DNA of 51,561 nucleotides from Natrinema salifodinae. Lineage in GTDB: Archaea; Halobacteriota; Halobacteria; Halobacteriales; Natrialbaceae. Under the pieces are notes generated by a model. The model saw only the letters and a list, made by a program, of their open reading frames with translations, did not search any database and had not been told where the DNA came from. Position numbers and translations under genes: made by a program. Shown in pieces: positions 1-51,561 of this stretch (positions are counted from its first letter, which is position 1; each line of letters starts with the position of its first letter). The stretch is taken from contig NZ_FOIS01000007.1 in NCBI RefSeq assembly GCF_900110455.1, forward strand, positions 1 through 51,561, given 5' to 3'.

Positions 1-95
1 CTACGGCTGGAAGGATCTCACCGCGAACGCCATCATCGACGGTCGCTCGGTCGTATTGGCGAACGTCTCGAAGGTCCCTGGAGACCGGACGTTCC
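1..95. repeat. Left copy of the 95-bp terminal direct repeat (circle junction)
   Basis: Bases 1-95 are identical to 51467-51561. The repeat lies inside one open reading frame that continues in frame across the joint. This is what an assembler produces when it linearises a circular molecule with overlapping ends, so the unit length is 51,466 bp. A true terminal repeat of a linear DNA would be unlikely to sit mid-gene. Confidence 0.95.
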
Positions 96-862
96 AGGCG
101 CTGAAGTACCTCGTTGATCGTGCGCGTGACCTCGTGGACGTCGAATGCTTCTACGCAGACGCCGAGTTCGCCACTGTCCAGTTCTGCCGTTACATCGACT
201 ACATCAACGAATACTACGTCTTCCGGAAAGGCCACAGAGACCCTGTTAAGGAGGCGTTCAAGGATTTCACCGGAAAGGCGGACTGGACAGACTACACGAT
301 GAAGACCAGTTCGCAGGCCGGGAAGGGGTCGAAGGAACACGACACTACACTATTCGCCGTAGAGAAGCGCGGGCAGATCGGCGTGAAGAAAGGCGAGAAA
401 CGTGATGAAGATCACAAGCAGGCTGGTCTCGACGACTTCCAGATGGAGAAGCCCGAAGGCCAGCTCACGTTCGACGACCTCGTTGACGACGAGGACATCG
501 AGTACGTCGCCTTCGTCACGAACAAGAAGATCACCAGCAGCGGGATCGATCCGGCCTTAGACCCGAAGGCACACGACAACGAGCATACGGTCTGGGGACA
601 GGCCGAACGCTACCGTCGGCGCTGGTCGATCGAGACGACCTTCCGCCAGGTCAAGTACCAGTTCATGGCGAAGACGCGATCGCGTGACCTCGGTACTCGC
701 CGGTTCTTCTGGATGGTCGGTATCCTGCTGTACAACGGCTGGGCCACGATGAACCTGCTCGTTCAGGAGTGGGCCGCTCAGACGTTCGATGACGACGAGA
801 CCGACCCGCCTGTCCGCGGGAAGGTCTACCTCGAAGAACTGGCGAACTTCGACTACGGCTAA
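2..862 (+). CDS. DDE transposase-like protein, C-terminal part (gene continues from 50394)
   Basis: This is the 3' part of a 644-codon gene that starts at 50394 and crosses the circle junction; window base 2 begins codon 359. It holds the second catalytic Asp (FYADAEF) and the Glu in a Y-x2-R-x3-E-x6-K type signature (YRRRWSIETTF then RQVK near window 610-660), which is the mark of IS4-like transposases including haloarchaeal ISH families. The first Asp (CIDGS) lies in the other part, near 51376. A hydrophobic segment (FFWMVGILLYNGW) follows the YREK box, as in the family. I see no terminal inverted repeats flanking the gene, so it may be a stranded or domesticated transposase. Confidence 0.85.
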   Translation, partial: YGWKDLTANAIIDGRSVVLANVSKVPGDRTFQALKYLVDRARDLVDVECFYADAEFATVQFCRYIDYINEYYVFRKGHRDPVKEAFKDFTGKADWTDYTMKTSSQAGKGSKEHDTTLFAVEKRGQIGVKKGEKRDEDHKQAGLDDFQMEKPEGQLTFDDLVDDEDIEYVAFVTNKKITSSGIDPALDPKAHDNEHTVWGQAERYRRRWSIETTFRQVKYQFMAKTRSRDLGTRRFFWMVGILLYNGWATMNLLVQEWAAQTFDDDETDPPVRGKVYLEELANFDYG

Positions 863-1051
863 CCCCGCTGTTTCCGCTCCGGGTTCACTGACTCGGTAGC
901 CGCAGCACTCTCAGTCGCTCCTTCTTTTCGCCGTATCGTGTCGAGAATCAGTCAATCGACCCTACGCCGCCCGCACTGACCGGCTAGTCCGAGTCGTCCC
1001 TCCCTTCTTTTCCGATACTACTATCTGGTACAGAAGCCATATTTTGGAGTA
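863..1051. other. Convergent intergenic region
   Basis: This separates the transposase stop from the end of the minus-strand operon. It contains two T-rich tracts on the plus strand (CCTTCTTTTC near 925 and CCCTTCTTTTCC near 1004) that could end transcription of the transposase gene. No gene is visible. Confidence 0.4.
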
Positions 1052-1144
1052 CTAATAGTACCTCCGCGAATCCTGCTCGCGTTCGTCATCACGCTCGAGC
1101 TTGGCGATTGCCGCGTCGACGTCCGCCTGGCGCGCTTCAATCAT
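1052..1144 (-). CDS. 30-aa charged microprotein, last gene of the minus operon
   Basis: Its ATG overlaps the TGA of the upstream gene as ATGA (1141-1144), the same junction used by the other genes of this operon. The product is helical and charged, beginning MIEARQADVD and ending DSRRYY. No domain can be named. The overlap and haloarchaeal codon choice are the evidence that it is real; at 30 aa it could still be chance. Confidence 0.5.
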   Translation of the reverse strand: MIEARQADVDAAIAKLERDDEREQDSRRYY

Positions 1145-1632
1145 TCCGACCCGCCTCCGAAGGCATCGAGGGTCTGTTGCCCGCCCTCATCGGGCGTCGG
1201 ATACTCATCGGCGTCACGCAGCGGGGAGAGGCCGACGTCCTCGGGATTGAGCGATTCGAGGAGGTCCGTACTCGTCGCGCCGCGATCGACGCCGAGTTTG
1301 TCCATCCGCGATCGGATGACCTCGGTGCTACGCTCGTAGTTGAACAGCGCCGCGAGCTTGTCGAGCGTGTCGTAGCCGTAGTCGTGATAGAGGTGTGCGA
1401 GTGCGCGGTAGTCGTCCCACGGCGCGAGCACGTTGGCGTCGCGGAGGTAGCCCGAGACCGTTTCGAGGGCGGCCTCGAGCGCGTCGGCGATCTCGTCCGG
1501 GCGGTCGCCGTTGCGGTAGCGCCGGATCGTGAGTGCGCGGTCGTCGGTCGTCTGTGCGAAGTCGGTTCGGTCGGTCGTAGTCGGGTTGCGAGTTGCCGTT
1601 GAGAACTCTTTCGAGTAGTTCTGGATGCTCAT
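1141..1632 (-). CDS. Putative DNA-binding protein with two HTH-like segments and a PIP-box-like tail
   Basis: A 163-aa protein. I chose the internal ATG at 1632 (MSIQNYSKEF) because it overlaps the preceding stop as ATGA. Residues about 35-65 (TIRRYRNGDRPDEIADALEA onward to GYLRDANV) and 70-110 look like tandem helix-turn-helix units of the kind seen in haloarchaeal regulators. The C-terminus carries QQTLDAFGG, close to the QxxLxxFF sliding-clamp-binding peptide but with Gly for the second aromatic. It lies in an operon with a wHTH/zinc protein, so a regulatory or replication-associated role is likely. Exact function unknown. Confidence 0.75.
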   Translation of the reverse strand: MSIQNYSKEFSTATRNPTTTDRTDFAQTTDDRALTIRRYRNGDRPDEIADALEAALETVSGYLRDANVLAPWDDYRALAHLYHDYGYDTLDKLAALFNYERSTEVIRSRMDKLGVDRGATSTDLLESLNPEDVGLSPLRDADEYPTPDEGGQQTLDAFGGGSE

Positions 1633-2111
1633 CGGTCGCCACCCCCGGCGTTCGAGGCTTCGCGGTCCAGTGTCCGGAGGATTGAGCAATCAGGACAGGC
1701 GTGGACGACGTCGCGGTTGTCGCCGAAGACACGGGCGAATTGGCGCGTGACCTGGCTCCCGCAGTTGCGACAGGTGCGGTTGCGATCGGCGTCGGCGGCC
1801 GTCGGGTTCCACGATGGGCGAGCGACGCCGCCGTCGGTGACGAGCTTCTGGTCGCCCTCGTCGTCGGCCGGTAGGTAGCTCTTGCGCTGCTGGCCGTCGT
1901 GGAACCCCCTGGCGGCTTGCAGGCGGCCCGCCTCGGCGAGTTGCGAACAGTGTTTGGCGATCGTCTTCGGCGCGAACGGGAGTTCCTCCGCGACGCGGGC
2001 CGGGAGGACGCCGCCGTTGCCGGCGATCGTCTCGCCGTGCTCGGTGAGCGTTTCGATGGTGTCGATGAGGTCCGCGTCGTCGAGTTGGAGGCCGTACTTG
2101 TGGGCGGCCAT
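1629..2111 (-). CDS. Winged-helix protein with C-terminal zinc ribbon
   Basis: A 160-aa protein. The N-terminal half (about residues 10-75) reads as a winged helix that includes LPARVAEELPFAPKTIAKHC and then SQLAEAGRLQ. The C-terminal part is a zinc ribbon with CRNCGSQVTRQFARVFGD and a later CPDC, a pattern that recurs as a small stand-alone zinc domain on haloarchaeal plasmids and proviruses. Here it is fused to an HTH, which points to a transcription factor. It is flanked by an ATGA overlap downstream and an immediately adjacent stop upstream, so it is co-transcribed with both neighbours. Confidence 0.85.
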   Translation of the reverse strand: MAAHKYGLQLDDADLIDTIETLTEHGETIAGNGGVLPARVAEELPFAPKTIAKHCSQLAEAGRLQAARGFHDGQQRKSYLPADDEGDQKLVTDGGVARPSWNPTAADADRNRTCRNCGSQVTRQFARVFGDNRDVVHACPDCSILRTLDREASNAGGGDR

Positions 2112-2807
2112 CTAGGCGTCACCCCCGTTCGTCGCGGCGTTTTTCGGTGGCTGCACGTCGATCGCCGTGACCGAGGTCGGCTCGAGCGTGCCGTCGATCC
2201 GCGCGAGCACCGCGTCGAACGTGAGCGGTTCGGCGGTCTCGTCGGCGGCCGTGCGGAGTAGGTACGGCGCGTTGGCCTCGGGCGTGGCCGGGAAGATGTA
2301 TTCCGTCGGCTCGGCGCGTTCGAGGATCAGCACCTGGCCGGCGTCGAGTCCTTTCACGTCCGGATGGAGGTCGTCAGAACGGGATGCCGAGTCGGGGGTC
2401 GATGAGTCGGATGTGGCGTCTCCCGACTCGGCTGTTGTCTGGAGGTCGTCGGCAGCGATAGCCGTGTCGTCAGGGTTGTTGACGGGTGCGTCCTCGTCGT
2501 ACTCGAGTTCGGTGCCACCGTCCGTCGCCGGGACCGGCGTCGGGTCGGGCTCGGGCGTGACGGACTCGCCAGTCAGTTCGCGTTCGCGAGCGTTGAGCCA
2601 TTTCATGACGTTCGAGCGGCCCCACTCTTCGGCCTCGATCCGCTGCCACTCGCGGAGGTACTCGAGATCGTCGATGCACTTGATGCGTGCCTCGGCGAGG
2701 TACAGTTCGTCGAGCGAGAGGAACCGGGCTGGGTCTTCGCCGAATCGGTCTTCGACCGCGGGATAGGTCGGGCGGTCGGAGGTGCTCGCCTGGTAGGGCG
2801 TACTCAT
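2112..2807 (-). CDS. Acidic protein of unknown function with disordered centre
   Basis: A 231-aa protein. ATG 2807 (MSTPYQASTS) is preferred over upstream options because it overlaps the previous stop as ATGA. The N-terminal third is helical (DELYLAEARIKCIDDLEYL). Residues about 90-150 are a low-complexity, Asp/Ser/Thr-rich linker, and the C-terminal part is a compact alpha/beta segment (AGQVLILERAEPTEYIF). I do not recognise a family. Its place in the operon with two DNA-binding proteins suggests a plasmid maintenance or regulatory role. Confidence 0.7.
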   Translation of the reverse strand: MSTPYQASTSDRPTYPAVEDRFGEDPARFLSLDELYLAEARIKCIDDLEYLREWQRIEAEEWGRSNVMKWLNARERELTGESVTPEPDPTPVPATDGGTELEYDEDAPVNNPDDTAIAADDLQTTAESGDATSDSSTPDSASRSDDLHPDVKGLDAGQVLILERAEPTEYIFPATPEANAPYLLRTAADETAEPLTFDAVLARIDGTLEPTSVTAIDVQPPKNAATNGGDA

Positions 2808-2998
2808 TGGTCGACCGCCTCCGCGAGCGTGAGGAACGAATCGTAATCGCGATCGTAGGACGGGGTCGCCGGGAGCGAGACGTCGATCTCGCCGTCGGCC
2901 GTGCCGACGACGCACGGCTGGGGTTGGTGGTTGGTCGCAGTCTGCGCACCGGTGTCAGTCCCGCCATAGTTAAGGCGGGGCGAATCTAATGACCTCAT
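2804..2998 (-). CDS. Small hypothetical protein, first gene of the minus operon
   Basis: A 64-aa product beginning MRSLDSPRLN. ATG 2998 lies just downstream of the conserved hairpin and 16-mer at 3008-3054. Its stop overlaps the next start. The sequence is acidic with no recognised motif. A longer start at 3049 is possible but would place coding sequence through the hairpin. Confidence 0.6.
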   Translation of the reverse strand: MRSLDSPRLNYGGTDTGAQTATNHQPQPCVVGTADGEIDVSLPATPSYDRDYDSFLTLAEAVDQ

Positions 2999-3007
2999 TG
3001 CTATCTC

Positions 3008-3054
3008 AATCTCCAATCGGGATAGCACCTGACGCCGTGCCCATAACACGGCGT
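3008..3054 (-). promoter_or_regulatory. Conserved 16-mer plus CCCATAA-loop hairpin, copy 1
   Basis: Bases 3008-3023 read AATCTCCAATCGGGAT. Bases 3032-3054 form a perfect 8-bp stem (ACGCCGTG with CACGGCGT) around the 7-nt loop CCCATAA. The same 16-mer and the same loop recur at 6133-6212. Read on the minus strand, the hairpin comes first, then the 16-mer, then the start codon at 2998, so it lies in that gene's leader. Confidence 0.6.
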
Positions 3055-3142
3055 TTTCCGTGACTCAGATTCTCCAGAGCCACGTGTCTCGGTGCTACAT
3101 AGTCAATAGAGTTGATACTACTTATAGATATTGGATTATTCC

Positions 3143-3185
3143 CTATTCAGGAATAGCCTTATAAGGAACAATTCCGTATTGGAGG
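3143..3185 (+). promoter_or_regulatory. Promoter with two abutting palindromes and a Shine-Dalgarno
   Basis: CTATTCAGGAATAG (3143-3156) is a palindrome with 6-bp arms. It abuts CCTTATAAGG (3157-3166), a perfect palindrome that also contains the likely TATA box, about 25 nt before the ATG at 3190. GGAGG at 3181-3185 is a good ribosome-binding site. The palindromes are where a repressor, possibly the downstream HTH protein, would bind. Confidence 0.6.
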
Positions 3186-3189
3186 ATAG

Positions 3190-4023
3190 ATGGACCGAGA
3201 ACTGGTTGCCGTGACGTACAAACACGCGCCGTCCGAGCGAAAAACGATCTGGAAACAGCGAGCAATCGGAAACGTGCTCGAAGAGTGGGAAGACGAACGG
3301 CCCACAGACTTCGAGCGCGTGTTCTACACTCACGATACTGGGTGGCTGATCGATTTTCGCGTTCCGACAGACGGGCTTGGGCAATACGGATGGGACACTG
3401 GATTCGACCTATCCGTCGAGGTCGACCACGATCTCGTAGACCAGGCCGATATCACCGACCCGGAGTACATCGAAGCACTCGAGCGACTCGCGTTGGCCCT
3501 CGAAGACGAGCTGCTGGCCGTCATTGAAGCCGAGCAAGAACAGTCACAGTTCTCCGCAAAGGAGTTCGCCGCGTTGATGCTCTATAAAAAGGAGATGGTC
3601 AACGAGGATCGGGCAGCGGATGCGCTCGGAGTCAAGATCGGGACCTATCGCGGGAAGCTCGGTCGGATTCGCGACAAGATCGACGCGGCGAAGCTCACCC
3701 TTGAGTTGACCGGCGAACTGGAAGACCATAACGAGCGCGTGCGTGAGTCCGAAGGCTACCACTCGTTCGGTGACTTCGTCGACATCTACGAGGGTGACGA
3801 GTACCCGGTTGGCTCGAAGTTACGAAACGATATCATTCAGCACATCCAGAATATCGTCGACCTCCTCGAGCACGAGGACGGGGCGGCTCATTACGACAGT
3901 GTTATCGAGCGGACCCAAGAGCGACTGGAGGTCTCCTATCACCGCGCTCGTTACGAGCTGGAGCGCGCGATCGGCAAGGACTTGGTCGAACGCGATGGGA
4001 ACGTCGTAACGCGTCCCGAGTAG
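3190..4023 (+). CDS. Putative HTH DNA-binding protein
   Basis: A 277-aa acidic protein. Around residues 120-165 it has a helix-rich segment (FSAKEFAALMLYKKEMVNED then RAADALGVKIGTYRGKLGRI) that resembles a sigma-region-4-like helix-turn-helix. The C-terminal part (about 205-270) has a second wHTH-like pattern ending in VERDGNVVTRPE. It opens a two-gene plus-strand unit behind a palindromic promoter, which fits an autoregulated control protein. No family name can be given. Confidence 0.7.
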   Translation: MDRELVAVTYKHAPSERKTIWKQRAIGNVLEEWEDERPTDFERVFYTHDTGWLIDFRVPTDGLGQYGWDTGFDLSVEVDHDLVDQADITDPEYIEALERLALALEDELLAVIEAEQEQSQFSAKEFAALMLYKKEMVNEDRAADALGVKIGTYRGKLGRIRDKIDAAKLTLELTGELEDHNERVRESEGYHSFGDFVDIYEGDEYPVGSKLRNDIIQHIQNIVDLLEHEDGAAHYDSVIERTQERLEVSYHRARYELERAIGKDLVERDGNVVTRPE

Positions 4024-4079
4024 TATCGGCAGGGTTGTCGGGAATACGCTCTTGTACTCGGAAATTCTGTCTCTATTTA

Positions 4080-4547
4080 ATGTCGATCCTGCGTGAGGAA
4101 CTCGAAGAAGCCGACGCGTTGATCGAAGAGGCCGAAGGAAAGCTGGCTGCGGCAGCTCGAGAGATAGAACTAGTAGCCGAAGAACATTCGACGATGAACG
4201 CCCACCACGATATCGAGGACGGGACGATCACCGTCACGGTAGACCACCAGGCAACGGTGAAGAAGCTGAACGAACAACTCCCGTATCCACTCCGTGCGAA
4301 AGAGAAACGTGGTGATATCGAGATTGTGGACGTCAAGGCTGAAATCGAGAGTGAGGAGTTGTACAACCTGAAGCAGTTAATAAGAGCGATCGAGGAACAA
4401 TTCGAAAGTGGCGCACCTATCAAGGCTGTGTTGCAGTACGCACCTGAAGCCTCATACACGAAAGCAGAAGCCGAGCGTGAGATTGAGAAGTTGAAGCAGA
4501 AGGGCGAGGTCTACGAGCCGAGTCGAGACCGACTCCGGACGACCTGA
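4080..4547 (+). CDS. Coiled-coil protein with MCM-like C-terminal winged helix
   Basis: A 155-aa product from ATG 4080 (MSILREELEEADALIEEAEG); an upstream in-frame start at 4035 would add 15 less convincing residues. Residues 4-40 form a coiled coil. The last about 60 residues (LIRAIEEQFESGAPIKAVLQ onward, ending EKLKQKGEVYEPSRDRLRTT) resemble the small winged helix at the C-terminus of haloarchaeal MCM helicases. No ATPase domain is present. A role at the replication fork or in replication control is an inference. Confidence 0.65.
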   Translation: MSILREELEEADALIEEAEGKLAAAAREIELVAEEHSTMNAHHDIEDGTITVTVDHQATVKKLNEQLPYPLRAKEKRGDIEIVDVKAEIESEELYNLKQLIRAIEEQFESGAPIKAVLQYAPEASYTKAEAEREIEKLKQKGEVYEPSRDRLRTT

Positions 4548-4957
4548 GTACACATAACATCGCTGTTATCGAAGTGGGCGGCTCAGGACACTGTTTCTCG
4601 AGAGTTTGGCCGGAGTGATACCAGGACTGGTGGCGGATTACACCGCTGTAAGAGAGCGTAAGAACAGGACGGGAGTGCCAACAGACCGCGGTTTGTGGCG
4701 AGAGGGCGATCAACGAGGCAGAGAACGGCGATCCAGGGAGGAACGAGTCCGAGAGGTTAGTACCGAGACCCCATGAGTGATTACGGTGTCGTAAACAACC
4801 TCAGACGACCGGCGTAAACAGCAAGACCACTATCTTTCACGACTCCATATAGAGTAGTGAAAGAGTAGTGATTACACCCCACAGTAACGAACCGAAACAA
4901 ACAACCGCAACCGCACTGAAATTAACCGCTCTTATCTTTATCTTGATATCTTAGGGG
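4548..4957. other. Convergent, AT-rich intergenic region with palindrome and repeats (origin candidate)
   Basis: No gene is visible in these 410 bases. CTTTCACGACTC (4834-4845) and GAGTAGTGAAAG (4852-4863) form a 12-bp inverted repeat with one mismatch around CATATA. A 19-mer at 4776-4794 recurs inverted at 5002-5020 inside the neighbouring gene. Bases 4918-4955 are a run of A/T-rich sequence. Inverted repeats, partial iterons (AGTGATTAC at 4867) and easily melted DNA next to a Rep-like gene make this a candidate origin. Confidence 0.45.
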
Positions 4958-5020
4958 CTATCGCCCAGAGTCGCTGTTTACGGTCGTCCCTCCGTCGGTG
5001 CTTACGACACCGTAATCACT
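4776..5020. repeat. 19-bp perfect inverted repeat, arms 4776-4794 and 5002-5020
   Basis: AGTGATTACGGTGTCGTAA at 4776-4794 has its exact reverse complement at 5002-5020. The right arm lies in the C-terminal codons of the gene at 4958-5842. Related short motifs TTTACGGT occur at 4977 and 5109. A 19-nt match by chance over this distance is improbable, so a binding site or recombination origin is likely. Confidence 0.75.
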
Positions 5021-5842
5021 GGCAGATTCGAGTCGGTCGAACTCCTGAGCAACTTCATCCCCACCGTCCTCTGCCGCATTCTCCGCGTTCACGGCGTCAT
5101 CGGCGGTGTTTACGGTGCTGTCGTCCGACTCAGACGCAACGTCCGCGATCTCTTTCGTGTATGCAACCCATGCGTTCCGGTCGATCACGATGCGGTTCGT
5201 CTTCTCGGAGTCGTCGAACTCCATCATGTCCTTCCCGAACTTCCCGACGAACTTCATCGCCCGCCGGATCGTGTTCGCGTTCGGATTCTCGACGTCCAGG
5301 CGCTGGGCCAGCTCGGGCGTCGCGATCTCCCGTTCGAGGATATCTTTGACCTTCGTCGACGGGAGCATCATCTTCCCCTCATTCGAGTAGGCGTACTGTC
5401 CGAGGTACGGGAACAGGCGAGCGGCGATCTCCTGGTTCTTGCTCAGGTCGTGCTCGTCCGGCTCGAGGTTCTGCGCGGACAGGTACATGTTGTGCAGGGG
5501 CAGCAGGTCAGACGGATCGACGCCTGCGTTGGAGTTGGCGACGACCTCTCCTGGGTCGACCTCTCCGCGTTCGATCTTCTCAACCCGCTCTTCTAACTCG
5601 AAAACGTCCTCCTTATTGTTGAACGTCCGCCGGTCGTACTTGTTTCGGATCTTCTGAGTCTCTGTCTCGAGTGAGACTTCCAACTCTGCCAACGCACGTG
5701 TCAGGTACTGGCGCGCCTGGCGTTCTTGCTGGAGTTCCTTCTCGAGCTCGCCGACACGAGCGGCGAGTTTCTGTTGCTGTTCGACTAACTCTGCGACCGA
5801 AACGTCGTCGTGGTCTAACTCTTGCTGGTTGTGCTGACTCAT
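4958..5842 (-). CDS. Coiled-coil DNA-binding (Rep- or partition-like) protein
   Basis: A 294-aa protein. Residues about 15-100 are a long coiled coil rich in Glu, Gln, Arg and Lys (VEQQQKLAARVGELEKELQQ). Residues about 115-225 are a folded helical domain with an HTH-like stretch (PELAQRLDVENPNANTIRRA) and basic MKFVGKFGKDMM. The tail is acidic and disordered. Its coding end contains one arm of a 19-bp inverted repeat, and a structured leader lies upstream. I do not recognise the family; binding to the nearby repeats is an inference. Confidence 0.75.
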   Translation of the reverse strand: MSQHNQQELDHDDVSVAELVEQQQKLAARVGELEKELQQERQARQYLTRALAELEVSLETETQKIRNKYDRRTFNNKEDVFELEERVEKIERGEVDPGEVVANSNAGVDPSDLLPLHNMYLSAQNLEPDEHDLSKNQEIAARLFPYLGQYAYSNEGKMMLPSTKVKDILEREIATPELAQRLDVENPNANTIRRAMKFVGKFGKDMMEFDDSEKTNRIVIDRNAWVAYTKEIADVASESDDSTVNTADDAVNAENAAEDGGDEVAQEFDRLESASDYGVVSTDGGTTVNSDSGR

Positions 5843-6041
5843 CGCTGTCTTCGTGCGGTCCGGCGACGCCCGAAGACGCCACTCCGAGAGACAAAGCCAC
5901 GGCTCACGGCGGTAGCTTTAACCTCTCGGAGCGAAAAGGGACAGTTGTCCAGACCGGCCCTTTTCGCCGAGGTTGTTTTCTTCAGCGGTGCGTATGCGAG
6001 TTTCCTGTCCTGCGTACTGTCCCTTTGACAGTCGTGTGGCT
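5843..6041 (-). promoter_or_regulatory. Long structured leader with competing helices
   Basis: Downstream of the ACTAGTTTTA box (6042-6051) the predicted minus-strand transcript has a leader of about 175 nt before ATG 5842. GCGAAAAGGG (5931-5940) pairs perfectly with CCCTTTTCGC (5958-5967), extended by CTCG/CGAG. AAAGGGACAGT (5935-5945) pairs perfectly with ACTGTCCCTTT (6016-6026). The two helices share 5935-5940 and so exclude each other. No ORF in the leader looks real. Confidence 0.5.
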
Positions 6042-6051
6042 TAAAACTAGT
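6042..6051 (-). promoter_or_regulatory. ACTAGTTTTA promoter box, copy 1
   Basis: Read on the minus strand the sequence is ACTAGTTTTAAG. The same box stands 26-28 nt upstream of the starts at 9084 and 9867, the spacing of a haloarchaeal TATA/BRE element. It is enclosed by a 6-bp inverted repeat GTGGCT/AGCCAC. It should start a transcript near 6016-6020. Confidence 0.55.
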
Positions 6052-6132
6052 AGCCACGTCGGACACAGGTCTAGGACTAGACACGCCCGACGGCGTGCCC
6101 TCACCGCGTGTCGTACTGTTCTGAATCACGTG

Positions 6133-6212
6133 AATCTCCAATCGGGATCATGGCGGCTCCATGTGGGTTGCTGCGCTCGTCGCGGGTGGCCTGCCCATAA
6201 CAGGCGTCGCGA
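6133..6212 (-). promoter_or_regulatory. Conserved 16-mer plus CCCATAA-loop hairpin, copy 2
   Basis: AATCTCCAATCGGGAT at 6133-6148 is identical to 3008-3023. GCCTG and CAGGC (6189-6193, 6201-6205) enclose the same CCCATAA loop, and CGTCGCG/CGCGACG extends the hairpin below an internal loop. Order and strand match copy 1, with a longer gap between hairpin and 16-mer. Confidence 0.6.
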
Positions 6213-6241
6213 CGGGATTCGATACAACGACGGCTCATCGG

Positions 6242-6562
6242 CTACAGCGTCACCTCTTCGAGTCCAAGTTCCGAGCACGCGGCCGCGAGCCAATCAGGCA
6301 CGGTCGATGGCTTCGGCACCGGCCCGGCTTCGTCGTAGACGCTTTCGAGATCGCCGGTCGCGAGCACGACGTCGACGACCCAGGTCGTCTCGACGAGCGT
6401 CAGCCGGATCGTCGCGGTCGACTCGACGTCGCCGACGATCGTGGCCTCGACGGTCGCGGCCGCCTCGGGAAGCTGGGCAGCGCCGAGCGCCCGCAGGTCG
6501 ATCCGTTCGGATCGTTCGGGGGGTTGCTCGGACTGAGTCGCTTCGGCGTTCGTGATTGCCAT
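6242..6562 (-). CDS. Hypothetical protein, 106 aa
   Basis: The ATG at 6562 (MAITNAEATQSEQPPERSER) is chosen because the sequence upstream in frame is Arg-rich and unlike a halophilic protein. The product is acidic and mostly beta (TATIRLTLVETTWVVDVVLA), ending with DWLAAACSELGLEEVTL. No family is recognised. It is a single gene between two repeat-rich intergenic regions. Confidence 0.65.
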   Translation of the reverse strand: MAITNAEATQSEQPPERSERIDLRALGAAQLPEAAATVEATIVGDVESTATIRLTLVETTWVVDVVLATGDLESVYDEAGPVPKPSTVPDWLAAACSELGLEEVTL

Positions 6563-7031
6563 GTCAGAGAATACGTTCGAAGCCGCCTTGAGGCTAAGGG
6601 GGTCGTTTCCGACGCTTCCGGCCCCGCCGTCCGGCGATTTTCGTTTCCGGCCCCTGTGTCGATGGTCGGGCGACCGTGCCGCCAAACAGGTCGCGAAACC
6701 AGACGTTGCGCGCAGCGCAACAGTCGTAATGGCGGTATAGTTTAGGGGGCGCGTGTTCTCTGTCATGGTAGGGCGTCAGCCTTTGGCCCACTGGACGGCG
6801 TGGTGGAGTCACGCCCGTCCACTTCGTTTTCGCAGACAGGTTTCCCGTCCAGAGGCTCGTATTTGCTGACACTCTATCCGTAACACTGAATCCTCTTATA
6901 CTTTTGGAGCATCTAATCCACAGCATAGACACCTACATTCCATATCGGCCACTTCTTCTACCCAAAAGATAAATACTCACTGCCCTCGAAATATCGAGGC
7001 AATTAATGAATGTGCTTTTGAAAGTGGGGGC
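6563..7031. other. 469-bp intergenic region with inverted repeats; origin candidate near cdc6
   Basis: TGGACGGCGTG (6792-6802) pairs with CACGCCCGTCCA (6810-6821) except for one bulged C, and a third CCCGTCCA lies at 6853. The right end (6880-7000) is AT-rich and holds the promoter of the phiH1-like gene. No gene is visible. The position between a replication-type gene cluster and cdc6 suits an origin, but I cannot see a convincing ORB element. Confidence 0.4.
6984..6999. promoter_or_regulatory. Palindromic operator CCTCGAAATATCGAGG
   Basis: A 6-bp-arm palindrome around AATA, placed between a TATA-like GATAAATAC (6968) and the start at 7032. It is the natural binding site for the winged-helix protein encoded immediately downstream. 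Confidence 0.55.
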
Positions 7032-7346
7032 ATGCGCCGCCGGATACCAGGTATGGATCAATTAGACGAGCTAATCCTCGAGTTTCTCGAGGCGATGGGC
7101 TCACCCGGCGGTGAGGCTGTTGCTTTGCCACCGACTTCGGTATGGCTTAATCTCGCGAAAGTACGCGAGTCGACTGATAAGCGACAAAATACAGTCTCTC
7201 GCCACATGTCTGCGCTTGCTGATGCGGGTCTACTTGAGAAAGTGGATAAAGATCGTGGATACTACACCATCACGGACCTTGGTCGCCGGTACGTGAACAA
7301 CGAATTATCTAATGAGGAAATCGAAGAGATAAAATCGAAATTATAG
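7032..7346 (+). CDS. PhiH1-repressor-like winged-helix regulator
   Basis: A 104-aa protein. The N-terminus MRRIPG-type lead followed by MDQLDELILEFLEAMGSPGG matches the start of haloarchaeal phiH1-repressor-like proteins. The wHTH core is VRESTDKRQNTVSRHMSALA followed by the wing DAGLLEKVDKDRGYYTITDLG. The start may instead be ATG 7053. It is transcribed convergently with cdc6 and lies behind a palindrome, which suggests autoregulation and a maintenance or immunity role. Confidence 0.85.
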   Translation: MRRRIPGMDQLDELILEFLEAMGSPGGEAVALPPTSVWLNLAKVRESTDKRQNTVSRHMSALADAGLLEKVDKDRGYYTITDLGRRYVNNELSNEEIEEIKSKL

Positions 7347-7353
7347 ACGCCTG

Positions 7354-8439
7354 TTACGCCGTTTCGCGTTTGACATCCAATTCCTCGCGGACGTGCTCGC
7401 GCACTTCGTATTTCGGCCCATTGCACGTCTCGAACGGTCGCACGAGCTTCCGATCCTCGAACTCTGAGAGCCAATCGCGAACCATCCGTTGACTCCGCGC
7501 TTCGTCAACACGCTCGTCACTACTGTAGGCTTGCTGAATCGCCCCGCTTTTCGCCGGCCCGATCTCGGCAATCGTTTCGAGACAGATGCGCTGCGTGCGC
7601 GACAGCGCCGAGAGGTGCGACCGGATCACGTCGGGTTCGGACATTGGCGTCGCCTGGTCGATAATCTCCATTGTGAGTTCGCTGGCGTTTTGCCCTCGCG
7701 CCGTCTCGACGGCGTTGTTCAGGATTGCGATCGCCCGCCGCGCGTCATTTTTCGACCGGCTGGCAATCGTCTCGAGGTGTGTCTGGTCGACGACGCCAGG
7801 CTCTAACCCTGCATCGACTCGCGCCTGTAAAATTTCGACGAGCGTCGACTCGTCGTAGCATTTGAACGGCACCGGCGTCAGCGACGTCAGCCGCGAATCC
7901 AGGCGATCTTCGGCGTCGGCAAACAGGTGGTGCGTTTCGTTGACGACCGGGAGCAACACAACGCCGGTCATTTCGTAGAGTTCTTTGAGGACTGCCTTCT
8001 CACCGATCTGGTCGGCTTCGTCCAATAGCACGACGATGTATCCGTCGATCAAGGTGCGGGTACGCCGCTGGAGTTCGTCGGTCGCAATCGAGCGCCGTGT
8101 TTCTGCCGGCCCGTCGCCCAGCTCCTCGAGTAGTTCCTGGTAGACCTGGCGTCGTGACTTTCCGTTGTAGCAGTCGATGTAGGCCGTCTCGATCGGCGGA
8201 CACTTGCCACCGTCGACGTACTCGGGGTCGACTTCGGCGGGGAGATTCTTGAGCAGCACCCGTGCGGCACACGTCTTCCCCGAGCCTGGCGGCCCGTGGA
8301 TGAACGCCCCACTGGTGGTGAGTCCCTGTGTAACCGGCTCAAAGATGCTCGTCAGATGGTTGATCTCGCTGTTGCGGTGGACGATCAACTCCCGTGGCGG
8401 TTGGACGTCGGGTGTGAGAACGTCCGGGTTCGTAATCAT
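7354..8439 (-). CDS. orc1/cdc6: Orc1/Cdc6 replication initiator
   Basis: A 361-aa AAA+ ATPase, a usual length for plasmid Orc1/Cdc6. Walker A GPPGSGKT is at residues 49-56 and Walker B VLLDEAD at 137-143. Sensor-2-like NDARRAIAILNNAVETA lies near 240, followed by a C-terminal winged helix (LSRTQRICLETIAEIG, then RMVRDWLSEFEDRKLV). A TATA-like element about 27 nt upstream (GATTATATGAC on the minus strand) fits a leaderless mRNA. It should open the replicon origin. Its product marks this DNA as a self-replicating archaeal element. Confidence 0.95.
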   Translation of the reverse strand: MITNPDVLTPDVQPPRELIVHRNSEINHLTSIFEPVTQGLTTSGAFIHGPPGSGKTCAARVLLKNLPAEVDPEYVDGGKCPPIETAYIDCYNGKSRRQVYQELLEELGDGPAETRRSIATDELQRRTRTLIDGYIVVLLDEADQIGEKAVLKELYEMTGVVLLPVVNETHHLFADAEDRLDSRLTSLTPVPFKCYDESTLVEILQARVDAGLEPGVVDQTHLETIASRSKNDARRAIAILNNAVETARGQNASELTMEIIDQATPMSEPDVIRSHLSALSRTQRICLETIAEIGPAKSGAIQQAYSSDERVDEARSQRMVRDWLSEFEDRKLVRPFETCNGPKYEVREHVREELDVKRETA

Positions 8440-8559
8440 ACGTGTCCAGACGAACGACAGTCATATAATCGAAGGGGTGTGGCTGCCGACACTTCCGCCC
8501 GTCCAAAGGTCACTCCGCGGGCTGCCAGTCGACTATGAACTTCACCGATCGACTTAATC

Positions 8560-9084
8560 CTACACGCCAAACACAGCCGAGACGAATTTCTTAACCGCCC
8601 GTCGGCGAGCGATCTTCCGACGACCAGGCAACGGATAGGTTAACTCGACTTCACTGCCGCCCATTAATCCACTACCGTCACTCACTTCGACGAGAACAGG
8701 GACTCGAATATTTGCTTCTTTCACACTCTCCATGCCTTCGATGGTTGATTTCACGTCGTCGTTGATTGTACCGTCTGTGACGAATGCCGGGAACAATGGC
8801 ATTGACGCAAGTCCACCCTTCCCGACCGTGATGTTATCGACACGGACGTTTTCTTCGCCAATCGATCGCAACTCGTCGATCCCTTCGCGGACGGTTGTGA
8901 CAGTAAGGTCGTCGTTGACGATTGTGGGTGCAATGAACCGCCGCTCACGGCCTGCATCGAGCCAACTGGCTGTTTTCGTCTTCGTGTAAACATCCTCGAA
9001 AATCTCACTGCCGGAGTCGACAAACTCATAGTCGTTATCTTGCAGATTGAATAGCACCTTTTCAGAGTATTCCTCGGGCTCCAT
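8560..9084 (-). CDS. Hypothetical acidic protein, 174 aa
   Basis: It starts at ATG 9084, which is 26-28 nt from an ACTAGTTTTA promoter box, so the mRNA should be leaderless. The sequence mixes alpha and beta (RRFIAPTIVNDDLTVTTVRE, LVEVSDGSGLMGGSEVELTY) and ends in a basic helix, RRKIARRRAVKKFVSAVFGV, that could touch membrane or nucleic acid. No known family. Its promoter is shared with the membrane protein gene upstream (9142-9867). Confidence 0.7.
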   Translation of the reverse strand: MEPEEYSEKVLFNLQDNDYEFVDSGSEIFEDVYTKTKTASWLDAGRERRFIAPTIVNDDLTVTTVREGIDELRSIGEENVRVDNITVGKGGLASMPLFPAFVTDGTINDDVKSTIEGMESVKEANIRVPVLVEVSDGSGLMGGSEVELTYPLPGRRKIARRRAVKKFVSAVFGV

Positions 9085-9110
9085 GATCCTAGCAGGAAAT
9101 TAGTTGGTCT

Positions 9111-9120
9111 TAAAACTAGT
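9111..9120 (-). promoter_or_regulatory. ACTAGTTTTA promoter box, copy 2
   Basis: On the minus strand the box reads ACTAGTTTTAAG, 27 nt before ATG 9084. It is identical to copies at 6042 and 9894. Confidence 0.7.
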
Positions 9121-9141
9121 TGGAATGAGAATGCGTTTCGG

Positions 9142-9867
9142 TTAGTTCTCGTCACCCGACGATTCACGCAGACTGCCTACAGCGCTTGCTGTTTTCGACC
9201 CGACCGACTTTCCAGCGCTCGCACTAGCTTTTGCTGTCGCTTTCGTTGCGTGCCAGGTCGTGTGGATCGATTCGAGGGTATGGAATCCGATCAATACCCC
9301 ACCGATGAACAGAACCAGTGATGCGTCGACACCACTCTGGATAATCCATGGAATCGGGAGCTCGATACCGAGAAAGTTCAACACAAGTCCGGTAGTCCCA
9401 CCGATCGAGATCCCACCGTACCGCATGGCCTTTTCTTGGGCGGTGAGTACTGTCCATACCATTCCAACAAGCCCAACGATCGCCGCGAACGCGTCATAGA
9501 TTTTCGTCGCCGCCCCCTCACCACTGCCGTTACCGAATGTACGTTTGACTATCTGTCGGCCAGCATTTTGCGCGAAGACGAGCACTCCACTTACGAACCC
9601 GAGACTCAACAACACTGCATAGGGAGACTCGGAGTAGGCTGCTGGTAGAAGCGATGTTGTGTAGATCACACCCGCGAGCCCGAGACAGTACGCGGTTCCC
9701 GCTGCGGCGTAGTACTTGCGCCCGCCGCGCCGGACCAGGAGCACGAGCGCGGTAACGACCGTTCCTACCCCGATCGCAAACGCAGGCCATACGAACTGTT
9801 GGCCAGCAATGGCAATTGTGACAGCGATACCAACAATGGCTGTTACCACCCAATTTAAGATTTTCAC
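9142..9867 (-). CDS. Polytopic membrane protein with Ala/Ser/Lys-rich tail
   Basis: A 241-aa protein starting with GTG at 9867, about 28 nt from an ACTAGTTTTATAG box, which implies a leaderless mRNA. About six hydrophobic segments are visible (for example VVTAIVGIAVTIAIAG and ASLVLFIGGVLIGFHTL). The C-terminal 45 residues are a hydrophilic helix of Ala, Ser, Thr and Lys (ATKATAKASASAGKSVGSKT). Residues about 110-125 (NAGRQIVKRTFGNGSGEG) form a cytoplasmic loop. No enzymatic motif is seen. It could be a membrane component of the replicon or a vesicle factor. Confidence 0.75.
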   Translation of the reverse strand: MKILNWVVTAIVGIAVTIAIAGQQFVWPAFAIGVGTVVTALVLLVRRGGRKYYAAAGTAYCLGLAGVIYTTSLLPAAYSESPYAVLLSLGFVSGVLVFAQNAGRQIVKRTFGNGSGEGAATKIYDAFAAIVGLVGMVWTVLTAQEKAMRYGGISIGGTTGLVLNFLGIELPIPWIIQSGVDASLVLFIGGVLIGFHTLESIHTTWHATKATAKASASAGKSVGSKTASAVGSLRESSGDEN

Positions 9868-10094
9868 ACAGTCACGTTAAGAGATATATACTATAAAACT
9901 AGTCCGGGAAATTGAGATATCGGGCGACTGTCCGATGGGTTTGATATCAGCGTGTACGTTTCCTGTAGCTGACTGCCGGGCGATTGTTTTCTGAGTGCTC
10001 TCGACAGATTGTAGTAGTCGTAACGCAGTCATTTGGTCGTGGCAATCGGCCACCCACGCATGCTGCGCTCGCGTGGCTAAACAACAACAGCAGT
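9868..10094. other. Divergent intergenic region
   Basis: It holds the ACTAGTTTTATAG promoter (9894-9903) of the minus-strand membrane gene. Rightward it contains short inverted repeats (GTGGC/GCCAC near 10039, CCACGC/GCGTGG near 10055-10076) in the leader of the small plus-strand ORF. No gene is visible. Confidence 0.4.
9894..9903 (-). promoter_or_regulatory. ACTAGTTTTA promoter box, copy 3
   Basis: ACTAGTTTTATAG on the minus strand, with the GTG start at 9867 at TATA-like distance. Shared with 6042 and 9111. Confidence 0.7.
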
Positions 10095-10116
10095 GGAGGT
10101 GAGAATCCATACCTCC
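10095..10116 (+). promoter_or_regulatory. Shine-Dalgarno enclosed in a hairpin
   Basis: GGAGGTGA (10095-10102) is a near-perfect ribosome-binding site. Its GGAGGT pairs with ACCTCC (10111-10116), the first codons of the small ORF, so the site would be hidden when folded. Confidence 0.5.
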
Positions 10117-10237
10117 AGAAGTTCGAGCGGCACTCGCGACGGGTGGCGTGACCCTGCTGGCACAGGGAAACGCGCTCGGATGGGCGCTGGTCGCCGTCGC
10201 GGTCGCCGCAACGTCAGGCGAATCGGCCGACGAATAA
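10109..10237 (+). CDS. 42-aa single-TM microprotein with apparent ATA start
   Basis: The frame from 10109 reads PPEVRAALATGGVTLLAQGN then ALGWALVAVAVAATSGESADE, with strongly haloarchaeal codon choice and one hydrophobic helix. The codon at the right distance (6 nt) from the GGAGGTGA site is ATA, not ATG, GTG or TTG. A stop lies just upstream, and the next possible start is the GTG inside the hydrophobic part. Either AUA is used, the start was mutated, or the gene is decayed. A terminator hairpin begins at its stop codon. Confidence 0.45.
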   Translation: MPPEVRAALATGGVTLLAQGNALGWALVAVAVAATSGESADE

Positions 10238-10267
10238 TCTGACCGCCTCACCGGTCAGATCCCTTTT
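10237..10267 (+). terminator. Hairpin plus T-tract terminator
   Basis: ATCTGACCG (10237-10245) and CGGTCAGAT (10252-10260) form a perfect 9-bp stem with a 6-nt loop. CCCTTTTCT follows. It begins at the last base of the small ORF stop codon. Confidence 0.65.
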
Positions 10268-10381
10268 CTCGTACGAGTGTAGGCGCGGTTCATCGGGGTG
10301 CCTACAGGATGTAGTATACCATGCCACCTGAAAAGGATTTCTCCCGATCGGCATACTTCGGACCCGCCTGGCGACTCGCTT

Positions 10382-10552
10382 TTAGTACACGACCGAAACG
10401 TTCCACGCGACGAGCCCGCTGCCGACCAGTACCAGGCCGATCGGCACACCGATCCGCCAGGCGCGCGGGCTCGCACGATACAGTCCGTACAGCAGTCCGA
10501 TCGCGACGGCCTTCAAGGGAAGGAGCACCCACAGTCCGACGGCGCTGGTCAC
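10382..10552 (-). CDS. Small two-TM membrane protein
   Basis: A 56-aa protein from GTG 10552 (first residues MTSAVGLWVLLPLKAVAIGL) with two hydrophobic segments flanking a basic loop (YRASPRAWRIG). Codon use is typical of the element. In-frame sequence upstream of the GTG does not look coding. Function unknown. Confidence 0.6.
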   Translation of the reverse strand: MTSAVGLWVLLPLKAVAIGLLYGLYRASPRAWRIGVPIGLVLVGSGLVAWNVSVVY

Positions 10553-10727
10553 TCGCGGGTGATCCTCTCCGGCGCGTCGGTAATCGACCGGACTGAGTGA
10601 TTGACTCGGAGGACTGACTCTTACGTGCGTGGAACTCGATAAGGAGATCAACCGAACGCTTTTCGCGTCAGATAGTGTAGCCACTCCCTGTACCCCGAAC
10701 CCGGCCAAGGTCCTCGGGGGCTCCCGC

Positions 10728-10928
10728 TTACTCCGTTTCGTCGGCGTCCGACGAGTCGCGACTGTTCTCGAGCGCGTCGTGGATTGCGGCCCGAATCCGC
10801 TCGGGGTCGTCCAGGGCGTGTGGGTACTGTGCTTCGAGTGCCTGGAACGTCCGCCGTTTCAGCGTCACGTTCTTCGACTCGGTCTCGTCAAGCGACTCGT
10901 CGTCAGCGCCAACGGGCTCGTCGCCCAT
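10728..10928 (-). CDS. Small acidic regulator-like protein
   Basis: A 66-aa protein starting at ATG 10928. The core KNVTLKRRTFQALEAQYPHA then LDDPERIRAAIHDALENSRD has a short strand followed by two helices, the layout of ribbon-helix-helix or antitoxin-like proteins. Flanks are acidic and disordered. No toxin partner is adjacent, so a toxin-antitoxin role is not supported. Confidence 0.65.
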   Translation of the reverse strand: MGDEPVGADDESLDETESKNVTLKRRTFQALEAQYPHALDDPERIRAAIHDALENSRDSSDADETE

Positions 10929-11070
10929 GCCCGAACACTCACGCGGACCGACTGTTAATCTACGCCTTCACGATGACTACACTGAATGTCGATCAAGATG
11001 GTTTGAACTAGCTGAAACGGTTGTTAGCGGTAGATTAATGTGTCTAGGAATGTTTGAATATGATAACCAC
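10929..11070. other. Divergent intergenic region before the late genes
   Basis: No gene is visible. AT-rich stretches near 11030-11040 and 11053-11065 could be TATA elements for the structured RNA and late genes to the right. Confidence 0.35.
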
Positions 11071-11175
11071 GCTTGCCCGGCGTAGTCCCCTTCTGGGGAC
11101 GCTCGACACAACCCCCGCGGTCTGCGCGGTAGGGCTCTGGGGTCGAGAGCCGATCGACGGCCGATCGCGGCAAGC
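11071..11175 (+). ncRNA. Cloverleaf-like structured RNA or leader
   Basis: GCTTGCC (11071-11077) and GGCAAGC (11169-11175) make a perfect 7-bp closing stem. Inside are four hairpins: GTCCCC/GGGGAC (11085-11100, TTCT loop), CCGCG/CGCGG (11115-11129), GGCTCT/AGAGCC (11133-11151) and CGATCG/CGATCG (11151-11167). The layout recalls a tRNA with a long variable arm, but it lacks a T-loop, a CCA end and a plausible anticodon loop. It ends 25 nt before ATG 11201, so it may be a leader or a processed RNA. Alternative pairings such as CTCGAC/GTCGAG exist. Confidence 0.45.
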
Positions 11176-11200
11176 GACATAGAGGCTAGTTTATCCATCC

Positions 11201-11797
11201 ATGAGTGTCCAAGAGAACATTGAGCAACAGCGAGCGGCAGCACTGGAGGACTCTCCGTACCGACGTGATAGTTGGGTCGGCGAGGACGAGACTGACCGGC
11301 CCCGTGGCCACGATCCAGCGGAGTTCGACTACCACGCTGAACGCGCGGCCCACGTCGCCCACCAATATCTCAAAGAGACGTCTCAGCGGCTGCTGTGCCC
11401 GATCACGCTGAACGCCGACCCCGGCGCTGACGAATCGATCCACGATGCCAATCACGCCGTTGAACTCTCCGAACCCGAGGTCCACCTCCCGTTACAGACC
11501 AGCGAGGAGTACGGCGGCAAGCCACTCGAGTACGGCCAAAACCCGAATCGAGTGCGCTACAATCCCGAATACGGCTATATCGTCGGGCCACAGATCCCCG
11601 ACCGCCCGACGCCACAGTTCATGTCGGTACTCGACGACTTGCTCGAGCACTGGCGCGACGAGCTGGACTTGCGTGACGGCGAAGTGGACAAACTGCGACG
11701 CGACGGCCACCGACTGAAACAGACTGGCGAGCGCGATGTGACGATCGTCGCGACGCTCGTCGAGGACGTGACGAGCGACGAACCACTGATTGAGTAA
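11201..11797 (+). CDS. Hypothetical acidic protein, first gene of the late region
   Basis: A 198-aa soluble protein beginning MSVQENIEQQ. It has a helical N-terminus, a central segment YGGKPLEYGQNPNRVRYNPE and a helical C-terminus (FMSVLDDLLEHWRDELDLRD). There is no signal peptide, membrane helix or known motif. It follows the structured RNA at 11071 and ends 9 nt before the large surface-protein gene, so it is probably co-expressed with it. It may be a cytoplasmic assembly or scaffold partner, by context only. Confidence 0.7.
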   Translation: MSVQENIEQQRAAALEDSPYRRDSWVGEDETDRPRGHDPAEFDYHAERAAHVAHQYLKETSQRLLCPITLNADPGADESIHDANHAVELSEPEVHLPLQTSEEYGGKPLEYGQNPNRVRYNPEYGYIVGPQIPDRPTPQFMSVLDDLLEHWRDELDLRDGEVDKLRRDGHRLKQTGERDVTIVATLVEDVTSDEPLIE

Positions 11798-11806
11798 CTG
11801 ATCCTC

Positions 11807-14800
11807 ATGACACGCAAAAACTCCTCTTCGAGCGACGCGACTAGCCGCTGGTTCAAACTCCGCGCTGCCCTATTTGCGGCGATCCTCGTTGCGTCGCTCG
11901 TCGGCGCACCGTTGGTCGCTGGAGCCGGGGCCGCCGCGGCGACGTCGACGACCACACAGCCGACGGATATCCAGCCGTCGTTGACAACTTCGACTGTTAC
12001 AACTGCATCGTTCTCGGACGGTTTCGAAAACCAGCCTGCTGATGATGGCGCTCCTGATGGCTGGACGTCTAATAACGTTTCAGGTAACATTAGTGTATCG
12101 ACCCAGAAAGTAGTTGAAGGCAATCAAAGCGTTGCACTGTCAGATAACACCGACGGCGCTGATATTGGCATAATCCCTGAATATCAGCCCTATGACAGCA
12201 GTAAAGAAGGGAACGTTTCGGTATCGATCAATGCGAATGGCAATGATGGCCCGACAGTAGTACAAATCCTCAATTCATCGGGGGACTATTGGCGTGTGGG
12301 TGTCCGTCAAGACGATATCCAAATACAAACGCCGAGTGGCTGGCAGCCGATCGCCAGTGGTGGGTTTAATTCCGGATGGGTGAACATGACCGTCTCTGGA
12401 TTTGGCGACGGCGATGATGAAGTTATGGTTGAGTGGTCAAACGAGACTGACTCTGGCCAAGGGACCTATTCAGTCAGCCACGAAGTCTATACGGAAACAC
12501 GACTCCTCACAAACTCACCGTCATCTGTCTACTTTGACGATTTTAGTATCGATGCCAGAGAGGTCACTGGCCGGGTAACAACCCAAGATGGAACTGCTGT
12601 CGCCAACGCTACGGTCCATGTCACAGGCGTCAACTACGATTCGATTACACCAGGACCAACACAGTCACTCGAGGACCGGGCCAACGAACTGTTCGACAAG
12701 GCTGAAAACCCACTGCCGCCGACCTTTGACCGCTCGCTCAACGTAAAGGGCAGATACATCTCGGACAAGAGTGAGGAGGTTCCACTTGCGTACACGCGCG
12801 AAGATATCGCCGTAACGCCATGGCAGGACAACGCCGACCTGCAACCGCCAAAGGTCGTGTTGCCAGCGGACGAACCGGTTGTCTTCGTGCCGTGGAATCC
12901 CGACGGCGACGCTGGATTTCTCGGCGACGAATACGCGAATCAACTGCCGGGCAAACAAATCAACAAAGGGCCAGTGATCGCAGAGCAACTCGGTCCGGAC
13001 GGTTCGGTCACGCAAACGAACGTGATTCCTGTGGCCGAATCGGCCGGCGGTGGACTTACCGACCCCTCGTCACTCCCCTATGCGGAAACCCGACTCTCAC
13101 CGGGTATCTATCGCATTTACCTCCAAGGCGACGATGCAAAATATCTCATCTCCGTCGGCAACCCGGACCAAATCGCCGGGGCGCTTGAAGATGACTTGAA
13201 AGACAAGGCTGGTGATTACACCGATCGCGCCAAGGATATTCGCCAACGCTTTGAGAACAACAAATTCGAGAGAGAAACCGTCCAGACAAACAGCACTGGC
13301 TACTATTCTGTAGGTGTTGGGAAGGCGACAGCGACCGTCGCCGTCGAAGCGTACAAAGCGCCGGACGTGCCGGTCGATCCAGGCTCGGAGACACACCCAC
13401 GAACACAGATCCGGGAGCACATCGACACCTATGGCACCAACTCGTCGATCTATCTCCCATCGAAGCCAACTCGCTACGATGCGCCGACTGACAGTGCTGA
13501 TGTCGAGTTGCGCGAGGTCAGCTACACGCCATTCGGAAATAACAGCAAATTCGAAAACCGCCTCGCAAACCTCGAGAACCTACTGACAAACGAAACGCAG
13601 CGCCTCGAAAGTGCCTTGCAGCAACCCGACGCGAGCCGTGAAGAACTCGAGAACGTCTACTCAGAACTTGAAGATGTCTCGGACCAAAACGACGAACTCC
13701 GCCAGCGTGTCGAAGAACTCCTGAACCGCGACCGCGAGACACAGGTCGACGTCACGATCGATCCCGACAACGCGACCGATGCGGAGTTGCGCGAACGGAT
13801 CGCCGCCCTCGAGCAAGCAGTCCAAGAGGGCCGTGACACGCTCCCGTCGGACGGCACTGAGACTACCGTCGGCGAGGACACGGTCTCGGCGGTTGCACGC
13901 TTCCCCGGCGAGCTGACGAAAGACAAAATCACCGTGCTCGCACACCACTCTAATGGCACGACTAAAACGGTCAGCGAGGACTACATCACGCTCGACACGA
14001 GCGCGGCAACGAACGTCCCTGGCAACCAGATCGGCACGACCGCGGTCCACGTCGATGACTTCCCGGCCGGCGACGCCGCAAACGTCCAGTTCGAGTGGAT
14101 CACCGCGAGACCTGACGGCGTCGGGCGGGCAACCGCAACGGCGAATAATCCGTTGGTCAACGCCGACGCACCCAAAATCGATTCAGTGCGCGTCTCGTCG
14201 CTCGCACCTGGCCCCGACGACCGCGTCGGCGTCGAAATCAACCCTGGCGAGGACTCGTCGTTCCGGAAACTTACGTCGGCAACGGTCTACGGCCCCGACG
14301 GTGTCACGATCCCGACCGAAGCGATCGAGAACGGTCGCGAGACTGGGTTTGTGACGAACGGCCAGGGCACGCACACCCTCGAGTTGACCTACGAGGATAC
14401 CGAGGCCAACGAGTTCACCAAGACGCTCCGACTCGGAGCAGACACGACTGACCGGCCGCGACCGGCGTCGGTGCGTGCCGAGTCCGGTCCGACCGGTGTC
14501 TATGCACTCGTCGGTGACGGGCTCGCAGACGGTGAGGTGTCGATTGCCGAGAACGGCGACATTTCGACCAGCGCGACCGTCGCCGATCCCGAGAACCCAC
14601 CGAGCGAAATCCACGTTTACACAGGAACGCTCGACACCGACCCAACCGGCGATATTTCCGCACGGCTGGTCGGCGAGGATGGCGCGGCGCTCAACCAGCG
14701 CGCGTGGGTCTACATCCACGCCAAGGCGACCACAGACGGCGGCACCTACGTCTACAGGAACGGCAACCAGCCCGTGACGACCGGCGACGGCAACCAGTTC

Positions 14801-15043
14801 GGGACTGTCACACACCAAGCTGACCAGACGCTGATTAAGACCTACACGAACGCCAACGGCGAGGCACAGGTCACAATCACACAGCCACACGGCCCGATCG
14901 ACTCGACGGTCGAAGCCGCTCGCTGGCAGCTCCGGAAGTACACGGCTGGGTTCTCCGGGTCTGATCTCATTCCGTTCGCAGGTGTGGTCGGACTCGGTCT
15001 GTATACTCGCCGCCGTCACCGTAATCGAGGTGCTACACAATGA
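11807..15043 (+). CDS. Large secreted surface protein (adhesin or spike candidate)
   Basis: A 1078-aa protein. A signal peptide covers about residues 18-45 (LRAALFAAILVASLVGAPLV). Residues about 65-245 look like a jelly-roll, LamG-like domain (FSDGFENQPADDGAPDGWTS onward to YFDDFSIDA). Residues 247-275 (VTGRVTTQDGTAVANATVHV) match a carboxypeptidase-regulatory-like beta sandwich. A coiled coil follows near 590-680, then several beta domains. The C-terminus has a TM helix and basic tail (FAGVVGLGLYTRRRHRNRG). Many N-x-S/T sites suit N-glycosylation. The N-terminal domain is AT-richer than the rest (29 G+C of 60 at 12121-12180 against 40 of 60 at 14041-14100). Its stop overlaps the protease start. 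Confidence 0.8.
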   Translation: MTRKNSSSSDATSRWFKLRAALFAAILVASLVGAPLVAGAGAAAATSTTTQPTDIQPSLTTSTVTTASFSDGFENQPADDGAPDGWTSNNVSGNISVSTQKVVEGNQSVALSDNTDGADIGIIPEYQPYDSSKEGNVSVSINANGNDGPTVVQILNSSGDYWRVGVRQDDIQIQTPSGWQPIASGGFNSGWVNMTVSGFGDGDDEVMVEWSNETDSGQGTYSVSHEVYTETRLLTNSPSSVYFDDFSIDAREVTGRVTTQDGTAVANATVHVTGVNYDSITPGPTQSLEDRANELFDKAENPLPPTFDRSLNVKGRYISDKSEEVPLAYTREDIAVTPWQDNADLQPPKVVLPADEPVVFVPWNPDGDAGFLGDEYANQLPGKQINKGPVIAEQLGPDGSVTQTNVIPVAESAGGGLTDPSSLPYAETRLSPGIYRIYLQGDDAKYLISVGNPDQIAGALEDDLKDKAGDYTDRAKDIRQRFENNKFERETVQTNSTGYYSVGVGKATATVAVEAYKAPDVPVDPGSETHPRTQIREHIDTYGTNSSIYLPSKPTRYDAPTDSADVELREVSYTPFGNNSKFENRLANLENLLTNETQRLESALQQPDASREELENVYSELEDVSDQNDELRQRVEELLNRDRETQVDVTIDPDNATDAELRERIAALEQAVQEGRDTLPSDGTETTVGEDTVSAVARFPGELTKDKITVLAHHSNGTTKTVSEDYITLDTSAATNVPGNQIGTTAVHVDDFPAGDAANVQFEWITARPDGVGRATATANNPLVNADAPKIDSVRVSSLAPGPDDRVGVEINPGEDSSFRKLTSATVYGPDGVTIPTEAIENGRETGFVTNGQGTHTLELTYEDTEANEFTKTLRLGADTTDRPRPASVRAESGPTGVYALVGDGLADGEVSIAENGDISTSATVADPENPPSEIHVYTGTLDTDPTGDISARLVGEDGAALNQRAWVYIHAKATTDGGTYVYRNGNQPVTTGDGNQFGTVTHQADQTLIKTYTNANGEAQVTITQPHGPIDSTVEAARWQLRKYTAGFSGSDLIPFAGVVGLGLYTRRRHRNRGATQ

Positions 15044-16617
15044 CCCGTAAAGTCACAACCGTAGCGCTCACGCTCGCTGTCCTGCTCGCCGGAATCACGG
15101 TGCCGGTCGCCGCGGCCGACAGTCCGGTGGCGTTTCAGGAGTACGATCGCGGCGGTGACTTACAGCCGAGTTTCATCGTCCACTACGAGGATGGCACACT
15201 CGACAGCCTCGAGACGTGGACCGAGGAAGATGCCCGCTACGATCTGATTGCGGTCAACAACGACTCGAGCGAGGCCGTCGTCACTGGTCCACAGTACCAC
15301 GTCTCGACGCCGGGCTTGCTTGAGGCCCCACGGATCGCCGCACTCGGTGGCACGTCGCTTGCGGTGACGCCACTTGAGTCTCGCAGTTATATCGAAGATG
15401 TGTCGCCGAACTACCGCCACAGCTACGTGGAACCAATCACCTCGCTGGCGACCGCCGATGAGTACGACACTCCGGCGAGTAACTGGCGTGTGCGTGGCTC
15501 ATGGGCGACTGACGGCATCGCGTTCACCGACGACGCCAACGAAAGCACGATCGGTGACGCCCGGCAGGTGATCGACGCCGACGCGGTCAGCGCCGACGGC
15601 AGCGGCGTCGACGTGGCCGTGCTCGATACGGGCTTGAACGTCAAAAACGCAAGCGCCGATCCGCTGTATGGCGACCGCATAGCTGGCGCGTACAATTTCG
15701 TCACGGACGAGTCGGGCACCGTGACGAACGGCTTCGAGAACATTTCGGATGGCAACGGTCACGGATCGTGGGTTGCATCGGCGATCGCCGCCAACGCGAC
15801 GAACGACTCGTATGACGGCGTCGCGCCGGGTGCGACACTGCACGTCGGCAAGACGCTGGCCGACGACGGCAGTGGGTCGACCGCTGATATTGTCGACGGG
15901 ATTCGATGGGCCGAAACGCAGGATACGGATATCTTGTCGATGAGTCTCGGCAGCCCGGTCTATGACGAGGAAATCGCCACCGCACTCGAGGACTATCTCG
16001 AGGGCAACGGCACGGTCGCCTACGTGGCGGTCGGCAACTCTCGGATGGTGCGGCCAGCCCAAATCGCAAGCCCGGCGGACGTTCCAGAAGACGGCATCAT
16101 CTCGGTCGCAGCGACGACCGCTGAGGAACCCGCCAACGCCTCCGTCGCGTACTTCTCCCAGACCGGCAAGGACAACGGCGTGACCGACCTCTCGAGTGGC
16201 ACGACCCGCGGTGCGTCACCGGATGTGGCTGCACCCGGAATGCAGGTCACGGTACCGACCTACAGCGAATCAGGCTACCGAACCAACAGCACACTCTCTG
16301 GGACGAGCATGGCGACGCCAATCGAAGCCGCTCGCGGTGCGGTTGGACTCTCCGCCAACCCGTCTCTCGAAAACCAGACCGAGACGTTCGCCGAGTGGGT
16401 CCGAAACACGACGAACCCGGTTCCGAACGCCGGCATCACGGAGGTCGGCAACGGCATGGGCTCGGTTGCGAGGCTCGCGAATCTGAACGCCAGCGAGGAA
16501 ACGCAGAAAGAGGCCCGCACCGACGCAGCCACAGGCCGTGATGCTGCAAACGGCAACTTCGGGACTGGGTTCCAATTCCAGGCAATCCGGCAGGTCCAAC
16601 AGGCAGTGGGGCTGTGA
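15040..16617 (+). CDS. Secreted subtilisin-like serine protease (S8)
   Basis: A 525-aa protein with a signal peptide at residues 1-26 and a propeptide-like region to about 185. The full triad is visible: Asp196 in VAVLDTG, His241 in GNGHGSWVA and Ser423 in LSGTSMATP, with oxyanion Asn333. These are the hallmarks of halolysin-type subtilases. The ATG overlaps the end of the large surface-protein gene, so the two are translationally coupled. It may process the spike, the other surface proteins or the host S-layer. The C-terminal 60 residues have no clear extension domain. Confidence 0.92.
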   Translation: MTRKVTTVALTLAVLLAGITVPVAAADSPVAFQEYDRGGDLQPSFIVHYEDGTLDSLETWTEEDARYDLIAVNNDSSEAVVTGPQYHVSTPGLLEAPRIAALGGTSLAVTPLESRSYIEDVSPNYRHSYVEPITSLATADEYDTPASNWRVRGSWATDGIAFTDDANESTIGDARQVIDADAVSADGSGVDVAVLDTGLNVKNASADPLYGDRIAGAYNFVTDESGTVTNGFENISDGNGHGSWVASAIAANATNDSYDGVAPGATLHVGKTLADDGSGSTADIVDGIRWAETQDTDILSMSLGSPVYDEEIATALEDYLEGNGTVAYVAVGNSRMVRPAQIASPADVPEDGIISVAATTAEEPANASVAYFSQTGKDNGVTDLSSGTTRGASPDVAAPGMQVTVPTYSESGYRTNSTLSGTSMATPIEAARGAVGLSANPSLENQTETFAEWVRNTTNPVPNAGITEVGNGMGSVARLANLNASEETQKEARTDAATGRDAANGNFGTGFQFQAIRQVQQAVGL

Positions 16618-16619
16618 CG

Positions 16620-17324
16620 ATGCATCGACGCCGATTCTTACAGGCCACGGCCGCGACCGCAGCGACAGTCGCGACAGTTGGTCGTGTGAGTGGGGCGACC
16701 TATGATAGTCAACCCGAATACGTCGATCTCGTCTACGACGAAGTCGCACTCGAGCAATACCAACCGTATCTCGTCACGCGTCACCTCGATGTTAAACCGA
16801 CCGTGGCGTATGCGTGGGTGGCCGACAGCACCGAACGCGAGACGCGGATGTACTGTTACTGGGTCTACTGGACGGTCCAACACGGCCTCTCGCCGTTCGA
16901 CAGTCACCAACACGACCGCGAACCGATCCTCGTCGAAGTCGACCCGGAAACAGACGAAATCGAGGGCGTCGTCGTCGACGGTTATCATTACCTTGCCAAG
17001 CAGTATCCAACGGTGCCGACCGAAGACGGCACCCACCCGCTACTCAGACCAACCCATAAGTGGCACTTCTACACGACGACCACCGAGGTCGGCGAGTTCG
17101 TCCCACTCGAGAGCATGCACACGAAGTATACGGCGTGGATGGACAATGGGTGGCTGGCAGACCCGAAGACAGTGACGGTCCCGTGGCGAATCAAAGAGCG
17201 CCGACACTGGTGGGACGAAGGCCGTGACAGCGTCTCGATGAATCGGTTGTTCTATTCGTCGCTACTCAACGCCAGTCAGATCACTGGCCTGAATATCGGC
17301 GGCGCGCAGGCGACCGACTTCTAA
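16620..17324 (+). CDS. Tat-exported protein with an HxHDxE motif (NLP/NPP1-like?)
   Basis: A 234-aa protein from ATG 16620; a GTG at 16614 overlapping the protease stop is also possible. A Tat signal, MHRRRFLQATAATAATVATV, opens the protein. The mature part contains YWVYWTVQHGLSPFDSHQHDREPILVEVD. Its HQHDRE resembles the GHRHDWE heptad of necrosis-inducing NPP1-like proteins, which bind metal and target membranes. The rest (THKWHFYTTTTEVGEF) is aromatic-rich. Likeness to NPP1 rests on one motif, so the name is tentative. A secreted cell-surface-active factor is likely. Confidence 0.65.
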   Translation: MHRRRFLQATAATAATVATVGRVSGATYDSQPEYVDLVYDEVALEQYQPYLVTRHLDVKPTVAYAWVADSTERETRMYCYWVYWTVQHGLSPFDSHQHDREPILVEVDPETDEIEGVVVDGYHYLAKQYPTVPTEDGTHPLLRPTHKWHFYTTTTEVGEFVPLESMHTKYTAWMDNGWLADPKTVTVPWRIKERRHWWDEGRDSVSMNRLFYSSLLNASQITGLNIGGAQATDF

Positions 17325-17461
17325 CCTTCCCGAACTGGTTGTTCACTCGCGGTTCAAATCCCGTCGTGTGGTGCTTCTCCGTTTTCGCACCCTATGCCAC
17401 CACCCGGACAGTCCAACAACCGACACAATAACACCTATTGGAAATAACAACAGCACAAACC

Positions 17462-17721
17462 ATGCCCATGGACAACGACTACGACGGCGGCCGACAGCTC
17501 GAGCCAGACGAACCGGCCACAACCAGACGCCAAGCAATGGCTGCCGGTATGGCACTGTCGATGCCGATGTTGTTCGATAGCTGGGGCGATGACGACGAAC
17601 TCGGCGAACTCGGTTTTTTGATACCCACTATGTCGCCGACAGTGGCGAGAAACTCACGATCGACCCGGAGGTCCTTAATTTCGCGAAAAACATCAACGTC
17701 AAAGCTCGGCGACTCGCGTGA
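17462..17721 (+). pseudogene. Tat-type small protein with an apparent -1 frameshift at T6
   Basis: From ATG 17462 the frame gives MPMDNDYDGG, a twin-arginine segment TTRRQAMAAGMALSMPMLF and an acidic stretch DDDELGELG. At the T6 run 17614-17619 the original frame becomes Arg/Ser-rich and non-haloarchaeal. The -1 frame instead continues as FDTHYVADSGEKLTIDPEVL then NFAKNINVKARRLA and stops at 17721. The joined product is about 86 aa. It may be a mutation, a homopolymer error or programmed slippage. The N-terminus is built like that of the next gene (RR, hydrophobic, acidic). Confidence 0.6.
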
Positions 17722-17798
17722 CGAGCTGCGGTACGAGAACTGATCTGTCGCCGATAGTGATTTAACTAACCTTACGAGAAATCAACTAAGAGGTACCA

Positions 17799-19823
17799 AT
17801 GAGTGAGAGGAACGCGAAATCAGACGGTGAGGAAGCCGAACTGACCCGACGAGACACCTTGGCGGCAGGCGCATCGATGCCGCTTGCTTTCTGGGACGAT
17901 TGGTCGATCTTCGCCGACGAGGAGGAAACTGAGTACGATATCCTCCGCGTACTCAACGCCGAAAGTCCGGTCAGCGAGGGCATCACACAACTCGACTTTG
18001 GGAACAACCTCTCAGTCGAGCAGACCGCAGAAGACGGCGTTCGAATTGACGCCGCGGCCAGTGGCAGCGGTGCAACCAAACTCGACGATCTCGACAACGT
18101 CGACGTTACGGGCTGGCTTGAGGGTACGATCGCCGACCGTCCGGCGAGCGGAGATCTCCCGGCTGGGGTTCGATACGAGGCGACAGACCAAGATATCACG
18201 TACCGGAACACATCCTCAAACGGATGGGTCGCTACTGGAGGGACAGGGACGGAATCGAATCCAATCCCAGAACAGCACATTCAATCGGCAAATATAGGTG
18301 AAATGTCTGGAGTTTGTACATTTATATCTCCATCTGACTCAATGGCCGACGTGAACAACGCGGTCTCCTCACCCGGAGTTGTTGTCTTCGAAAACGGCAA
18401 CCATACTCTCAATGACTGGGTAGATATCTCCTCGTCTAACGTTACCGTCATTATACAATCCGGTGCACATATAAAAATTAAAGATAGTACAACTCCAAGT
18501 ACAATCTCTGATAACAACTCGAATACACACACGCCCGTCTTTTTCGCTAGCGGCGTTTCTGACATCACCATTGTCAACAGAGGAACCATAGATGGGAACA
18601 ACGCGAATCACGAACGCGGCCAGCCGATCCACTGGAATTCGGTGAGTAACGGCCACATTCGGTCCGAGGGTGGGAATATGGTCGATCTCCATCAAGGCGT
18701 TTGGCTCGTTGATTGTGATGATTGTACGACTGACTATCTCTACTCTGACGATTATGGGACTGGCGGCGGTACCCATTTACTTGCATTTGAGGGGTGTACT
18801 GGTTGCGAGTTTAACAATACTATCGGACTGGGAGGAGACGAGGTTGTTGATTCACAGGGTATCAATGAAGGATGTGCTGTAAATGGCGCTCTCGGCATTA
18901 ACCTAGCCTCTGGAATGGAAGTTGCTGACTTCGGTGGTGACAAAGACTGCGAATATAATAATATCCGAGGAGTTGGTGTAGATCAAATAGTCACTGTCAA
19001 AGGAAGTGCAGACAAATCTTTCACATCCAAGACCGCATTTTCCCCGCCTGAGAGAGTAACTATTGATGGAGTTTATGGAAGTTGCTCTGAGAATGCAATT
19101 GTGGGTGCCAATTCGAGCGCGCCCGTGCACGATCTAACAGTCACGAATATCAATGTCGAGTCAGCTGTTTCTAACGATGCTGCCGTTATTTTCCTTGCTC
19201 GCACCTCTAATGGGTGGGATGGACTTACAATAGAGGGCAAAGTCAAGGCTACTGGCACATCTTCGAGAGCGGTCTTTGTGAATGGGGATAATTCGAACAA
19301 CTATCACTGTGATGGATTAACCGTTGACCTTGATGTTACCGCTAGCGACCATAGTGGATTCAAGGCAATAAACTTCTCAAATATTCATGGATCTATCCGC
19401 GCAGAAGATTGTGGTTTCGCCGGTACCGTTCTGCAAGTAAATGGGTCCACGAATGCCAGTAATGCGAATTTAGAAATTCTGTCGGAGAACAATAGCGATA
19501 ATGGTGTCTATGTTCTTGGGGATCAGACAAATGGGGGGACCTATGTTGATGGCTTCTTCCACGGGACCGCTGTTGGGAATGGTGGGGTAGATGTGAAGTT
19601 TCGAATGGAAGTCGAAGATTGCCGTTGGGAAGGCCAGGCAAATACGCTAGACACCACCGGGGTCCGAACAGTAATCAATGGGCTGGGATACAACTCGGGT
19701 GATCCTACATCTACTGGTGACTGGTACCAGAACGGCGAAGAGGGAATCCAAGTACGGGACACGTCGAACAACAATACGTACCTCTACAATAACGGCACAT
19801 GGAGTCAGATTGCGTCGGCGTAA
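17799..19823 (+). CDS. Secreted right-handed beta-helix protein (tail-spike or depolymerase-like)
   Basis: A 674-aa protein. TRRDTLAAGASMPLAFW near residue 16 is a Tat-like signal. Residues about 80-160 (LDDLDNVDVTGWLEGTIADR, GVRYEATDQDITYRN) and the last 35 (GEEGIQVRDTSNNNTYLYNN) resemble connector modules of phage tail fibres. Residues 165-620 are short-strand repeats rich in Gly, Asn and Asp, typical of a pectate-lyase-like beta-helix. The helix region is clearly AT-richer than its neighbours (24 G+C of 60 at 18961-19020), while both ends are GC-rich. This suggests acquisition of the central domain. Glycan binding or cleavage is the likely role. Confidence 0.75.
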   Translation: MSERNAKSDGEEAELTRRDTLAAGASMPLAFWDDWSIFADEEETEYDILRVLNAESPVSEGITQLDFGNNLSVEQTAEDGVRIDAAASGSGATKLDDLDNVDVTGWLEGTIADRPASGDLPAGVRYEATDQDITYRNTSSNGWVATGGTGTESNPIPEQHIQSANIGEMSGVCTFISPSDSMADVNNAVSSPGVVVFENGNHTLNDWVDISSSNVTVIIQSGAHIKIKDSTTPSTISDNNSNTHTPVFFASGVSDITIVNRGTIDGNNANHERGQPIHWNSVSNGHIRSEGGNMVDLHQGVWLVDCDDCTTDYLYSDDYGTGGGTHLLAFEGCTGCEFNNTIGLGGDEVVDSQGINEGCAVNGALGINLASGMEVADFGGDKDCEYNNIRGVGVDQIVTVKGSADKSFTSKTAFSPPERVTIDGVYGSCSENAIVGANSSAPVHDLTVTNINVESAVSNDAAVIFLARTSNGWDGLTIEGKVKATGTSSRAVFVNGDNSNNYHCDGLTVDLDVTASDHSGFKAINFSNIHGSIRAEDCGFAGTVLQVNGSTNASNANLEILSENNSDNGVYVLGDQTNGGTYVDGFFHGTAVGNGGVDVKFRMEVEDCRWEGQANTLDTTGVRTVINGLGYNSGDPTSTGDWYQNGEEGIQVRDTSNNNTYLYNNGTWSQIASA

Positions 19824-19880
19824 TAAGTCTGCCCTGAACGGCGACATTGTGGCCTATTTTTGAGGAATACCACCACAACA

Positions 19881-20258
19881 ATGACAGTAGCAACACGACT
19901 CATCGAGTTGTACCGAACGGGCGGCCGCGACGAACTGGCCCGCGGTATCGGCGATTGGATCGCAGTCAACCCACCAGGCCACCTGGCAGCACAACTCACC
20001 CAAACTGCGACCCTGTCGGTCGACGGCGTCAGCGCCACGATCGCCGTCGACAGCAAAGAAGACTTGTACCGCGCTCGCGGCCACGGCGAGCGAGACGTCA
20101 TGGCCGATCTACTCGCGGCGATCGAGGCCGACGATGTCCTGTGGGATATCGGGGCCAACGTCGGGACGTATGCCGTCCTCGCGGCACTGACTGGCGCGAC
20201 CGTCTCGAGACGCTGGGCTTCGACGTCGACGCGCCGTCCGCCAACTCCTGAAAGCTGA
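19881..20258 (+). pseudogene. FkbM-family methyltransferase, internally deleted
   Basis: The N-terminal about 105 residues match an FkbM SAM methyltransferase: DLYRARGHGERDVMADLLAA and motif I VLWDIGANVGTYAVLAAL. After GAT the frame turns to Arg/Ser/Pro-rich sequence and stops at 20258. In the +2 frame the same bases read LETLGFDVDAPSANS and stop at 20251, which looks like a native FkbM C-terminus. A deletion of the middle of the gene that shifted the frame explains both facts. FkbM enzymes O-methylate sugars, which fits the glycosylation genes downstream. Confidence 0.75.
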
Positions 20259-20274
20259 ACGTAACTAACACTTC

Positions 20275-20314
20275 GCCCGTTTTGGAGCACGACGGTTCGA
20301 CTCCGTCGGCGGGC
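20275..20314 (+). ncRNA. tRNA-like minihelix (t-element) A
   Basis: GCCCGTT (20275-20281) pairs with GGCGGGC (20308-20314), two of the seven pairs being G-U. A T-arm of GACGG/CCGTC (20291-20295, 20303-20307) carries the loop TTCGACT, which fits the tRNA T-loop consensus. T-stem and acceptor 3' strands are contiguous, as in tRNA, while only 9 nt replace the D and anticodon arms. It has the shape of a minimal RNase P/tRNase Z substrate. Confidence 0.6.
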
Positions 20315-20319
20315 CTTCG

Positions 20320-20355
20320 CCGTCGGTAGACGTGGGTGCGAGTCCCACCCGACGG
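20320..20355 (+). ncRNA. tRNA-like minihelix (t-element) B
   Basis: CCGTCGG (20320-20326) pairs perfectly with CCGACGG (20349-20355). GTGGG/CCCAC (20332-20336, 20344-20348) encloses the loop TGCGAGT (C56- and A58-equivalent bases kept, G for T55). All 12 pairs are Watson-Crick, and a 5-nt linker replaces the D and anticodon arms. It lies in tandem with element A and 24 nt before ATG 20380. Confidence 0.6.
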
Positions 20356-20379
20356 TATCCTACACTTTTCACGCACACT

Positions 20380-21351
20380 ATGACACCCGACCACCCACAG
20401 GTCTCGGTCGTCTGCTCGGTCGCCGGTCCAAACGACCGGCTCGAGACGGCGATCGACTGCCTGCTCGCACAGACTCATACGCCCCAAATCGTCGTCACCG
20501 TCGACGATGCACCCGACCTGGCGGCCTCCCTCGCAGACCGGTACGCCGACGCGCCGGTCGTGATCGATCACACACCAGGCGCGACTGGCCTGTCGGCGGC
20601 ACGCAACCGTGGCGCGACCGTCGCCGACGGCGAGATATTCGCCTTTACCGACGCCGACTGCGAGCCGTCGGAGGATTGGGTCGCCGAACTCGTCCGGTGC
20701 TACGCTGCCCACGACGCGATCGCGGCGGGCGGCCCGGCGACGCCGGCCTGGCCCGACGACCGGCCGGCCCGTGTGCCACCGGAACTCGACTGGCTCATCG
20801 GCGCGACCCACCGCGGGTTCGCTCCCGACGGCGAGGGCATCCGCGAGGTTCGCAACACGTTCGGCTGCAACATCTCGTTCCGCGCGGACGTCTTCGACGC
20901 GCTGGGCGGCTTCGACGAACGACTCGGGAAACGCCCCGGTCACGAGATTCAGGGCGAGGAGGCCGAGTTGTGCGCCCGCCTGCGCGAACGCTTCGGCCAG
21001 GGCGTCCACTACAACCCCGACGCGGTCGTCACCCACCACGTCGACGACTACCAGCTCGAACGCCGAACGATCCTCGAACGGTCGTTCCTCCAAGGGCGCT
21101 CGAAACGCCTGCTCGCTGACCTGCTCCCCGACGCGACCGACACGGAAGCCGACTACCTCGGACGACTGCTCGGTACGTGGGTTCCAGAACGACTCACCCA
21201 AACGGTCACGGACCGCTCGCCACGGCCACTCGTCGAGACGGCCTGGCTCCTCGCAGTCACGGCCGCGGTCGGCGTCGGCTATCTGACCGGCGGCACGACG
21301 ACACTCGAGACACCGACTGAGACACCACACCCGGAGGCCCAAACCCAATGA
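20380..21351 (+). CDS. Family 2 glycosyltransferase
   Basis: A 323-aa protein. It begins with the GT2 pattern VSVVCSVAGPNDRLETAIDC and has the DXD-like EIFAFTDADCEPSEDWV near residue 90 and the acceptor-side FDALGGFDERLGKRPGHEIQ with QGEEAELCARLRE, as in polypeptide- or lipid-linked sugar transferases. A hydrophobic C-terminal stretch (TAWLLAVTAAVGVGYLTGG) may anchor it to the membrane. ATG 20380 follows the tandem tRNA-like elements. The stop overlaps the next start (ATGA). It probably extends an N-glycan for the surface proteins of this element. Confidence 0.9.
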   Translation: MTPDHPQVSVVCSVAGPNDRLETAIDCLLAQTHTPQIVVTVDDAPDLAASLADRYADAPVVIDHTPGATGLSAARNRGATVADGEIFAFTDADCEPSEDWVAELVRCYAAHDAIAAGGPATPAWPDDRPARVPPELDWLIGATHRGFAPDGEGIREVRNTFGCNISFRADVFDALGGFDERLGKRPGHEIQGEEAELCARLRERFGQGVHYNPDAVVTHHVDDYQLERRTILERSFLQGRSKRLLADLLPDATDTEADYLGRLLGTWVPERLTQTVTDRSPRPLVETAWLLAVTAAVGVGYLTGGTTTLETPTETPHPEAQTQ

Positions 21352-22520
21352 CCGAAATTGCAGTCGCACACGAACACTACCTCGAACGCGGCGGCGGCGA
21401 ACACGTCGCTGATACACTCGCTCGCACGTTCGACGCCGATATCTACGCCGGCCTGGTCCGCGAGGATGCGACGGCCGACGATCTCGATCCGGAACCGATC
21501 TGCGACGGCGCGTGGGCGTCGGTCATGGAGCGATCGGTGTTCGCTCGCGATCTGACCTACTTTCAGGCCTGGCGACATGCTTCCGACCTCCATGACTACG
21601 ACGCGATTATCCAGTCGGGCAACAATCCTGGCTGGTACGTCCCGCAGGACGACCAAACGATCATCAAATACGTCCACTCTCCACAACGCACTCCCTACGA
21701 TCGGTGGGCCAACGGTGACCCCGGAGCACTCACGCGCGCCTACGCCGAAGCCGCCCGCCAACTCTATCAAGAGACGCTTACACACCCGGACGTCTTCGTC
21801 GCCAATAGTGAGGTGATCGCCAGGCGCTGCCGGAAATACTGGGGCGTCCCCGAGGACAAACTCGAAGTCGTCTACCCGCCGGTCGATACTGAAAGCTACG
21901 GACAAGAGCACGCCACGGCAGAACCGACCTATTACTTCACGTTCTCCCGACTCTACCCCTCGAAGCGAATCGACCAGATCGTGCGGGCGTTCACGCGGCT
22001 TGACGACAGTTATCAGCTCGTGGTCGGCGGCTCCGGTCCCGACCGCGACCGTCTCGAGTCGATCGCCGACGACAGTGTTCAATTCGTCGGCTACCTCAGC
22101 GAAGCCGAGAAACGCCGCCGACTCGCGGAGTGTCGGGCCTTTATTTTCGCCGCCGAAAACGAGGATTTCGGGCTGTGTCCCATCGAAGCGTTCGCAAGCG
22201 GGACACCCGTCCTTGGCGTCAACGAGGGCTTCACGCAACACCAAATCCTCGCAGGCCAGAACGGCTACACCTTCGGACGCGACCCCGGTGACCTCGACGG
22301 AGCGATTCACCGCTTCGAGCGCGAGGGCGCGGCATGGTCGCCAACCCAACTCGAGACGTTCGCGGCCGACAACTTCGGACGTGAGCGCTTCGCCCGAGAG
22401 ATGCAACGCATCGTCATGGAGGCCCGCGAACGCAGCGCCATCGACGTGTCCTACGACCGGCCACTCGAGACGACCGACGACGCACAACTGGCCGTCACTG
22501 ACGGAGGGACCGATGAGTAA
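21348..22520 (+). CDS. Family 4 (GT-B) glycosyltransferase
   Basis: A 390-aa protein. The N-terminal Rossmann half starts MTEIAVAHEHYLERGGGEHV. The C-terminal half has FSRLYPSKRIDQIVRAF, VVGGSGPDRDRLES and the E-x7-E donor site ENEDFGLCPIEAFASGTPVL. This is the classical GT4 layout. Translation is coupled to the GT2 gene upstream by ATGA, and the stop overlaps the methyltransferase start by 8 nt. It acts on an activated sugar at the cytoplasmic face, most likely in the same glycan pathway. Confidence 0.92.
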   Translation: MTEIAVAHEHYLERGGGEHVADTLARTFDADIYAGLVREDATADDLDPEPICDGAWASVMERSVFARDLTYFQAWRHASDLHDYDAIIQSGNNPGWYVPQDDQTIIKYVHSPQRTPYDRWANGDPGALTRAYAEAARQLYQETLTHPDVFVANSEVIARRCRKYWGVPEDKLEVVYPPVDTESYGQEHATAEPTYYFTFSRLYPSKRIDQIVRAFTRLDDSYQLVVGGSGPDRDRLESIADDSVQFVGYLSEAEKRRRLAECRAFIFAAENEDFGLCPIEAFASGTPVLGVNEGFTQHQILAGQNGYTFGRDPGDLDGAIHRFEREGAAWSPTQLETFAADNFGRERFAREMQRIVMEARERSAIDVSYDRPLETTDDAQLAVTDGGTDE

Positions 22521-23046
22521 CGCACACGCCCGCGACCGGTTACACCTCTTTTGTGGCGAGGACTACCGAGAGGAGGCGATCAACGTCGATGCCAATCCCG
22601 ACGTGGACCCCGACCTCGTACTCGACTTGACCGACTACCCGTGGACCCCCTTCGAGGATGACAGTGTGACATACATCGAAGCCCGCCACGGCCTCGAACA
22701 CCTGGCCGATCCGACGGCCTTTTTCGAGGAGTGTGCGCGGGTACTCCGATCAGGCGGCACCCTCGAAATCACCGTCCCGCTGGGGGTCAACGCTCGAATG
22801 GACAACGATCACGAAACGAAGTGGACCTACGAAACGCCCGAACAGTACTCCGCGCCCGATCGCCGCCCGTGGGACCCCGAAGTTCCCTTCGAGTTGGTCG
22901 ACCGCAACGTTCGGACGTGGCTCGGCGGCCCACTCGCGCCACTCACGCCGCTGTTCCAAGCGGCTGCTCGCCGCTGGCCGGCGTGGGCCGCGGCCCGCTG
23001 CTACGGCGGTGAACTCACCGCGGTCTATCGGAGGGTCGAGCAATGA
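22513..23046 (+). CDS. Class I SAM-dependent methyltransferase
   Basis: A 177-aa protein, short for the family. It lacks the usual N-terminal GxGxG loop but keeps LHLFCGEDYREEAINVDANP, the acidic DLVLDLTDYPWTPFEDDSV, EARHGLEHLADPTAFFEECA and VLRSGGTLEITVPLG, typical of methyltransferase-11-like proteins found in glycan clusters. It starts inside the end of the GT4 gene and overlaps the next gene by ATGA. It probably methylates a sugar; the FkbM gene upstream is broken, so this may be the working methylase. Confidence 0.85.
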   Translation: MSNAHARDRLHLFCGEDYREEAINVDANPDVDPDLVLDLTDYPWTPFEDDSVTYIEARHGLEHLADPTAFFEECARVLRSGGTLEITVPLGVNARMDNDHETKWTYETPEQYSAPDRRPWDPEVPFELVDRNVRTWLGGPLAPLTPLFQAAARRWPAWAAARCYGGELTAVYRRVEQ

Positions 23047-23552
23047 AGATCTCCCGAGACGGCGTCCTCCCGCAACTCGAGCCGGTCGGCAACCTCGGCC
23101 GGTGGCAAGTCCGACTCGGCGCGGCGAAACGCCTGTTCCAGCGGTCGGGCATCCTCTCGCGGATGATTACCATGTGGTCGGCCATGACGGCCGCCTACTC
23201 GACGACGCCGCTGTTACAGGATGTGTTCGGCTCGCTCATGGCCTTTCTCGTCGCCGGGACCGGCGCACTCGCGGTCTACGGCGCGTTCGACTACGTCGGA
23301 CTCATGCCTGGCGAGCAAGCGTTCGGACAAACACAGAGTCAGCGATCGGAACGCTCGCCGCTCAAACGCGACACCGAAGCGATCCTCGAACGCCTTGAGA
23401 CCGACGCTCCGCGAACCGACGGCGGCCAAGCGACGGTCGTCCCGGAGTGCAACCGCTGTAACAAGGCCGGCGTCCCGGGGACGCACAAAGGAGAGCGAAC
23501 GATTCGGTGTCCCGATTGCGGCGAGCAACTCTTCCGGAGGATCGACCAATGA
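23043..23552 (+). CDS. Membrane protein with C-terminal zinc ribbon
   Basis: A 169-aa protein. Two hydrophobic segments lie at about residues 35-60 and 64-90 (FGSLMAFLVAGTGALAVYGA). A zinc ribbon follows near the end (CNRCNKAGVPGTHKGERTIR, then CPDCGEQLFRR). It is translationally coupled to genes on both sides within the glycosylation island. A membrane adaptor for the glycan enzymes is possible. Function unknown. Confidence 0.75.
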   Translation: MKISRDGVLPQLEPVGNLGRWQVRLGAAKRLFQRSGILSRMITMWSAMTAAYSTTPLLQDVFGSLMAFLVAGTGALAVYGAFDYVGLMPGEQAFGQTQSQRSERSPLKRDTEAILERLETDAPRTDGGQATVVPECNRCNKAGVPGTHKGERTIRCPDCGEQLFRRIDQ

Positions 23553-24505
23553 GTTTCACAGATTGGATCAACGAATCATGCGAGTTAGTTTCTGAGCAAG
23601 GCCTTCGACGTGGTGGGCGGCTTGCCGCCCAAGAGTTCGGCGTCGGCGTCGGCCGCCGCGTCGGGCAACGGATCAACTACGGCGAGTCGTTTTGGGAGCG
23701 TGGCGATTGGGACGTGCTCGTCTTACTCGACGCCTGCCGCCACGATCTCATGCAATCGGTCGCCGACGAGTGGGCGTTCCTGCCTGACGATGTGCCGTCG
23801 GTCTACAGCTCGGCGAGCATGTCCGAGGAGTTCCTCGAGCGTCACCTCACCGACGAGTATCAGGCCGAGATCGAGAACACGGCCATGGTCGCGGCCAACG
23901 CGTTCACGAGACACGATTGGGTTCACGAAGCTGGCTGGCCGCATCTCGACGAAGTCTGGACGCACAGTTGGTCGGAAGACGACGGCACGGTCCTCCCGCG
24001 GCCCGTGACGGATGCGGCGGTCGACTACTGGCGGCGTGACGATCGCCAGGCTGACCAGATGATCGTCTGGTACCTGCAACCACACGGCCCGTTCGTCCAC
24101 GAGGAGTGGTCGCACGGGTTCGAGAAATCAGAAATCGGCGACGGCGCTGGCGTTCACAAATCCGTCTGGAACCGGCTTCGTGACGGTGAACTCACCGAAG
24201 AACAACTCTGGAACGGCTACCGCCGCAATCTCGAATTTGTGCTCGAGGACGTTCAGTTGCTCCTCCGCAATCTCGACGCCGAGAACGTCGTCATTTCGTC
24301 GGACCACGCCAACGGCCTCGGCGAGTGGGGCGTCTACGGCCACCCGAAGTACGTCCCCGCCCCCGCGGTCAAACGCGTCCCGTGGATCGAGACGACGGCA
24401 ACCGATGCGGGCGGCTACGAGCCGGCCTATCAGGCCCGGGCCGACGAGACTGACACTGCGGAGATCGACGTCGACGAACGACTCTCGGCACTTGGCTATG
24501 CATAG
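23549..24505 (+). CDS. Sulfatase/alkaline-phosphatase-fold protein
   Basis: A 318-aa protein. WDVLVLLDACRHDLMQSVAD near residue 52 is the metal-binding and nucleophile strand of the sulfatase fold, and VVISSDHANGLGEWGVYGHP near 252 is the second metal site (DH...GH). A Cys in DAC at the nucleophile position could become formylglycine, but the C-x-P/A-x-R consensus is replaced by CRHDL. A transferase role on lipids or glycans is also possible. The ATG overlaps the preceding stop as ATGA, completing the five-gene coupled glycosylation set. Confidence 0.8.
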   Translation: MSFTDWINESCELVSEQGLRRGGRLAAQEFGVGVGRRVGQRINYGESFWERGDWDVLVLLDACRHDLMQSVADEWAFLPDDVPSVYSSASMSEEFLERHLTDEYQAEIENTAMVAANAFTRHDWVHEAGWPHLDEVWTHSWSEDDGTVLPRPVTDAAVDYWRRDDRQADQMIVWYLQPHGPFVHEEWSHGFEKSEIGDGAGVHKSVWNRLRDGELTEEQLWNGYRRNLEFVLEDVQLLLRNLDAENVVISSDHANGLGEWGVYGHPKYVPAPAVKRVPWIETTATDAGGYEPAYQARADETDTAEIDVDERLSALGYA

Positions 24506-24514
24506 GAAACTCCG

Positions 24515-24682
24515 ATGAGAGAGCACACAATCCGGTGGACGGTCGGAGGGATTCCCCCGCCGCCAGTGGTACCACCACCGTCCTCACCTCCAGTCCCACC
24601 ACCCGATACCCCTACCCGGGAGGACCCGAATCGTACGCTAACCAACCGTTCTCTGACATCAAATTCCGCTAATGAAATTTAA
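24515..24682 (+). CDS. Small proline-rich ORF
   Basis: A 55-aa frame, MREHTIRWTVGGIPPPPVVP onward, with a Pro-rich core, an acidic-Thr segment and a Ser/Asn-rich end. It lies between the sulfatase-like gene and the surface-protein gene and overlaps the latter start by 11 nt. GTGGTACCAC (24566-24575) inside it is a 10-bp palindrome, and GGACGGT/ACCGTCC flank that region, so it may instead be structured leader RNA. Confidence 0.35.
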   Translation: MREHTIRWTVGGIPPPPVVPPPSSPPVPPPDTPTREDPNRTLTNRSLTSNSANEI

Positions 24683-25700
24683 TCGCAACACAGTCACGAC
24701 GCTGCTTATGGTCGCGCTGGTCGCCCTCGCGGGCATCGGCGCGTTCGCTGGCTCCAGTGCCGCTGCCGAACCGACCGTCGACTCCGATTCGGACCTCCAA
24801 GACACCGATACGTGGGTCGACTTCAACGCCTCGGAAAACACGACACAGAAGATCAACTACACGAACACGGATGCACAGGACGGCGCACTCGTCGTCTGGG
24901 ACCCCGATACGGGCGATAACGCCTCGGATGCGCAGGTTCACGCGGAGTTTGACAACTCTTCGGATGCGTTCTACGAGCGGAACGCGACCGCTGACGAGTA
25001 CGGCTTCAACCTCTCGGGCGACGACTTAGAAACCGTCCCGATGGAGGCTGGTGAAAACAAGTCGGTCAAGGTCACGATCGCCAACCAGAGCGACTGGGAG
25101 GGCGAGAACGCGAATCTGACCACGATGGACGTCACGCTGGATAACACGATGGAGCGCAGCGTGATGTACATCGGCGACCACCAGGTCGAGAACGAAGCCT
25201 ACGGCCTGAGCCACACGGACAAAGATCCGAAGACGGTCGCCGGTATCAACATCCCGTTCACGGGCGAGCAGGCGACCTCGCTCGATACGTCGCGGGACAT
25301 CGACGGCTCGAACACGACGGTCTACGCCTACATGGCAAACGACTCGGTTGCGAGCCACTTCGACGATAACTTCGGCTCGCTCGATAGCGCCACCTGGTCC
25401 GACGATACGCTCGCCCAACTCGGCGACGACGCGGCGGTCAAGGCCTACGCGAGTTCGCTGCCCGACGACCTCGATAGCAGCACCTCGGCGCTGAAACACG
25501 ATACCAGCGGCTCGACGGACGCGCTGGTCCTTGAGCTCGGCGACGAGCACGACGGCGAGTCCTCGATCGACATGCAGGTTAACTCCGACCCCGGATTCAG
25601 TGACCTGTTCAGCGCCTACGGCCTTGAGGCGTTCAGTATCGGCGGGTTCTCGCTCGGCGTGCTGTTCGTGGTCGGCGGCCGCCGTCGTCTCGGCGCGTAA
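24672..25700 (+). CDS. Membrane-anchored secreted surface protein (second spike candidate)
   Basis: A 342-aa protein. A signal peptide at residues 1-31 (TLLMVALVALAGIGAFAGSS) is followed by an acidic ectodomain with many N-x-S/T sites (FNASENTTQKINYTNTDAQD, DNSSDAFYERNATAD). A single C-terminal helix and a basic tail end it (FSIGGFSLGVLFVVGGRRRL). This is the build of haloarchaeal S-layer-like and pleolipovirus spike proteins. It follows the glycosylation genes and precedes a tRNA-like element, so it may be produced at a distinct level. No homologue can be named. Confidence 0.8.
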   Translation: MKFNRNTVTTLLMVALVALAGIGAFAGSSAAAEPTVDSDSDLQDTDTWVDFNASENTTQKINYTNTDAQDGALVVWDPDTGDNASDAQVHAEFDNSSDAFYERNATADEYGFNLSGDDLETVPMEAGENKSVKVTIANQSDWEGENANLTTMDVTLDNTMERSVMYIGDHQVENEAYGLSHTDKDPKTVAGINIPFTGEQATSLDTSRDIDGSNTTVYAYMANDSVASHFDDNFGSLDSATWSDDTLAQLGDDAAVKAYASSLPDDLDSSTSALKHDTSGSTDALVLELGDEHDGESSIDMQVNSDPGFSDLFSAYGLEAFSIGGFSLGVLFVVGGRRRLGA

Positions 25701-25733
25701 CGGACGCACTGTTTGCTAACTGATTCTGCGTTC

Positions 25734-25780
25734 GACCCGCACAGGCAGTCTTGCACTGGTTCGACTCCAGTGGCGGGTCC
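25734..25780 (+). ncRNA. tRNA-like minihelix (t-element) C, ends at a start codon
   Basis: GACCCGC (25734-25740) pairs perfectly with GCGGGTC (25773-25779). The T-arm CACTGG/CCAGTG (25754-25759, 25767-25772) carries TTCGACT. The 13 bp stack without interruption on the 3' side, and a 13-nt linker stands in for the other arms. C25780 is in the discriminator position. The next gene starts at 25783, so a tRNase Z cut would leave a leader of 2-4 nt. Confidence 0.65.
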
Positions 25781-25782
25781 TT

Positions 25783-26193
25783 ATGGCAACGCACGATCAC
25801 CACGAGACGCTCGAACCGACCGAGACCGACCGCGATCGCGGACGGGCACTGGTCCCACGACTTCGCGAGGCCGGGCTGACGCTGTTCGATGCGGCGACGA
25901 CGTCGCTGGATCTGCGGCCTAGTCCATCGGTCTGCCCCGATGGGGACTGGCTCTGCGATGAGGACCTCCCGCTCCGCAAGACCTGGTCCCGTCGCGGCCA
26001 GGCCGACCACATCCAACTGACTTCGGGCGGGCTCTCGGGACTGTGGACGGTCACGCACCAACTCCCTGACGGCCGATCCGAGGTGATCGCGTCGGACCTC
26101 GAGCGCGAGGCAGCCTACGCGCGCGCAGAACAGTACATGGCCGATCTCGATAGCGTCGCGCGGGCGAATCGGACCGGACGAGCGGCGGAGTAA
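25783..26193 (+). CDS. Hypothetical acidic protein, 136 aa
   Basis: ATG 25783 lies directly after the tRNA-like element. The protein is soluble, with an N-terminal disordered stretch and a mixed domain (CPDGDWLCDEDLPLRKTWSR, GGLSGLWTVTHQLPDGRSEV) ending in a helix. There are two Cys but no zinc ribbon. No family recognised. Its isolation between two tRNA-like elements suggests separate expression. Confidence 0.7.
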   Translation: MATHDHHETLEPTETDRDRGRALVPRLREAGLTLFDAATTSLDLRPSPSVCPDGDWLCDEDLPLRKTWSRRGQADHIQLTSGGLSGLWTVTHQLPDGRSEVIASDLEREAAYARAEQYMADLDSVARANRTGRAAE

Positions 26194-26203
26194 GTAATGC
26201 AGT

Positions 26204-26260
26204 GCGGCCCAGCGGCCGGGACTGGCGTTCTGCAATGCGGGTTCGATTCCCGTCGGTCGC
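26204..26260 (+). ncRNA. Degenerate tRNA-like element D
   Basis: GCGGCC (26204-26209) pairs with GGTCGC (26255-26260), with one G-U. The T-arm GCGGG/CCCGT (26237-26241, 26249-26253) encloses TTCGATT, a good T-loop. One unpaired base lies between the stems, and the linker is 27 nt. It is less regular than elements A-C but sits in the same kind of gap. Confidence 0.45.
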
Positions 26261-26262
26261 GT

Positions 26263-26281
26263 GCCCGGTCTCCTACCGGGC
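26263..26281 (+). terminator. 7-bp hairpin following element D
   Basis: GCCCGGT (26263-26269) pairs perfectly with ACCGGGC (26275-26281), with loop CTCCT. No T-tract follows at once, so it may be a leader or processing structure and not a terminator. Confidence 0.35.
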
Positions 26282-26376
26282 CACCAGTGGGGCTCGAGGG
26301 CGCTTTCCTCGCCTCTGGTCCTTCGCCCCCTCTCCCAACCGACCCCCCACCCTTCGTTTTCAGTACAAGACCAACC

Positions 26377-27087
26377 ATGAAACTCAAAGATCCACACCGA
26401 CGACGAGTCCTGCGGCAGACCGGCGCCACGCTCACGGCGATTGGGACTGCCGGGCTCGCAACGACGACCGCCAGCGCCCAGACCGACGACGACAGCCCGC
26501 CGGGTGGCCTCCTCGCAAGCGGGTTCGACGTCGGCAACGGCTCCATCTTCGCGTTCCTTCGAGGTTTCCGAAGTGCCCGCCAGTCGCCGCTCGCACAGAC
26601 ACCGTCACTCGAGAACCTCGCCGACGGGATGCGAAACGAGTTCGTCGCCAACGAAGAGCACTGGATCAACTACGGCAATTGGCTCGTCTCGGAGCACGAC
26701 GAGGTCGAACCGCTCGGGACGACGACGCTCCAGGTCGACGTGTTCGAGTCGACCATCCGCGGAGAGGGCGACCGCGTCGAGACCGTCATCGAAGCTGAGT
26801 ACGACGACTCGACAGAGGAGTTCACGGCGATCGACTGGCGGATTGAAGCACCAGAGAACCCTGATTATCAGGTCGGAATCAAGGATTCTCACGCCCGGCT
26901 GGCCGACGACGACCTCATGGAGTACCGACGCAAGTTCATCGACGAATCGGGCGACGGGAACCACGCAATGCCCGACGGTGAATACGTCGAAGAACTGAAG
27001 GGCCGCTACTGGGACGGCATTACGATTGGCCCCGACAGCAAGGGCGTCCTCGAGATCCTGGTCGGAGAGGTGAGTTCTAATGGTTGA
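26377..27087 (+). CDS. Tat-exported protein of unknown function
   Basis: A 236-aa protein from ATG 26377 with a Tat signal (DPHRRRVLRQTGATLTAIGT and TAGLATTTASA). The mature part is acidic, with FLRGFRSARQSPLAQTPSLE and TTLQVDVFESTIRGEGDRVE. It ends 8 nt inside the next gene. It opens the run of envelope-type genes that leads to the ATPase. Unknown family; likely periplasm-like or particle-surface located. Confidence 0.7.
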   Translation: MKLKDPHRRRVLRQTGATLTAIGTAGLATTTASAQTDDDSPPGGLLASGFDVGNGSIFAFLRGFRSARQSPLAQTPSLENLADGMRNEFVANEEHWINYGNWLVSEHDEVEPLGTTTLQVDVFESTIRGEGDRVETVIEAEYDDSTEEFTAIDWRIEAPENPDYQVGIKDSHARLADDDLMEYRRKFIDESGDGNHAMPDGEYVEELKGRYWDGITIGPDSKGVLEILVGEVSSNG

Positions 27088-27304
27088 TATCGTCAAAGAA
27101 GCCCAAACGCAGATCGCCAACGCGATCGGCACCGGCAGCCCGGAAGAACAGATCATCGGCTCGGTCGTTCTCGCGGCGTTCGTGATTATGACCTCGAGTA
27201 TCGGACTCGTCGGGACACTCATCCTCGTGCCGGTCGTCCTGCTGTTCGCGTTCCTCGGCTTCCTGCGGCTCATTCCAGCCGTCGACGACCGGTGGCCGCT
27301 GTGA
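27080..27304 (+). CDS. Small two-TM membrane protein
   Basis: A 74-aa protein with an amphipathic N-terminus (MVDIVKEAQTQIANAIGTGS) and a long hydrophobic hairpin (SVVLAAFVIMTSSIGLVGTL, VPVVLLFAFLGFLRLIP). It overlaps the Tat protein gene. Size and topology recall small membrane components of pleomorphic particles or of secretion systems, by analogy only. Confidence 0.7.
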   Translation: MVDIVKEAQTQIANAIGTGSPEEQIIGSVVLAAFVIMTSSIGLVGTLILVPVVLLFAFLGFLRLIPAVDDRWPL

Positions 27305-27313
27305 GGTAATCCC

Positions 27314-28225
27314 ATGACTCGCATTCGATCCTTGGTAGTGGTTGCGCTCCTCGTCTGTTCGCTGTTCGCGCTGCCGGCGCTGGCAGCCGACGGGACGACC
27401 GACGAGCACGTGACCGATATCGGGGCACAACACGACCTTGACTCCTCCGACGCCGTCTCGGAGTTCAACAGTCAGGGTCACACATCGACGAGACTCACTC
27501 GAATCGATATGACCGCGACCGTGGCAACGCAGAAAAGCGAGGTCGGCCTCGAGCACAAACTCACGCCGACCGACGCCGTCAACGACTACCTCCGGCTCGA
27601 GTATAACGAGGAGGCGACGCGCACGGTCCGCATCCTCATCCCAAAGGAGTATTGGACGCCGTACAAGCAGGAGGGCGTCGAATCAATCACGACAGACCAC
27701 ACGGCGACGTTCGAACCCGCCCGCGGCGGCGAGTACACGTCGGTCGTCCTCGAGTTTGACGGCCCGGCCGATGTCGTCCTCCCGGCGAAGTGGTACGACT
27801 CGATGAGCTACAAGGCCCTCGAGCGCGTCGACCAGCGGATGAACAAATCGGTCGGCGTCACACTTCGAGGCGACGGCTCGCAGTGGAACTACGTCACGGC
27901 AGACGAGCTCACATCGGGGCCGGGCTACGAGATCGGTACGCATTCCGACCAGCTAACCGTCCAGTACGACGCGACGCCAGACCAGCCCGAAGAAACGTGG
28001 ATCAACGCGCCGCAGGGTGAATCCATGCGTCAAGACCTGTATTACTACACGCGAGACTCAGAGAACAGCACCTCGTACATCGTCTCGAAAACCGAGGACC
28101 CGCCGACGGTCCGATACAAGGTCAACGCGACATTCATGGACCGCCTTCGTGGGAATATCCGAGATATCCAGTTAATCCCGGATCGGTTTCAGGATCTCTT
28201 CGACGGAGGTGATCTCTTTGGGTAA
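27314..28225 (+). CDS. Secreted protein of unknown function
   Basis: A 303-aa protein. A signal peptide, RIRSLVVVALLVCSLFALPA, is cleaved near residue 25. The ectodomain is beta-rich and repeats the phrase LTPTDAVNDYLRLEYNEEAT after an earlier similar LDSSDAVSEFNSQG. Unlike the other surface proteins there is no clear C-terminal TM helix; the end is DRFQDLFDGGDLFG. It overlaps the next small membrane gene, which may anchor it. Confidence 0.7.
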   Translation: MTRIRSLVVVALLVCSLFALPALAADGTTDEHVTDIGAQHDLDSSDAVSEFNSQGHTSTRLTRIDMTATVATQKSEVGLEHKLTPTDAVNDYLRLEYNEEATRTVRILIPKEYWTPYKQEGVESITTDHTATFEPARGGEYTSVVLEFDGPADVVLPAKWYDSMSYKALERVDQRMNKSVGVTLRGDGSQWNYVTADELTSGPGYEIGTHSDQLTVQYDATPDQPEETWINAPQGESMRQDLYYYTRDSENSTSYIVSKTEDPPTVRYKVNATFMDRLRGNIRDIQLIPDRFQDLFDGGDLFG

Positions 28226-28421
28226 ACTACTACCAGACCCACAAATCGGCGGCATCGGCGGGATGCTCCTGTGGCTCTTTTTCATCACCATCGCGCTGAC
28301 GTTCCTGTTGACGACCGGTCTCGCATCGGTCCTAATCGTCGCCGTTGTGTGGGGAGCAATCCTACTGGTGTTGTACTTCGTCCTCTCGAGAATCCTGTTC
28401 CGACTCAAGCGGGGAAGATAA
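28209..28421 (+). CDS. Small two-TM membrane protein
   Basis: A 70-aa product from GTG 28209, overlapping the previous gene by 17 nt. Two adjacent hydrophobic helices (GGMLLWLFFITIALTFLLTT, VLIVAVVWGAILLVLYFVLS) are followed by a basic end, RILFRLKRGR, that should face the cytoplasm. No family is recognised. It belongs to the membrane gene set before the ATPase. Confidence 0.7.
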   Translation: MISLGKLLPDPQIGGIGGMLLWLFFITIALTFLLTTGLASVLIVAVVWGAILLVLYFVLSRILFRLKRGR

Positions 28422-28424
28422 GCG

Positions 28425-28685
28425 ATGGATGCCGGATTCATCTTTCCCGCCGTCGCGACGGTGCTACTGACGCTGTTGGTGGTCTACCGCCACGGCGAGG
28501 CCGTCGAATCGGCGTACAACACGTTCGATTTCCTCCGCCGAGTTGTCGGTGCGATACTTATCGTACTGATTGCGTTTACGTTCCTCCGCAGCGGGAGCAC
28601 GATGCTCTTTCTGATCGCCCTTGGCTTGATCGCCTTCGCGACCATCTGGTTTGCGGTTGAACGCCCCGACAAAGCACTCGTCTAA
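28425..28685 (+). CDS. Small three-TM membrane protein
   Basis: An 86-aa protein beginning MDAGFIFPAVATVLLTLLVV, with two further helices (VVGAILIVLIAFTFLRSGST, MLFLIALGLIAFATIWFAVE). It lies 3 nt after the previous gene and 2 nt before the next. Topology resembles small envelope or secretion-pore subunits; function unknown. Confidence 0.7.
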   Translation: MDAGFIFPAVATVLLTLLVVYRHGEAVESAYNTFDFLRRVVGAILIVLIAFTFLRSGSTMLFLIALGLIAFATIWFAVERPDKALV

Positions 28686-28687
28686 CC

Positions 28688-29176
28688 ATGCCACTCCATA
28701 GAGACCCACGCGACCGACTCGATGCGATCGAACGCGAACTCGATCGTGACAGCGTCGACCCCGAGGTGCGCGATCGCCTCGAGAACGAACTGCCGGAGGT
28801 GTACCAGGAGTACATCTCGTTGCAATCGGACAAAGCGTTCGACCAGCACGTCGCCAAATACGTCAGCGAAGCCTACGCGGAGAAACAGCGCGGCAATCGT
28901 GGCCCACTGTGTACGTGCTCAAACCCGACATGCCCGCTGACGAACGGCAAAATCCCGGCAAAGATCCGGTACAACGGCGACTCGGTCCTGCCCCAGAAAA
29001 GCGGCCGGAAGCGTGCCCTCGAGTACATCCACCGCCACGCCGGCGCCGAGGTGCTGCACGAAGTCCTCGATGCGTGGGACCAACGCGAGGGGAAACTGCA
29101 TCGGCAAATCTCGAAGATCCACAACGAACTGCTCGAAGACCGTGCGTCTGAGCTTCGCGAGGTGCCAACTCAATGA
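28688..29176 (+). CDS. Soluble zinc-site protein coupled to the ATPase gene
   Basis: A 162-aa protein. An N-terminal helix pair (DAIERELDRDSVDPEVRDRL) precedes a Cys cluster, CTCSNPTC followed by PLTNGKIPAKIRY, that could bind zinc. A C-terminal helix (LHEVLDAWDQREGKLHRQIS) follows. The stop overlaps the ATPase start by ATGA, which points to a joint role, perhaps as an accessory factor or DNA adaptor. Confidence 0.7.
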   Translation: MPLHRDPRDRLDAIERELDRDSVDPEVRDRLENELPEVYQEYISLQSDKAFDQHVAKYVSEAYAEKQRGNRGPLCTCSNPTCPLTNGKIPAKIRYNGDSVLPQKSGRKRALEYIHRHAGAEVLHEVLDAWDQREGKLHRQISKIHNELLEDRASELREVPTQ

Positions 29177-31272
29177 GCAAGGCCTACGACACTGGCCCAG
29201 CCGTCACCGGGCCGAACGTCCTGTCCTATCACGAGTTTCGGACCGACGAGGAACTCGAGAATCGGCAGAAAGCGATCCGCCAGCGGATTCGGACGGCGAT
29301 CGACGACGGCCACGAAGCCCAGTCGAAAGGCGAGTACGGCCAGCTTGCACGAATCATTTCGGCGGGCCTGCTGCCAGTGCTGGATATCGATCGGTACAGC
29401 CTGCGGCTGTACGACGAACGCCTGCACGACAGTCCCTACGGGTGGCATATGACCGCACTCTCGCGGTTTTTCGAGAACCAAGACCGCTATCTCACACCCG
29501 AATCCGTCGACGGGAGGGAATGGTTATCTGCACGCTCGAACCGGGGGGAAACGCCCGAAGAACACCGCCAGCGCATCCTCGATGGTGTGTTTGAAAGCCT
29601 CGAGAGCGCGGCGATCATGGAGGGCTACCTGCCCTCGCGCCTCGAGAAACAACAGCCGGTGTATGGCTTTTCGATGCAACTCGGCGAGCGGTACGTCCGG
29701 CCGGATTCGACCGCCGGCGGCACGCTTGACATTCGCGATACCGACGACGAGCTGAAAACGATCCTCTGTGCGGGCTCGAAAGGGTCGGGCAAGTCGACGG
29801 CCGTCGAGTCAATGGTGCTCGACTCCTATGCCAACGGCCACAAGATCGTGGACCTCGTCGACTTCTTCAAATCAGAGAACGCGACCTACGACCTCCCCCA
29901 ACAGGAGCCGACGAACGCGGATCTGATCGAAGCCCGCGAGGCGATGGACCTCGGTGCCGGATTCGAGGACTGGGACGAGCGGCCGAACCTCGAGATCATG
30001 GCGCCACTCTCGCCCGGCCTCGAGAAAATGCAGGTGCCGTACAACGAGGACAGCGACGAGCCGGTGATGCGGCCGTTTACAATCCCGGCGTCGGATCTGA
30101 CCTTCCGACAGTTGGTGATGCTGTTGCACAACACGACGCCGACTCAGGAGAATCACCTCCGATCGGCCCACCAGAAGCTCGTCAACTCCGGGCGCGACTG
30201 GACGCTGAAAGACGTTGCCGACACAGTCCGAAACAAAACCGGCGCGGGTGACTCGGTGTGCGATCGCATCGAGACGGCCCTCGAGACGGCACAAGGCAAG
30301 TCCTTCATCCGGGATAAGGAGTGTGAGCACCAACTCGACTGGTCAGACATCATGCAAAACGAGGACGTGATTACCTCGTTTACCGTCCACACCATCCGCG
30401 AGCCCTCGGACCGGCTACTGGTACTGTCGTACCTACTCGACTCGGTCTACGACGCCCGTGAGCAACTCACGCGGCACAATCTGACCGAGAACTTCGCGCC
30501 GATGACCATCGTGATGCGCGAGATGCACAAGGTCGCACCACGGAGCAAGTCCGAACAGGAGGCAGAGAGCACGATGGAGGGCTACATGATCGATACACTC
30601 TCAGAGTTGTTCGCGCTGGCCCGCCACGCGAACACCGAGATTATCGCGGACACGCAGGAGTTCAAACAGCAACTCTCATCGGAAGTATCCGGGCTGTTCG
30701 ACCACATCTACTGTTTCCAAAGCCACGTCCCCGACGTGAAAAATATCTTCAAGACGCGACTCGACGACACCGACCCGGCAGAGACGATCGCCCAGTTCGA
30801 ACAACCGGGGAAATGCGCGCTTGTCAACGAGGACGGCTACACCATGCCGATTCAGTTCGCGCCGCCGCCGTGTCACCACCTCGAAGCCAAAGAGGACGGT
30901 AGCGGCCTCGGAATGCGGGCTCGAGTCGACGAGACCGGCGAGAAGCTACTCCCGGCGCCGTGGAACGCGAACGTCCCGGCACGGCTCAAGTTCGACGACA
31001 CGCCGGACGACCCGGTCGCGGAGTTCTGCGAGAAGTTCATCGACCAGACGAACGACATGAACGACTACGCAGTCAAAGAGTACATCACAGACACGTACAA
31101 CGAGTGGGCGAAAGTCCAAGACAAGAAGATTATGAGCCACGACAAGATCCATCGGCGCGTAAAGAACCACTTCGACCTTGGGGACGACACTGATGCGAAG
31201 CCAACTGTCGACGGTGAGCGGAAGTATGCTCACCGGACACTTGTGCTTCGTGGCGAGGACGTTCCAATATAG
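29173..31272 (+). CDS. HerA/VirD4-type P-loop ATPase (DNA translocase candidate)
   Basis: A 699-aa protein. Walker A GSKGSGKST is at residues 201-209. A Walker B-like MTIVMREMHKVAPRSKSEQE near 455 has Glu after the hydrophobic strand. NTEIIADTQEFKQQLSSEVS near 487 matches the sensor/Gln motif of HerA, FtsK and VirB4/VirD4 ATPases. A helical domain (about 1-160) precedes the core, and an end domain of about 80 residues may bind DNA. There is no TM helix. Downstream genes encode large membrane proteins, so it may pump DNA through a membrane channel, or pack it into particles. Confidence 0.85.
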   Translation: MSKAYDTGPAVTGPNVLSYHEFRTDEELENRQKAIRQRIRTAIDDGHEAQSKGEYGQLARIISAGLLPVLDIDRYSLRLYDERLHDSPYGWHMTALSRFFENQDRYLTPESVDGREWLSARSNRGETPEEHRQRILDGVFESLESAAIMEGYLPSRLEKQQPVYGFSMQLGERYVRPDSTAGGTLDIRDTDDELKTILCAGSKGSGKSTAVESMVLDSYANGHKIVDLVDFFKSENATYDLPQQEPTNADLIEAREAMDLGAGFEDWDERPNLEIMAPLSPGLEKMQVPYNEDSDEPVMRPFTIPASDLTFRQLVMLLHNTTPTQENHLRSAHQKLVNSGRDWTLKDVADTVRNKTGAGDSVCDRIETALETAQGKSFIRDKECEHQLDWSDIMQNEDVITSFTVHTIREPSDRLLVLSYLLDSVYDAREQLTRHNLTENFAPMTIVMREMHKVAPRSKSEQEAESTMEGYMIDTLSELFALARHANTEIIADTQEFKQQLSSEVSGLFDHIYCFQSHVPDVKNIFKTRLDDTDPAETIAQFEQPGKCALVNEDGYTMPIQFAPPPCHHLEAKEDGSGLGMRARVDETGEKLLPAPWNANVPARLKFDDTPDDPVAEFCEKFIDQTNDMNDYAVKEYITDTYNEWAKVQDKKIMSHDKIHRRVKNHFDLGDDTDAKPTVDGERKYAHRTLVLRGEDVPI

Positions 31273-31596
31273 ACCACGGCCACCAAAGGCTACCACAGGC
31301 CTATCGCGTCGGCTACCTAAAATCGCAAGAGGAAGTCGGGATGCCCACCATGTCTACCGGTCTTGGCCCTGAGCGATAGTCCTGTATATTGGAAAGCGCG
31401 CGCATTACGCCCGCGGAATCAAATAGTACAGCAAAATTTCATGAAACGCGCCTACGCACACGTGAGAAGCAACTCCACCGACCGACCGCCGCCAATCGAC
31501 CTCGAGCCGTCGTATCGCAATTCCAACTAACGAATTATCAACATCGCAATTCCCGATCCAGTGTTCAATCAATGAACCAACCAGCATCCGCTCCGC
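31273..31596. other. Intergenic break inside the late region
   Basis: These 324 bases separate the ATPase from the next unit. ATCGCAATTCC occurs twice (31514-31524 and 31543-31553), 29 bp apart, which could be operator half-sites for the winged-helix gene at 31597. A 29-codon frame at 31441-31530 (MKRAYAHVRS onward) has fair codon use but no other support. No tRNA-like element is seen here. Confidence 0.4.
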
Positions 31597-31848
31597 ATGG
31601 ATCAGACTACCACAATCAAGACGAGCCGGATCAGCATCGAACTGAGGGACGTCGACGAAGAAATACTGTGGCTCTTGCTCGAGGGCCGCTGCACGCCGCG
31701 CTACCTTGCCGGCGAGATCGGCGTCGTCCAACAGTACATCTCGCAACGACTCTCGAGACTCGTCGAGAACGACGTCGTCACGAAGGTCGATCGCGGACTG
31801 TACGAGCTGCCCGACGAGTATCGCCAGGAGGTGACGGCCGATGAGTGA
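31597..31848 (+). CDS. Winged-helix regulator (MarR-like size)
   Basis: An 83-aa protein: LRDVDEEILWLLLEGRCTPR, then YLAGEIGVVQQYISQRLSRL as the recognition part and VENDVVTKVDRGLYELPDEY as the wing. It is a typical haloarchaeal single-domain wHTH. It begins the second half of the late region, behind two direct repeats, and overlaps the following gene by 8 nt. It probably controls the membrane-protein genes downstream. Confidence 0.85.
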   Translation: MDQTTTIKTSRISIELRDVDEEILWLLLEGRCTPRYLAGEIGVVQQYISQRLSRLVENDVVTKVDRGLYELPDEYRQEVTADE

Positions 31849-32809
31849 GACCACGTCGCCGGGCTCGAAGTTCAACCCCTTCAACTGGCCAGACCACCTC
31901 CGACAGCGCCGGACCAAAGACCCAGACGAGCCGTCAGCTCGAGACGTTCATGATCCCCATACGTGGGAGGACCCGGACCCGTCGATCCGCGAACGACTCA
32001 CGCCGAGTACGGCCGCCCAGTGGCTCTTACTCGGTGCTGGCCTCTTACTGTCTGCTGGGTTGGTCCTGTATCTGTATCCGATATTTGGAACGACGTTCAA
32101 GAATCCGCTGGCGCTTGGTGCGTTCGGATTCCTGTCTTACAGCCTCTTGGTGTACCTGAAAGGCCGGCAGGACGGCATTCAAGCCTACATCGACATGGCA
32201 AAGTCGCTGGTCTACTACGGCGACGACTTCGATCTCCGCCTTGGGGAAGAGCAAGGCGAGCAAGCCGGTCGGTCGCTGTTTTCGCCCTACGTCGATCTCT
32301 CCTATGGTGGCTTCAACTCCCGCCCGCTCAAGAAGCGAGACCTCCCCTACGAGGCGTCGAAACTCCGGTCGAACCGGAGCGACGACGCGGGCGAGGAACC
32401 CGTCGTTGATCGACTGAACGCGACGACGGTCACGAAAGAGACCGACAACTTCGGCACGGTCATGTTCACCCACGCCTCGGACCTCGAGTACGACGAGTTC
32501 GGGCTCTACTCGGATCGCTATACGCCACTGCCGAACGAAATGGACGAGGATGTCGTCGACAACGTGAACCAGCTTATCGACAGTCTCGAGCACTCGATTA
32601 AGACGCTTGACCAGAAGGTCGACATGTACCAGGAATCCAACGAAGAGCTTCGTAACGTCAAAGAGAGCCAGACCGCGCCGCAACTCAAAGAAACGCTGCA
32701 ACTGCTGGGTATGCTCCGTGGGATGTTCGACCAGGACGGCCGCCGAACGACGGACGTGGAGGACTTCGAGAACCCCTACGACAAACTCGAGGAGGAGATG
32801 AACCAATGA
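31841..32809 (+). CDS. Membrane protein with two TM helices and cytoplasmic coiled coil
   Basis: A 322-aa protein. The N-terminal 60 residues are soluble (SPGSKFNPFNWPDHLRQRRT). TM helices lie at about 67-88 and 98-113 (AQWLLLGAGLLLSAGLVLYL, ALGAFGFLSYSLLVYLKGRQ). The C-terminal 200 residues are acidic, with a coiled coil near 240-275 (VNQLIDSLEHSIKTLDQKVD). The stop overlaps the next start (ATGA). The build is that of a secretion-channel subunit, but no family is recognised. Confidence 0.75.
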   Translation: MSETTSPGSKFNPFNWPDHLRQRRTKDPDEPSARDVHDPHTWEDPDPSIRERLTPSTAAQWLLLGAGLLLSAGLVLYLYPIFGTTFKNPLALGAFGFLSYSLLVYLKGRQDGIQAYIDMAKSLVYYGDDFDLRLGEEQGEQAGRSLFSPYVDLSYGGFNSRPLKKRDLPYEASKLRSNRSDDAGEEPVVDRLNATTVTKETDNFGTVMFTHASDLEYDEFGLYSDRYTPLPNEMDEDVVDNVNQLIDSLEHSIKTLDQKVDMYQESNEELRNVKESQTAPQLKETLQLLGMLRGMFDQDGRRTTDVEDFENPYDKLEEEMNQ

Positions 32810-34380
32810 GACGCATCACCACGGCCCTGCTTGCACTGCTGGCGATCTCGTCGCTGCTCGTCGCCGCGTCGGGGACTGCCTTCGCGGATGAACGAGCGGA
32901 GGTAACGGTCTCGCAACCGGACTACATCGACGCTGAGGTCTCGACCGACCGCGCCGAAAACGCGACCGTCTACCACGCCCACGGCCCCGAACAGACGCTT
33001 ACACTCGAGAATGCGAACTACTCGAACGTGACCGACGTCGGAGTCCTCGACGGCCCCGGAACGATCGAACCGAACGACGCAACCGAGACGTTCACGTTCG
33101 ATCCGCAGGGCAACGAGGCAACGACACGCGTCTATTTCGACGTCCGCGAGAACGGCGCAACGACGCGGTATATCGCTGATGTTCGCGTCTCAGACGTTGC
33201 GTGGGCGCACGTTCCCCAGAGTAAGTACGACGACCAACAGGACGAACTTTCAACGTGGGAATCAGTCAAACGCGACGCCCAGAACATCGCACCCGGGCAG
33301 GACCCAACGGAGACGATTCGGAGCGGCCTCCAGAAAGAGGGTTTCTTCGCGTCCCCCGGCCAGTCGTTGCTCAACGACATGATCGGGACGGTGACGATGC
33401 TGTTCTGGACGCCCGGCGGGCTCGTCATCGGCGGTCTGATCCTCGCGATTGTGGTCGTCTCGATCGCGAAACACTACCGCTACCGGAACCGCACGCAGAA
33501 ACAGTTCGCCGAACTCGAGGAAATGCAACGCGAGATCGACGACGCGTGGCTTCAGAAGGCTCGAAAGATCATCCCGCAGATGAGCCTCAACGAGATGTTC
33601 CCCGACCACATCGCCCGTGCACTCCGTGACCACCTTGGTCGGAACACGTGGCTGGCGTTCAAGCAGTACAGCCTCTTCCGGTCGCCGGCGTCGGTCAAAG
33701 GAACGATGCTCCAGATGATGGCCCAGGTCGGCTACGTCGGCCGCCTCGAGTACGACGAAAACGGCCAGCTTATCGAGGCACGTGCGGTGAAAGGCTCGCT
33801 CGAGGACGATGGTGACGATGACGGAGAGTCGATCCCGATCTCCGACGGCGGCGAGCGAACCGGCCACGTGGAAACGTTCGACCTCTCGAATCTCGAGTAC
33901 GAAAACGACCGTGCTCGCGAGATTATCGAGATGATCCCGGCCGACGACCTCGATGAGCGCGTGTTCGACGAGGAGATCGATATCTCGCGGGTCAACTTCC
34001 CGATCGACAACGACGAGGTGAGCGACGCCGAGCTGATCGACGAACTGAACCCCTCCTTCCCCGGCGACTTCGAGGACCGCGAACAGTACGCTCGCGTCCT
34101 CGCTGAACTCATGCAGTTCGTCGCCGACCACGACACGTACACCGACGACGAGGGCAACGTCCGCCGGGAGATGGACCTGCTGTCGTTCCTGATGGAGATG
34201 GATACAATTCTCCACGACGAGGCAGACTTCCCGCCCGCGTACATGTACCAGAAAGAGTTGCTGTGCGCTGCTGAACACATGGACAAAGGTGAGCGACTGA
34301 ACGAACGCGTCGAATCCGCCGAACTCGACGGCGTCTCGAGTTCCCGAATCAACCTTGATGGCGTCGGAGGTGCTGACTGA
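32806..34380 (+). CDS. Bitopic membrane protein with signal peptide and large cytoplasmic domain
   Basis: A 524-aa protein. A signal peptide at residues 1-27 is followed by a beta ectodomain to about 190 (AEVTVSQPDYIDAEVSTDRA). One TM helix lies at 193-221 (IGTVTMLFWTPGGLVIGGLI). A 300-residue cytoplasmic part starts with a basic helix (KHYRYRNRTQKQFAELEEMQ) and continues acidic. It shares its stop base with the start of the next gene. Its spanning build could link outside and inside parts of an export machine. Confidence 0.75.
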   Translation: MRRITTALLALLAISSLLVAASGTAFADERAEVTVSQPDYIDAEVSTDRAENATVYHAHGPEQTLTLENANYSNVTDVGVLDGPGTIEPNDATETFTFDPQGNEATTRVYFDVRENGATTRYIADVRVSDVAWAHVPQSKYDDQQDELSTWESVKRDAQNIAPGQDPTETIRSGLQKEGFFASPGQSLLNDMIGTVTMLFWTPGGLVIGGLILAIVVVSIAKHYRYRNRTQKQFAELEEMQREIDDAWLQKARKIIPQMSLNEMFPDHIARALRDHLGRNTWLAFKQYSLFRSPASVKGTMLQMMAQVGYVGRLEYDENGQLIEARAVKGSLEDDGDDDGESIPISDGGERTGHVETFDLSNLEYENDRAREIIEMIPADDLDERVFDEEIDISRVNFPIDNDEVSDAELIDELNPSFPGDFEDREQYARVLAELMQFVADHDTYTDDEGNVRREMDLLSFLMEMDTILHDEADFPPAYMYQKELLCAAEHMDKGERLNERVESAELDGVSSSRINLDGVGGAD

Positions 34381-36299
34381 TGGTCCTGCGGCTACTCGAG
34401 AAGAGTGCACCGGTGAAACTCGAGGGAACGGACCGCTTTGCCTTCCGTTGGGGGCTGGCGTACATCATCTTCTTGCTGGCCGCCTCTGCGGCCCTGTTGC
34501 GTCTCCTCGGGGGCTCGAGTACTGTCAGCCAGTGGCGGACGGCCGTCTCGTGGCTCGCGTTCGCGACGCTGATCTTCTTCATCGCCGCGGCGAACAGCTA
34601 CCTCAAGTACGACGCGACCGACGAACGCGAACGCGACCACCTGCGGGCGATTCGGCCCCAGTTGATCAACGTCTCACCGACGAAACTGACGATTCACCGA
34701 AGCGAATCCCTCGCCGGCTATCACGACCGGATTCTCGGGCTGTTCGACGGCGAACGGCCCGACGACGTCGCGACGGTCCGTGAATCGCTTGCAGAGTTCC
34801 GCCAGGTATGGGACGAACGGACCCGTGTCCTGCCGGGGCTTGCCTCGAAGTTGGCCTACGAGGGTGCCTTTATCCTCGTTGCTGGGTCGGTCCTGTACCT
34901 CCCGATATCGTGGTGGTCTGGGGGCGAATCAGCCGGCTTCAACATCACGCTCGAGCCGGTTGTCTCACTCCTTGGGACGCTTGCGACCGCGTTCCCCGGC
35001 TCGGAGGTTGCCCTTCCGCTTGGCCTGTCGCTGGTTTTGCTCGCCGGCGAAGCGCTGTACCGGCACTGGTTGGCCCTGTCGCTCACCCTCTTTGCCGGCG
35101 CGGCCGTCATTACGTGGCTCGACCGTGTCACCGCCGAGGATCTGGACGTAACGCTGTACCCCGACCGACGGGTCGCGGCCAGCGGCCTGGTCGGTGTCCT
35201 CGCGATGATCTACGTCGTCGGGGCGGCCGTCGCGACCGTCGTCGGCGGACTGTTCGGACTCGTCGGCCTATCGATCATCGGCGACGTACTCGGGCTGCTT
35301 GCGGCCGGCTTTATCGCCGTCGTGTTCGGCCGAGACGCCGTCGCCGACCTGCGTGCCCGTCTCGTCACGCGCCAGCAGTGGCCCGACGAGAACACCGAAC
35401 TCGTGGCCGTCTACCTCGTCTGCCGGAAGGTCTTCGCGGCCGCTGGCTTGCTCTGTCTGCCGCTGGTGGTCGCGTACTCGGTGTCTGTTGTCGGGAGCGG
35501 CCGCCTCTTTGCCGTCGCTCTCGAGGTGGCCCGCGCCCCGTGGCACATCAAACTCCCTGCGGTGGCCGTCGTTGTCTTCGCGCTGGCACTCGTCGCGCGG
35601 AACTACCCCGATCTCGCCTCGCAACTCCGCGAGGCCTGCCGCCGGGCGCTGAGTTCCCAGCTCGTCCGCGGGATGTTATTTTCTCGTGGGATTCCGATTC
35701 TCGCCGTCCTCGTCGGCTTCGGGCTCTCGTTCCCATTTGCCGTTCAGTCCGGTGCTGGCCCGCCGGCAGCGATCCTCGTCGGCATCATCGTCGGAGCGTT
35801 CGCGAGACTCGCGACGATGGCATGGCAGGCGTCGAAATACCGCTTTATCGACTTCGCCAACCGCGATAGCGGCCGGTCGGAGGTCGTTGTCGAAGCGTTC
35901 ACGCTCGAGGACGCCGACGGCGAGGACATCTATGTGGCCCGCGTGGACGGCCACGAACTCGCCCACCGGGACAAAGACGTCCTCGTGGGCGTCGTCCTGA
36001 AAGAAGTGCGTGAGCGCCTCGAGAGCGGCGAGATTCGCCCCTCATTCGCCCACTACTACTTCGAAGAAGCGACCGAGCACGGTCACGTCGATATCGGCTT
36101 TGTCGCCGACGAGTACCGCGGTGATATCAAGACCCGCATCGACGCGACGCTACGCGAGCACGATGGTGAGCTCGAGGTCGAAAAGCTGGACAAAGAAATG
36201 AAAGCAGAGTACGCCGACGCCGCGTACAAGCAAGCGATTCGGGCGCTCGAGGGACGCGGTGAGATCGACGTTCGGCGCGGGAAGTACGTCCTGCACTGA
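34380..36299 (+). CDS. Large polytopic membrane protein with soluble C-terminal domain
   Basis: A 639-aa protein starting at ATG 34380 within TGATG. Roughly ten to twelve hydrophobic helices span residues 25-490 (LAYIIFLLAASAALLRLLGG, LVGVLAMIYVVGAAVATVVG). The last 145 residues are soluble (DGEDIYVARVDGHELAHRDK) and end in a winged-helix-like segment (YKQAIRALEGRGEIDVRRGK). A pore-like, many-TM protein beside a HerA/VirD4-type ATPase recalls VirB6/TrbL-type components, but sequence alone does not establish that. Confidence 0.75.
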   Translation: MVLRLLEKSAPVKLEGTDRFAFRWGLAYIIFLLAASAALLRLLGGSSTVSQWRTAVSWLAFATLIFFIAAANSYLKYDATDERERDHLRAIRPQLINVSPTKLTIHRSESLAGYHDRILGLFDGERPDDVATVRESLAEFRQVWDERTRVLPGLASKLAYEGAFILVAGSVLYLPISWWSGGESAGFNITLEPVVSLLGTLATAFPGSEVALPLGLSLVLLAGEALYRHWLALSLTLFAGAAVITWLDRVTAEDLDVTLYPDRRVAASGLVGVLAMIYVVGAAVATVVGGLFGLVGLSIIGDVLGLLAAGFIAVVFGRDAVADLRARLVTRQQWPDENTELVAVYLVCRKVFAAAGLLCLPLVVAYSVSVVGSGRLFAVALEVARAPWHIKLPAVAVVVFALALVARNYPDLASQLREACRRALSSQLVRGMLFSRGIPILAVLVGFGLSFPFAVQSGAGPPAAILVGIIVGAFARLATMAWQASKYRFIDFANRDSGRSEVVVEAFTLEDADGEDIYVARVDGHELAHRDKDVLVGVVLKEVRERLESGEIRPSFAHYYFEEATEHGHVDIGFVADEYRGDIKTRIDATLREHDGELEVEKLDKEMKAEYADAAYKQAIRALEGRGEIDVRRGKYVLH

Positions 36300-36679
36300 T
36301 GTACGACGATCCGTCAGTGTGGGAACTCGGCCTCATCGCGGCGATCATCCTCGCGGCAAGCGTCCGCGACCGCCTCGAAAGCGACCCCGACCCCATCGAG
36401 GAGGCCAAACGCCTCTACGCCGAGGGCATGATCGACGAACCAGAACTCGAGCGCCGCATCGAGGAGGCCGTCGACGACGACCACGAGGCGATCCGGCTGG
36501 TCGTCGAGGACGTCAATGGCGTCTCTGACTCACGCTCGAAGGCGATCGCCCGCGAGTACGACTCGCTGGACGAGCTGCGTGCGTCCGATCGGGAGAAACT
36601 CGAGGGCGTGCCGGGGATTGGAGAGGAGTTGGCCGAGGCCGTGCTCGAAAGGGTTCGATCCACCGGAAACGCGGAGTGA
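36299..36679 (+). CDS. TM-SHOCT-like-helix-hairpin-helix protein
   Basis: A 126-aa protein. A single TM segment, LGLIAAIILAASV, lies near residue 10. PIEEAKRLYAEGMIDEPELE then RRIEEAV is a SHOCT-like segment. VNGVSDSRSKAIAREYDSLD and EKLEGVPGIGEELAEAVLER form two helix-hairpin-helix motifs, a non-specific DNA-binding fold. A membrane-tethered DNA binder as the last gene of the membrane operon would suit bringing DNA to an exporter. The stop of the polytopic gene overlaps its start. Confidence 0.8.
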   Translation: MYDDPSVWELGLIAAIILAASVRDRLESDPDPIEEAKRLYAEGMIDEPELERRIEEAVDDDHEAIRLVVEDVNGVSDSRSKAIAREYDSLDELRASDREKLEGVPGIGEELAEAVLERVRSTGNAE

Positions 36680-36925
36680 TAGGTACGTAACCAGGCTCTA
36701 TCGAGTATGGGAGCGTGATGGGCTCTCGCTACCACTCTCATTATGTAACTTATCGATGGCCCAGGGAGTGAATAGGTACAATGTGATTTCGAAGTTATTC
36801 AGACAGAGGTTGATCGCAATTTCTTCAACCATACATATATAGTGTAATTACGAGTGACCCATTTAAAGAGAGACCAGCTTAGAGAAGTGCCTCTACCTCG
36901 AAAGCGATCAACACGTAGGCCGTAT
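36680..36925. other. Convergent AT-rich intergenic region
   Basis: This separates the end of the late region from the minus-strand membrane hydrolase. It includes AT-rich stretches (for example 36833-36848) but no clear terminator hairpin or gene. Confidence 0.35.
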
Positions 36926-37495
36926 CTATCGATCTACCCAATGCGTGTGCACGAGCACGCCAACAACACCCGCAGCCCCAATTATCGTTGCGAGTTTTAT
37001 CTCGAGTGACAGCGATCTCCTAGATAGGAGCAACGCGACTCCACCGAAAAACACAGCGAACCCAACCGTATGAGTGACGCCACGATGGGTTAGCAGTTCA
37101 TCAAGGCTGTGTCCCGCTCCTTTTGCAACTGCCGCAAGCCCGACTACCAGTACACTACTACCAACCACGCTGACGGGGAGTTCTGTCAGTCCGAGCGCAG
37201 TCACCAATTTCAATCCGACCATCCTCGGTATCCATGGATTTTGTACGGACACGAATAGAGCCCCAACGACAGCCGTGCCGATGAGGATTTTCCCAAGGTA
37301 TCGTCTCGGGATAGACGAATGGATGTCGATATCTGGAAGCACTGATCCTATTAATAGAACAGTGAATACGCCTCCGATTAGAATTGCTATCGTTCGTGGG
37401 GGATAGCCCTCTTTAATCGCATATGTGCCCGCAAGAGCGGCAGCAACGATCGCTACGATTGCTCCCGCTCGAACGTGTTCGTCGAACCCACCCAT
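36926..37495 (-). CDS. Metal-dependent membrane hydrolase, YdjM/DUF457-like
   Basis: A 189-aa protein from ATG 37495 (MGGFDEHVRA). About six TM helices are present. The conserved LLIGSVLPDIDIHSSIPRRY and LLTHRGVTHTVGFAVFFGGV carry the Asp and His residues of the LexA-regulated, YdjM-like family. Such genes are frequent on haloarchaeal genomes and elements. Role in lipid or envelope metabolism is presumed, not shown. It is a single-gene unit next to the integrase. Confidence 0.85.
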   Translation of the reverse strand: MGGFDEHVRAGAIVAIVAAALAGTYAIKEGYPPRTIAILIGGVFTVLLIGSVLPDIDIHSSIPRRYLGKILIGTAVVGALFVSVQNPWIPRMVGLKLVTALGLTELPVSVVGSSVLVVGLAAVAKGAGHSLDELLTHRGVTHTVGFAVFFGGVALLLSRRSLSLEIKLATIIGAAGVVGVLVHTHWVDR

Positions 37496-37563
37496 TTTGA
37501 TCAGGTAGAACCAGAACCTCACATGATAAAGAAGTTCGTGAACGCGAGACCGTCACACAGGAG

Positions 37564-38718
37564 CTACTCACGAACCTCGTCGATACTCTTCGAGACGTCT
37601 TCCATTTGAAGGTCTGAATACGCTTCGTGTGTTGTCTCGATAGACTGGTGCCGCAACGCTTCTTGAGCCTTTTCGGACATGCCATTCGCGTACAGGTCGC
37701 GACCGAGCGCCCGTCGAGCGCCGTGGAGCGTGAGATAGTCGTAATCGCCGTCGGGGTCGATGTTCGCCTCTTTCGTGAGTCGTTTCAACAGCCGGCGAAC
37801 GCCCTCTTTGGAGATCGACGGCGGCGGGACCTCATGTTCACGGTGTAGCGAGTCGAGAACCTCGGTTTTCCCCGCGTCGCCCCTACCCTCGAGTGCCGCA
37901 GATACCGCTTCCTCACTGACCGTTTCCTCGAGTCGGTCCTTTTTCGATCCATAGTGGCCGGTCGGGAAGACTGGCCACTCGTCGGTCGGCGGCTCGAGGA
38001 AACCGTACCACCGATCGAGCACGTTGTGAACGCTTTCGGGGAACGGTGCCTCTTCGTACTCGCGAGACTTTCCATACACTTCGATCAACTGCCGGTCGAA
38101 ATCGACGTCCGACCAGCGCAGGCCCGGTCGCTTGTCGTCTTTCGGGTCGGCGAACAATTCCGCTCCGCGTGCGCCGGTGCCGCCGAGCATCACCACGATC
38201 GCCCGGTCGCGCAGTGCCGTCTGTGCGTCGGTTCGGATCGTTCCCTCGAGCGCCATGTCGACACGCTTGGTCGCGTAGTGCTCGAGTTGCTTTCGGTCGC
38301 GGTCTGACCAGTACTGGGTTTTCCGCTTCCCGTCGTCCTGCGGGAGTGGGTCCTCTGCCGTGTTCGTATTCGCCGGGTTCGTCTCGAGGTGCTGTTCGCG
38401 GACACACCACGACAGGAACGCCCGCACGTAGGCGAAGTACGTCTGTGCCGTCGACGCCGCGAGTCGTTCGTCCGGGTCGTCCTCGAGTTTGACCTTATCG
38501 TAGAGGTGTTCGCTGAACCGGCGGACGTGTGTCGGCTCGAGGTCGCCGACCAGCTCGACGCCGAGTTCGTTCCGGCAGTGTCTCGCGAATCGGTACAGCG
38601 GCGAGCGCATGGTCGTCTCGGACCCGTCGGCTTTGATCTTGTACCGTAGGTAGTCGTCGACGGCCTCGCGGACAGTCGTTCCCCCGGAGTTAGCCCGTCT
38701 CTCGCTGGGTGTAGACAT
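37564..38718 (-). CDS. Tyrosine recombinase (integrase/Xer-like)
   Basis: A 384-aa protein. The N-terminal SAM-like domain (about 15-130) precedes a catalytic domain with GTGARGAELFADPKDDKRPG (first Arg), DYLTLHGARRALGRDLYANG (His-x-x-Arg), EALRHQSIETTHEAYSDLQM (His and nucleophile Tyr). All expected residues appear. It could integrate the element, resolve dimers or invert DNA. No attachment site is seen beside it. Confidence 0.93.
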   Translation of the reverse strand: MSTPSERRANSGGTTVREAVDDYLRYKIKADGSETTMRSPLYRFARHCRNELGVELVGDLEPTHVRRFSEHLYDKVKLEDDPDERLAASTAQTYFAYVRAFLSWCVREQHLETNPANTNTAEDPLPQDDGKRKTQYWSDRDRKQLEHYATKRVDMALEGTIRTDAQTALRDRAIVVMLGGTGARGAELFADPKDDKRPGLRWSDVDFDRQLIEVYGKSREYEEAPFPESVHNVLDRWYGFLEPPTDEWPVFPTGHYGSKKDRLEETVSEEAVSAALEGRGDAGKTEVLDSLHREHEVPPPSISKEGVRRLLKRLTKEANIDPDGDYDYLTLHGARRALGRDLYANGMSEKAQEALRHQSIETTHEAYSDLQMEDVSKSIDEVRE

Positions 38719-38755
38719 TCGTATGTGGGGTACAGTGTCTACCCTAGTAAAGTCC

Positions 38756-38781
38756 CTTGGTTAAACTGGTATTTAGCCAAG
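38756..38781. promoter_or_regulatory. 10-bp hairpin upstream of the integrase
   Basis: CTTGGTTAAA (38756-38765) pairs with TTTAGCCAAG (38772-38781) with one G-T, loop CTGGTA. It may be an operator or terminator between parB-like and integrase genes. Confidence 0.4.
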
Positions 38782-38865
38782 TGTATCAAATAAGGCCTGT
38801 ATCGTCTAATATCAGTACTTTCGAGACCCAACACCGCAAAATAGTATTCTATATACTGTATGTCG

Positions 38866-39219
38866 CTATAGCTTTCTTTCCTCTTCGATTAACTCCGCGA
38901 CACGTTCTGGTTCTTCCGACGCTAATCGCAAGACGGCGTCGTGAATTTCCCGTTTTTCTTCGTCTCGAATACCTGCTTTTCGCAGTTCAGGGATGATCGT
39001 GATACCGAGCGCGTCGTCGAAATTGTCCCACGTCTCGCCTCGAGCATAGAGCGGCCGTTGTCGAACCTCGGAGTATTCGAACGGCGGCCCCTCGGTTCCA
39101 GCACTCTCCTCTGTCTCTCGAGTAGGCTTGTCTGACGACTGTTCTCGGTGAGTATCATCCGAATCAGATTCTGACGACGAGTCGGCATCGCTCTCGAGGT
39201 CGTCGAACGGATTGCTCAT
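38866..39219 (-). CDS. Small ParA-partner protein
   Basis: A 117-aa protein beginning MSNPFDDLES and coupled to parA by an ATGA overlap. The first 45 residues are acidic and disordered. The C-terminal part (YARGETWDNFDDALGITIIP then KREIHDAVLRLASEEPERVA) is helical. Position and size suit the small DNA-binding partner of archaeal ParA systems, although it has no classical ParB sequence. Confidence 0.65.
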   Translation of the reverse strand: MSNPFDDLESDADSSSESDSDDTHREQSSDKPTRETEESAGTEGPPFEYSEVRQRPLYARGETWDNFDDALGITIIPELRKAGIRDEEKREIHDAVLRLASEEPERVAELIEEERKL

Positions 39220-40103
39220 CGATCGACACCTCCGTTCGAGACGATCCCCGCAAGCTCCTCGTAGTACGGGATTTGGTCGCTCTCTGGGTCGTGATCCTGC
39301 AGCGGCTGGTTATGCTGTAGCGACCGGGAGAGTGCCGATCGGTGGCGAATTCCCGGCTTCGGCGTCGCGATCTCCCCGCTATCGATTTGGTCGAACTCGT
39401 CAGCCGTGATCCGAGCAAAGTCCGGTACTGCTTCTTGGAGCGGTTGTCCAGGGTTGACCTCGTAGCTGGCCGTATTGAGATTCTCGAGAAGTTCGCGATC
39501 TTCGGTCTGCTGGTCGATCCGGTCAGAGAGTTTGTTCGGGACGACCGCGAGTACGTCGACGTCGATGTACTCACGTGCGGGTTCGATGAGTCGTTCCATC
39601 GTGCGCTTGTAGCCGCCGATCGCGCTCGAGCCCGGTTCGATCGGGATCATAACGTTGCCCGTCGCGACGAGGGCGTTGTTGTTCAGCATGCCCGGATACG
39701 CCGGACAGTCGAAGACGATGTAGTCGTACTCGTCGCCGAGAAGTGGGTCCACGATCTTCGATTTGACCCTCGCCGATCCCTGCATTGCCCCAGCAAGGTC
39801 TTTCTCAACGTCCTCGAGCGTGTTCGACGACGGTAGCAAGTCGAATCCGTACTCGGTTGACTGAATGAGGTCTGCCGGCGTCGCATTGCCCTCGAGAATT
39901 ACGTCGCCGAGATTCACGTCGCCCTGGTAGGCGTCCTCGAAGCCGAGGCCGTTTGTTGCGTGGCCGTTCGGGTCCAGGTCAGCGAACAGGACATCGCCGC
40001 GCTCAGCGAGCTGCCGAGCGAGGTTCATCGAAGTCGTGGACTTTCCGACGCCGCCCTTGAGAATGACGACACTAACTGCGCGCGGATCGTTCGTAGCTGC
40101 CAT
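39216..40103 (-). CDS. parA: ParA partition ATPase
   Basis: A 295-aa protein from ATG 40103 (MAATNDPRAVSVVILKGGVG). The deviant Walker A KGGVGKST is near residue 16, Walker A' and B-type segments follow (DVLFADLDPNGHATNGLGFE; YDYIVFDCPAYPGMLNNNAL). It is a standard ParA/Soj-like ATPase that moves plasmid copies. It lies behind a repeat-rich region (40131-40305) that could be centromere and operator, and it is coupled to the small partner gene. Confidence 0.93.
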   Translation of the reverse strand: MAATNDPRAVSVVILKGGVGKSTTSMNLARQLAERGDVLFADLDPNGHATNGLGFEDAYQGDVNLGDVILEGNATPADLIQSTEYGFDLLPSSNTLEDVEKDLAGAMQGSARVKSKIVDPLLGDEYDYIVFDCPAYPGMLNNNALVATGNVMIPIEPGSSAIGGYKRTMERLIEPAREYIDVDVLAVVPNKLSDRIDQQTEDRELLENLNTASYEVNPGQPLQEAVPDFARITADEFDQIDSGEIATPKPGIRHRSALSRSLQHNQPLQDHDPESDQIPYYEELAGIVSNGGVDR

Positions 40104-40130
40104 ATTATGTGACTCCGTCCGCTGCAGTAG

Positions 40131-40305
40131 GCGCAATAGGAGCCTATTGTGCCGAGTACTGTTTCAGCGGACGATATACACGTCATTCTATAGGTTCTTA
40201 GTTCTACTGCAATAGCTACAATAGGTACCTCAGGTAAGGTAGCTACTGTGCCTATTGTACCTACTGCACCTATTGTAGATAGTGCACGCCGCTATCAGAC
40301 AATAG
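40131..40305. repeat. CAATAGG/CCTATTG iteron cluster upstream of parA
   Basis: CAATAGG or its complement occurs at 40134, 40143, 40219, 40251 and 40269, with CAATAG at 40210 and 40300. The first two form a palindrome with a 2-nt spacer. Two 18-bp tandem units (40243-40260 and 40261-40278) agree at 15 of 18 bases. A parS-like centromere and parA operator are the likely functions. The remainder up to 40433 shows no gene. Confidence 0.75.
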
Positions 40306-40433
40306 CCACTCGACGGGGAGTAGGAGTCACAGGCGGCAAAGCCGCCCCAGTTGAAGCTGGTATTTGGCAGCCGACAGAGTCGGCACTTGAGGATATGCTC
40401 GCAAGTAGGATAGGCGTTGTGTCCTACACGTAG

Positions 40434-40634
40434 TCATGCGTCTTCGTCGCTCTCATCTTCGCCATCGGCCTGGTCCCGAGATCTCGCCGCGCGGCCGGCA
40501 TCTGTATCTGGCCAGTCTTCCCGCTGGTACTCACCAGGATGTTTGCTGTTGATGTGCTCGGTCAATTCTGAGATTTCGCGCGCCTCATATCCGCAGTCGG
40601 GATCTGGGCACTCATATACTCTGTTAGATGGCAT
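40434..40634 (-). CDS. C2H2 zinc-finger protein
   Basis: A 66-aa protein. YECPDPDCGYEAREISELTE then HINSKH is a single C2H2 finger; the remainder is an acidic tail. Small C2H2 proteins are common on archaeal viruses and plasmids as DNA-binding regulators. It lies just upstream of the parA iteron region on the same strand. Confidence 0.8.
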   Translation of the reverse strand: MPSNRVYECPDPDCGYEAREISELTEHINSKHPGEYQREDWPDTDAGRAARSRDQADGEDESDEDA

Positions 40635-40636
40635 GA

Positions 40637-40774
40637 TTACTCAGCCTCCGGAATTTTGACTTTGTATCGGCAGTCCCTATTCGGACAATTCGTGTACGCA
40701 CCCCGTGGCATGGAGCCAGTGTACGTCCAGGCGTGGTCGCACTCGTGACAGCGCATTCGGATTCCGTCGGACAT
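40637..40774 (-). CDS. 45-aa zinc-ribbon microprotein
   Basis: The product begins MSDGIRMRCHECDHAWTYTG and ends with CPNRDCRYKVKIPEAE. Two C-x2-C or C-x4-C pairs make a zinc ribbon. Its stop lies 2 nt from the start of the C2H2 gene, so they are co-transcribed. GTAGTACTAC (40781-40790), a 10-bp palindrome, lies in its promoter. Confidence 0.7.
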   Translation of the reverse strand: MSDGIRMRCHECDHAWTYTGSMPRGAYTNCPNRDCRYKVKIPEAE

Positions 40775-40922
40775 CGATGTGTAGTACTACAAAATCTCAC
40801 ATAGAAGTAGCGGTCGAATCATCCCCTCACATTCGCCTACTCCACGGGCTCGAGAAATCTGTCCGGGGGCTTGATCGATGGTGGCTACAGTTTTTTCAGA
40901 GACATCGTGATAGAAGGTGGCT

Positions 40923-41405
40923 ATGGATTCCGTTGAGGAAGACCCAGACAACTGGAAAGAGATGCGTGAAGTCGTCCTCGAACGAGACAATCGGAAGTGC
41001 CAATTCTGTGGTGTGAGCGATGACGCCCACAAACAACGGTACAACAAGGGACTTCATGTCCACCATCTGAACCCGCGTCGGAATGGCGGATCCGACAAGG
41101 AAGACAATCTACTCACTGTCTGTCTAGGCTGTCACAAGGCTCTGGAATCTGCGACGAAGAAGGCGATAACGAACCATCTGGAAGCAGTCCAAGAAACAGT
41201 TGAAAATATGCGTAAGCATGCTCGCATTGACCGTCACCAGGCAGTTGATGAGGGAGATACGCCACCCATACGCGATGGAATGATTCCGTGGTGGCACCTT
41301 CAGGAAATGGACTCGTGGAGTCAAGCAATCTACTATCTCGGACGTGCAGAAGGACTCAAGCTATGGGCTGCCGAGATAGAGGACGTGTTTCCGGACAGCG
41401 AATAA
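40923..41405 (+). CDS. HNH endonuclease
   Basis: A 160-aa protein from ATG 40923; GTG 40917 is also possible. CQFCGVSDDAHKQRYNKGLH then VHHLNPRRNGGSDKEDNLLT and CLGCHKALE show a complete HNH site with the two zinc Cys pairs. A C-terminal 80-residue helical part follows. It stands alone, divergent from the zinc-protein genes. It may be a free-standing homing or restriction nuclease. Confidence 0.9.
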   Translation: MDSVEEDPDNWKEMREVVLERDNRKCQFCGVSDDAHKQRYNKGLHVHHLNPRRNGGSDKEDNLLTVCLGCHKALESATKKAITNHLEAVQETVENMRKHARIDRHQAVDEGDTPPIRDGMIPWWHLQEMDSWSQAIYYLGRAEGLKLWAAEIEDVFPDSE

Positions 41406-41434
41406 GTCGTTCAGCAGGTTGGTCGCCTTCCATT

Positions 41435-41728
41435 TCACTCACACTCCATAATACGTCTGAGGAGTCTTCGTCTTCTCTCCGTCCCTCCTCTCTCAGCCCA
41501 GACGCGAATTGCTATTGCTCCGATGATAAGGACGAAACCGACGGCAGCAAGCACGTACTCGATACCGTCGAAGACGGCTACAGCAGTTCCCGGTCGCATG
41601 ACGATATAGCCTGCCACTAGATACAAGATCGAGCCGATGAAGATCGGCACGAAAGAGAGGTTCGTGAGTGCTTTGTGAATCTCATAGTCGGACATACGAT
41701 TCAGTTGTGCCTCAGGTCGGTCACTCAT
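41435..41728 (-). CDS. Small two-TM membrane protein, last gene of the zinc operon
   Basis: A 97-aa protein from ATG 41728 (MSDRPEAQLNRMSDYEIHKA), which overlaps the previous stop by 8 nt. Two TM helices (FVPIFIGSILYLVAGYIVM; YVLAAVGFVLIIGAIAIRVW) are followed by a basic end, RRRRLLRRIMECE. Function unknown. Confidence 0.7.
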   Translation of the reverse strand: MSDRPEAQLNRMSDYEIHKALTNLSFVPIFIGSILYLVAGYIVMRPGTAVAVFDGIEYVLAAVGFVLIIGAIAIRVWAERGGTERRRRLLRRIMECE

Positions 41729-41912
41729 ATTTCTCCTCGGGGATTTCGACGTCGTCCGCAGCTGGGACGTAGTTGACGAACCCGCACGATTCGCAGACCA
41801 GCGCGATCTCGTCCTCCCGGTCGGTCTTGTGCCACTCGACGTGTCCCTCGTGTTCATGACCGCACTCGGGACAGCGGTAGTCTCCCGTGTCGGACGTTGC
41901 ATCTCCCGTCAT
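41721..41912 (-). CDS. Zinc-ribbon microprotein
   Basis: A 63-aa protein: YRCPECGHEHEGHVEWHKTD and ALVCESCGFVNYVP give a two-pair zinc ribbon resembling a TFIIS/RPB9-type fold in miniature. Overlaps the neighbouring starts on both sides. Confidence 0.75.
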   Translation of the reverse strand: MTGDATSDTGDYRCPECGHEHEGHVEWHKTDREDEIALVCESCGFVNYVPAADDVEIPEEKYE

Positions 41913-42106
41913 CGGTTCGCTTCACCCCCGAAAGCGGTCAACTGTTCTTGCGGGTTCTCCTCGTCGACAGCTCGCTCCTCAACGGGACAGATCCGATGAA
42001 CCTCGCCGTCGATCGTCGCCTCGGCGTGCTCCTCGAGCGGCTCGCCACAGCGGTGGCACCAGTCCATCGAGACGTCTCGGTCTCCGATAGTGTACTCGTC
42101 CTCCAT
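41909..42106 (-). CDS. Zinc-binding microprotein with PIP-box-like tail
   Basis: A 65-aa protein: WCHRCGEPLEEHAEATIDGE then HRICPVEE carries three Cys and a His. The end, PQEQLTAFGGEANR, resembles the clamp-binding QxxLxxF motif in the same way as the protein at 1141-1632. Confidence 0.7.
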   Translation of the reverse strand: MEDEYTIGDRDVSMDWCHRCGEPLEEHAEATIDGEVHRICPVEERAVDEENPQEQLTAFGGEANR

Positions 42107-42109
42107 GTC

Positions 42110-42226
42110 TCAGTCCTCCTTGGTTTCCCACGGTAGCGCCCCGCAGACGTGACATTCTCCGTGTTCGGTCGTTGCCTCTCCGCAATTATCGCACTCGTAT
42201 GCGTATTCGGGATTATCGGTCGTCAT
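42110..42226 (-). CDS. 38-aa zinc-ribbon microprotein
   Basis: The frame reads MTTDNPEYAYECDNCGEATT then EHGECHVCGALPWETKED. Two C-x2-C pairs form a rubredoxin-like or zinc-ribbon knuckle. It fits exactly between its neighbours. Confidence 0.65.
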   Translation of the reverse strand: MTTDNPEYAYECDNCGEATTEHGECHVCGALPWETKED

Positions 42227-42229
42227 GGC

Positions 42230-42361
42230 TCAGTTGTCTCCCGTAGCGGGTAGCTTGACCCATTCGCTCGAGCAGTTAGCACACGGTTCGTCAGCCGGCA
42301 CGGTGTCACCACAGCCACGGCAGACACCGCGAATAGTCCTCTTTCGAGACGAATCGCTCAT
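42230..42361 (-). CDS. 43-aa zinc-ribbon microprotein
   Basis: The frame begins MSDSSRKRTIRGVCRGCGDT and has a second pair CANC before a short tail. The start at 42361 overlaps the stop of the TM peptide gene as ATGA. Confidence 0.65.
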   Translation of the reverse strand: MSDSSRKRTIRGVCRGCGDTVPADEPCANCSSEWVKLPATGDN

Positions 42362-42471
42362 AGTACCCCCGCGAATTTCCCCGCGACGAACGTCAGTGTC
42401 ACGCCGATCGCCAAGATAGCGGCCATCAGCAGGAGTTCTCGATTCATCTGGCTCTTTGATTGATCGCTCAT
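42358..42471 (-). CDS. 37-aa single-TM peptide
   Basis: The frame reads MSDQSKSQMNRELLLMAAIL then AIGVTLTFVAGKFAGVL. One hydrophobic helix. It overlaps genes on both sides by ATGA-type junctions, which supports it. Confidence 0.6.
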   Translation of the reverse strand: MSDQSKSQMNRELLLMAAILAIGVTLTFVAGKFAGVL

Positions 42472-42581
42472 TCTTGACACCCGTAGCAGACCCAGAGTCC
42501 GCCGTATGCGCTACCTTCGCGCTCATTACACTCAGTACCACACAGACCACACTGGCGACCGAGATCAAGTCGGTGGGACAA
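42468..42581 (-). CDS. 37-aa zinc-ribbon microprotein with TTG start
   Basis: From TTG 42581 the product is a two-pair ribbon: QCGLCGTECNEREGSAYGGL then WVCYGCQE. The upstream stop lies 2 nt away, so this start is the only one that fits the packing. Confidence 0.6.
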   Translation of the reverse strand: MSHRLDLGRQCGLCGTECNEREGSAYGGLWVCYGCQE

Positions 42582-42583
42582 AC

Positions 42584-42805
42584 TTAGCTCACCTCGAGTT
42601 CTTCGTCGAACTCCTCGTTTCGTCGCTCTCGGCTCTTGAAGACACGGCCACAGCACTCGCAGTGACAGTCATAGCTGCCGTGGTACTCCGTGAAGTGCGT
42701 CCAGTGCGAGCCACAGTGAGCGCACGGTTCGGCCTCTTGGTCGTAACTGAGCGGGCTGACCTGAATCTGATTACCTTCGCCCGCGGACGTTGCACGGTCA
42801 GACAT
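42584..42805 (-). CDS. Zinc-ribbon protein, 73 aa
   Basis: CAHCGSHWTHFTEYHGSYDC then HCECCGRVFKSRE gives a zinc ribbon with an extra CxC. The C-terminus is an acidic helix. The start overlaps the end of the upstream gene by 8 nt. Confidence 0.75.
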   Translation of the reverse strand: MSDRATSAGEGNQIQVSPLSYDQEAEPCAHCGSHWTHFTEYHGSYDCHCECCGRVFKSRERRNEEFDEELEVS

Positions 42806-43010
42806 CGAGAATCACCTCGACGTCGTCCATTCTCGAGTGGCTCGAGCAGAACGGGTCGTCCGTCATGTGCGAGACTGCGTTCTGGCAGCGGCCACCGTCG
42901 GCCTTCTTCGCGACACACTGCTGGGTGATCTCGGCGTCATCCCGCCGATCGAGATCGTCGTCGGGCCCGACATCGACCCCGAAGCGAGAAAGTTGATGGT
43001 CCGCATTCAT
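42798..43010 (-). CDS. Small zinc-binding protein, 70 aa
   Basis: QQCVAKKADGGRCQNAVSHM then DPFCSSHSR has the spacing C-x9-C...C-x2-H of a small zinc-binding domain. The N-terminus is acidic. Coupled to both neighbours. Confidence 0.7.
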   Translation of the reverse strand: MNADHQLSRFGVDVGPDDDLDRRDDAEITQQCVAKKADGGRCQNAVSHMTDDPFCSSHSRMDDVEVILDV

Positions 43011-43174
43011 CGCTGATCACCACTCGGCTGTTCGTTGCACTCGCACTCGTCAAGAGCGCGGTCGACGAATCCCTGAGCCTCGTTGATCTCCGAGAGAACA
43101 TCGCCGACCGGCGCATCCTTCGCGTTCTGGAGCGCGTGCTTAGCGCGTAGAAGGCTGTGTTTCGGTTCCTGCAT
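43007..43174 (-). CDS. 55-aa helical microprotein
   Basis: The frame begins MQEPKHSLLRAKHALQNAKD, is helical and ends CECNEQPSGDQR. ATGA overlap with the next gene and start overlap with the previous one support it. No family. Confidence 0.6.
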   Translation of the reverse strand: MQEPKHSLLRAKHALQNAKDAPVGDVLSEINEAQGFVDRALDECECNEQPSGDQR

Positions 43175-43470
43175 TACACTGGCACCTCCGATCCGATAAG
43201 GACGTCTTCTTGATTCTCGTCGATGAACTGCCGTCGTTCAGCGTCATCGATCGGATCCGTCCCGTTGAGTGATGCACTCGGGTTGTTTCCGAGGAAACCA
43301 GGCCGCTTCATGTCGACCATGCGAGCGGCCTTCACGAGCTCGTCTTTCACATTGTCTGGATCGCCGACGAGAAACACCGTAACCGTGTTCTCGTGCGTCG
43401 AGTGGTCGCCGTCTGCTGCAACCTCGATCTCGAGTACTCGATTGACTCGCTGGGAAGATTGTTCGCTCAT
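43174..43470 (-). CDS. Hypothetical protein, 98 aa
   Basis: A mixed protein starting MSEQSSQRVNRVLEIEVAAD, with a beta core (NTVTVFLVGDPDNVKDELVK) and helical end. No zinc residues. It overlaps the Dam-type gene and the microprotein after it. Confidence 0.65.
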   Translation of the reverse strand: MSEQSSQRVNRVLEIEVAADGDHSTHENTVTVFLVGDPDNVKDELVKAARMVDMKRPGFLGNNPSASLNGTDPIDDAERRQFIDENQEDVLIGSEVPV

Positions 43471-44030
43471 GCTATCACCGTCTGTTGAGTTCGCTGGTCT
43501 CTCTGGTCCGACCGGTACACCATTCCGCGCCTGTCGAGAGTATCGCCTAAGTCCTCGGGATACTCGCCGAAGACTGCGATGATCGACGGGAACGGGGCGT
43601 TTCTGACTTGTTCTCGAGGATCGCCGAACGTCAAGCGTCCTTCAAGGAACGCGACCGCGTCTGCCTTCGTCGCATACTTGTGGAACCACTGGGTCGATGT
43701 GCGAGCTGGCGCGAGAACCAGCACAAGATCGACATCCTCTCGGTTTGACTCGTTGACCGCCTTCTGCATCCACGACTCCATGTCCGAATACGGAGGATTA
43801 CACCAGACAGTACCGAACCAGGCCTGTTTCAGCCCGTCATCTTCAGCGGTATACGTCTGCTCTGCGATCGACTTGCGTTCTGCTCCAGAACACGGATCGA
43901 GGTCGAATCCGCCGACAGCTTTCTCGAGTGAGCGGAGGAGTTCTGGGGGAGTGGACCATTCATCGGTCTTTGACCCGAAGTGTCCCGGCGGCGTGTCCCA
44001 TTTTTCGCGATCAGTTCCTTTCTCGGACAT
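43467..44030 (-). CDS. DNA N6-adenine methyltransferase (phage Dam type)
   Basis: A 187-aa protein. DEWSTPPELLRSLEKAVGGF then DLDPCSGAE is the start of phage-type Dam (DNA N-6-adenine-methyltransferase) enzymes, and VWCNPPYSDMESWMQKAVNE holds the NPPY catalytic motif. VAFLEGRLTFGDPREQVRNA near the end is also typical. No cognate restriction gene lies beside it, so it is probably an orphan methylase that protects or marks the element DNA. Confidence 0.92.
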   Translation of the reverse strand: MSEKGTDREKWDTPPGHFGSKTDEWSTPPELLRSLEKAVGGFDLDPCSGAERKSIAEQTYTAEDDGLKQAWFGTVWCNPPYSDMESWMQKAVNESNREDVDLVLVLAPARTSTQWFHKYATKADAVAFLEGRLTFGDPREQVRNAPFPSIIAVFGEYPEDLGDTLDRRGMVYRSDQRDQRTQQTVIA

Positions 44031-44176
44031 TACGCGGACTCACCTCGTTTGCAGCGTGCGTGAACGTAGTCACCGCTCTCTACCGGCTGACCAACAGCTA
44101 AACCAGCGCGTAGCGCCCACTCCTCGTCGGCATACAGTGGTTCGTCACACTCTGGACAGCAAGGGAGGTCGGTCAT
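44030..44176 (-). CDS. 48-aa zinc-binding microprotein
   Basis: The frame MTDLPCCPECDEPLYADEEW continues to GDYVHARCKRGESA. CCPEC plus HARC makes a possible zinc site. Its stop overlaps the start of the methylase gene. Confidence 0.65.
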   Translation of the reverse strand: MTDLPCCPECDEPLYADEEWALRAGLAVGQPVESGDYVHARCKRGESA

Positions 44177-44358
44177 TGGTTGAGCCACCTCCCGAGGTCA
44201 TCGTGGCAGCCCTCACAGAGCTGGAGGAACTCTCGGTCGCCCTCCCAGGTTCGAGTCGCGAGATCGCCGCATCGATCACACGTGATCGGTTCGGGTGCGA
44301 ACTCTGTTCCACCCTCCTGCATCTTTGAGCCTGGGGCTGGGTGATTTCTTCCGCTCAT
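44173..44358 (-). CDS. Zinc-ribbon microprotein, 61 aa
   Basis: ITCDRCGDLATRTWEGDREF then LQLCEGCHDDLGRWLNQ is a clear two-pair zinc ribbon. Overlaps both neighbours by ATGA. Confidence 0.75.
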   Translation of the reverse strand: MSGRNHPAPGSKMQEGGTEFAPEPITCDRCGDLATRTWEGDREFLQLCEGCHDDLGRWLNQ

Positions 44359-44501
44359 GCTGTCACCTCCGGCTTGAGCCGGCCGCTCTTTCGCAGTTCA
44401 GTCTCGCACGTCGAGCAGACGCCCATCTTCTTGCCGTCGATCCTGTACGAGTTCGAGACGTGGCCGTTATCGCAGACCTGACACTGACCAAGTCCGTTCA
44501 T
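44355..44501 (-). CDS. 48-aa zinc-ribbon microprotein
   Basis: The frame reads MNGLGQCQVCDNGHVSNSYR then IDGKKMGVCSTCETELRKSG. Two C-x2-C pairs. It begins inside the end of the HNH gene and ends inside the next start. Confidence 0.7.
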   Translation of the reverse strand: MNGLGQCQVCDNGHVSNSYRIDGKKMGVCSTCETELRKSGRLKPEVTA

Positions 44502-45076
44502 GCTTCTGCGTCACCTCCAAATTTCTCCTTGTGGACGTTCAGAACAGTATTATTTGAGACTCCGAACACATCTCCCACATCCCTGCTGGACATCTCGGTT
44601 GCGTCGTATAGGGATGCTATAGCCCAACGTTCGGGTGGTTTCACTTTCCGGTGTAGCTTCTGATGATCCTCGTTTGAAACCAACTCGAGGTTATCTGGCC
44701 TGTTATCCCAGTGGAGCCCATTCTCGTGATGGACATGGAGTTCCCCCGCTTCCTCAAATCCGAACTTTGCGACGGCCAATAGTCGGTGGACGAGGAGGTT
44801 GTTGTCACCAGATCTCCACTGCTCATAGCCCTGGGGATTCGTTGAAAAATTCGCGTGAAGGCCGTGATTCAACTGCTTGGCCTCTTTGATCGATCTTTTC
44901 TCGATCCCGTGTTCATCGAGCCATTTCAGCACGGTAGAGATGGAGCAATCGAACAGCTTGCGGATATCATTTGCTGCCATCTTTTCGTCGACATACAGCT
45001 TCTCCATCAACTCCTTGTCCCGCCATGGGTTCTGCTGTTCTTCTGGATACAGTTCATTTCCAGATTTACCGCTCAT
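44498..45076 (-). CDS. HNH endonuclease flanked by HTH motifs
   Basis: A 192-aa protein. An N-terminal HTH (LYVDEKMAANDIRKLFDCSI then STVLKWLDEHGI) precedes the HNH core GELHVHHENGLHWDNRPDNL then ELVSNEDHQKLHRK. A second HTH (TEMSSRDVGDVFGVSNNTVL) ends it. This order is typical of free-standing phage HNH homing endonucleases. It sits inside the zinc operon with ATGA overlaps, so it is fully integrated into it. Confidence 0.9.
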   Translation of the reverse strand: MSGKSGNELYPEEQQNPWRDKELMEKLYVDEKMAANDIRKLFDCSISTVLKWLDEHGIEKRSIKEAKQLNHGLHANFSTNPQGYEQWRSGDNNLLVHRLLAVAKFGFEEAGELHVHHENGLHWDNRPDNLELVSNEDHQKLHRKVKPPERWAIASLYDATEMSSRDVGDVFGVSNNTVLNVHKEKFGGDAEA

Positions 45077-45222
45077 TGGTGCTCACACTCCTCGTTTGGA
45101 CACGTCTTGCCGACCTTCCAGCTATTCGGTCCGTCTGACTTGGTGTAGGTCTCGTATGGAGTATCGCACAGGATGCACCGGCCGTACGGTGCCTCTTCCT
45201 GCTCGGTCCCATCGGCAGACAT
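45073..45222 (-). CDS. 49-aa zinc-ribbon microprotein
   Basis: The frame MSADGTEQEEAPYGRCILCD continues to KVGKTCPNEECEHQ. Cys pairs C-x2-C and C-x4-C. Its start overlaps the end of the 350-aa gene. Confidence 0.65.
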   Translation of the reverse strand: MSADGTEQEEAPYGRCILCDTPYETYTKSDGPNSWKVGKTCPNEECEHQ

Positions 45223-46274
45223 TACGCTGGCACCTCCACATCAACGCCAGCTTGCTCGAGGTACTCGTCGTCGATCTCTGCGAGCTTGCGCTTCGTCACG
45301 CGTGAGAAGTGATCCGGGTCGGGATCGGAACTCTCGAAGTCGTGGTATCCGAGGCCCACGACCTTCATGACGAACCCTTCGTTCGTCTCGACGTTGCGCT
45401 TGTCGACGCGACGCTCCACGTTCTTCTCTGCCACCGCGTAGGGCTGCTCCCGAGACTCGACGAGGCCGACGTACTCCTCCTTCGGATGGCTCGTGACGAG
45501 GTACAGGTGCAGGCGATTGCCTTCGTCTTCGGACTTATCAACGCCGCCGTCAGTCACCAGAACCGGCTCGCTACCGTCGTTCTCCGCACTGGACTCAGTG
45601 GATTCTTCCTCGAGTTCGTCCCACGACGGGGAAGAGCAATCGCAAGTACCCGTGCCGCTTGGTGTCTCGACGGTCGCCGACTCGACTTCGTCGGGCTGCC
45701 AGAGTCCGTCGTCAATCCGGTAGTCGCTCCCAATCGTCCACGCCTGGAGTCGGTCACTCCAGCGGGCGAATGGACACGACTCCAGGTCATCCTCATCGAC
45801 GTCGAGTCCCTCGGCTTCCTCGTCGCTGAACGAGGAGCACGAATCGCATCTCCACGAACTGTGGTCGTGTGCATCCGTTGGTTCGCCCATGTGTGGCGTC
45901 GCATCTGGCTCGCGGACCAGTTCGCCACAGCACTCGCACTCGACGACAGCGTTCGATTGGTAGTGGATTGATTCAGTGATCAGCCCCTCCTGAACGCTCA
46001 TTTCGACCACGGGGGCCGGTCGATCCGGTGCCTCGAGTTCGGTAGTGACCACTTCGAGGTCCTCGAAGATCGAGAGTCCCCAGCTCTTCCGGTGGCCGTC
46101 CGGCGTCTCACCGACGATCGTCGGCTCGTCTTTGAGCATTGGGTCGTCCGTCGGGCTCTCGATATCGACGACTTGGTATCGCGTTCGCTGGTCGCGCACG
46201 ACGGTTCCCAGATAGGACTCTGCTCTCCGCTTGGTCTCGTTTTCGAGTTGATCGCTCGCTTGTCTCTCTGCCAT
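45222..46274 (-). CDS. Large acidic protein with two Cys-rich segments
   Basis: A 350-aa protein from ATG 46274 (MAERQASDQLENETKRRAES); the ATG lies just after a TATA-spaced promoter with direct repeats. Residues about 105-150 hold VECECCGELVREPDATPHMG and SSWRCDSCSSF, a zinc ribbon. A disordered acidic stretch follows (WDELEEESTESSAENDGSEP). The last 100 residues form an alpha/beta domain (NRLHLYLVTSHPKEEYVGLV). No family recognised. It heads the downstream half of the zinc operon. Confidence 0.7.
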   Translation of the reverse strand: MAERQASDQLENETKRRAESYLGTVVRDQRTRYQVVDIESPTDDPMLKDEPTIVGETPDGHRKSWGLSIFEDLEVVTTELEAPDRPAPVVEMSVQEGLITESIHYQSNAVVECECCGELVREPDATPHMGEPTDAHDHSSWRCDSCSSFSDEEAEGLDVDEDDLESCPFARWSDRLQAWTIGSDYRIDDGLWQPDEVESATVETPSGTGTCDCSSPSWDELEEESTESSAENDGSEPVLVTDGGVDKSEDEGNRLHLYLVTSHPKEEYVGLVESREQPYAVAEKNVERRVDKRNVETNEGFVMKVVGLGYHDFESSDPDPDHFSRVTKRKLAEIDDEYLEQAGVDVEVPA

Positions 46275-46279
46275 ACTAC

Positions 46280-46358
46280 AGTATATTGTAGCCAACAACT
46301 TATAGCTAACGCATACTGTAGCCTACATCATACGGTAGCTTTACAGAACTGCGTAGCC
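46280..46358. repeat. Direct repeats of a TACNGTAGCC motif in a divergent promoter
   Basis: AGTATATTGTAGCC (46280), CGCATACTGTAGCC (46310), ATCATACGGTAGCT (46327) and TGCGTAGCC (46350) are related direct repeats, and CTACAGTATATTGTAG (46277-46292) is also an imperfect palindrome. They fill the space between the minus-strand gene at 46274 and the plus-strand gene at 46375. A shared operator is likely. Confidence 0.65.
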
Positions 46359-46374
46359 TACCGTAAATTGTAAC

Positions 46375-46605
46375 ATGGACCGCACTGCACAGGCCGTCAT
46401 GGCCGACGATGGACCGCGTGGACTCATGACGGACCGAGAGCGCGAGATTCTACTCGGAGACGCTGATGTAACAGAGAAATACTACGGAGTCGTCGTTACG
46501 CGCGTGCGAAAACGGATCGATAGGCTCGGCGAAAAGGAACTCGAGGCGCTCGAGAAACACGACAGTCTCGCCGACGAGCTGCGCGAAGCCGTCTGCAAAG
46601 ACTAA
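46375..46605 (+). CDS. Conserved haloarchaeal small acidic protein
   Basis: A 76-aa protein. GPRGLMTDREREILLGDADV then TEKYYGVVVTRVRKRIDRLG resembles a family seen repeatedly in haloarchaeal chromosomes and proviruses, with the ending ALEKHDSLADELREAV. It lies behind the direct repeats, divergent from the zinc operon, so it may be its regulator. Function is not known. Confidence 0.75.
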   Translation: MDRTAQAVMADDGPRGLMTDREREILLGDADVTEKYYGVVVTRVRKRIDRLGEKELEALEKHDSLADELREAVCKD

Positions 46606-46739
46606 TCCTCGTCTTCGTCTTCTCCGACGTCCATCGTATACTCGTTAGCGCCGACCTTGCTGTTCTTCTCCTTGATCTCCTGTAGCTTCTCGATGTCTTC
46701 CTCGGAGAGACCGGGTTCTTCGTCTTCGTCGTCCGGCAT
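46602..46739 (-). CDS. 45-aa acidic microprotein
   Basis: From ATG 46739 the frame is MPDDEDEEPGLSEEDIEKLQ then EIKEKNSKVGANEYTMDVGE. Highly acidic with one helix. It converges on and overlaps the end of the plus-strand gene by 4 nt. An upstream in-frame start at 46787 is less likely. Confidence 0.55.
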   Translation of the reverse strand: MPDDEDEEPGLSEEDIEKLQEIKEKNSKVGANEYTMDVGEDEDED

Positions 46740-46820
46740 ACCAGGCGGTACGTCACGCGCGTTGATAAGTAGCGTTACAGTGCACAACCGGACATACCGC
46801 GGAAAGACTCTACCAGTCCG

Positions 46821-46943
46821 TCAGATCCACTGCTCGTTTCCGCAGACGGTACATTTCCAGTGATTGTCCCCCTTGTTCCCGCTGCGCATATTGATTCCGT
46901 CAGTACCACACTCCGAGCACTCGTCCGGTTCGTTCAGCTTCAT
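46821..46943 (-). CDS. 40-aa zinc-ribbon microprotein
   Basis: ATG 46943 gives MKLNEPDECSECGTDGINMR then NHWKCTVCGNEQWI, a two-pair ribbon like the end of TFIIB-type or RPB9-type zinc domains. ATGA overlap with the upstream gene. Confidence 0.7.
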   Translation of the reverse strand: MKLNEPDECSECGTDGINMRSGNKGDNHWKCTVCGNEQWI

Positions 46944-47287
46944 AGGTCCACCTCGCTTGGATCGACTCCAGCACAGTCGAAACAGAGTGCCATTCCGCTG
47001 TCGTCCCGGCTGAAGGTCTGTCCGAGATTGTCCCCGCACTCGCTACACTCGACTGGGACGGTTTCGAAGCGAATCGCTTCGACCGCCTCGGCCGTCTGCT
47101 GTGCCTTCTCGACTTTCTCTCGAGCCGTGCTGAGCGTATTGTCCAGCGTATTTTTCGATATTCCCATCGAGTCCGCCGCAGCCTCTCGAGGAACCGCCTC
47201 GACGTCACGGAGGACAAACGCCTCTGCCTGCCGCTCAGTCAATAAGCCGGCGTTGGCCAGCTCGGAAACCGCGTCGTCAGCGTTCAT
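46940..47287 (-). CDS. HTH plus zinc-ribbon regulator
   Basis: A 115-aa protein from ATG 47287 (MNADDAVSEL). Residues 15-60 are a sigma-region-4-like HTH (LTERQAEAFVLRDVEAVPRE then AAADSMGISKNTLDNTLSTA). Residues 80-110 are a zinc ribbon (VECSECGDNLGQTF, LCFDCAGVD). The combination is widespread among haloarchaeal transcription regulators. The start overlaps the stop of the upstream gene. Confidence 0.8.
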   Translation of the reverse strand: MNADDAVSELANAGLLTERQAEAFVLRDVEAVPREAAADSMGISKNTLDNTLSTAREKVEKAQQTAEAVEAIRFETVPVECSECGDNLGQTFSRDDSGMALCFDCAGVDPSEVDL

Positions 47288-47811
47288 TCGACGTCCTCCC
47301 ATTCAAGTTCGACCGTGTGCGGTGCGTAGTGGCTGACCCGTCCAATATCGAACTCCTCGGGGAGTGAGTGTTTCAGTTCCTCCCAGAAGATCCGGCGTCC
47401 CTCTTCAACGAACTTCTCGATGCCGCCGCCTTCTTCGATTTCTTCTTCGGAAAACTCGCTGCGCGTATTGGCTTCGGTCGGCCACTCAACACCGCCGTAG
47501 GTGCTGAAGAAGTCCGTCTCCTCGAGCATGATCGTCTCAGGCGAGATGTGAATCGGTTTCTCGTTCCACTCGTCGTTGTAGTGAACACCCTGCTCACTCT
47601 CGTAGTATTCAGCCTCCATTTCGGCCTCGAACGGCGGGTACAGGCGAAGGACGTACGAGCGCCCCCAGCGGTCCGGTTCGTCCAGGAAGTTGCGCTTGAG
47701 TGCTTTCTTGAAGGTCTCGAACGAGATCGTGATTTTCTCGACCTTCGCGAGTCGGTCGTCGATCTGGTTCATTGGGTCGTCGCCGCCGTCGGCCGCAATC
47801 TGTTGCGCCAT
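47284..47811 (-). CDS. Hypothetical acidic protein, 175 aa
   Basis: Starts at ATG 47811 (MAQQIAADGG), directly after the motif TTGTAGTAAT. A helical N-terminus (VEKITISFETFKKALKRNFL) precedes a beta-rich middle (WGRSYVLRLYPPFEAEMEAE) and a helical end (KFVEEGRRIFWEELKHSLPE). No known family. It heads a minus-strand unit with its own promoter. Confidence 0.7.
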   Translation of the reverse strand: MAQQIAADGGDDPMNQIDDRLAKVEKITISFETFKKALKRNFLDEPDRWGRSYVLRLYPPFEAEMEAEYYESEQGVHYNDEWNEKPIHISPETIMLEETDFFSTYGGVEWPTEANTRSEFSEEEIEEGGGIEKFVEEGRRIFWEELKHSLPEEFDIGRVSHYAPHTVELEWEDVE

Positions 47812-47864
47812 ATTACTACAATACGGTGGTAACTACTTATACTTTACCCCCAATTGGTAGTAAT
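47812..47864 (-). promoter_or_regulatory. Promoter with 8-bp inverted repeat
   Basis: ATTACTAC (47812-47819) and GTAGTAAT (47857-47864) are perfect inverted arms around a TATA-like AAGTATAAGTAG (minus strand, about 47835-47846). TGTAGTA immediately before the start codon is shared with the promoter at 46274 and resembles that before 40774. Confidence 0.55.
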
Positions 47865-47956
47865 GGGACAATCGGACGACAGACTAGATTCTCGGATCTA
47901 GCACACACCACGTTGCGAGTGAAACTTTCGAGCTGGAGGAAAAAGATCAGTCTGCG

Positions 47957-48142
47957 TTATCGAGCGTCGTCGAGATCTACATAACTCCCCTCAGTCGCAG
48001 AGAGCCACGCACCGTGAGCCGTATCCTCGCGCACATCGAAGATCTCGAACTCGTCGGGCGCGCCGGAATTGCGGACGTGAATCGAATCGATCTGGTAGTC
48101 GTTCAGCGCGACCCACTCGAAGGTATCCAGTCCCTCGCTCAT
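47957..48142 (-). CDS. Hypothetical small protein, 61 aa
   Basis: ATG 48142 gives MSEGLDTFEWVALNDYQIDS then IHVRNSGAPDEFEIFDVRED. A small beta-rich acidic protein with no Cys. Stands slightly apart from its neighbours. Function unknown. Confidence 0.6.
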   Translation of the reverse strand: MSEGLDTFEWVALNDYQIDSIHVRNSGAPDEFEIFDVREDTAHGAWLSATEGSYVDLDDAR

Positions 48143-48208
48143 TGATAGTACAGTACCTCCAAGTTTGATTGCTTGCCAAACGAACATCGTTGAAATATTG
48201 TGCGCATA

Positions 48209-48406
48209 TTAGTGGAGCAGTTTTCCGAGAAGCGTGCTCGATTCCTCTTCGTCTTCGGCTTTCTTGACACGACTGACTATCGGGCGCTCATCGGGCTCCC
48301 ATTCGTGCCGAAGACTACGGCTGCACCACGGGCAAAACTGGCCGCCGTCTTCCCCAACTGGAGAAGGGAATCCGCCACCACAGTCGGGGCATTCCCAACC
48401 GCTCAT
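48209..48406 (-). CDS. Zinc-ribbon protein, 65 aa
   Basis: ATG 48406 gives MSGWECPDCGGGFPSPVGED then QFCPWCSRSLRHEWEPDERP. A clear two-pair ribbon with an acidic helical tail. Overlaps the upstream 23-aa ORF by ATGA. Confidence 0.75.
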   Translation of the reverse strand: MSGWECPDCGGGFPSPVGEDGGQFCPWCSRSLRHEWEPDERPIVSRVKKAEDEEESSTLLGKLLH

Positions 48407-48474
48407 CGGCGACCACCCATCTTGTTGAACGTACACGAGGTGCAGCGTTGTGGGGTCATCCCTGTATCGGCCAT
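48403..48474 (-). CDS. 23-aa CxxC microprotein
   Basis: MADTGMTPQRCTSCTFNKMG then GRR. It fits exactly between two genes, with ATGA at its end and 3 nt free before it. At this size the packing is the main evidence. Confidence 0.4.
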   Translation of the reverse strand: MADTGMTPQRCTSCTFNKMGGRR

Positions 48475-48477
48475 GTT

Positions 48478-48747
48478 TCAGTTGTCCTCCATAGCGGATT
48501 GTTCGTCAACGACGCTCGTCGGCCAGAGGCGCCGTTGCACTTCCCACTTGAATTGCGGAATCAGGCCGCTCTCGTATCCCATCGCCATGAACCAACACGT
48601 CGCGCCAGTATAGACGCCGAGCCACGGTTCGGCGATGAACGCGATCGCCGCCGGACCGAACACCAGCGCGACTACGAGCCCGCCGCCGAGAAAGAGCAGC
48701 CCGTCGAACGTCCATTCCTCGTCGAGCGGAGCAGTGCTTTCGGTCAT
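48478..48747 (-). CDS. Small two-TM membrane protein
   Basis: An 89-aa protein. After MTESTAPLDEEWTFDGLLFL come two TM helices (GGGLVVALVFGPAAIAFIAE; LGVYTGATCWFMAMGYESGL) and a cytoplasmic tail. ATGA overlap with the upstream gene. Function unknown. Confidence 0.7.
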   Translation of the reverse strand: MTESTAPLDEEWTFDGLLFLGGGLVVALVFGPAAIAFIAEPWLGVYTGATCWFMAMGYESGLIPQFKWEVQRRLWPTSVVDEQSAMEDN

Positions 48748-49151
48748 GGTGTATCAGTTCTCTCCATCTGAGTGCCTTCCTCCTGTTCTGTTTCCGTCTT
48801 GAGTGAGCGCTCAACTGATTCGAGTTGGAATTGAATGTCGGCGTACTCGTCGTGATCGTAGACACCCTTCGTTCCGCTCCGAAGGTCTGCCTCAGTGTTC
48901 TTCGTGAGTAGACACCGGGTGATTCCGGGGGCGTCTTCAACGTCTTGCCACGGCCCAAAGTAGATGAATCCGTCGTCGAACGGGTGTCTAAAGAGGATTC
49001 CACAGTACTGAGCCACCTGAAACTCTTTCTCGGTCAGTGTGATAACCAACCGTCGGCGTTCATCCTCGATGTAGCGGACGACCATATCGCCAGCTCTGGA
49101 TTCAATCTCTTCCTCCGCGAACCACTCGCATTCAGTATCGTTACTCGACAT
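48744..49151 (-). CDS. Hypothetical acidic protein, 135 aa
   Basis: ATG 49151 gives MSSNDTECEWFAEEEIESRA, then a mixed alpha/beta domain (RRRLVITLTEKEFQVAQYCG; DDGFIYFGPWQDVEDAPGIT) and an acidic coiled C-terminus. It overlaps the neighbouring zinc gene by 11 nt. No family recognised. Confidence 0.65.
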   Translation of the reverse strand: MSSNDTECEWFAEEEIESRAGDMVVRYIEDERRRLVITLTEKEFQVAQYCGILFRHPFDDGFIYFGPWQDVEDAPGITRCLLTKNTEADLRSGTKGVYDHDEYADIQFQLESVERSLKTETEQEEGTQMERTDTP

Positions 49152-49413
49152 CGATCTCGACCCCTTCTCGTTCTGCAACCGGTGGCAGTCGGCCCTTCTC
49201 TTTGAGACTCTCGTAGGTCGCCTCAGGGAGATCGCCGGCCATTGGATCTTTGACGGTCGTTACGTGCTTATTCGCCAGAAGAGAGACGACGAAAATGTCT
49301 TCGTCACACTCCTGGCATCGGATCACGCCGATATGACGGTCGGTGTCGAAGCGGAACTTCTGTCGGCGATCGCCGCAGCTTGGACACTCCGGGCAGTGTA
49401 GGTATTCGCTCAT
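49141..49413 (-). CDS. Zinc-ribbon protein, 90 aa
   Basis: CPECPSCGDRRQKFRFDTDR then IGVIRCQECDEDIFVVSLLA is a zinc ribbon with an extra Cys, followed by a helix (PEATYESLKEKGRLPP). Overlaps both neighbours. Confidence 0.75.
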   Translation of the reverse strand: MSEYLHCPECPSCGDRRQKFRFDTDRHIGVIRCQECDEDIFVVSLLANKHVTTVKDPMAGDLPEATYESLKEKGRLPPVAEREGVEIDVE

Positions 49414-49988
49414 TCTTCGACCACCCGAACAGACCGTGAGTCACAGTCTGGGCATTCACCGTCCGGGCCTTGGAGTTCCGTTCCGTGCCCGTCCCAGCCG
49501 CAGTCTAAGCACTCGTAATCTTCCTCAACTCCGGGGAACGGCTCTCGGCGGGAGACCGGGACGCAATCACGGCTTTCGCGGTGGTCAGTCCCACAGGCCT
49601 CGCAGTCTTCGATCCAGTCCGACGGCGGCATCCACTCGGCACCACAGCACTCGCAAACCTGATCAACGAGGTCTGTACGGACGTCCTCGCTGTGGCTGTC
49701 GGTCTCGTGAGTCTGGTAACAGACAGGGCACTCTGCCTGCCAGTAGCTGTCGAGCAGCTCTTCTTTCGTTCCGACCGTCTTCATGATCCTCACCGACTTG
49801 ATCCGGAAGACGCCCTCGTCGGTGGCGACCTTCTCACGGTCGTCGTAGCAGTGGTCGGCGACGCACTCGGCGTGAGCGAACTTATCGCCCGGCGATTTGT
49901 AGTGTCCCGGTTCAAGCGGGTCTACCGGCTCTCCGCAATACCGGCAGTCTGGTTCTTCCACTTCAGTTTTAGGTGGCGCTTCTGCCAT
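49410..49988 (-). CDS. Multi-zinc-finger protein, first gene of the array
   Basis: A 192-aa protein from ATG 49988 (MAEAPPKTEVEEPDCRYCGE). Cys pairs occur throughout: CRYCGEPVDP, HAECVADHC, CPVC, CECCGAEW, CEACGTDH, CLDCGWDG, CPDCDSRS. At least three or four zinc sites are likely, which is unusual for such a short archaeal protein. It heads the operon that runs down to 47957. A nucleic-acid or protein-binding scaffold role is likely. Confidence 0.8.
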   Translation of the reverse strand: MAEAPPKTEVEEPDCRYCGEPVDPLEPGHYKSPGDKFAHAECVADHCYDDREKVATDEGVFRIKSVRIMKTVGTKEELLDSYWQAECPVCYQTHETDSHSEDVRTDLVDQVCECCGAEWMPPSDWIEDCEACGTDHRESRDCVPVSRREPFPGVEEDYECLDCGWDGHGTELQGPDGECPDCDSRSVRVVEE

Positions 49989-50092
49989 ACATATACGTTT
50001 CAATGTCCAATGGCATAGTTCTTTGGACTGCTTAACGCACCCCAACAGCACCCAAAGAGTTAGTGCGTATCGGAACGATAATGGCAGTATAG
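49989..50092. promoter_or_regulatory. Divergent promoter with inverted repeat
   Basis: GTCCAA (50005-50010) and TTGGAC (50023-50028) are inverted arms, and ACGCAC/GTGCGT repeat further right. The region feeds the zinc array leftward and the wHTH gene rightward, so one operator may control both. Confidence 0.5.
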
Positions 50093-50329
50093 ATGGCGGT
50101 CAAGAATATGGTCAACGAGAACTACGAACCGAACGCTCACGAGGACAAGGTGCTGGATTTTATCAAGGACGAACCCTGCGGTCGGGTGACGAACCGATAC
50201 GTGCGTGAAGAGACCTCGATGCCAGCAGAGCGCGTCGATCCCGCGTTGAACAACCTCGAAAAGGCCGGCTGGGTGAAGCGACTAACGCGCGGATTCTACG
50301 AGCTCGTAGAAGACCCGAGAGACCGCTAA
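50093..50329 (+). CDS. Winged-helix regulator, 78 aa
   Basis: EDKVLDFIKDEPCGRVTNRY then VREETSMPAERVDPALNNLE and KAGWVKRLTRGFYELVEDPR form helix-turn-helix and wing. It is a single wHTH like the protein at 31597. Divergent from the zinc array behind an inverted repeat, it is a candidate repressor of that array. Confidence 0.8.
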   Translation: MAVKNMVNENYEPNAHEDKVLDFIKDEPCGRVTNRYVREETSMPAERVDPALNNLEKAGWVKRLTRGFYELVEDPRDR

Positions 50330-50393
50330 CTGGTTCTTTTTATATTTTGGCTCTAGCCGCTTATATGGTATCGTGAATTACTAGAGCGCGAAC

Positions 50394-51561
50394 GTGTCGA
50401 GGCCGGCTGCTTCCCGAGACCGGATCGCCGAACAGGTCGCTTCTGAGGGGTTCGACCTCACCCCCACAGAACCATCTGACGACGATTACCGATTCATCGC
50501 CGGGAAAGTGGCCGAACACGGGCCACCGATCTACTACGAAGAAGACGGGTACGAGGGCCGTGGCGAGGAGAACGCCAAGGCGATGGCGAACCTCCACGTT
50601 TACCGCCACGTCGTCGAAGGCCTGGACTCGTGGCCCGAGGTCGAGCGGCACCTCAAGACCACGCCCGGTGTTGCCGAAAACCTCGGTCTGGAGAAGCCGA
50701 GGAGCCGCGAGACGCTCCGTCTCTCGTGGAAAGAGCAGTTCGAAGACGAGAACACGAGAGAGGCGATTCGTTGTCTCGCGTGGGACCTTCGGGACTCGAT
50801 CGGCTGGGGAATGGACGGCGTCCTCATGGCGATGGGCGTTGACGACCAGTCGCTCTCCTACCCGGAGTTTAGTGAAGAAGGTATCCGGCAGTCCGCGAAG
50901 GAAGACGCCTATGAGCGTATCGCGCCGATTCTCTACGACATCATCGACTTCGAACGAGCGGAGAACGCATCCGTCCCGTTCGACGATCTCGCCGACTACG
51001 CCGGCTGGCTCGCTCGCCGGCAGGACTTCCCCGAGTCGATGGAGACATACGCTGAAGAGCAAGGTCTCGACGAGGAACCGTTTGACCCGGAAACGTTCCG
51101 GCGGGCAGTGCGGAACAAGGAACGTGAGCGCGTCGTCGTCGATGGCGAGGTTCACTGGGTGAAGCCACGCGCGCACGTGGATGAAGCCGAACCTAACCCA
51201 GACCAGTATGATAGCTGGGAAGAACTGGAGGAAGACGGCGTGGACTGGAGCGTCGATCTCCTCGATGACCCCGGCGGCACCGACGACTGGCACTCCACGA
51301 TGGAAGAAGGGATCGAGCAGTTCGTTGCCGAGCTGAAGGAAGAGGACATCATCGACGGCGAAGTCCCCGTCTGCATCGACGGTTCGATCCGGAGTTGGCA
51401 CAAGCATCCGGAAGGAGCCGACAAGAGGCCGGACGGCGTCTACCAGGAGTCGTACTTCGAGACGAACTACGGCTGGAAGGATCTCACCGCGAACGCCATC
51501 ATCGACGGTCGCTCGGTCGTATTGGCGAACGTCTCGAAGGTCCCTGGAGACCGGACGTTCC
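50394..51561 (+). CDS. DDE transposase-like protein, N-terminal part (continues at base 2)
   Basis: The 5' part of the 644-aa gene. The likely GTG start at 50394 follows a TATA-like CTTATATGG near 50360. Residues 1-330 contain a helical DNA-binding-type region (LHVYRHVVEGLDSWPEVERH; ETLRLSWKEQFEDENTREAI). The first catalytic Asp is in VPVCIDGSIRSWH near residue 328. At 644 aa it is longer than common ISH3-type transposases (about 390 aa). CTCTAG (50351) and CTAGAG (50380) flank the promoter, but no insertion-sequence ends are seen. Confidence 0.8.
   Translation, partial: MSRPAASRDRIAEQVASEGFDLTPTEPSDDDYRFIAGKVAEHGPPIYYEEDGYEGRGEENAKAMANLHVYRHVVEGLDSWPEVERHLKTTPGVAENLGLEKPRSRETLRLSWKEQFEDENTREAIRCLAWDLRDSIGWGMDGVLMAMGVDDQSLSYPEFSEEGIRQSAKEDAYERIAPILYDIIDFERAENASVPFDDLADYAGWLARRQDFPESMETYAEEQGLDEEPFDPETFRRAVRNKERERVVVDGEVHWVKPRAHVDEAEPNPDQYDSWEELEEDGVDWSVDLLDDPGGTDDWHSTMEEGIEQFVAELKEEDIIDGEVPVCIDGSIRSWHKHPEGADKRPDGVYQESYFETNYGWKDLTANAIIDGRSVVLANVSKVPGDRTF
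51467..51561. repeat. Right copy of the 95-bp terminal direct repeat
   Basis: Identical to bases 1-95. See the left copy. It marks the overlap of the circular assembly. Confidence 0.95.

Follow-up and report, generated by a model that had tools for sequence, protein, structure and literature searches.

tRNA-like minihelices between genes of a haloarchaeal plasmid as probable tRNase Z processing signals in mRNA

Four short tRNA-like folds lie in gaps between protein genes of the window (the whole 51.6-kb stretch of DNA that was analysed) and raise the question of what such structures do there. Each stacks an acceptor-like stem on a T-arm that carries a 7-nt loop of the T type, which is the layout of a t-element. 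Element 1 (positions 20275–20315, + strand) was recognized in the sequence, by a descriptor scan and as a covariance-model match. It reads GCCCGTT-TTGGAGCAC-GACGG-TTCGACT-CCGTC-GGCGGGC, where TTGGAGCAC is the linker. The acceptor stem pairs 20275–20281 with 20308–20314 and the T-stem pairs 20291–20295 with 20303–20307; the T-loop TTCGACT is at 20296–20302 and the discriminator is C at 20315. Element 2 (20320–20356, + strand) was recognized in the sequence and forms a tandem with element 1. It consists of acceptor strands CCGTCGG/CCGACGG, linker TAGAC, T-stem GTGGG/CCCAC and discriminator T at 20356, and is atypical in its loop, TGCGAGT, and its low score. A comparable tandem pair was found by descriptor scan at positions 9851–9945 of locus L010. 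The next gene (20380–21351, + strand) encodes a family-2 glycosyltransferase (PF00535, E 1.9e-17). A cut after 20356 would leave it a leader of 23 nt, so that this message would not be leaderless.

Element 3 (25734–25780, + strand; sequence and descriptor scan) reads GACCCGC-13 nt-CACTGG-TTCGACT-CCAGTG-GCGGGTC, the 13-nt linker containing AGG. It has a 6-bp T-stem, the loop at 25760–25766 and discriminator C at 25780, and an ATG follows at 25783. Counterparts are present in the same position at 16 more homologous sites. Upstream is a gene for a secreted or surface protein (24672–25700, + strand) with, by eye, a signal peptide and a C-terminal hydrophobic segment; its product has no Pfam or PHROGs match, and by gene order it probably occupies the position of pR1SE ORF9. 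Element 4 (26212–26261, + strand), identified from sequence and homologous elements, reads GCGGCCG-18 nt-GCGGG-TTCGATT-CCCGT-CGGTCGC, with the loop at 26242–26248 and discriminator G at 26261. Its linker region forms a D-arm-like hairpin, GGGAC-TGGC-GTTCT, at 26218–26231. The segment 26204–26296, which spans this element, is 88% identical to a stretch of plasmid pHTUR05, and homologues in five loci (L002, L005, L046, L048 and L050) show compensatory changes in the D-arm-like hairpin. An earlier note on this DNA had listed the four elements, and all were found; the fourth, which it placed at 26204–26260 and considered weaker, lies slightly inside that interval and is well conserved in the comparison.

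All four elements are confined to gaps between the window genes, as had been claimed, though several gaps of 116–474 nt carry none (17325–17798, 24506–24671, 28226–28424 and 31273–31388). They are the four top covariance-model matches in the window, with the next match at E 0.37; three of the four belonged to the training set of the model. Element 1 has the highest score (32.6 bits), and element 2, which was outside the training set, is the fourth-best match with 17.8 bits. ARAGORN and Rfam detect no complete tRNA in the window. The linkers there are only 5–18 nt long, and the D arm, anticodon arm and anticodon of a functional tRNA are not present. In those loci where an upstream stop codon was found, it is 0–78 nt 5' of the element, a spacing that would allow for a possible RNase P cut on the 5' side. 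The canonical minihelix is the minimum-energy fold for element 2 only, and elements 1, 3 and 4 favour other folds. Folding-energy z values are -1.9, -2.5, -2.4 and -0.3 for elements 1 to 4, respectively, and minimum-energy folding by itself is not decisive.

Among 23 loci that have a homologue of window gene 26377–27087, elements are present in 21, mostly at the same two gene boundaries. Two loci (L044 and L051) have no convincing element, and site 3 of pHTUR05 has a bulged T-stem. In an alignment of 27 elements, 91% of the cells are paired vs 61% in shuffles, there are 95 double-sided stem changes vs 33, and the covariation score is 0.760 vs 0.191 in shuffles and 0.105–0.184 for slid structures. 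A further 44 elements from other loci, outside the training set, show 37 double changes vs 11, in an alignment that was fitted to the model. Compensatory changes are thus abundant, and the proposal that the stems differ in sequence while pairing is kept, with selection on structure, is supported. The T-loop is conserved across elements and a pair of the G53-C61 type is invariant. The plan of T-arm and acceptor stem also stands, but the linker has features of its own: it carries GG in 31 of 32 elements, in addition to the D-arm-like hairpin at site 4. The existence of the elements, their stated placement and their conservation are confirmed. Covariation alone does not tell whether a tRNA-like fold is cut or put to a different use.

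The orientation and number of the elements bear on the suggestion that they are decayed tRNA genes or functionless chance hairpins. A descriptor scan of 575 kb, made up of the window plus its relatives, finds 23 elements on the gene strand vs three on the other strand, and dinucleotide shuffles of the same 575 kb give 1.15 per strand. GTTCRANYC motifs have a fully paired 5-bp T-stem in 27 of 109 cases on the gene strand vs 3 of 84 on the other (Fisher P 3e-5). Decay would account for the almost tRNA-sized linkers of three elements (L002, L004 and L043), the first of which folds an anticodon-arm-like hairpin, but it would yield neither compensatory changes nor fixed spacing, and no full tRNA is found in the window. 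The strand and shuffle counts, the bias in T-stem pairing and the covariation refute this reading, which is barely credible.

A model trained on the plasmid elements alone (R1) was run on the 4.27-Mb host genome. Its matches are the window elements, two tRNA-Asp genes and sites immediately 5' of three 5S rRNA genes, the latter identified by Rfam RF00001. The weight of the 5S matches comes from their position because their E-values are modest (0.02–0.09). The architecture of the plasmid elements equals that of the 5S rRNA t-element, and the 5S rRNA t-element of Haloferax volcanii is a reported tRNase Z substrate (Holzle 2008, 2012, via passages in PMC4326828 and PMC7714728). Like the present elements, it has an acceptor-like stem and a T-arm, no full D or anticodon arms and GG in the linker. 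It immediately precedes the RNA for which it sets the 5' end, and the three host sites are placed likewise. In contrast to it, the present elements precede protein genes and recur serially, and in many cases a cut would put a start codon within a few nt of the new end or leave a 5' hairpin. An RNase Z gene is present in the host (TIGR02651, E 2.9e-101) and, like the spacing to start codons, is consistent with tRNase Z cleavage 3' of the discriminator. Holzle's 2012 work may already describe additional t-elements in H. volcanii. The comparison supports the earlier view of a tRNA-like minihelix that is selected for structure, is used serially and belongs to the type that tRNase Z cuts. About 85 nt upstream of the host RNase Z gene there is a 25-nt match to element 2; autoregulation of this gene was considered and rejected because the match has no fully paired T-stem and was not seen in 23 related loci.

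The distances to start codons suggest what a cut would accomplish. At site 3, the boundary of element 3, an ATG is 1–4 nt past the predicted cut in 14 of 17 homologous sites, with a median of 3 for all 17. When the T-stem is paired, an ATG follows the T-loop by 14–18 nt in 14 of 27 cases; when it is unpaired, in 4 of 82 (P 2e-7). In the window, the gene that follows element 3 (25783–26193, + strand) encodes 136 aa, is supported by homologues and their alignment, and has its ATG 17 nt past the T-loop; its message is predicted to become leaderless through a cut after the element. Leaderless mRNAs (0–5 nt) make up 72% in H. volcanii (PMC4983044). Past element 4, the predicted new 5' end has a hairpin, GCCCGGT-ctcct-ACCGGGC (26263–26281, + strand). 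Similar hairpins follow site-4 elements in L001, L004, L009, L042, L046, L048, L055 and L056, and many predicted 5' ends have a hairpin starting at or near them. A second hairpin (26298–26314, + strand) with a conserved CTTTCCT loop and a variable stem sequence is present in 13 of 23 loci. The conserved TTTCAGTAC (26358–26366, + strand), shortly 5' of the start codon of gene 26377–27087, is likewise present in 13 of 23 when small variation is allowed. Spacing between element and start codon falls into two classes, 1–5 nt, and mostly about 18–31 nt with a hairpin between.

This proximity to start codons at many sites, with the strong covariation of the fold, is also what would be expected if the fold stayed uncut, bound the ribosome or a protein that handles tRNA, and controlled in cis how the next gene is translated. 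However, two spacing classes are easier to reconcile with cutting at a fixed point than with a constant contact to the ribosome, and the same design is found before 5S rRNA, which is untranslated; control in cis is unlikely. A promoter is the normal origin of leaderless haloarchaeal mRNAs and the intergenic repeats of halovirus HF2 carry promoters (PMC8707807), so the T-arm region might be a promoter element with an incidental fold, the leaderless mRNAs arising by transcription initiation. This is very unlikely: the stems conserve pairing and not sequence, inspection of the GC-rich T-arm by eye shows no AT-rich TATA-like box around -27, and the T-loop has the same relative position at 5S rRNA, upstream of an RNA known to be processed.

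The elements are carried by a haloarchaeal plasmid similar to those of the plasmid-vesicle (pR1SE/apHPV) family, which is described as having two conserved gene clusters with an S8 peptidase, a large secreted protein and a conserved downstream cluster (PMC10818511). The window has the same organisation. Genes for a large secreted protein like pR1SE ORF6 (11807–15043, + strand; tblastn to L001–L006) and an ORF7-like S8 serine peptidase (15040–16617, + strand; tblastn to L001–L006, protease PHROG 3677) form cluster 1 and place the window in this family; a second cluster with an ORF17-like protein follows. The placement rests on homology and gene order relative to plasmids pHTUR05 and pHALXA03, whose host species are among those that define the family (PMC10818511). 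Gene 26377–27087 (+ strand) encodes a Tat-signal protein that is conserved in the family, with homologues in plasmids and genomes, and is probably at the ORF17 position, judging from gene order and the hosts named in PMC10818511. A text search of the main text of that paper turned up neither tRNA nor non-coding RNA. The paper reports that the region before the counterpart of this gene is variable between plasmids. Such variability could be explained if the elements had arisen from tRNA genes as sites of attachment or recombination, and a tRNA-like gene on another haloarchaeal mobile element, halovirus HF2, has been proposed as attP (PMC8707807). The HF2 gene aligns with host tRNA genes along 57 nt and adjoins an integrase, whereas the present elements match no host tRNA: in the host's own genome they have no identity to the 3' part of a tRNA gene or of att length, and match only themselves and short weak stretches. 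Their stems diverge while pairing stays, the opposite of a recombination site, their orientation follows the genes, and copies are found in stable chromosomal loci, which makes an origin as attachment sites highly improbable.

Those chromosomal copies show that the elements are not specific to a mobile element, as the earlier note had supposed, although its observation of serial use is upheld. Serial elements are present in chromosomal arrays of secreted-protein genes of the SipW-signal/Taf-like fimbrial type, and an element lies upstream of a DUF5658 gene, also in the host, in 30 of 30 loci examined, with the T-loop 14–15 nt before the ATG. The product of a chromosomal array would start with a 5' hairpin. 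The elements look like a haloarchaea-wide mRNA-processing signal. Nine model matches outside the order were checked and all are genuine tRNA-Arg genes, so there is no sign of the system outside Halobacteria in that sample. Protein search found no relative in viral contigs, and phages gave no DNA match. A pattern scan of the viral contigs gave at least 120 matches, which are expected to be mostly chance.

The reading preferred here, with a probability of about 0.8, is that the elements are t-elements in polycistronic mRNA that are cut by the host tRNase Z, giving the next gene a new 5' end. Each would be a stripped-down tRNA mimic, made up of a 7-bp acceptor-like stem, a 5–6-bp T-arm with the loop TTCRANY, and a linker in which GG would take the place of G18-G19 of the D-loop. 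The tRNA-trimming enzyme of the host would be expected to cut behind the discriminator, 13 nt past the T-loop, and probably cuts the message just 5' of the next start codon. The site-3 mRNA would be leaderless because only 1–4 nt separate the predicted 5' end from its gene. For site 4 and the chromosomal arrays, a short GC hairpin would lie at the newly made end or a few nt from it and may have a protective or gating role for the message; the start codon is often some 18–31 nt away. Each gene would gain its own 5' end without a promoter of its own. The purpose is therefore likely to be more specific than the division of the transcript proposed in the earlier note, since what remains after the predicted cut would be a message that is leaderless or that opens with a hairpin. 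The structure, conservation, covariation and position of the elements, their 5S t-element architecture and the host RNase Z gene are observations; the cleavage, its exact site, the effect on translation and stability, and a possible RNase P cut on the 5' side are inferences.

Animal mitochondria similarly have tRNAs between the genes of polycistronic RNA, which are cut out by tRNA enzymes to give near-leaderless mRNAs. Those are functional tRNAs, whereas the present elements cannot act as tRNAs because most have no anticodon arm. In a different domain of life, the t-elements of plant mitochondria are tRNA-like folds that serve as mRNA processing signals, as is proposed here; we know of no serial sets of them at start codons.

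There is a reasonable likelihood, lower than that of the preferred reading, that tRNA punctuation of mRNA is general in haloarchaea, with tRNase Z cutting at degenerate mimics in intergenic gaps or 5' leaders and so producing mRNAs that are leaderless or begin with a hairpin, in plasmids, in serial secreted or fimbrial arrays and before host genes such as DUF5658. Leaderless messages are the commonest mRNA kind in haloarchaea and are assumed to arise from transcription that starts at the ATG. If the proposal is true, there would be a second route to leaderless ends, by a tRNA-processing enzyme inside operons, which would explain independent 5' ends of genes in tight arrays and tie mRNA output to tRNA maturation capacity. 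It would also provide a structural motif for some unexplained transcript-processing sites of Halobacterium and Haloferax, for which sequence-motif searches failed and structural motifs have been suggested (PMC8303175). The covariance model makes the proposal directly testable in genetically tractable species.

The four tRNA-like elements claimed by the earlier note are present as described when the sequence is inspected. They lie on the + strand at positions 20275–20315, 20320–20356, 25734–25780 and 26212–26261 (elements 1–4), and each joins an acceptor-like stem of 7 bp through a short linker to a T-stem of 5–6 bp, which closes a 7-nt T-type loop. Chance rivals are few, with 0.24 perfect descriptor matches expected per shuffled window, both strands included. 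A full covariance-model scan of the window places elements 1–4 at ranks 1 to 4, the next match having an E-value of 0.37; elements 1, 3 and 4 were within the training set of the model and element 2 was outside it. ARAGORN and Rfam make no call at the four positions because the D and anticodon arms are mostly missing. Free-energy folding is of little help here: the minimum-energy fold is canonical for element 2 only. A short reading frame at 19847–20258 looks by eye like the beginning of an FkbM-type methyltransferase and is seemingly truncated just before elements 1 and 2.

Distant DNA matches of the window are to plasmids of Haloterrigena, Natrinema, Halopiger, Natronorubrum and relatives. 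Gene order (a large secreted protein, an S8 peptidase and two gene clusters) and the hosts named in PMC10818511 assign the window to apHPV, the plasmid-vesicle family founded on pR1SE (PMC10818511). The ORF9 and ORF17 equivalents were assigned from the gene order of the window relative to the apHPV family. Homologues of the gene at 26377–27087 were gathered from plasmids and genomes, and 21 of the 23 loci have a T-arm element within about 1 kb upstream, weaker cases included. Two boundaries recur in these loci: site 3, before a small gene starting MAT (25783–26193 in the window), and site 4, before the gene at 26377. Under a strict scan the gene strand carries 23 elements and the other strand 3, whereas shuffled sequence yields 1.15 per strand. 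The same answer is obtained when all GTTCRANYC motifs are taken, with no selection on pairing: 27 of 109 close a perfect 5-bp stem on the gene strand versus 3 of 84 on the other. A T-rich tract is often found immediately 5' of the element in apHPV loci L006, L009, L049, L048, L041 and L042, and could be a termination signal or a leader feature.

An alignment of 27 elements, with linkers trimmed to 6 nt, reveals compensatory changes, which bears out the proposal that the stems vary in sequence while pairing is kept. There are 95 double-sided changes versus 33 in shuffles, and the covariation score is 0.760 versus 0.191 (shifted structures give at most 0.184). Paired cells amount to 91% versus 61% shuffled, a percentage that is inflated because pairing played a part in selecting the elements; such selection does not account for how many different pair types occur. 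All 32 elements close the T-stem with a G-C pair, as real tRNAs do with G53-C61. GG is present in 31 of 32 linkers (as TGG in 26) and is likely the counterpart of tRNA G18-G19, which touch the T-loop. Linkers at site 4 form a small hairpin with TGG in the loop and compensatory changes in the stem, i.e., GGGAC/GTTCT in the window and GGGAC/GTCCT, GGGGC/GCCCC and GGGCC/GGCCC elsewhere. Linkers of nearly tRNA size are kept in some relatives, and the linker of compared locus L002 has an anticodon-arm-like hairpin (5 bp and 7 nt) that is part of the minimum-energy fold.

The plasmid elements are of a kind already known from 5S rRNA. In Haloferax volcanii, a t-element, or tRNA-like processing signal, before 5S rRNA directs tRNase Z to make the 5S 5' end (Holzle 2008, 2012, as reported in PMC4326828 and PMC7714728), and it has also served as a transferable cleavage signal (PMC4326828, PMC4946936). 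Model R1, a covariance model trained on the plasmid-locus elements alone, was run over the 4.27-Mb host genome and, besides the window elements, matches two tRNA-Asp genes and three sites directly before 5S rRNA genes. One of the latter reads ACCGATT ATGGTCTACT CACGG TTCGATT CCGTG AATCGGC A and is followed immediately by the 5S rRNA. The E-values of the single 5S-leader matches are modest (0.018–0.085); a chance match to three 5S leaders is not credible. A clear RNase Z is present in the host genome. The T-arm and acceptor of element 2 have a 25-nt match (92%) in locus L239, about 85 nt ahead of the RNase Z gene; the matching stretch is neither fully paired nor conserved and is probably due to chance.

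The cut that tRNase Z makes in tRNA falls 13 nt past the T-loop (12 bp and one base), on the 3' side of the discriminator. For 14 of the 17 site-3 elements the ATG is 1–4 nt past the predicted cut; for the other three the distance is 6, 8 and 9 nt. Haloarchaeal mRNAs count as leaderless when 0–5 nt precede the start codon, and 72% in H. volcanii are of this kind (PMC4983044); a tRNase Z cut at site 3 would leave the mRNA of the next gene leaderless. At site 4 the predicted cut is followed, a few nt on at most, by a GC hairpin (26263–26281), and cleavage would produce an mRNA with a hairpin at its 5' end. Two further features before the 26377 gene each occur in 13/23 loci, close variants included: a second hairpin whose loop is CTTTCCT (26298–26314), and TTTCAGTAC close to the start codon (26358–26366).

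A covariance scan of 293 genomes of the order gives matches at E ≤ 0.02 in 104. Among the 30 best loci, one is a 5S t-element, and most others are bounded by a stop codon no more than 78 nt upstream and, soon after the predicted cut, a start codon on the same strand, as judged by an ORF criterion rather than annotation. Nine checked matches in other classes of the phylum are ordinary tRNA-Arg genes. Serial elements, 3–6 per locus, are present in loci L213, L215, L220, L222, L218 and L216, which are chromosomal or on large replicons; several of the best loci have 4–6 elements spaced every 1–2 kb. Serial use is not confined to the mobile element. The genes parted by these elements encode, in tandem, proteins with SipW-dependent signal peptides, or TafA/TafC/TafE-like fimbrial and DUF1102 proteins. 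Very often the predicted cut product has UUCCCC...GGGG or a comparable hairpin at its 5' end, and the cut is commonly 18–31 nt ahead of the start codon. The 44 elements from these further genomes, all outside model training, again show an excess of double-sided changes (37 versus 11 shuffled), in an alignment that had been fitted to the model itself.

Of 121 genomes sampled within the family, 113 have a DUF5658 gene. In 30/30 loci examined (L265–L294), including the host genome's own locus (L285, contig G000:C2), the ATG of this gene is preceded by a T-loop at a distance of 14 or 15 nt. This placement suggests that DUF5658 is a host gene with the same signal, possibly sited in the 5' leader rather than between genes.

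The observation in the earlier note is correct, and stronger than could be known from the window. The word tRNA is absent from the main text of the apHPV paper (PMC10818511). Two aspects appear to be new: t-elements used in series to separate protein genes, and t-elements sited at start codons. The best-supported reading, from comparison and from a precedent in one related species, is that processing by tRNase Z would yield leaderless or hairpin-capped mRNAs.
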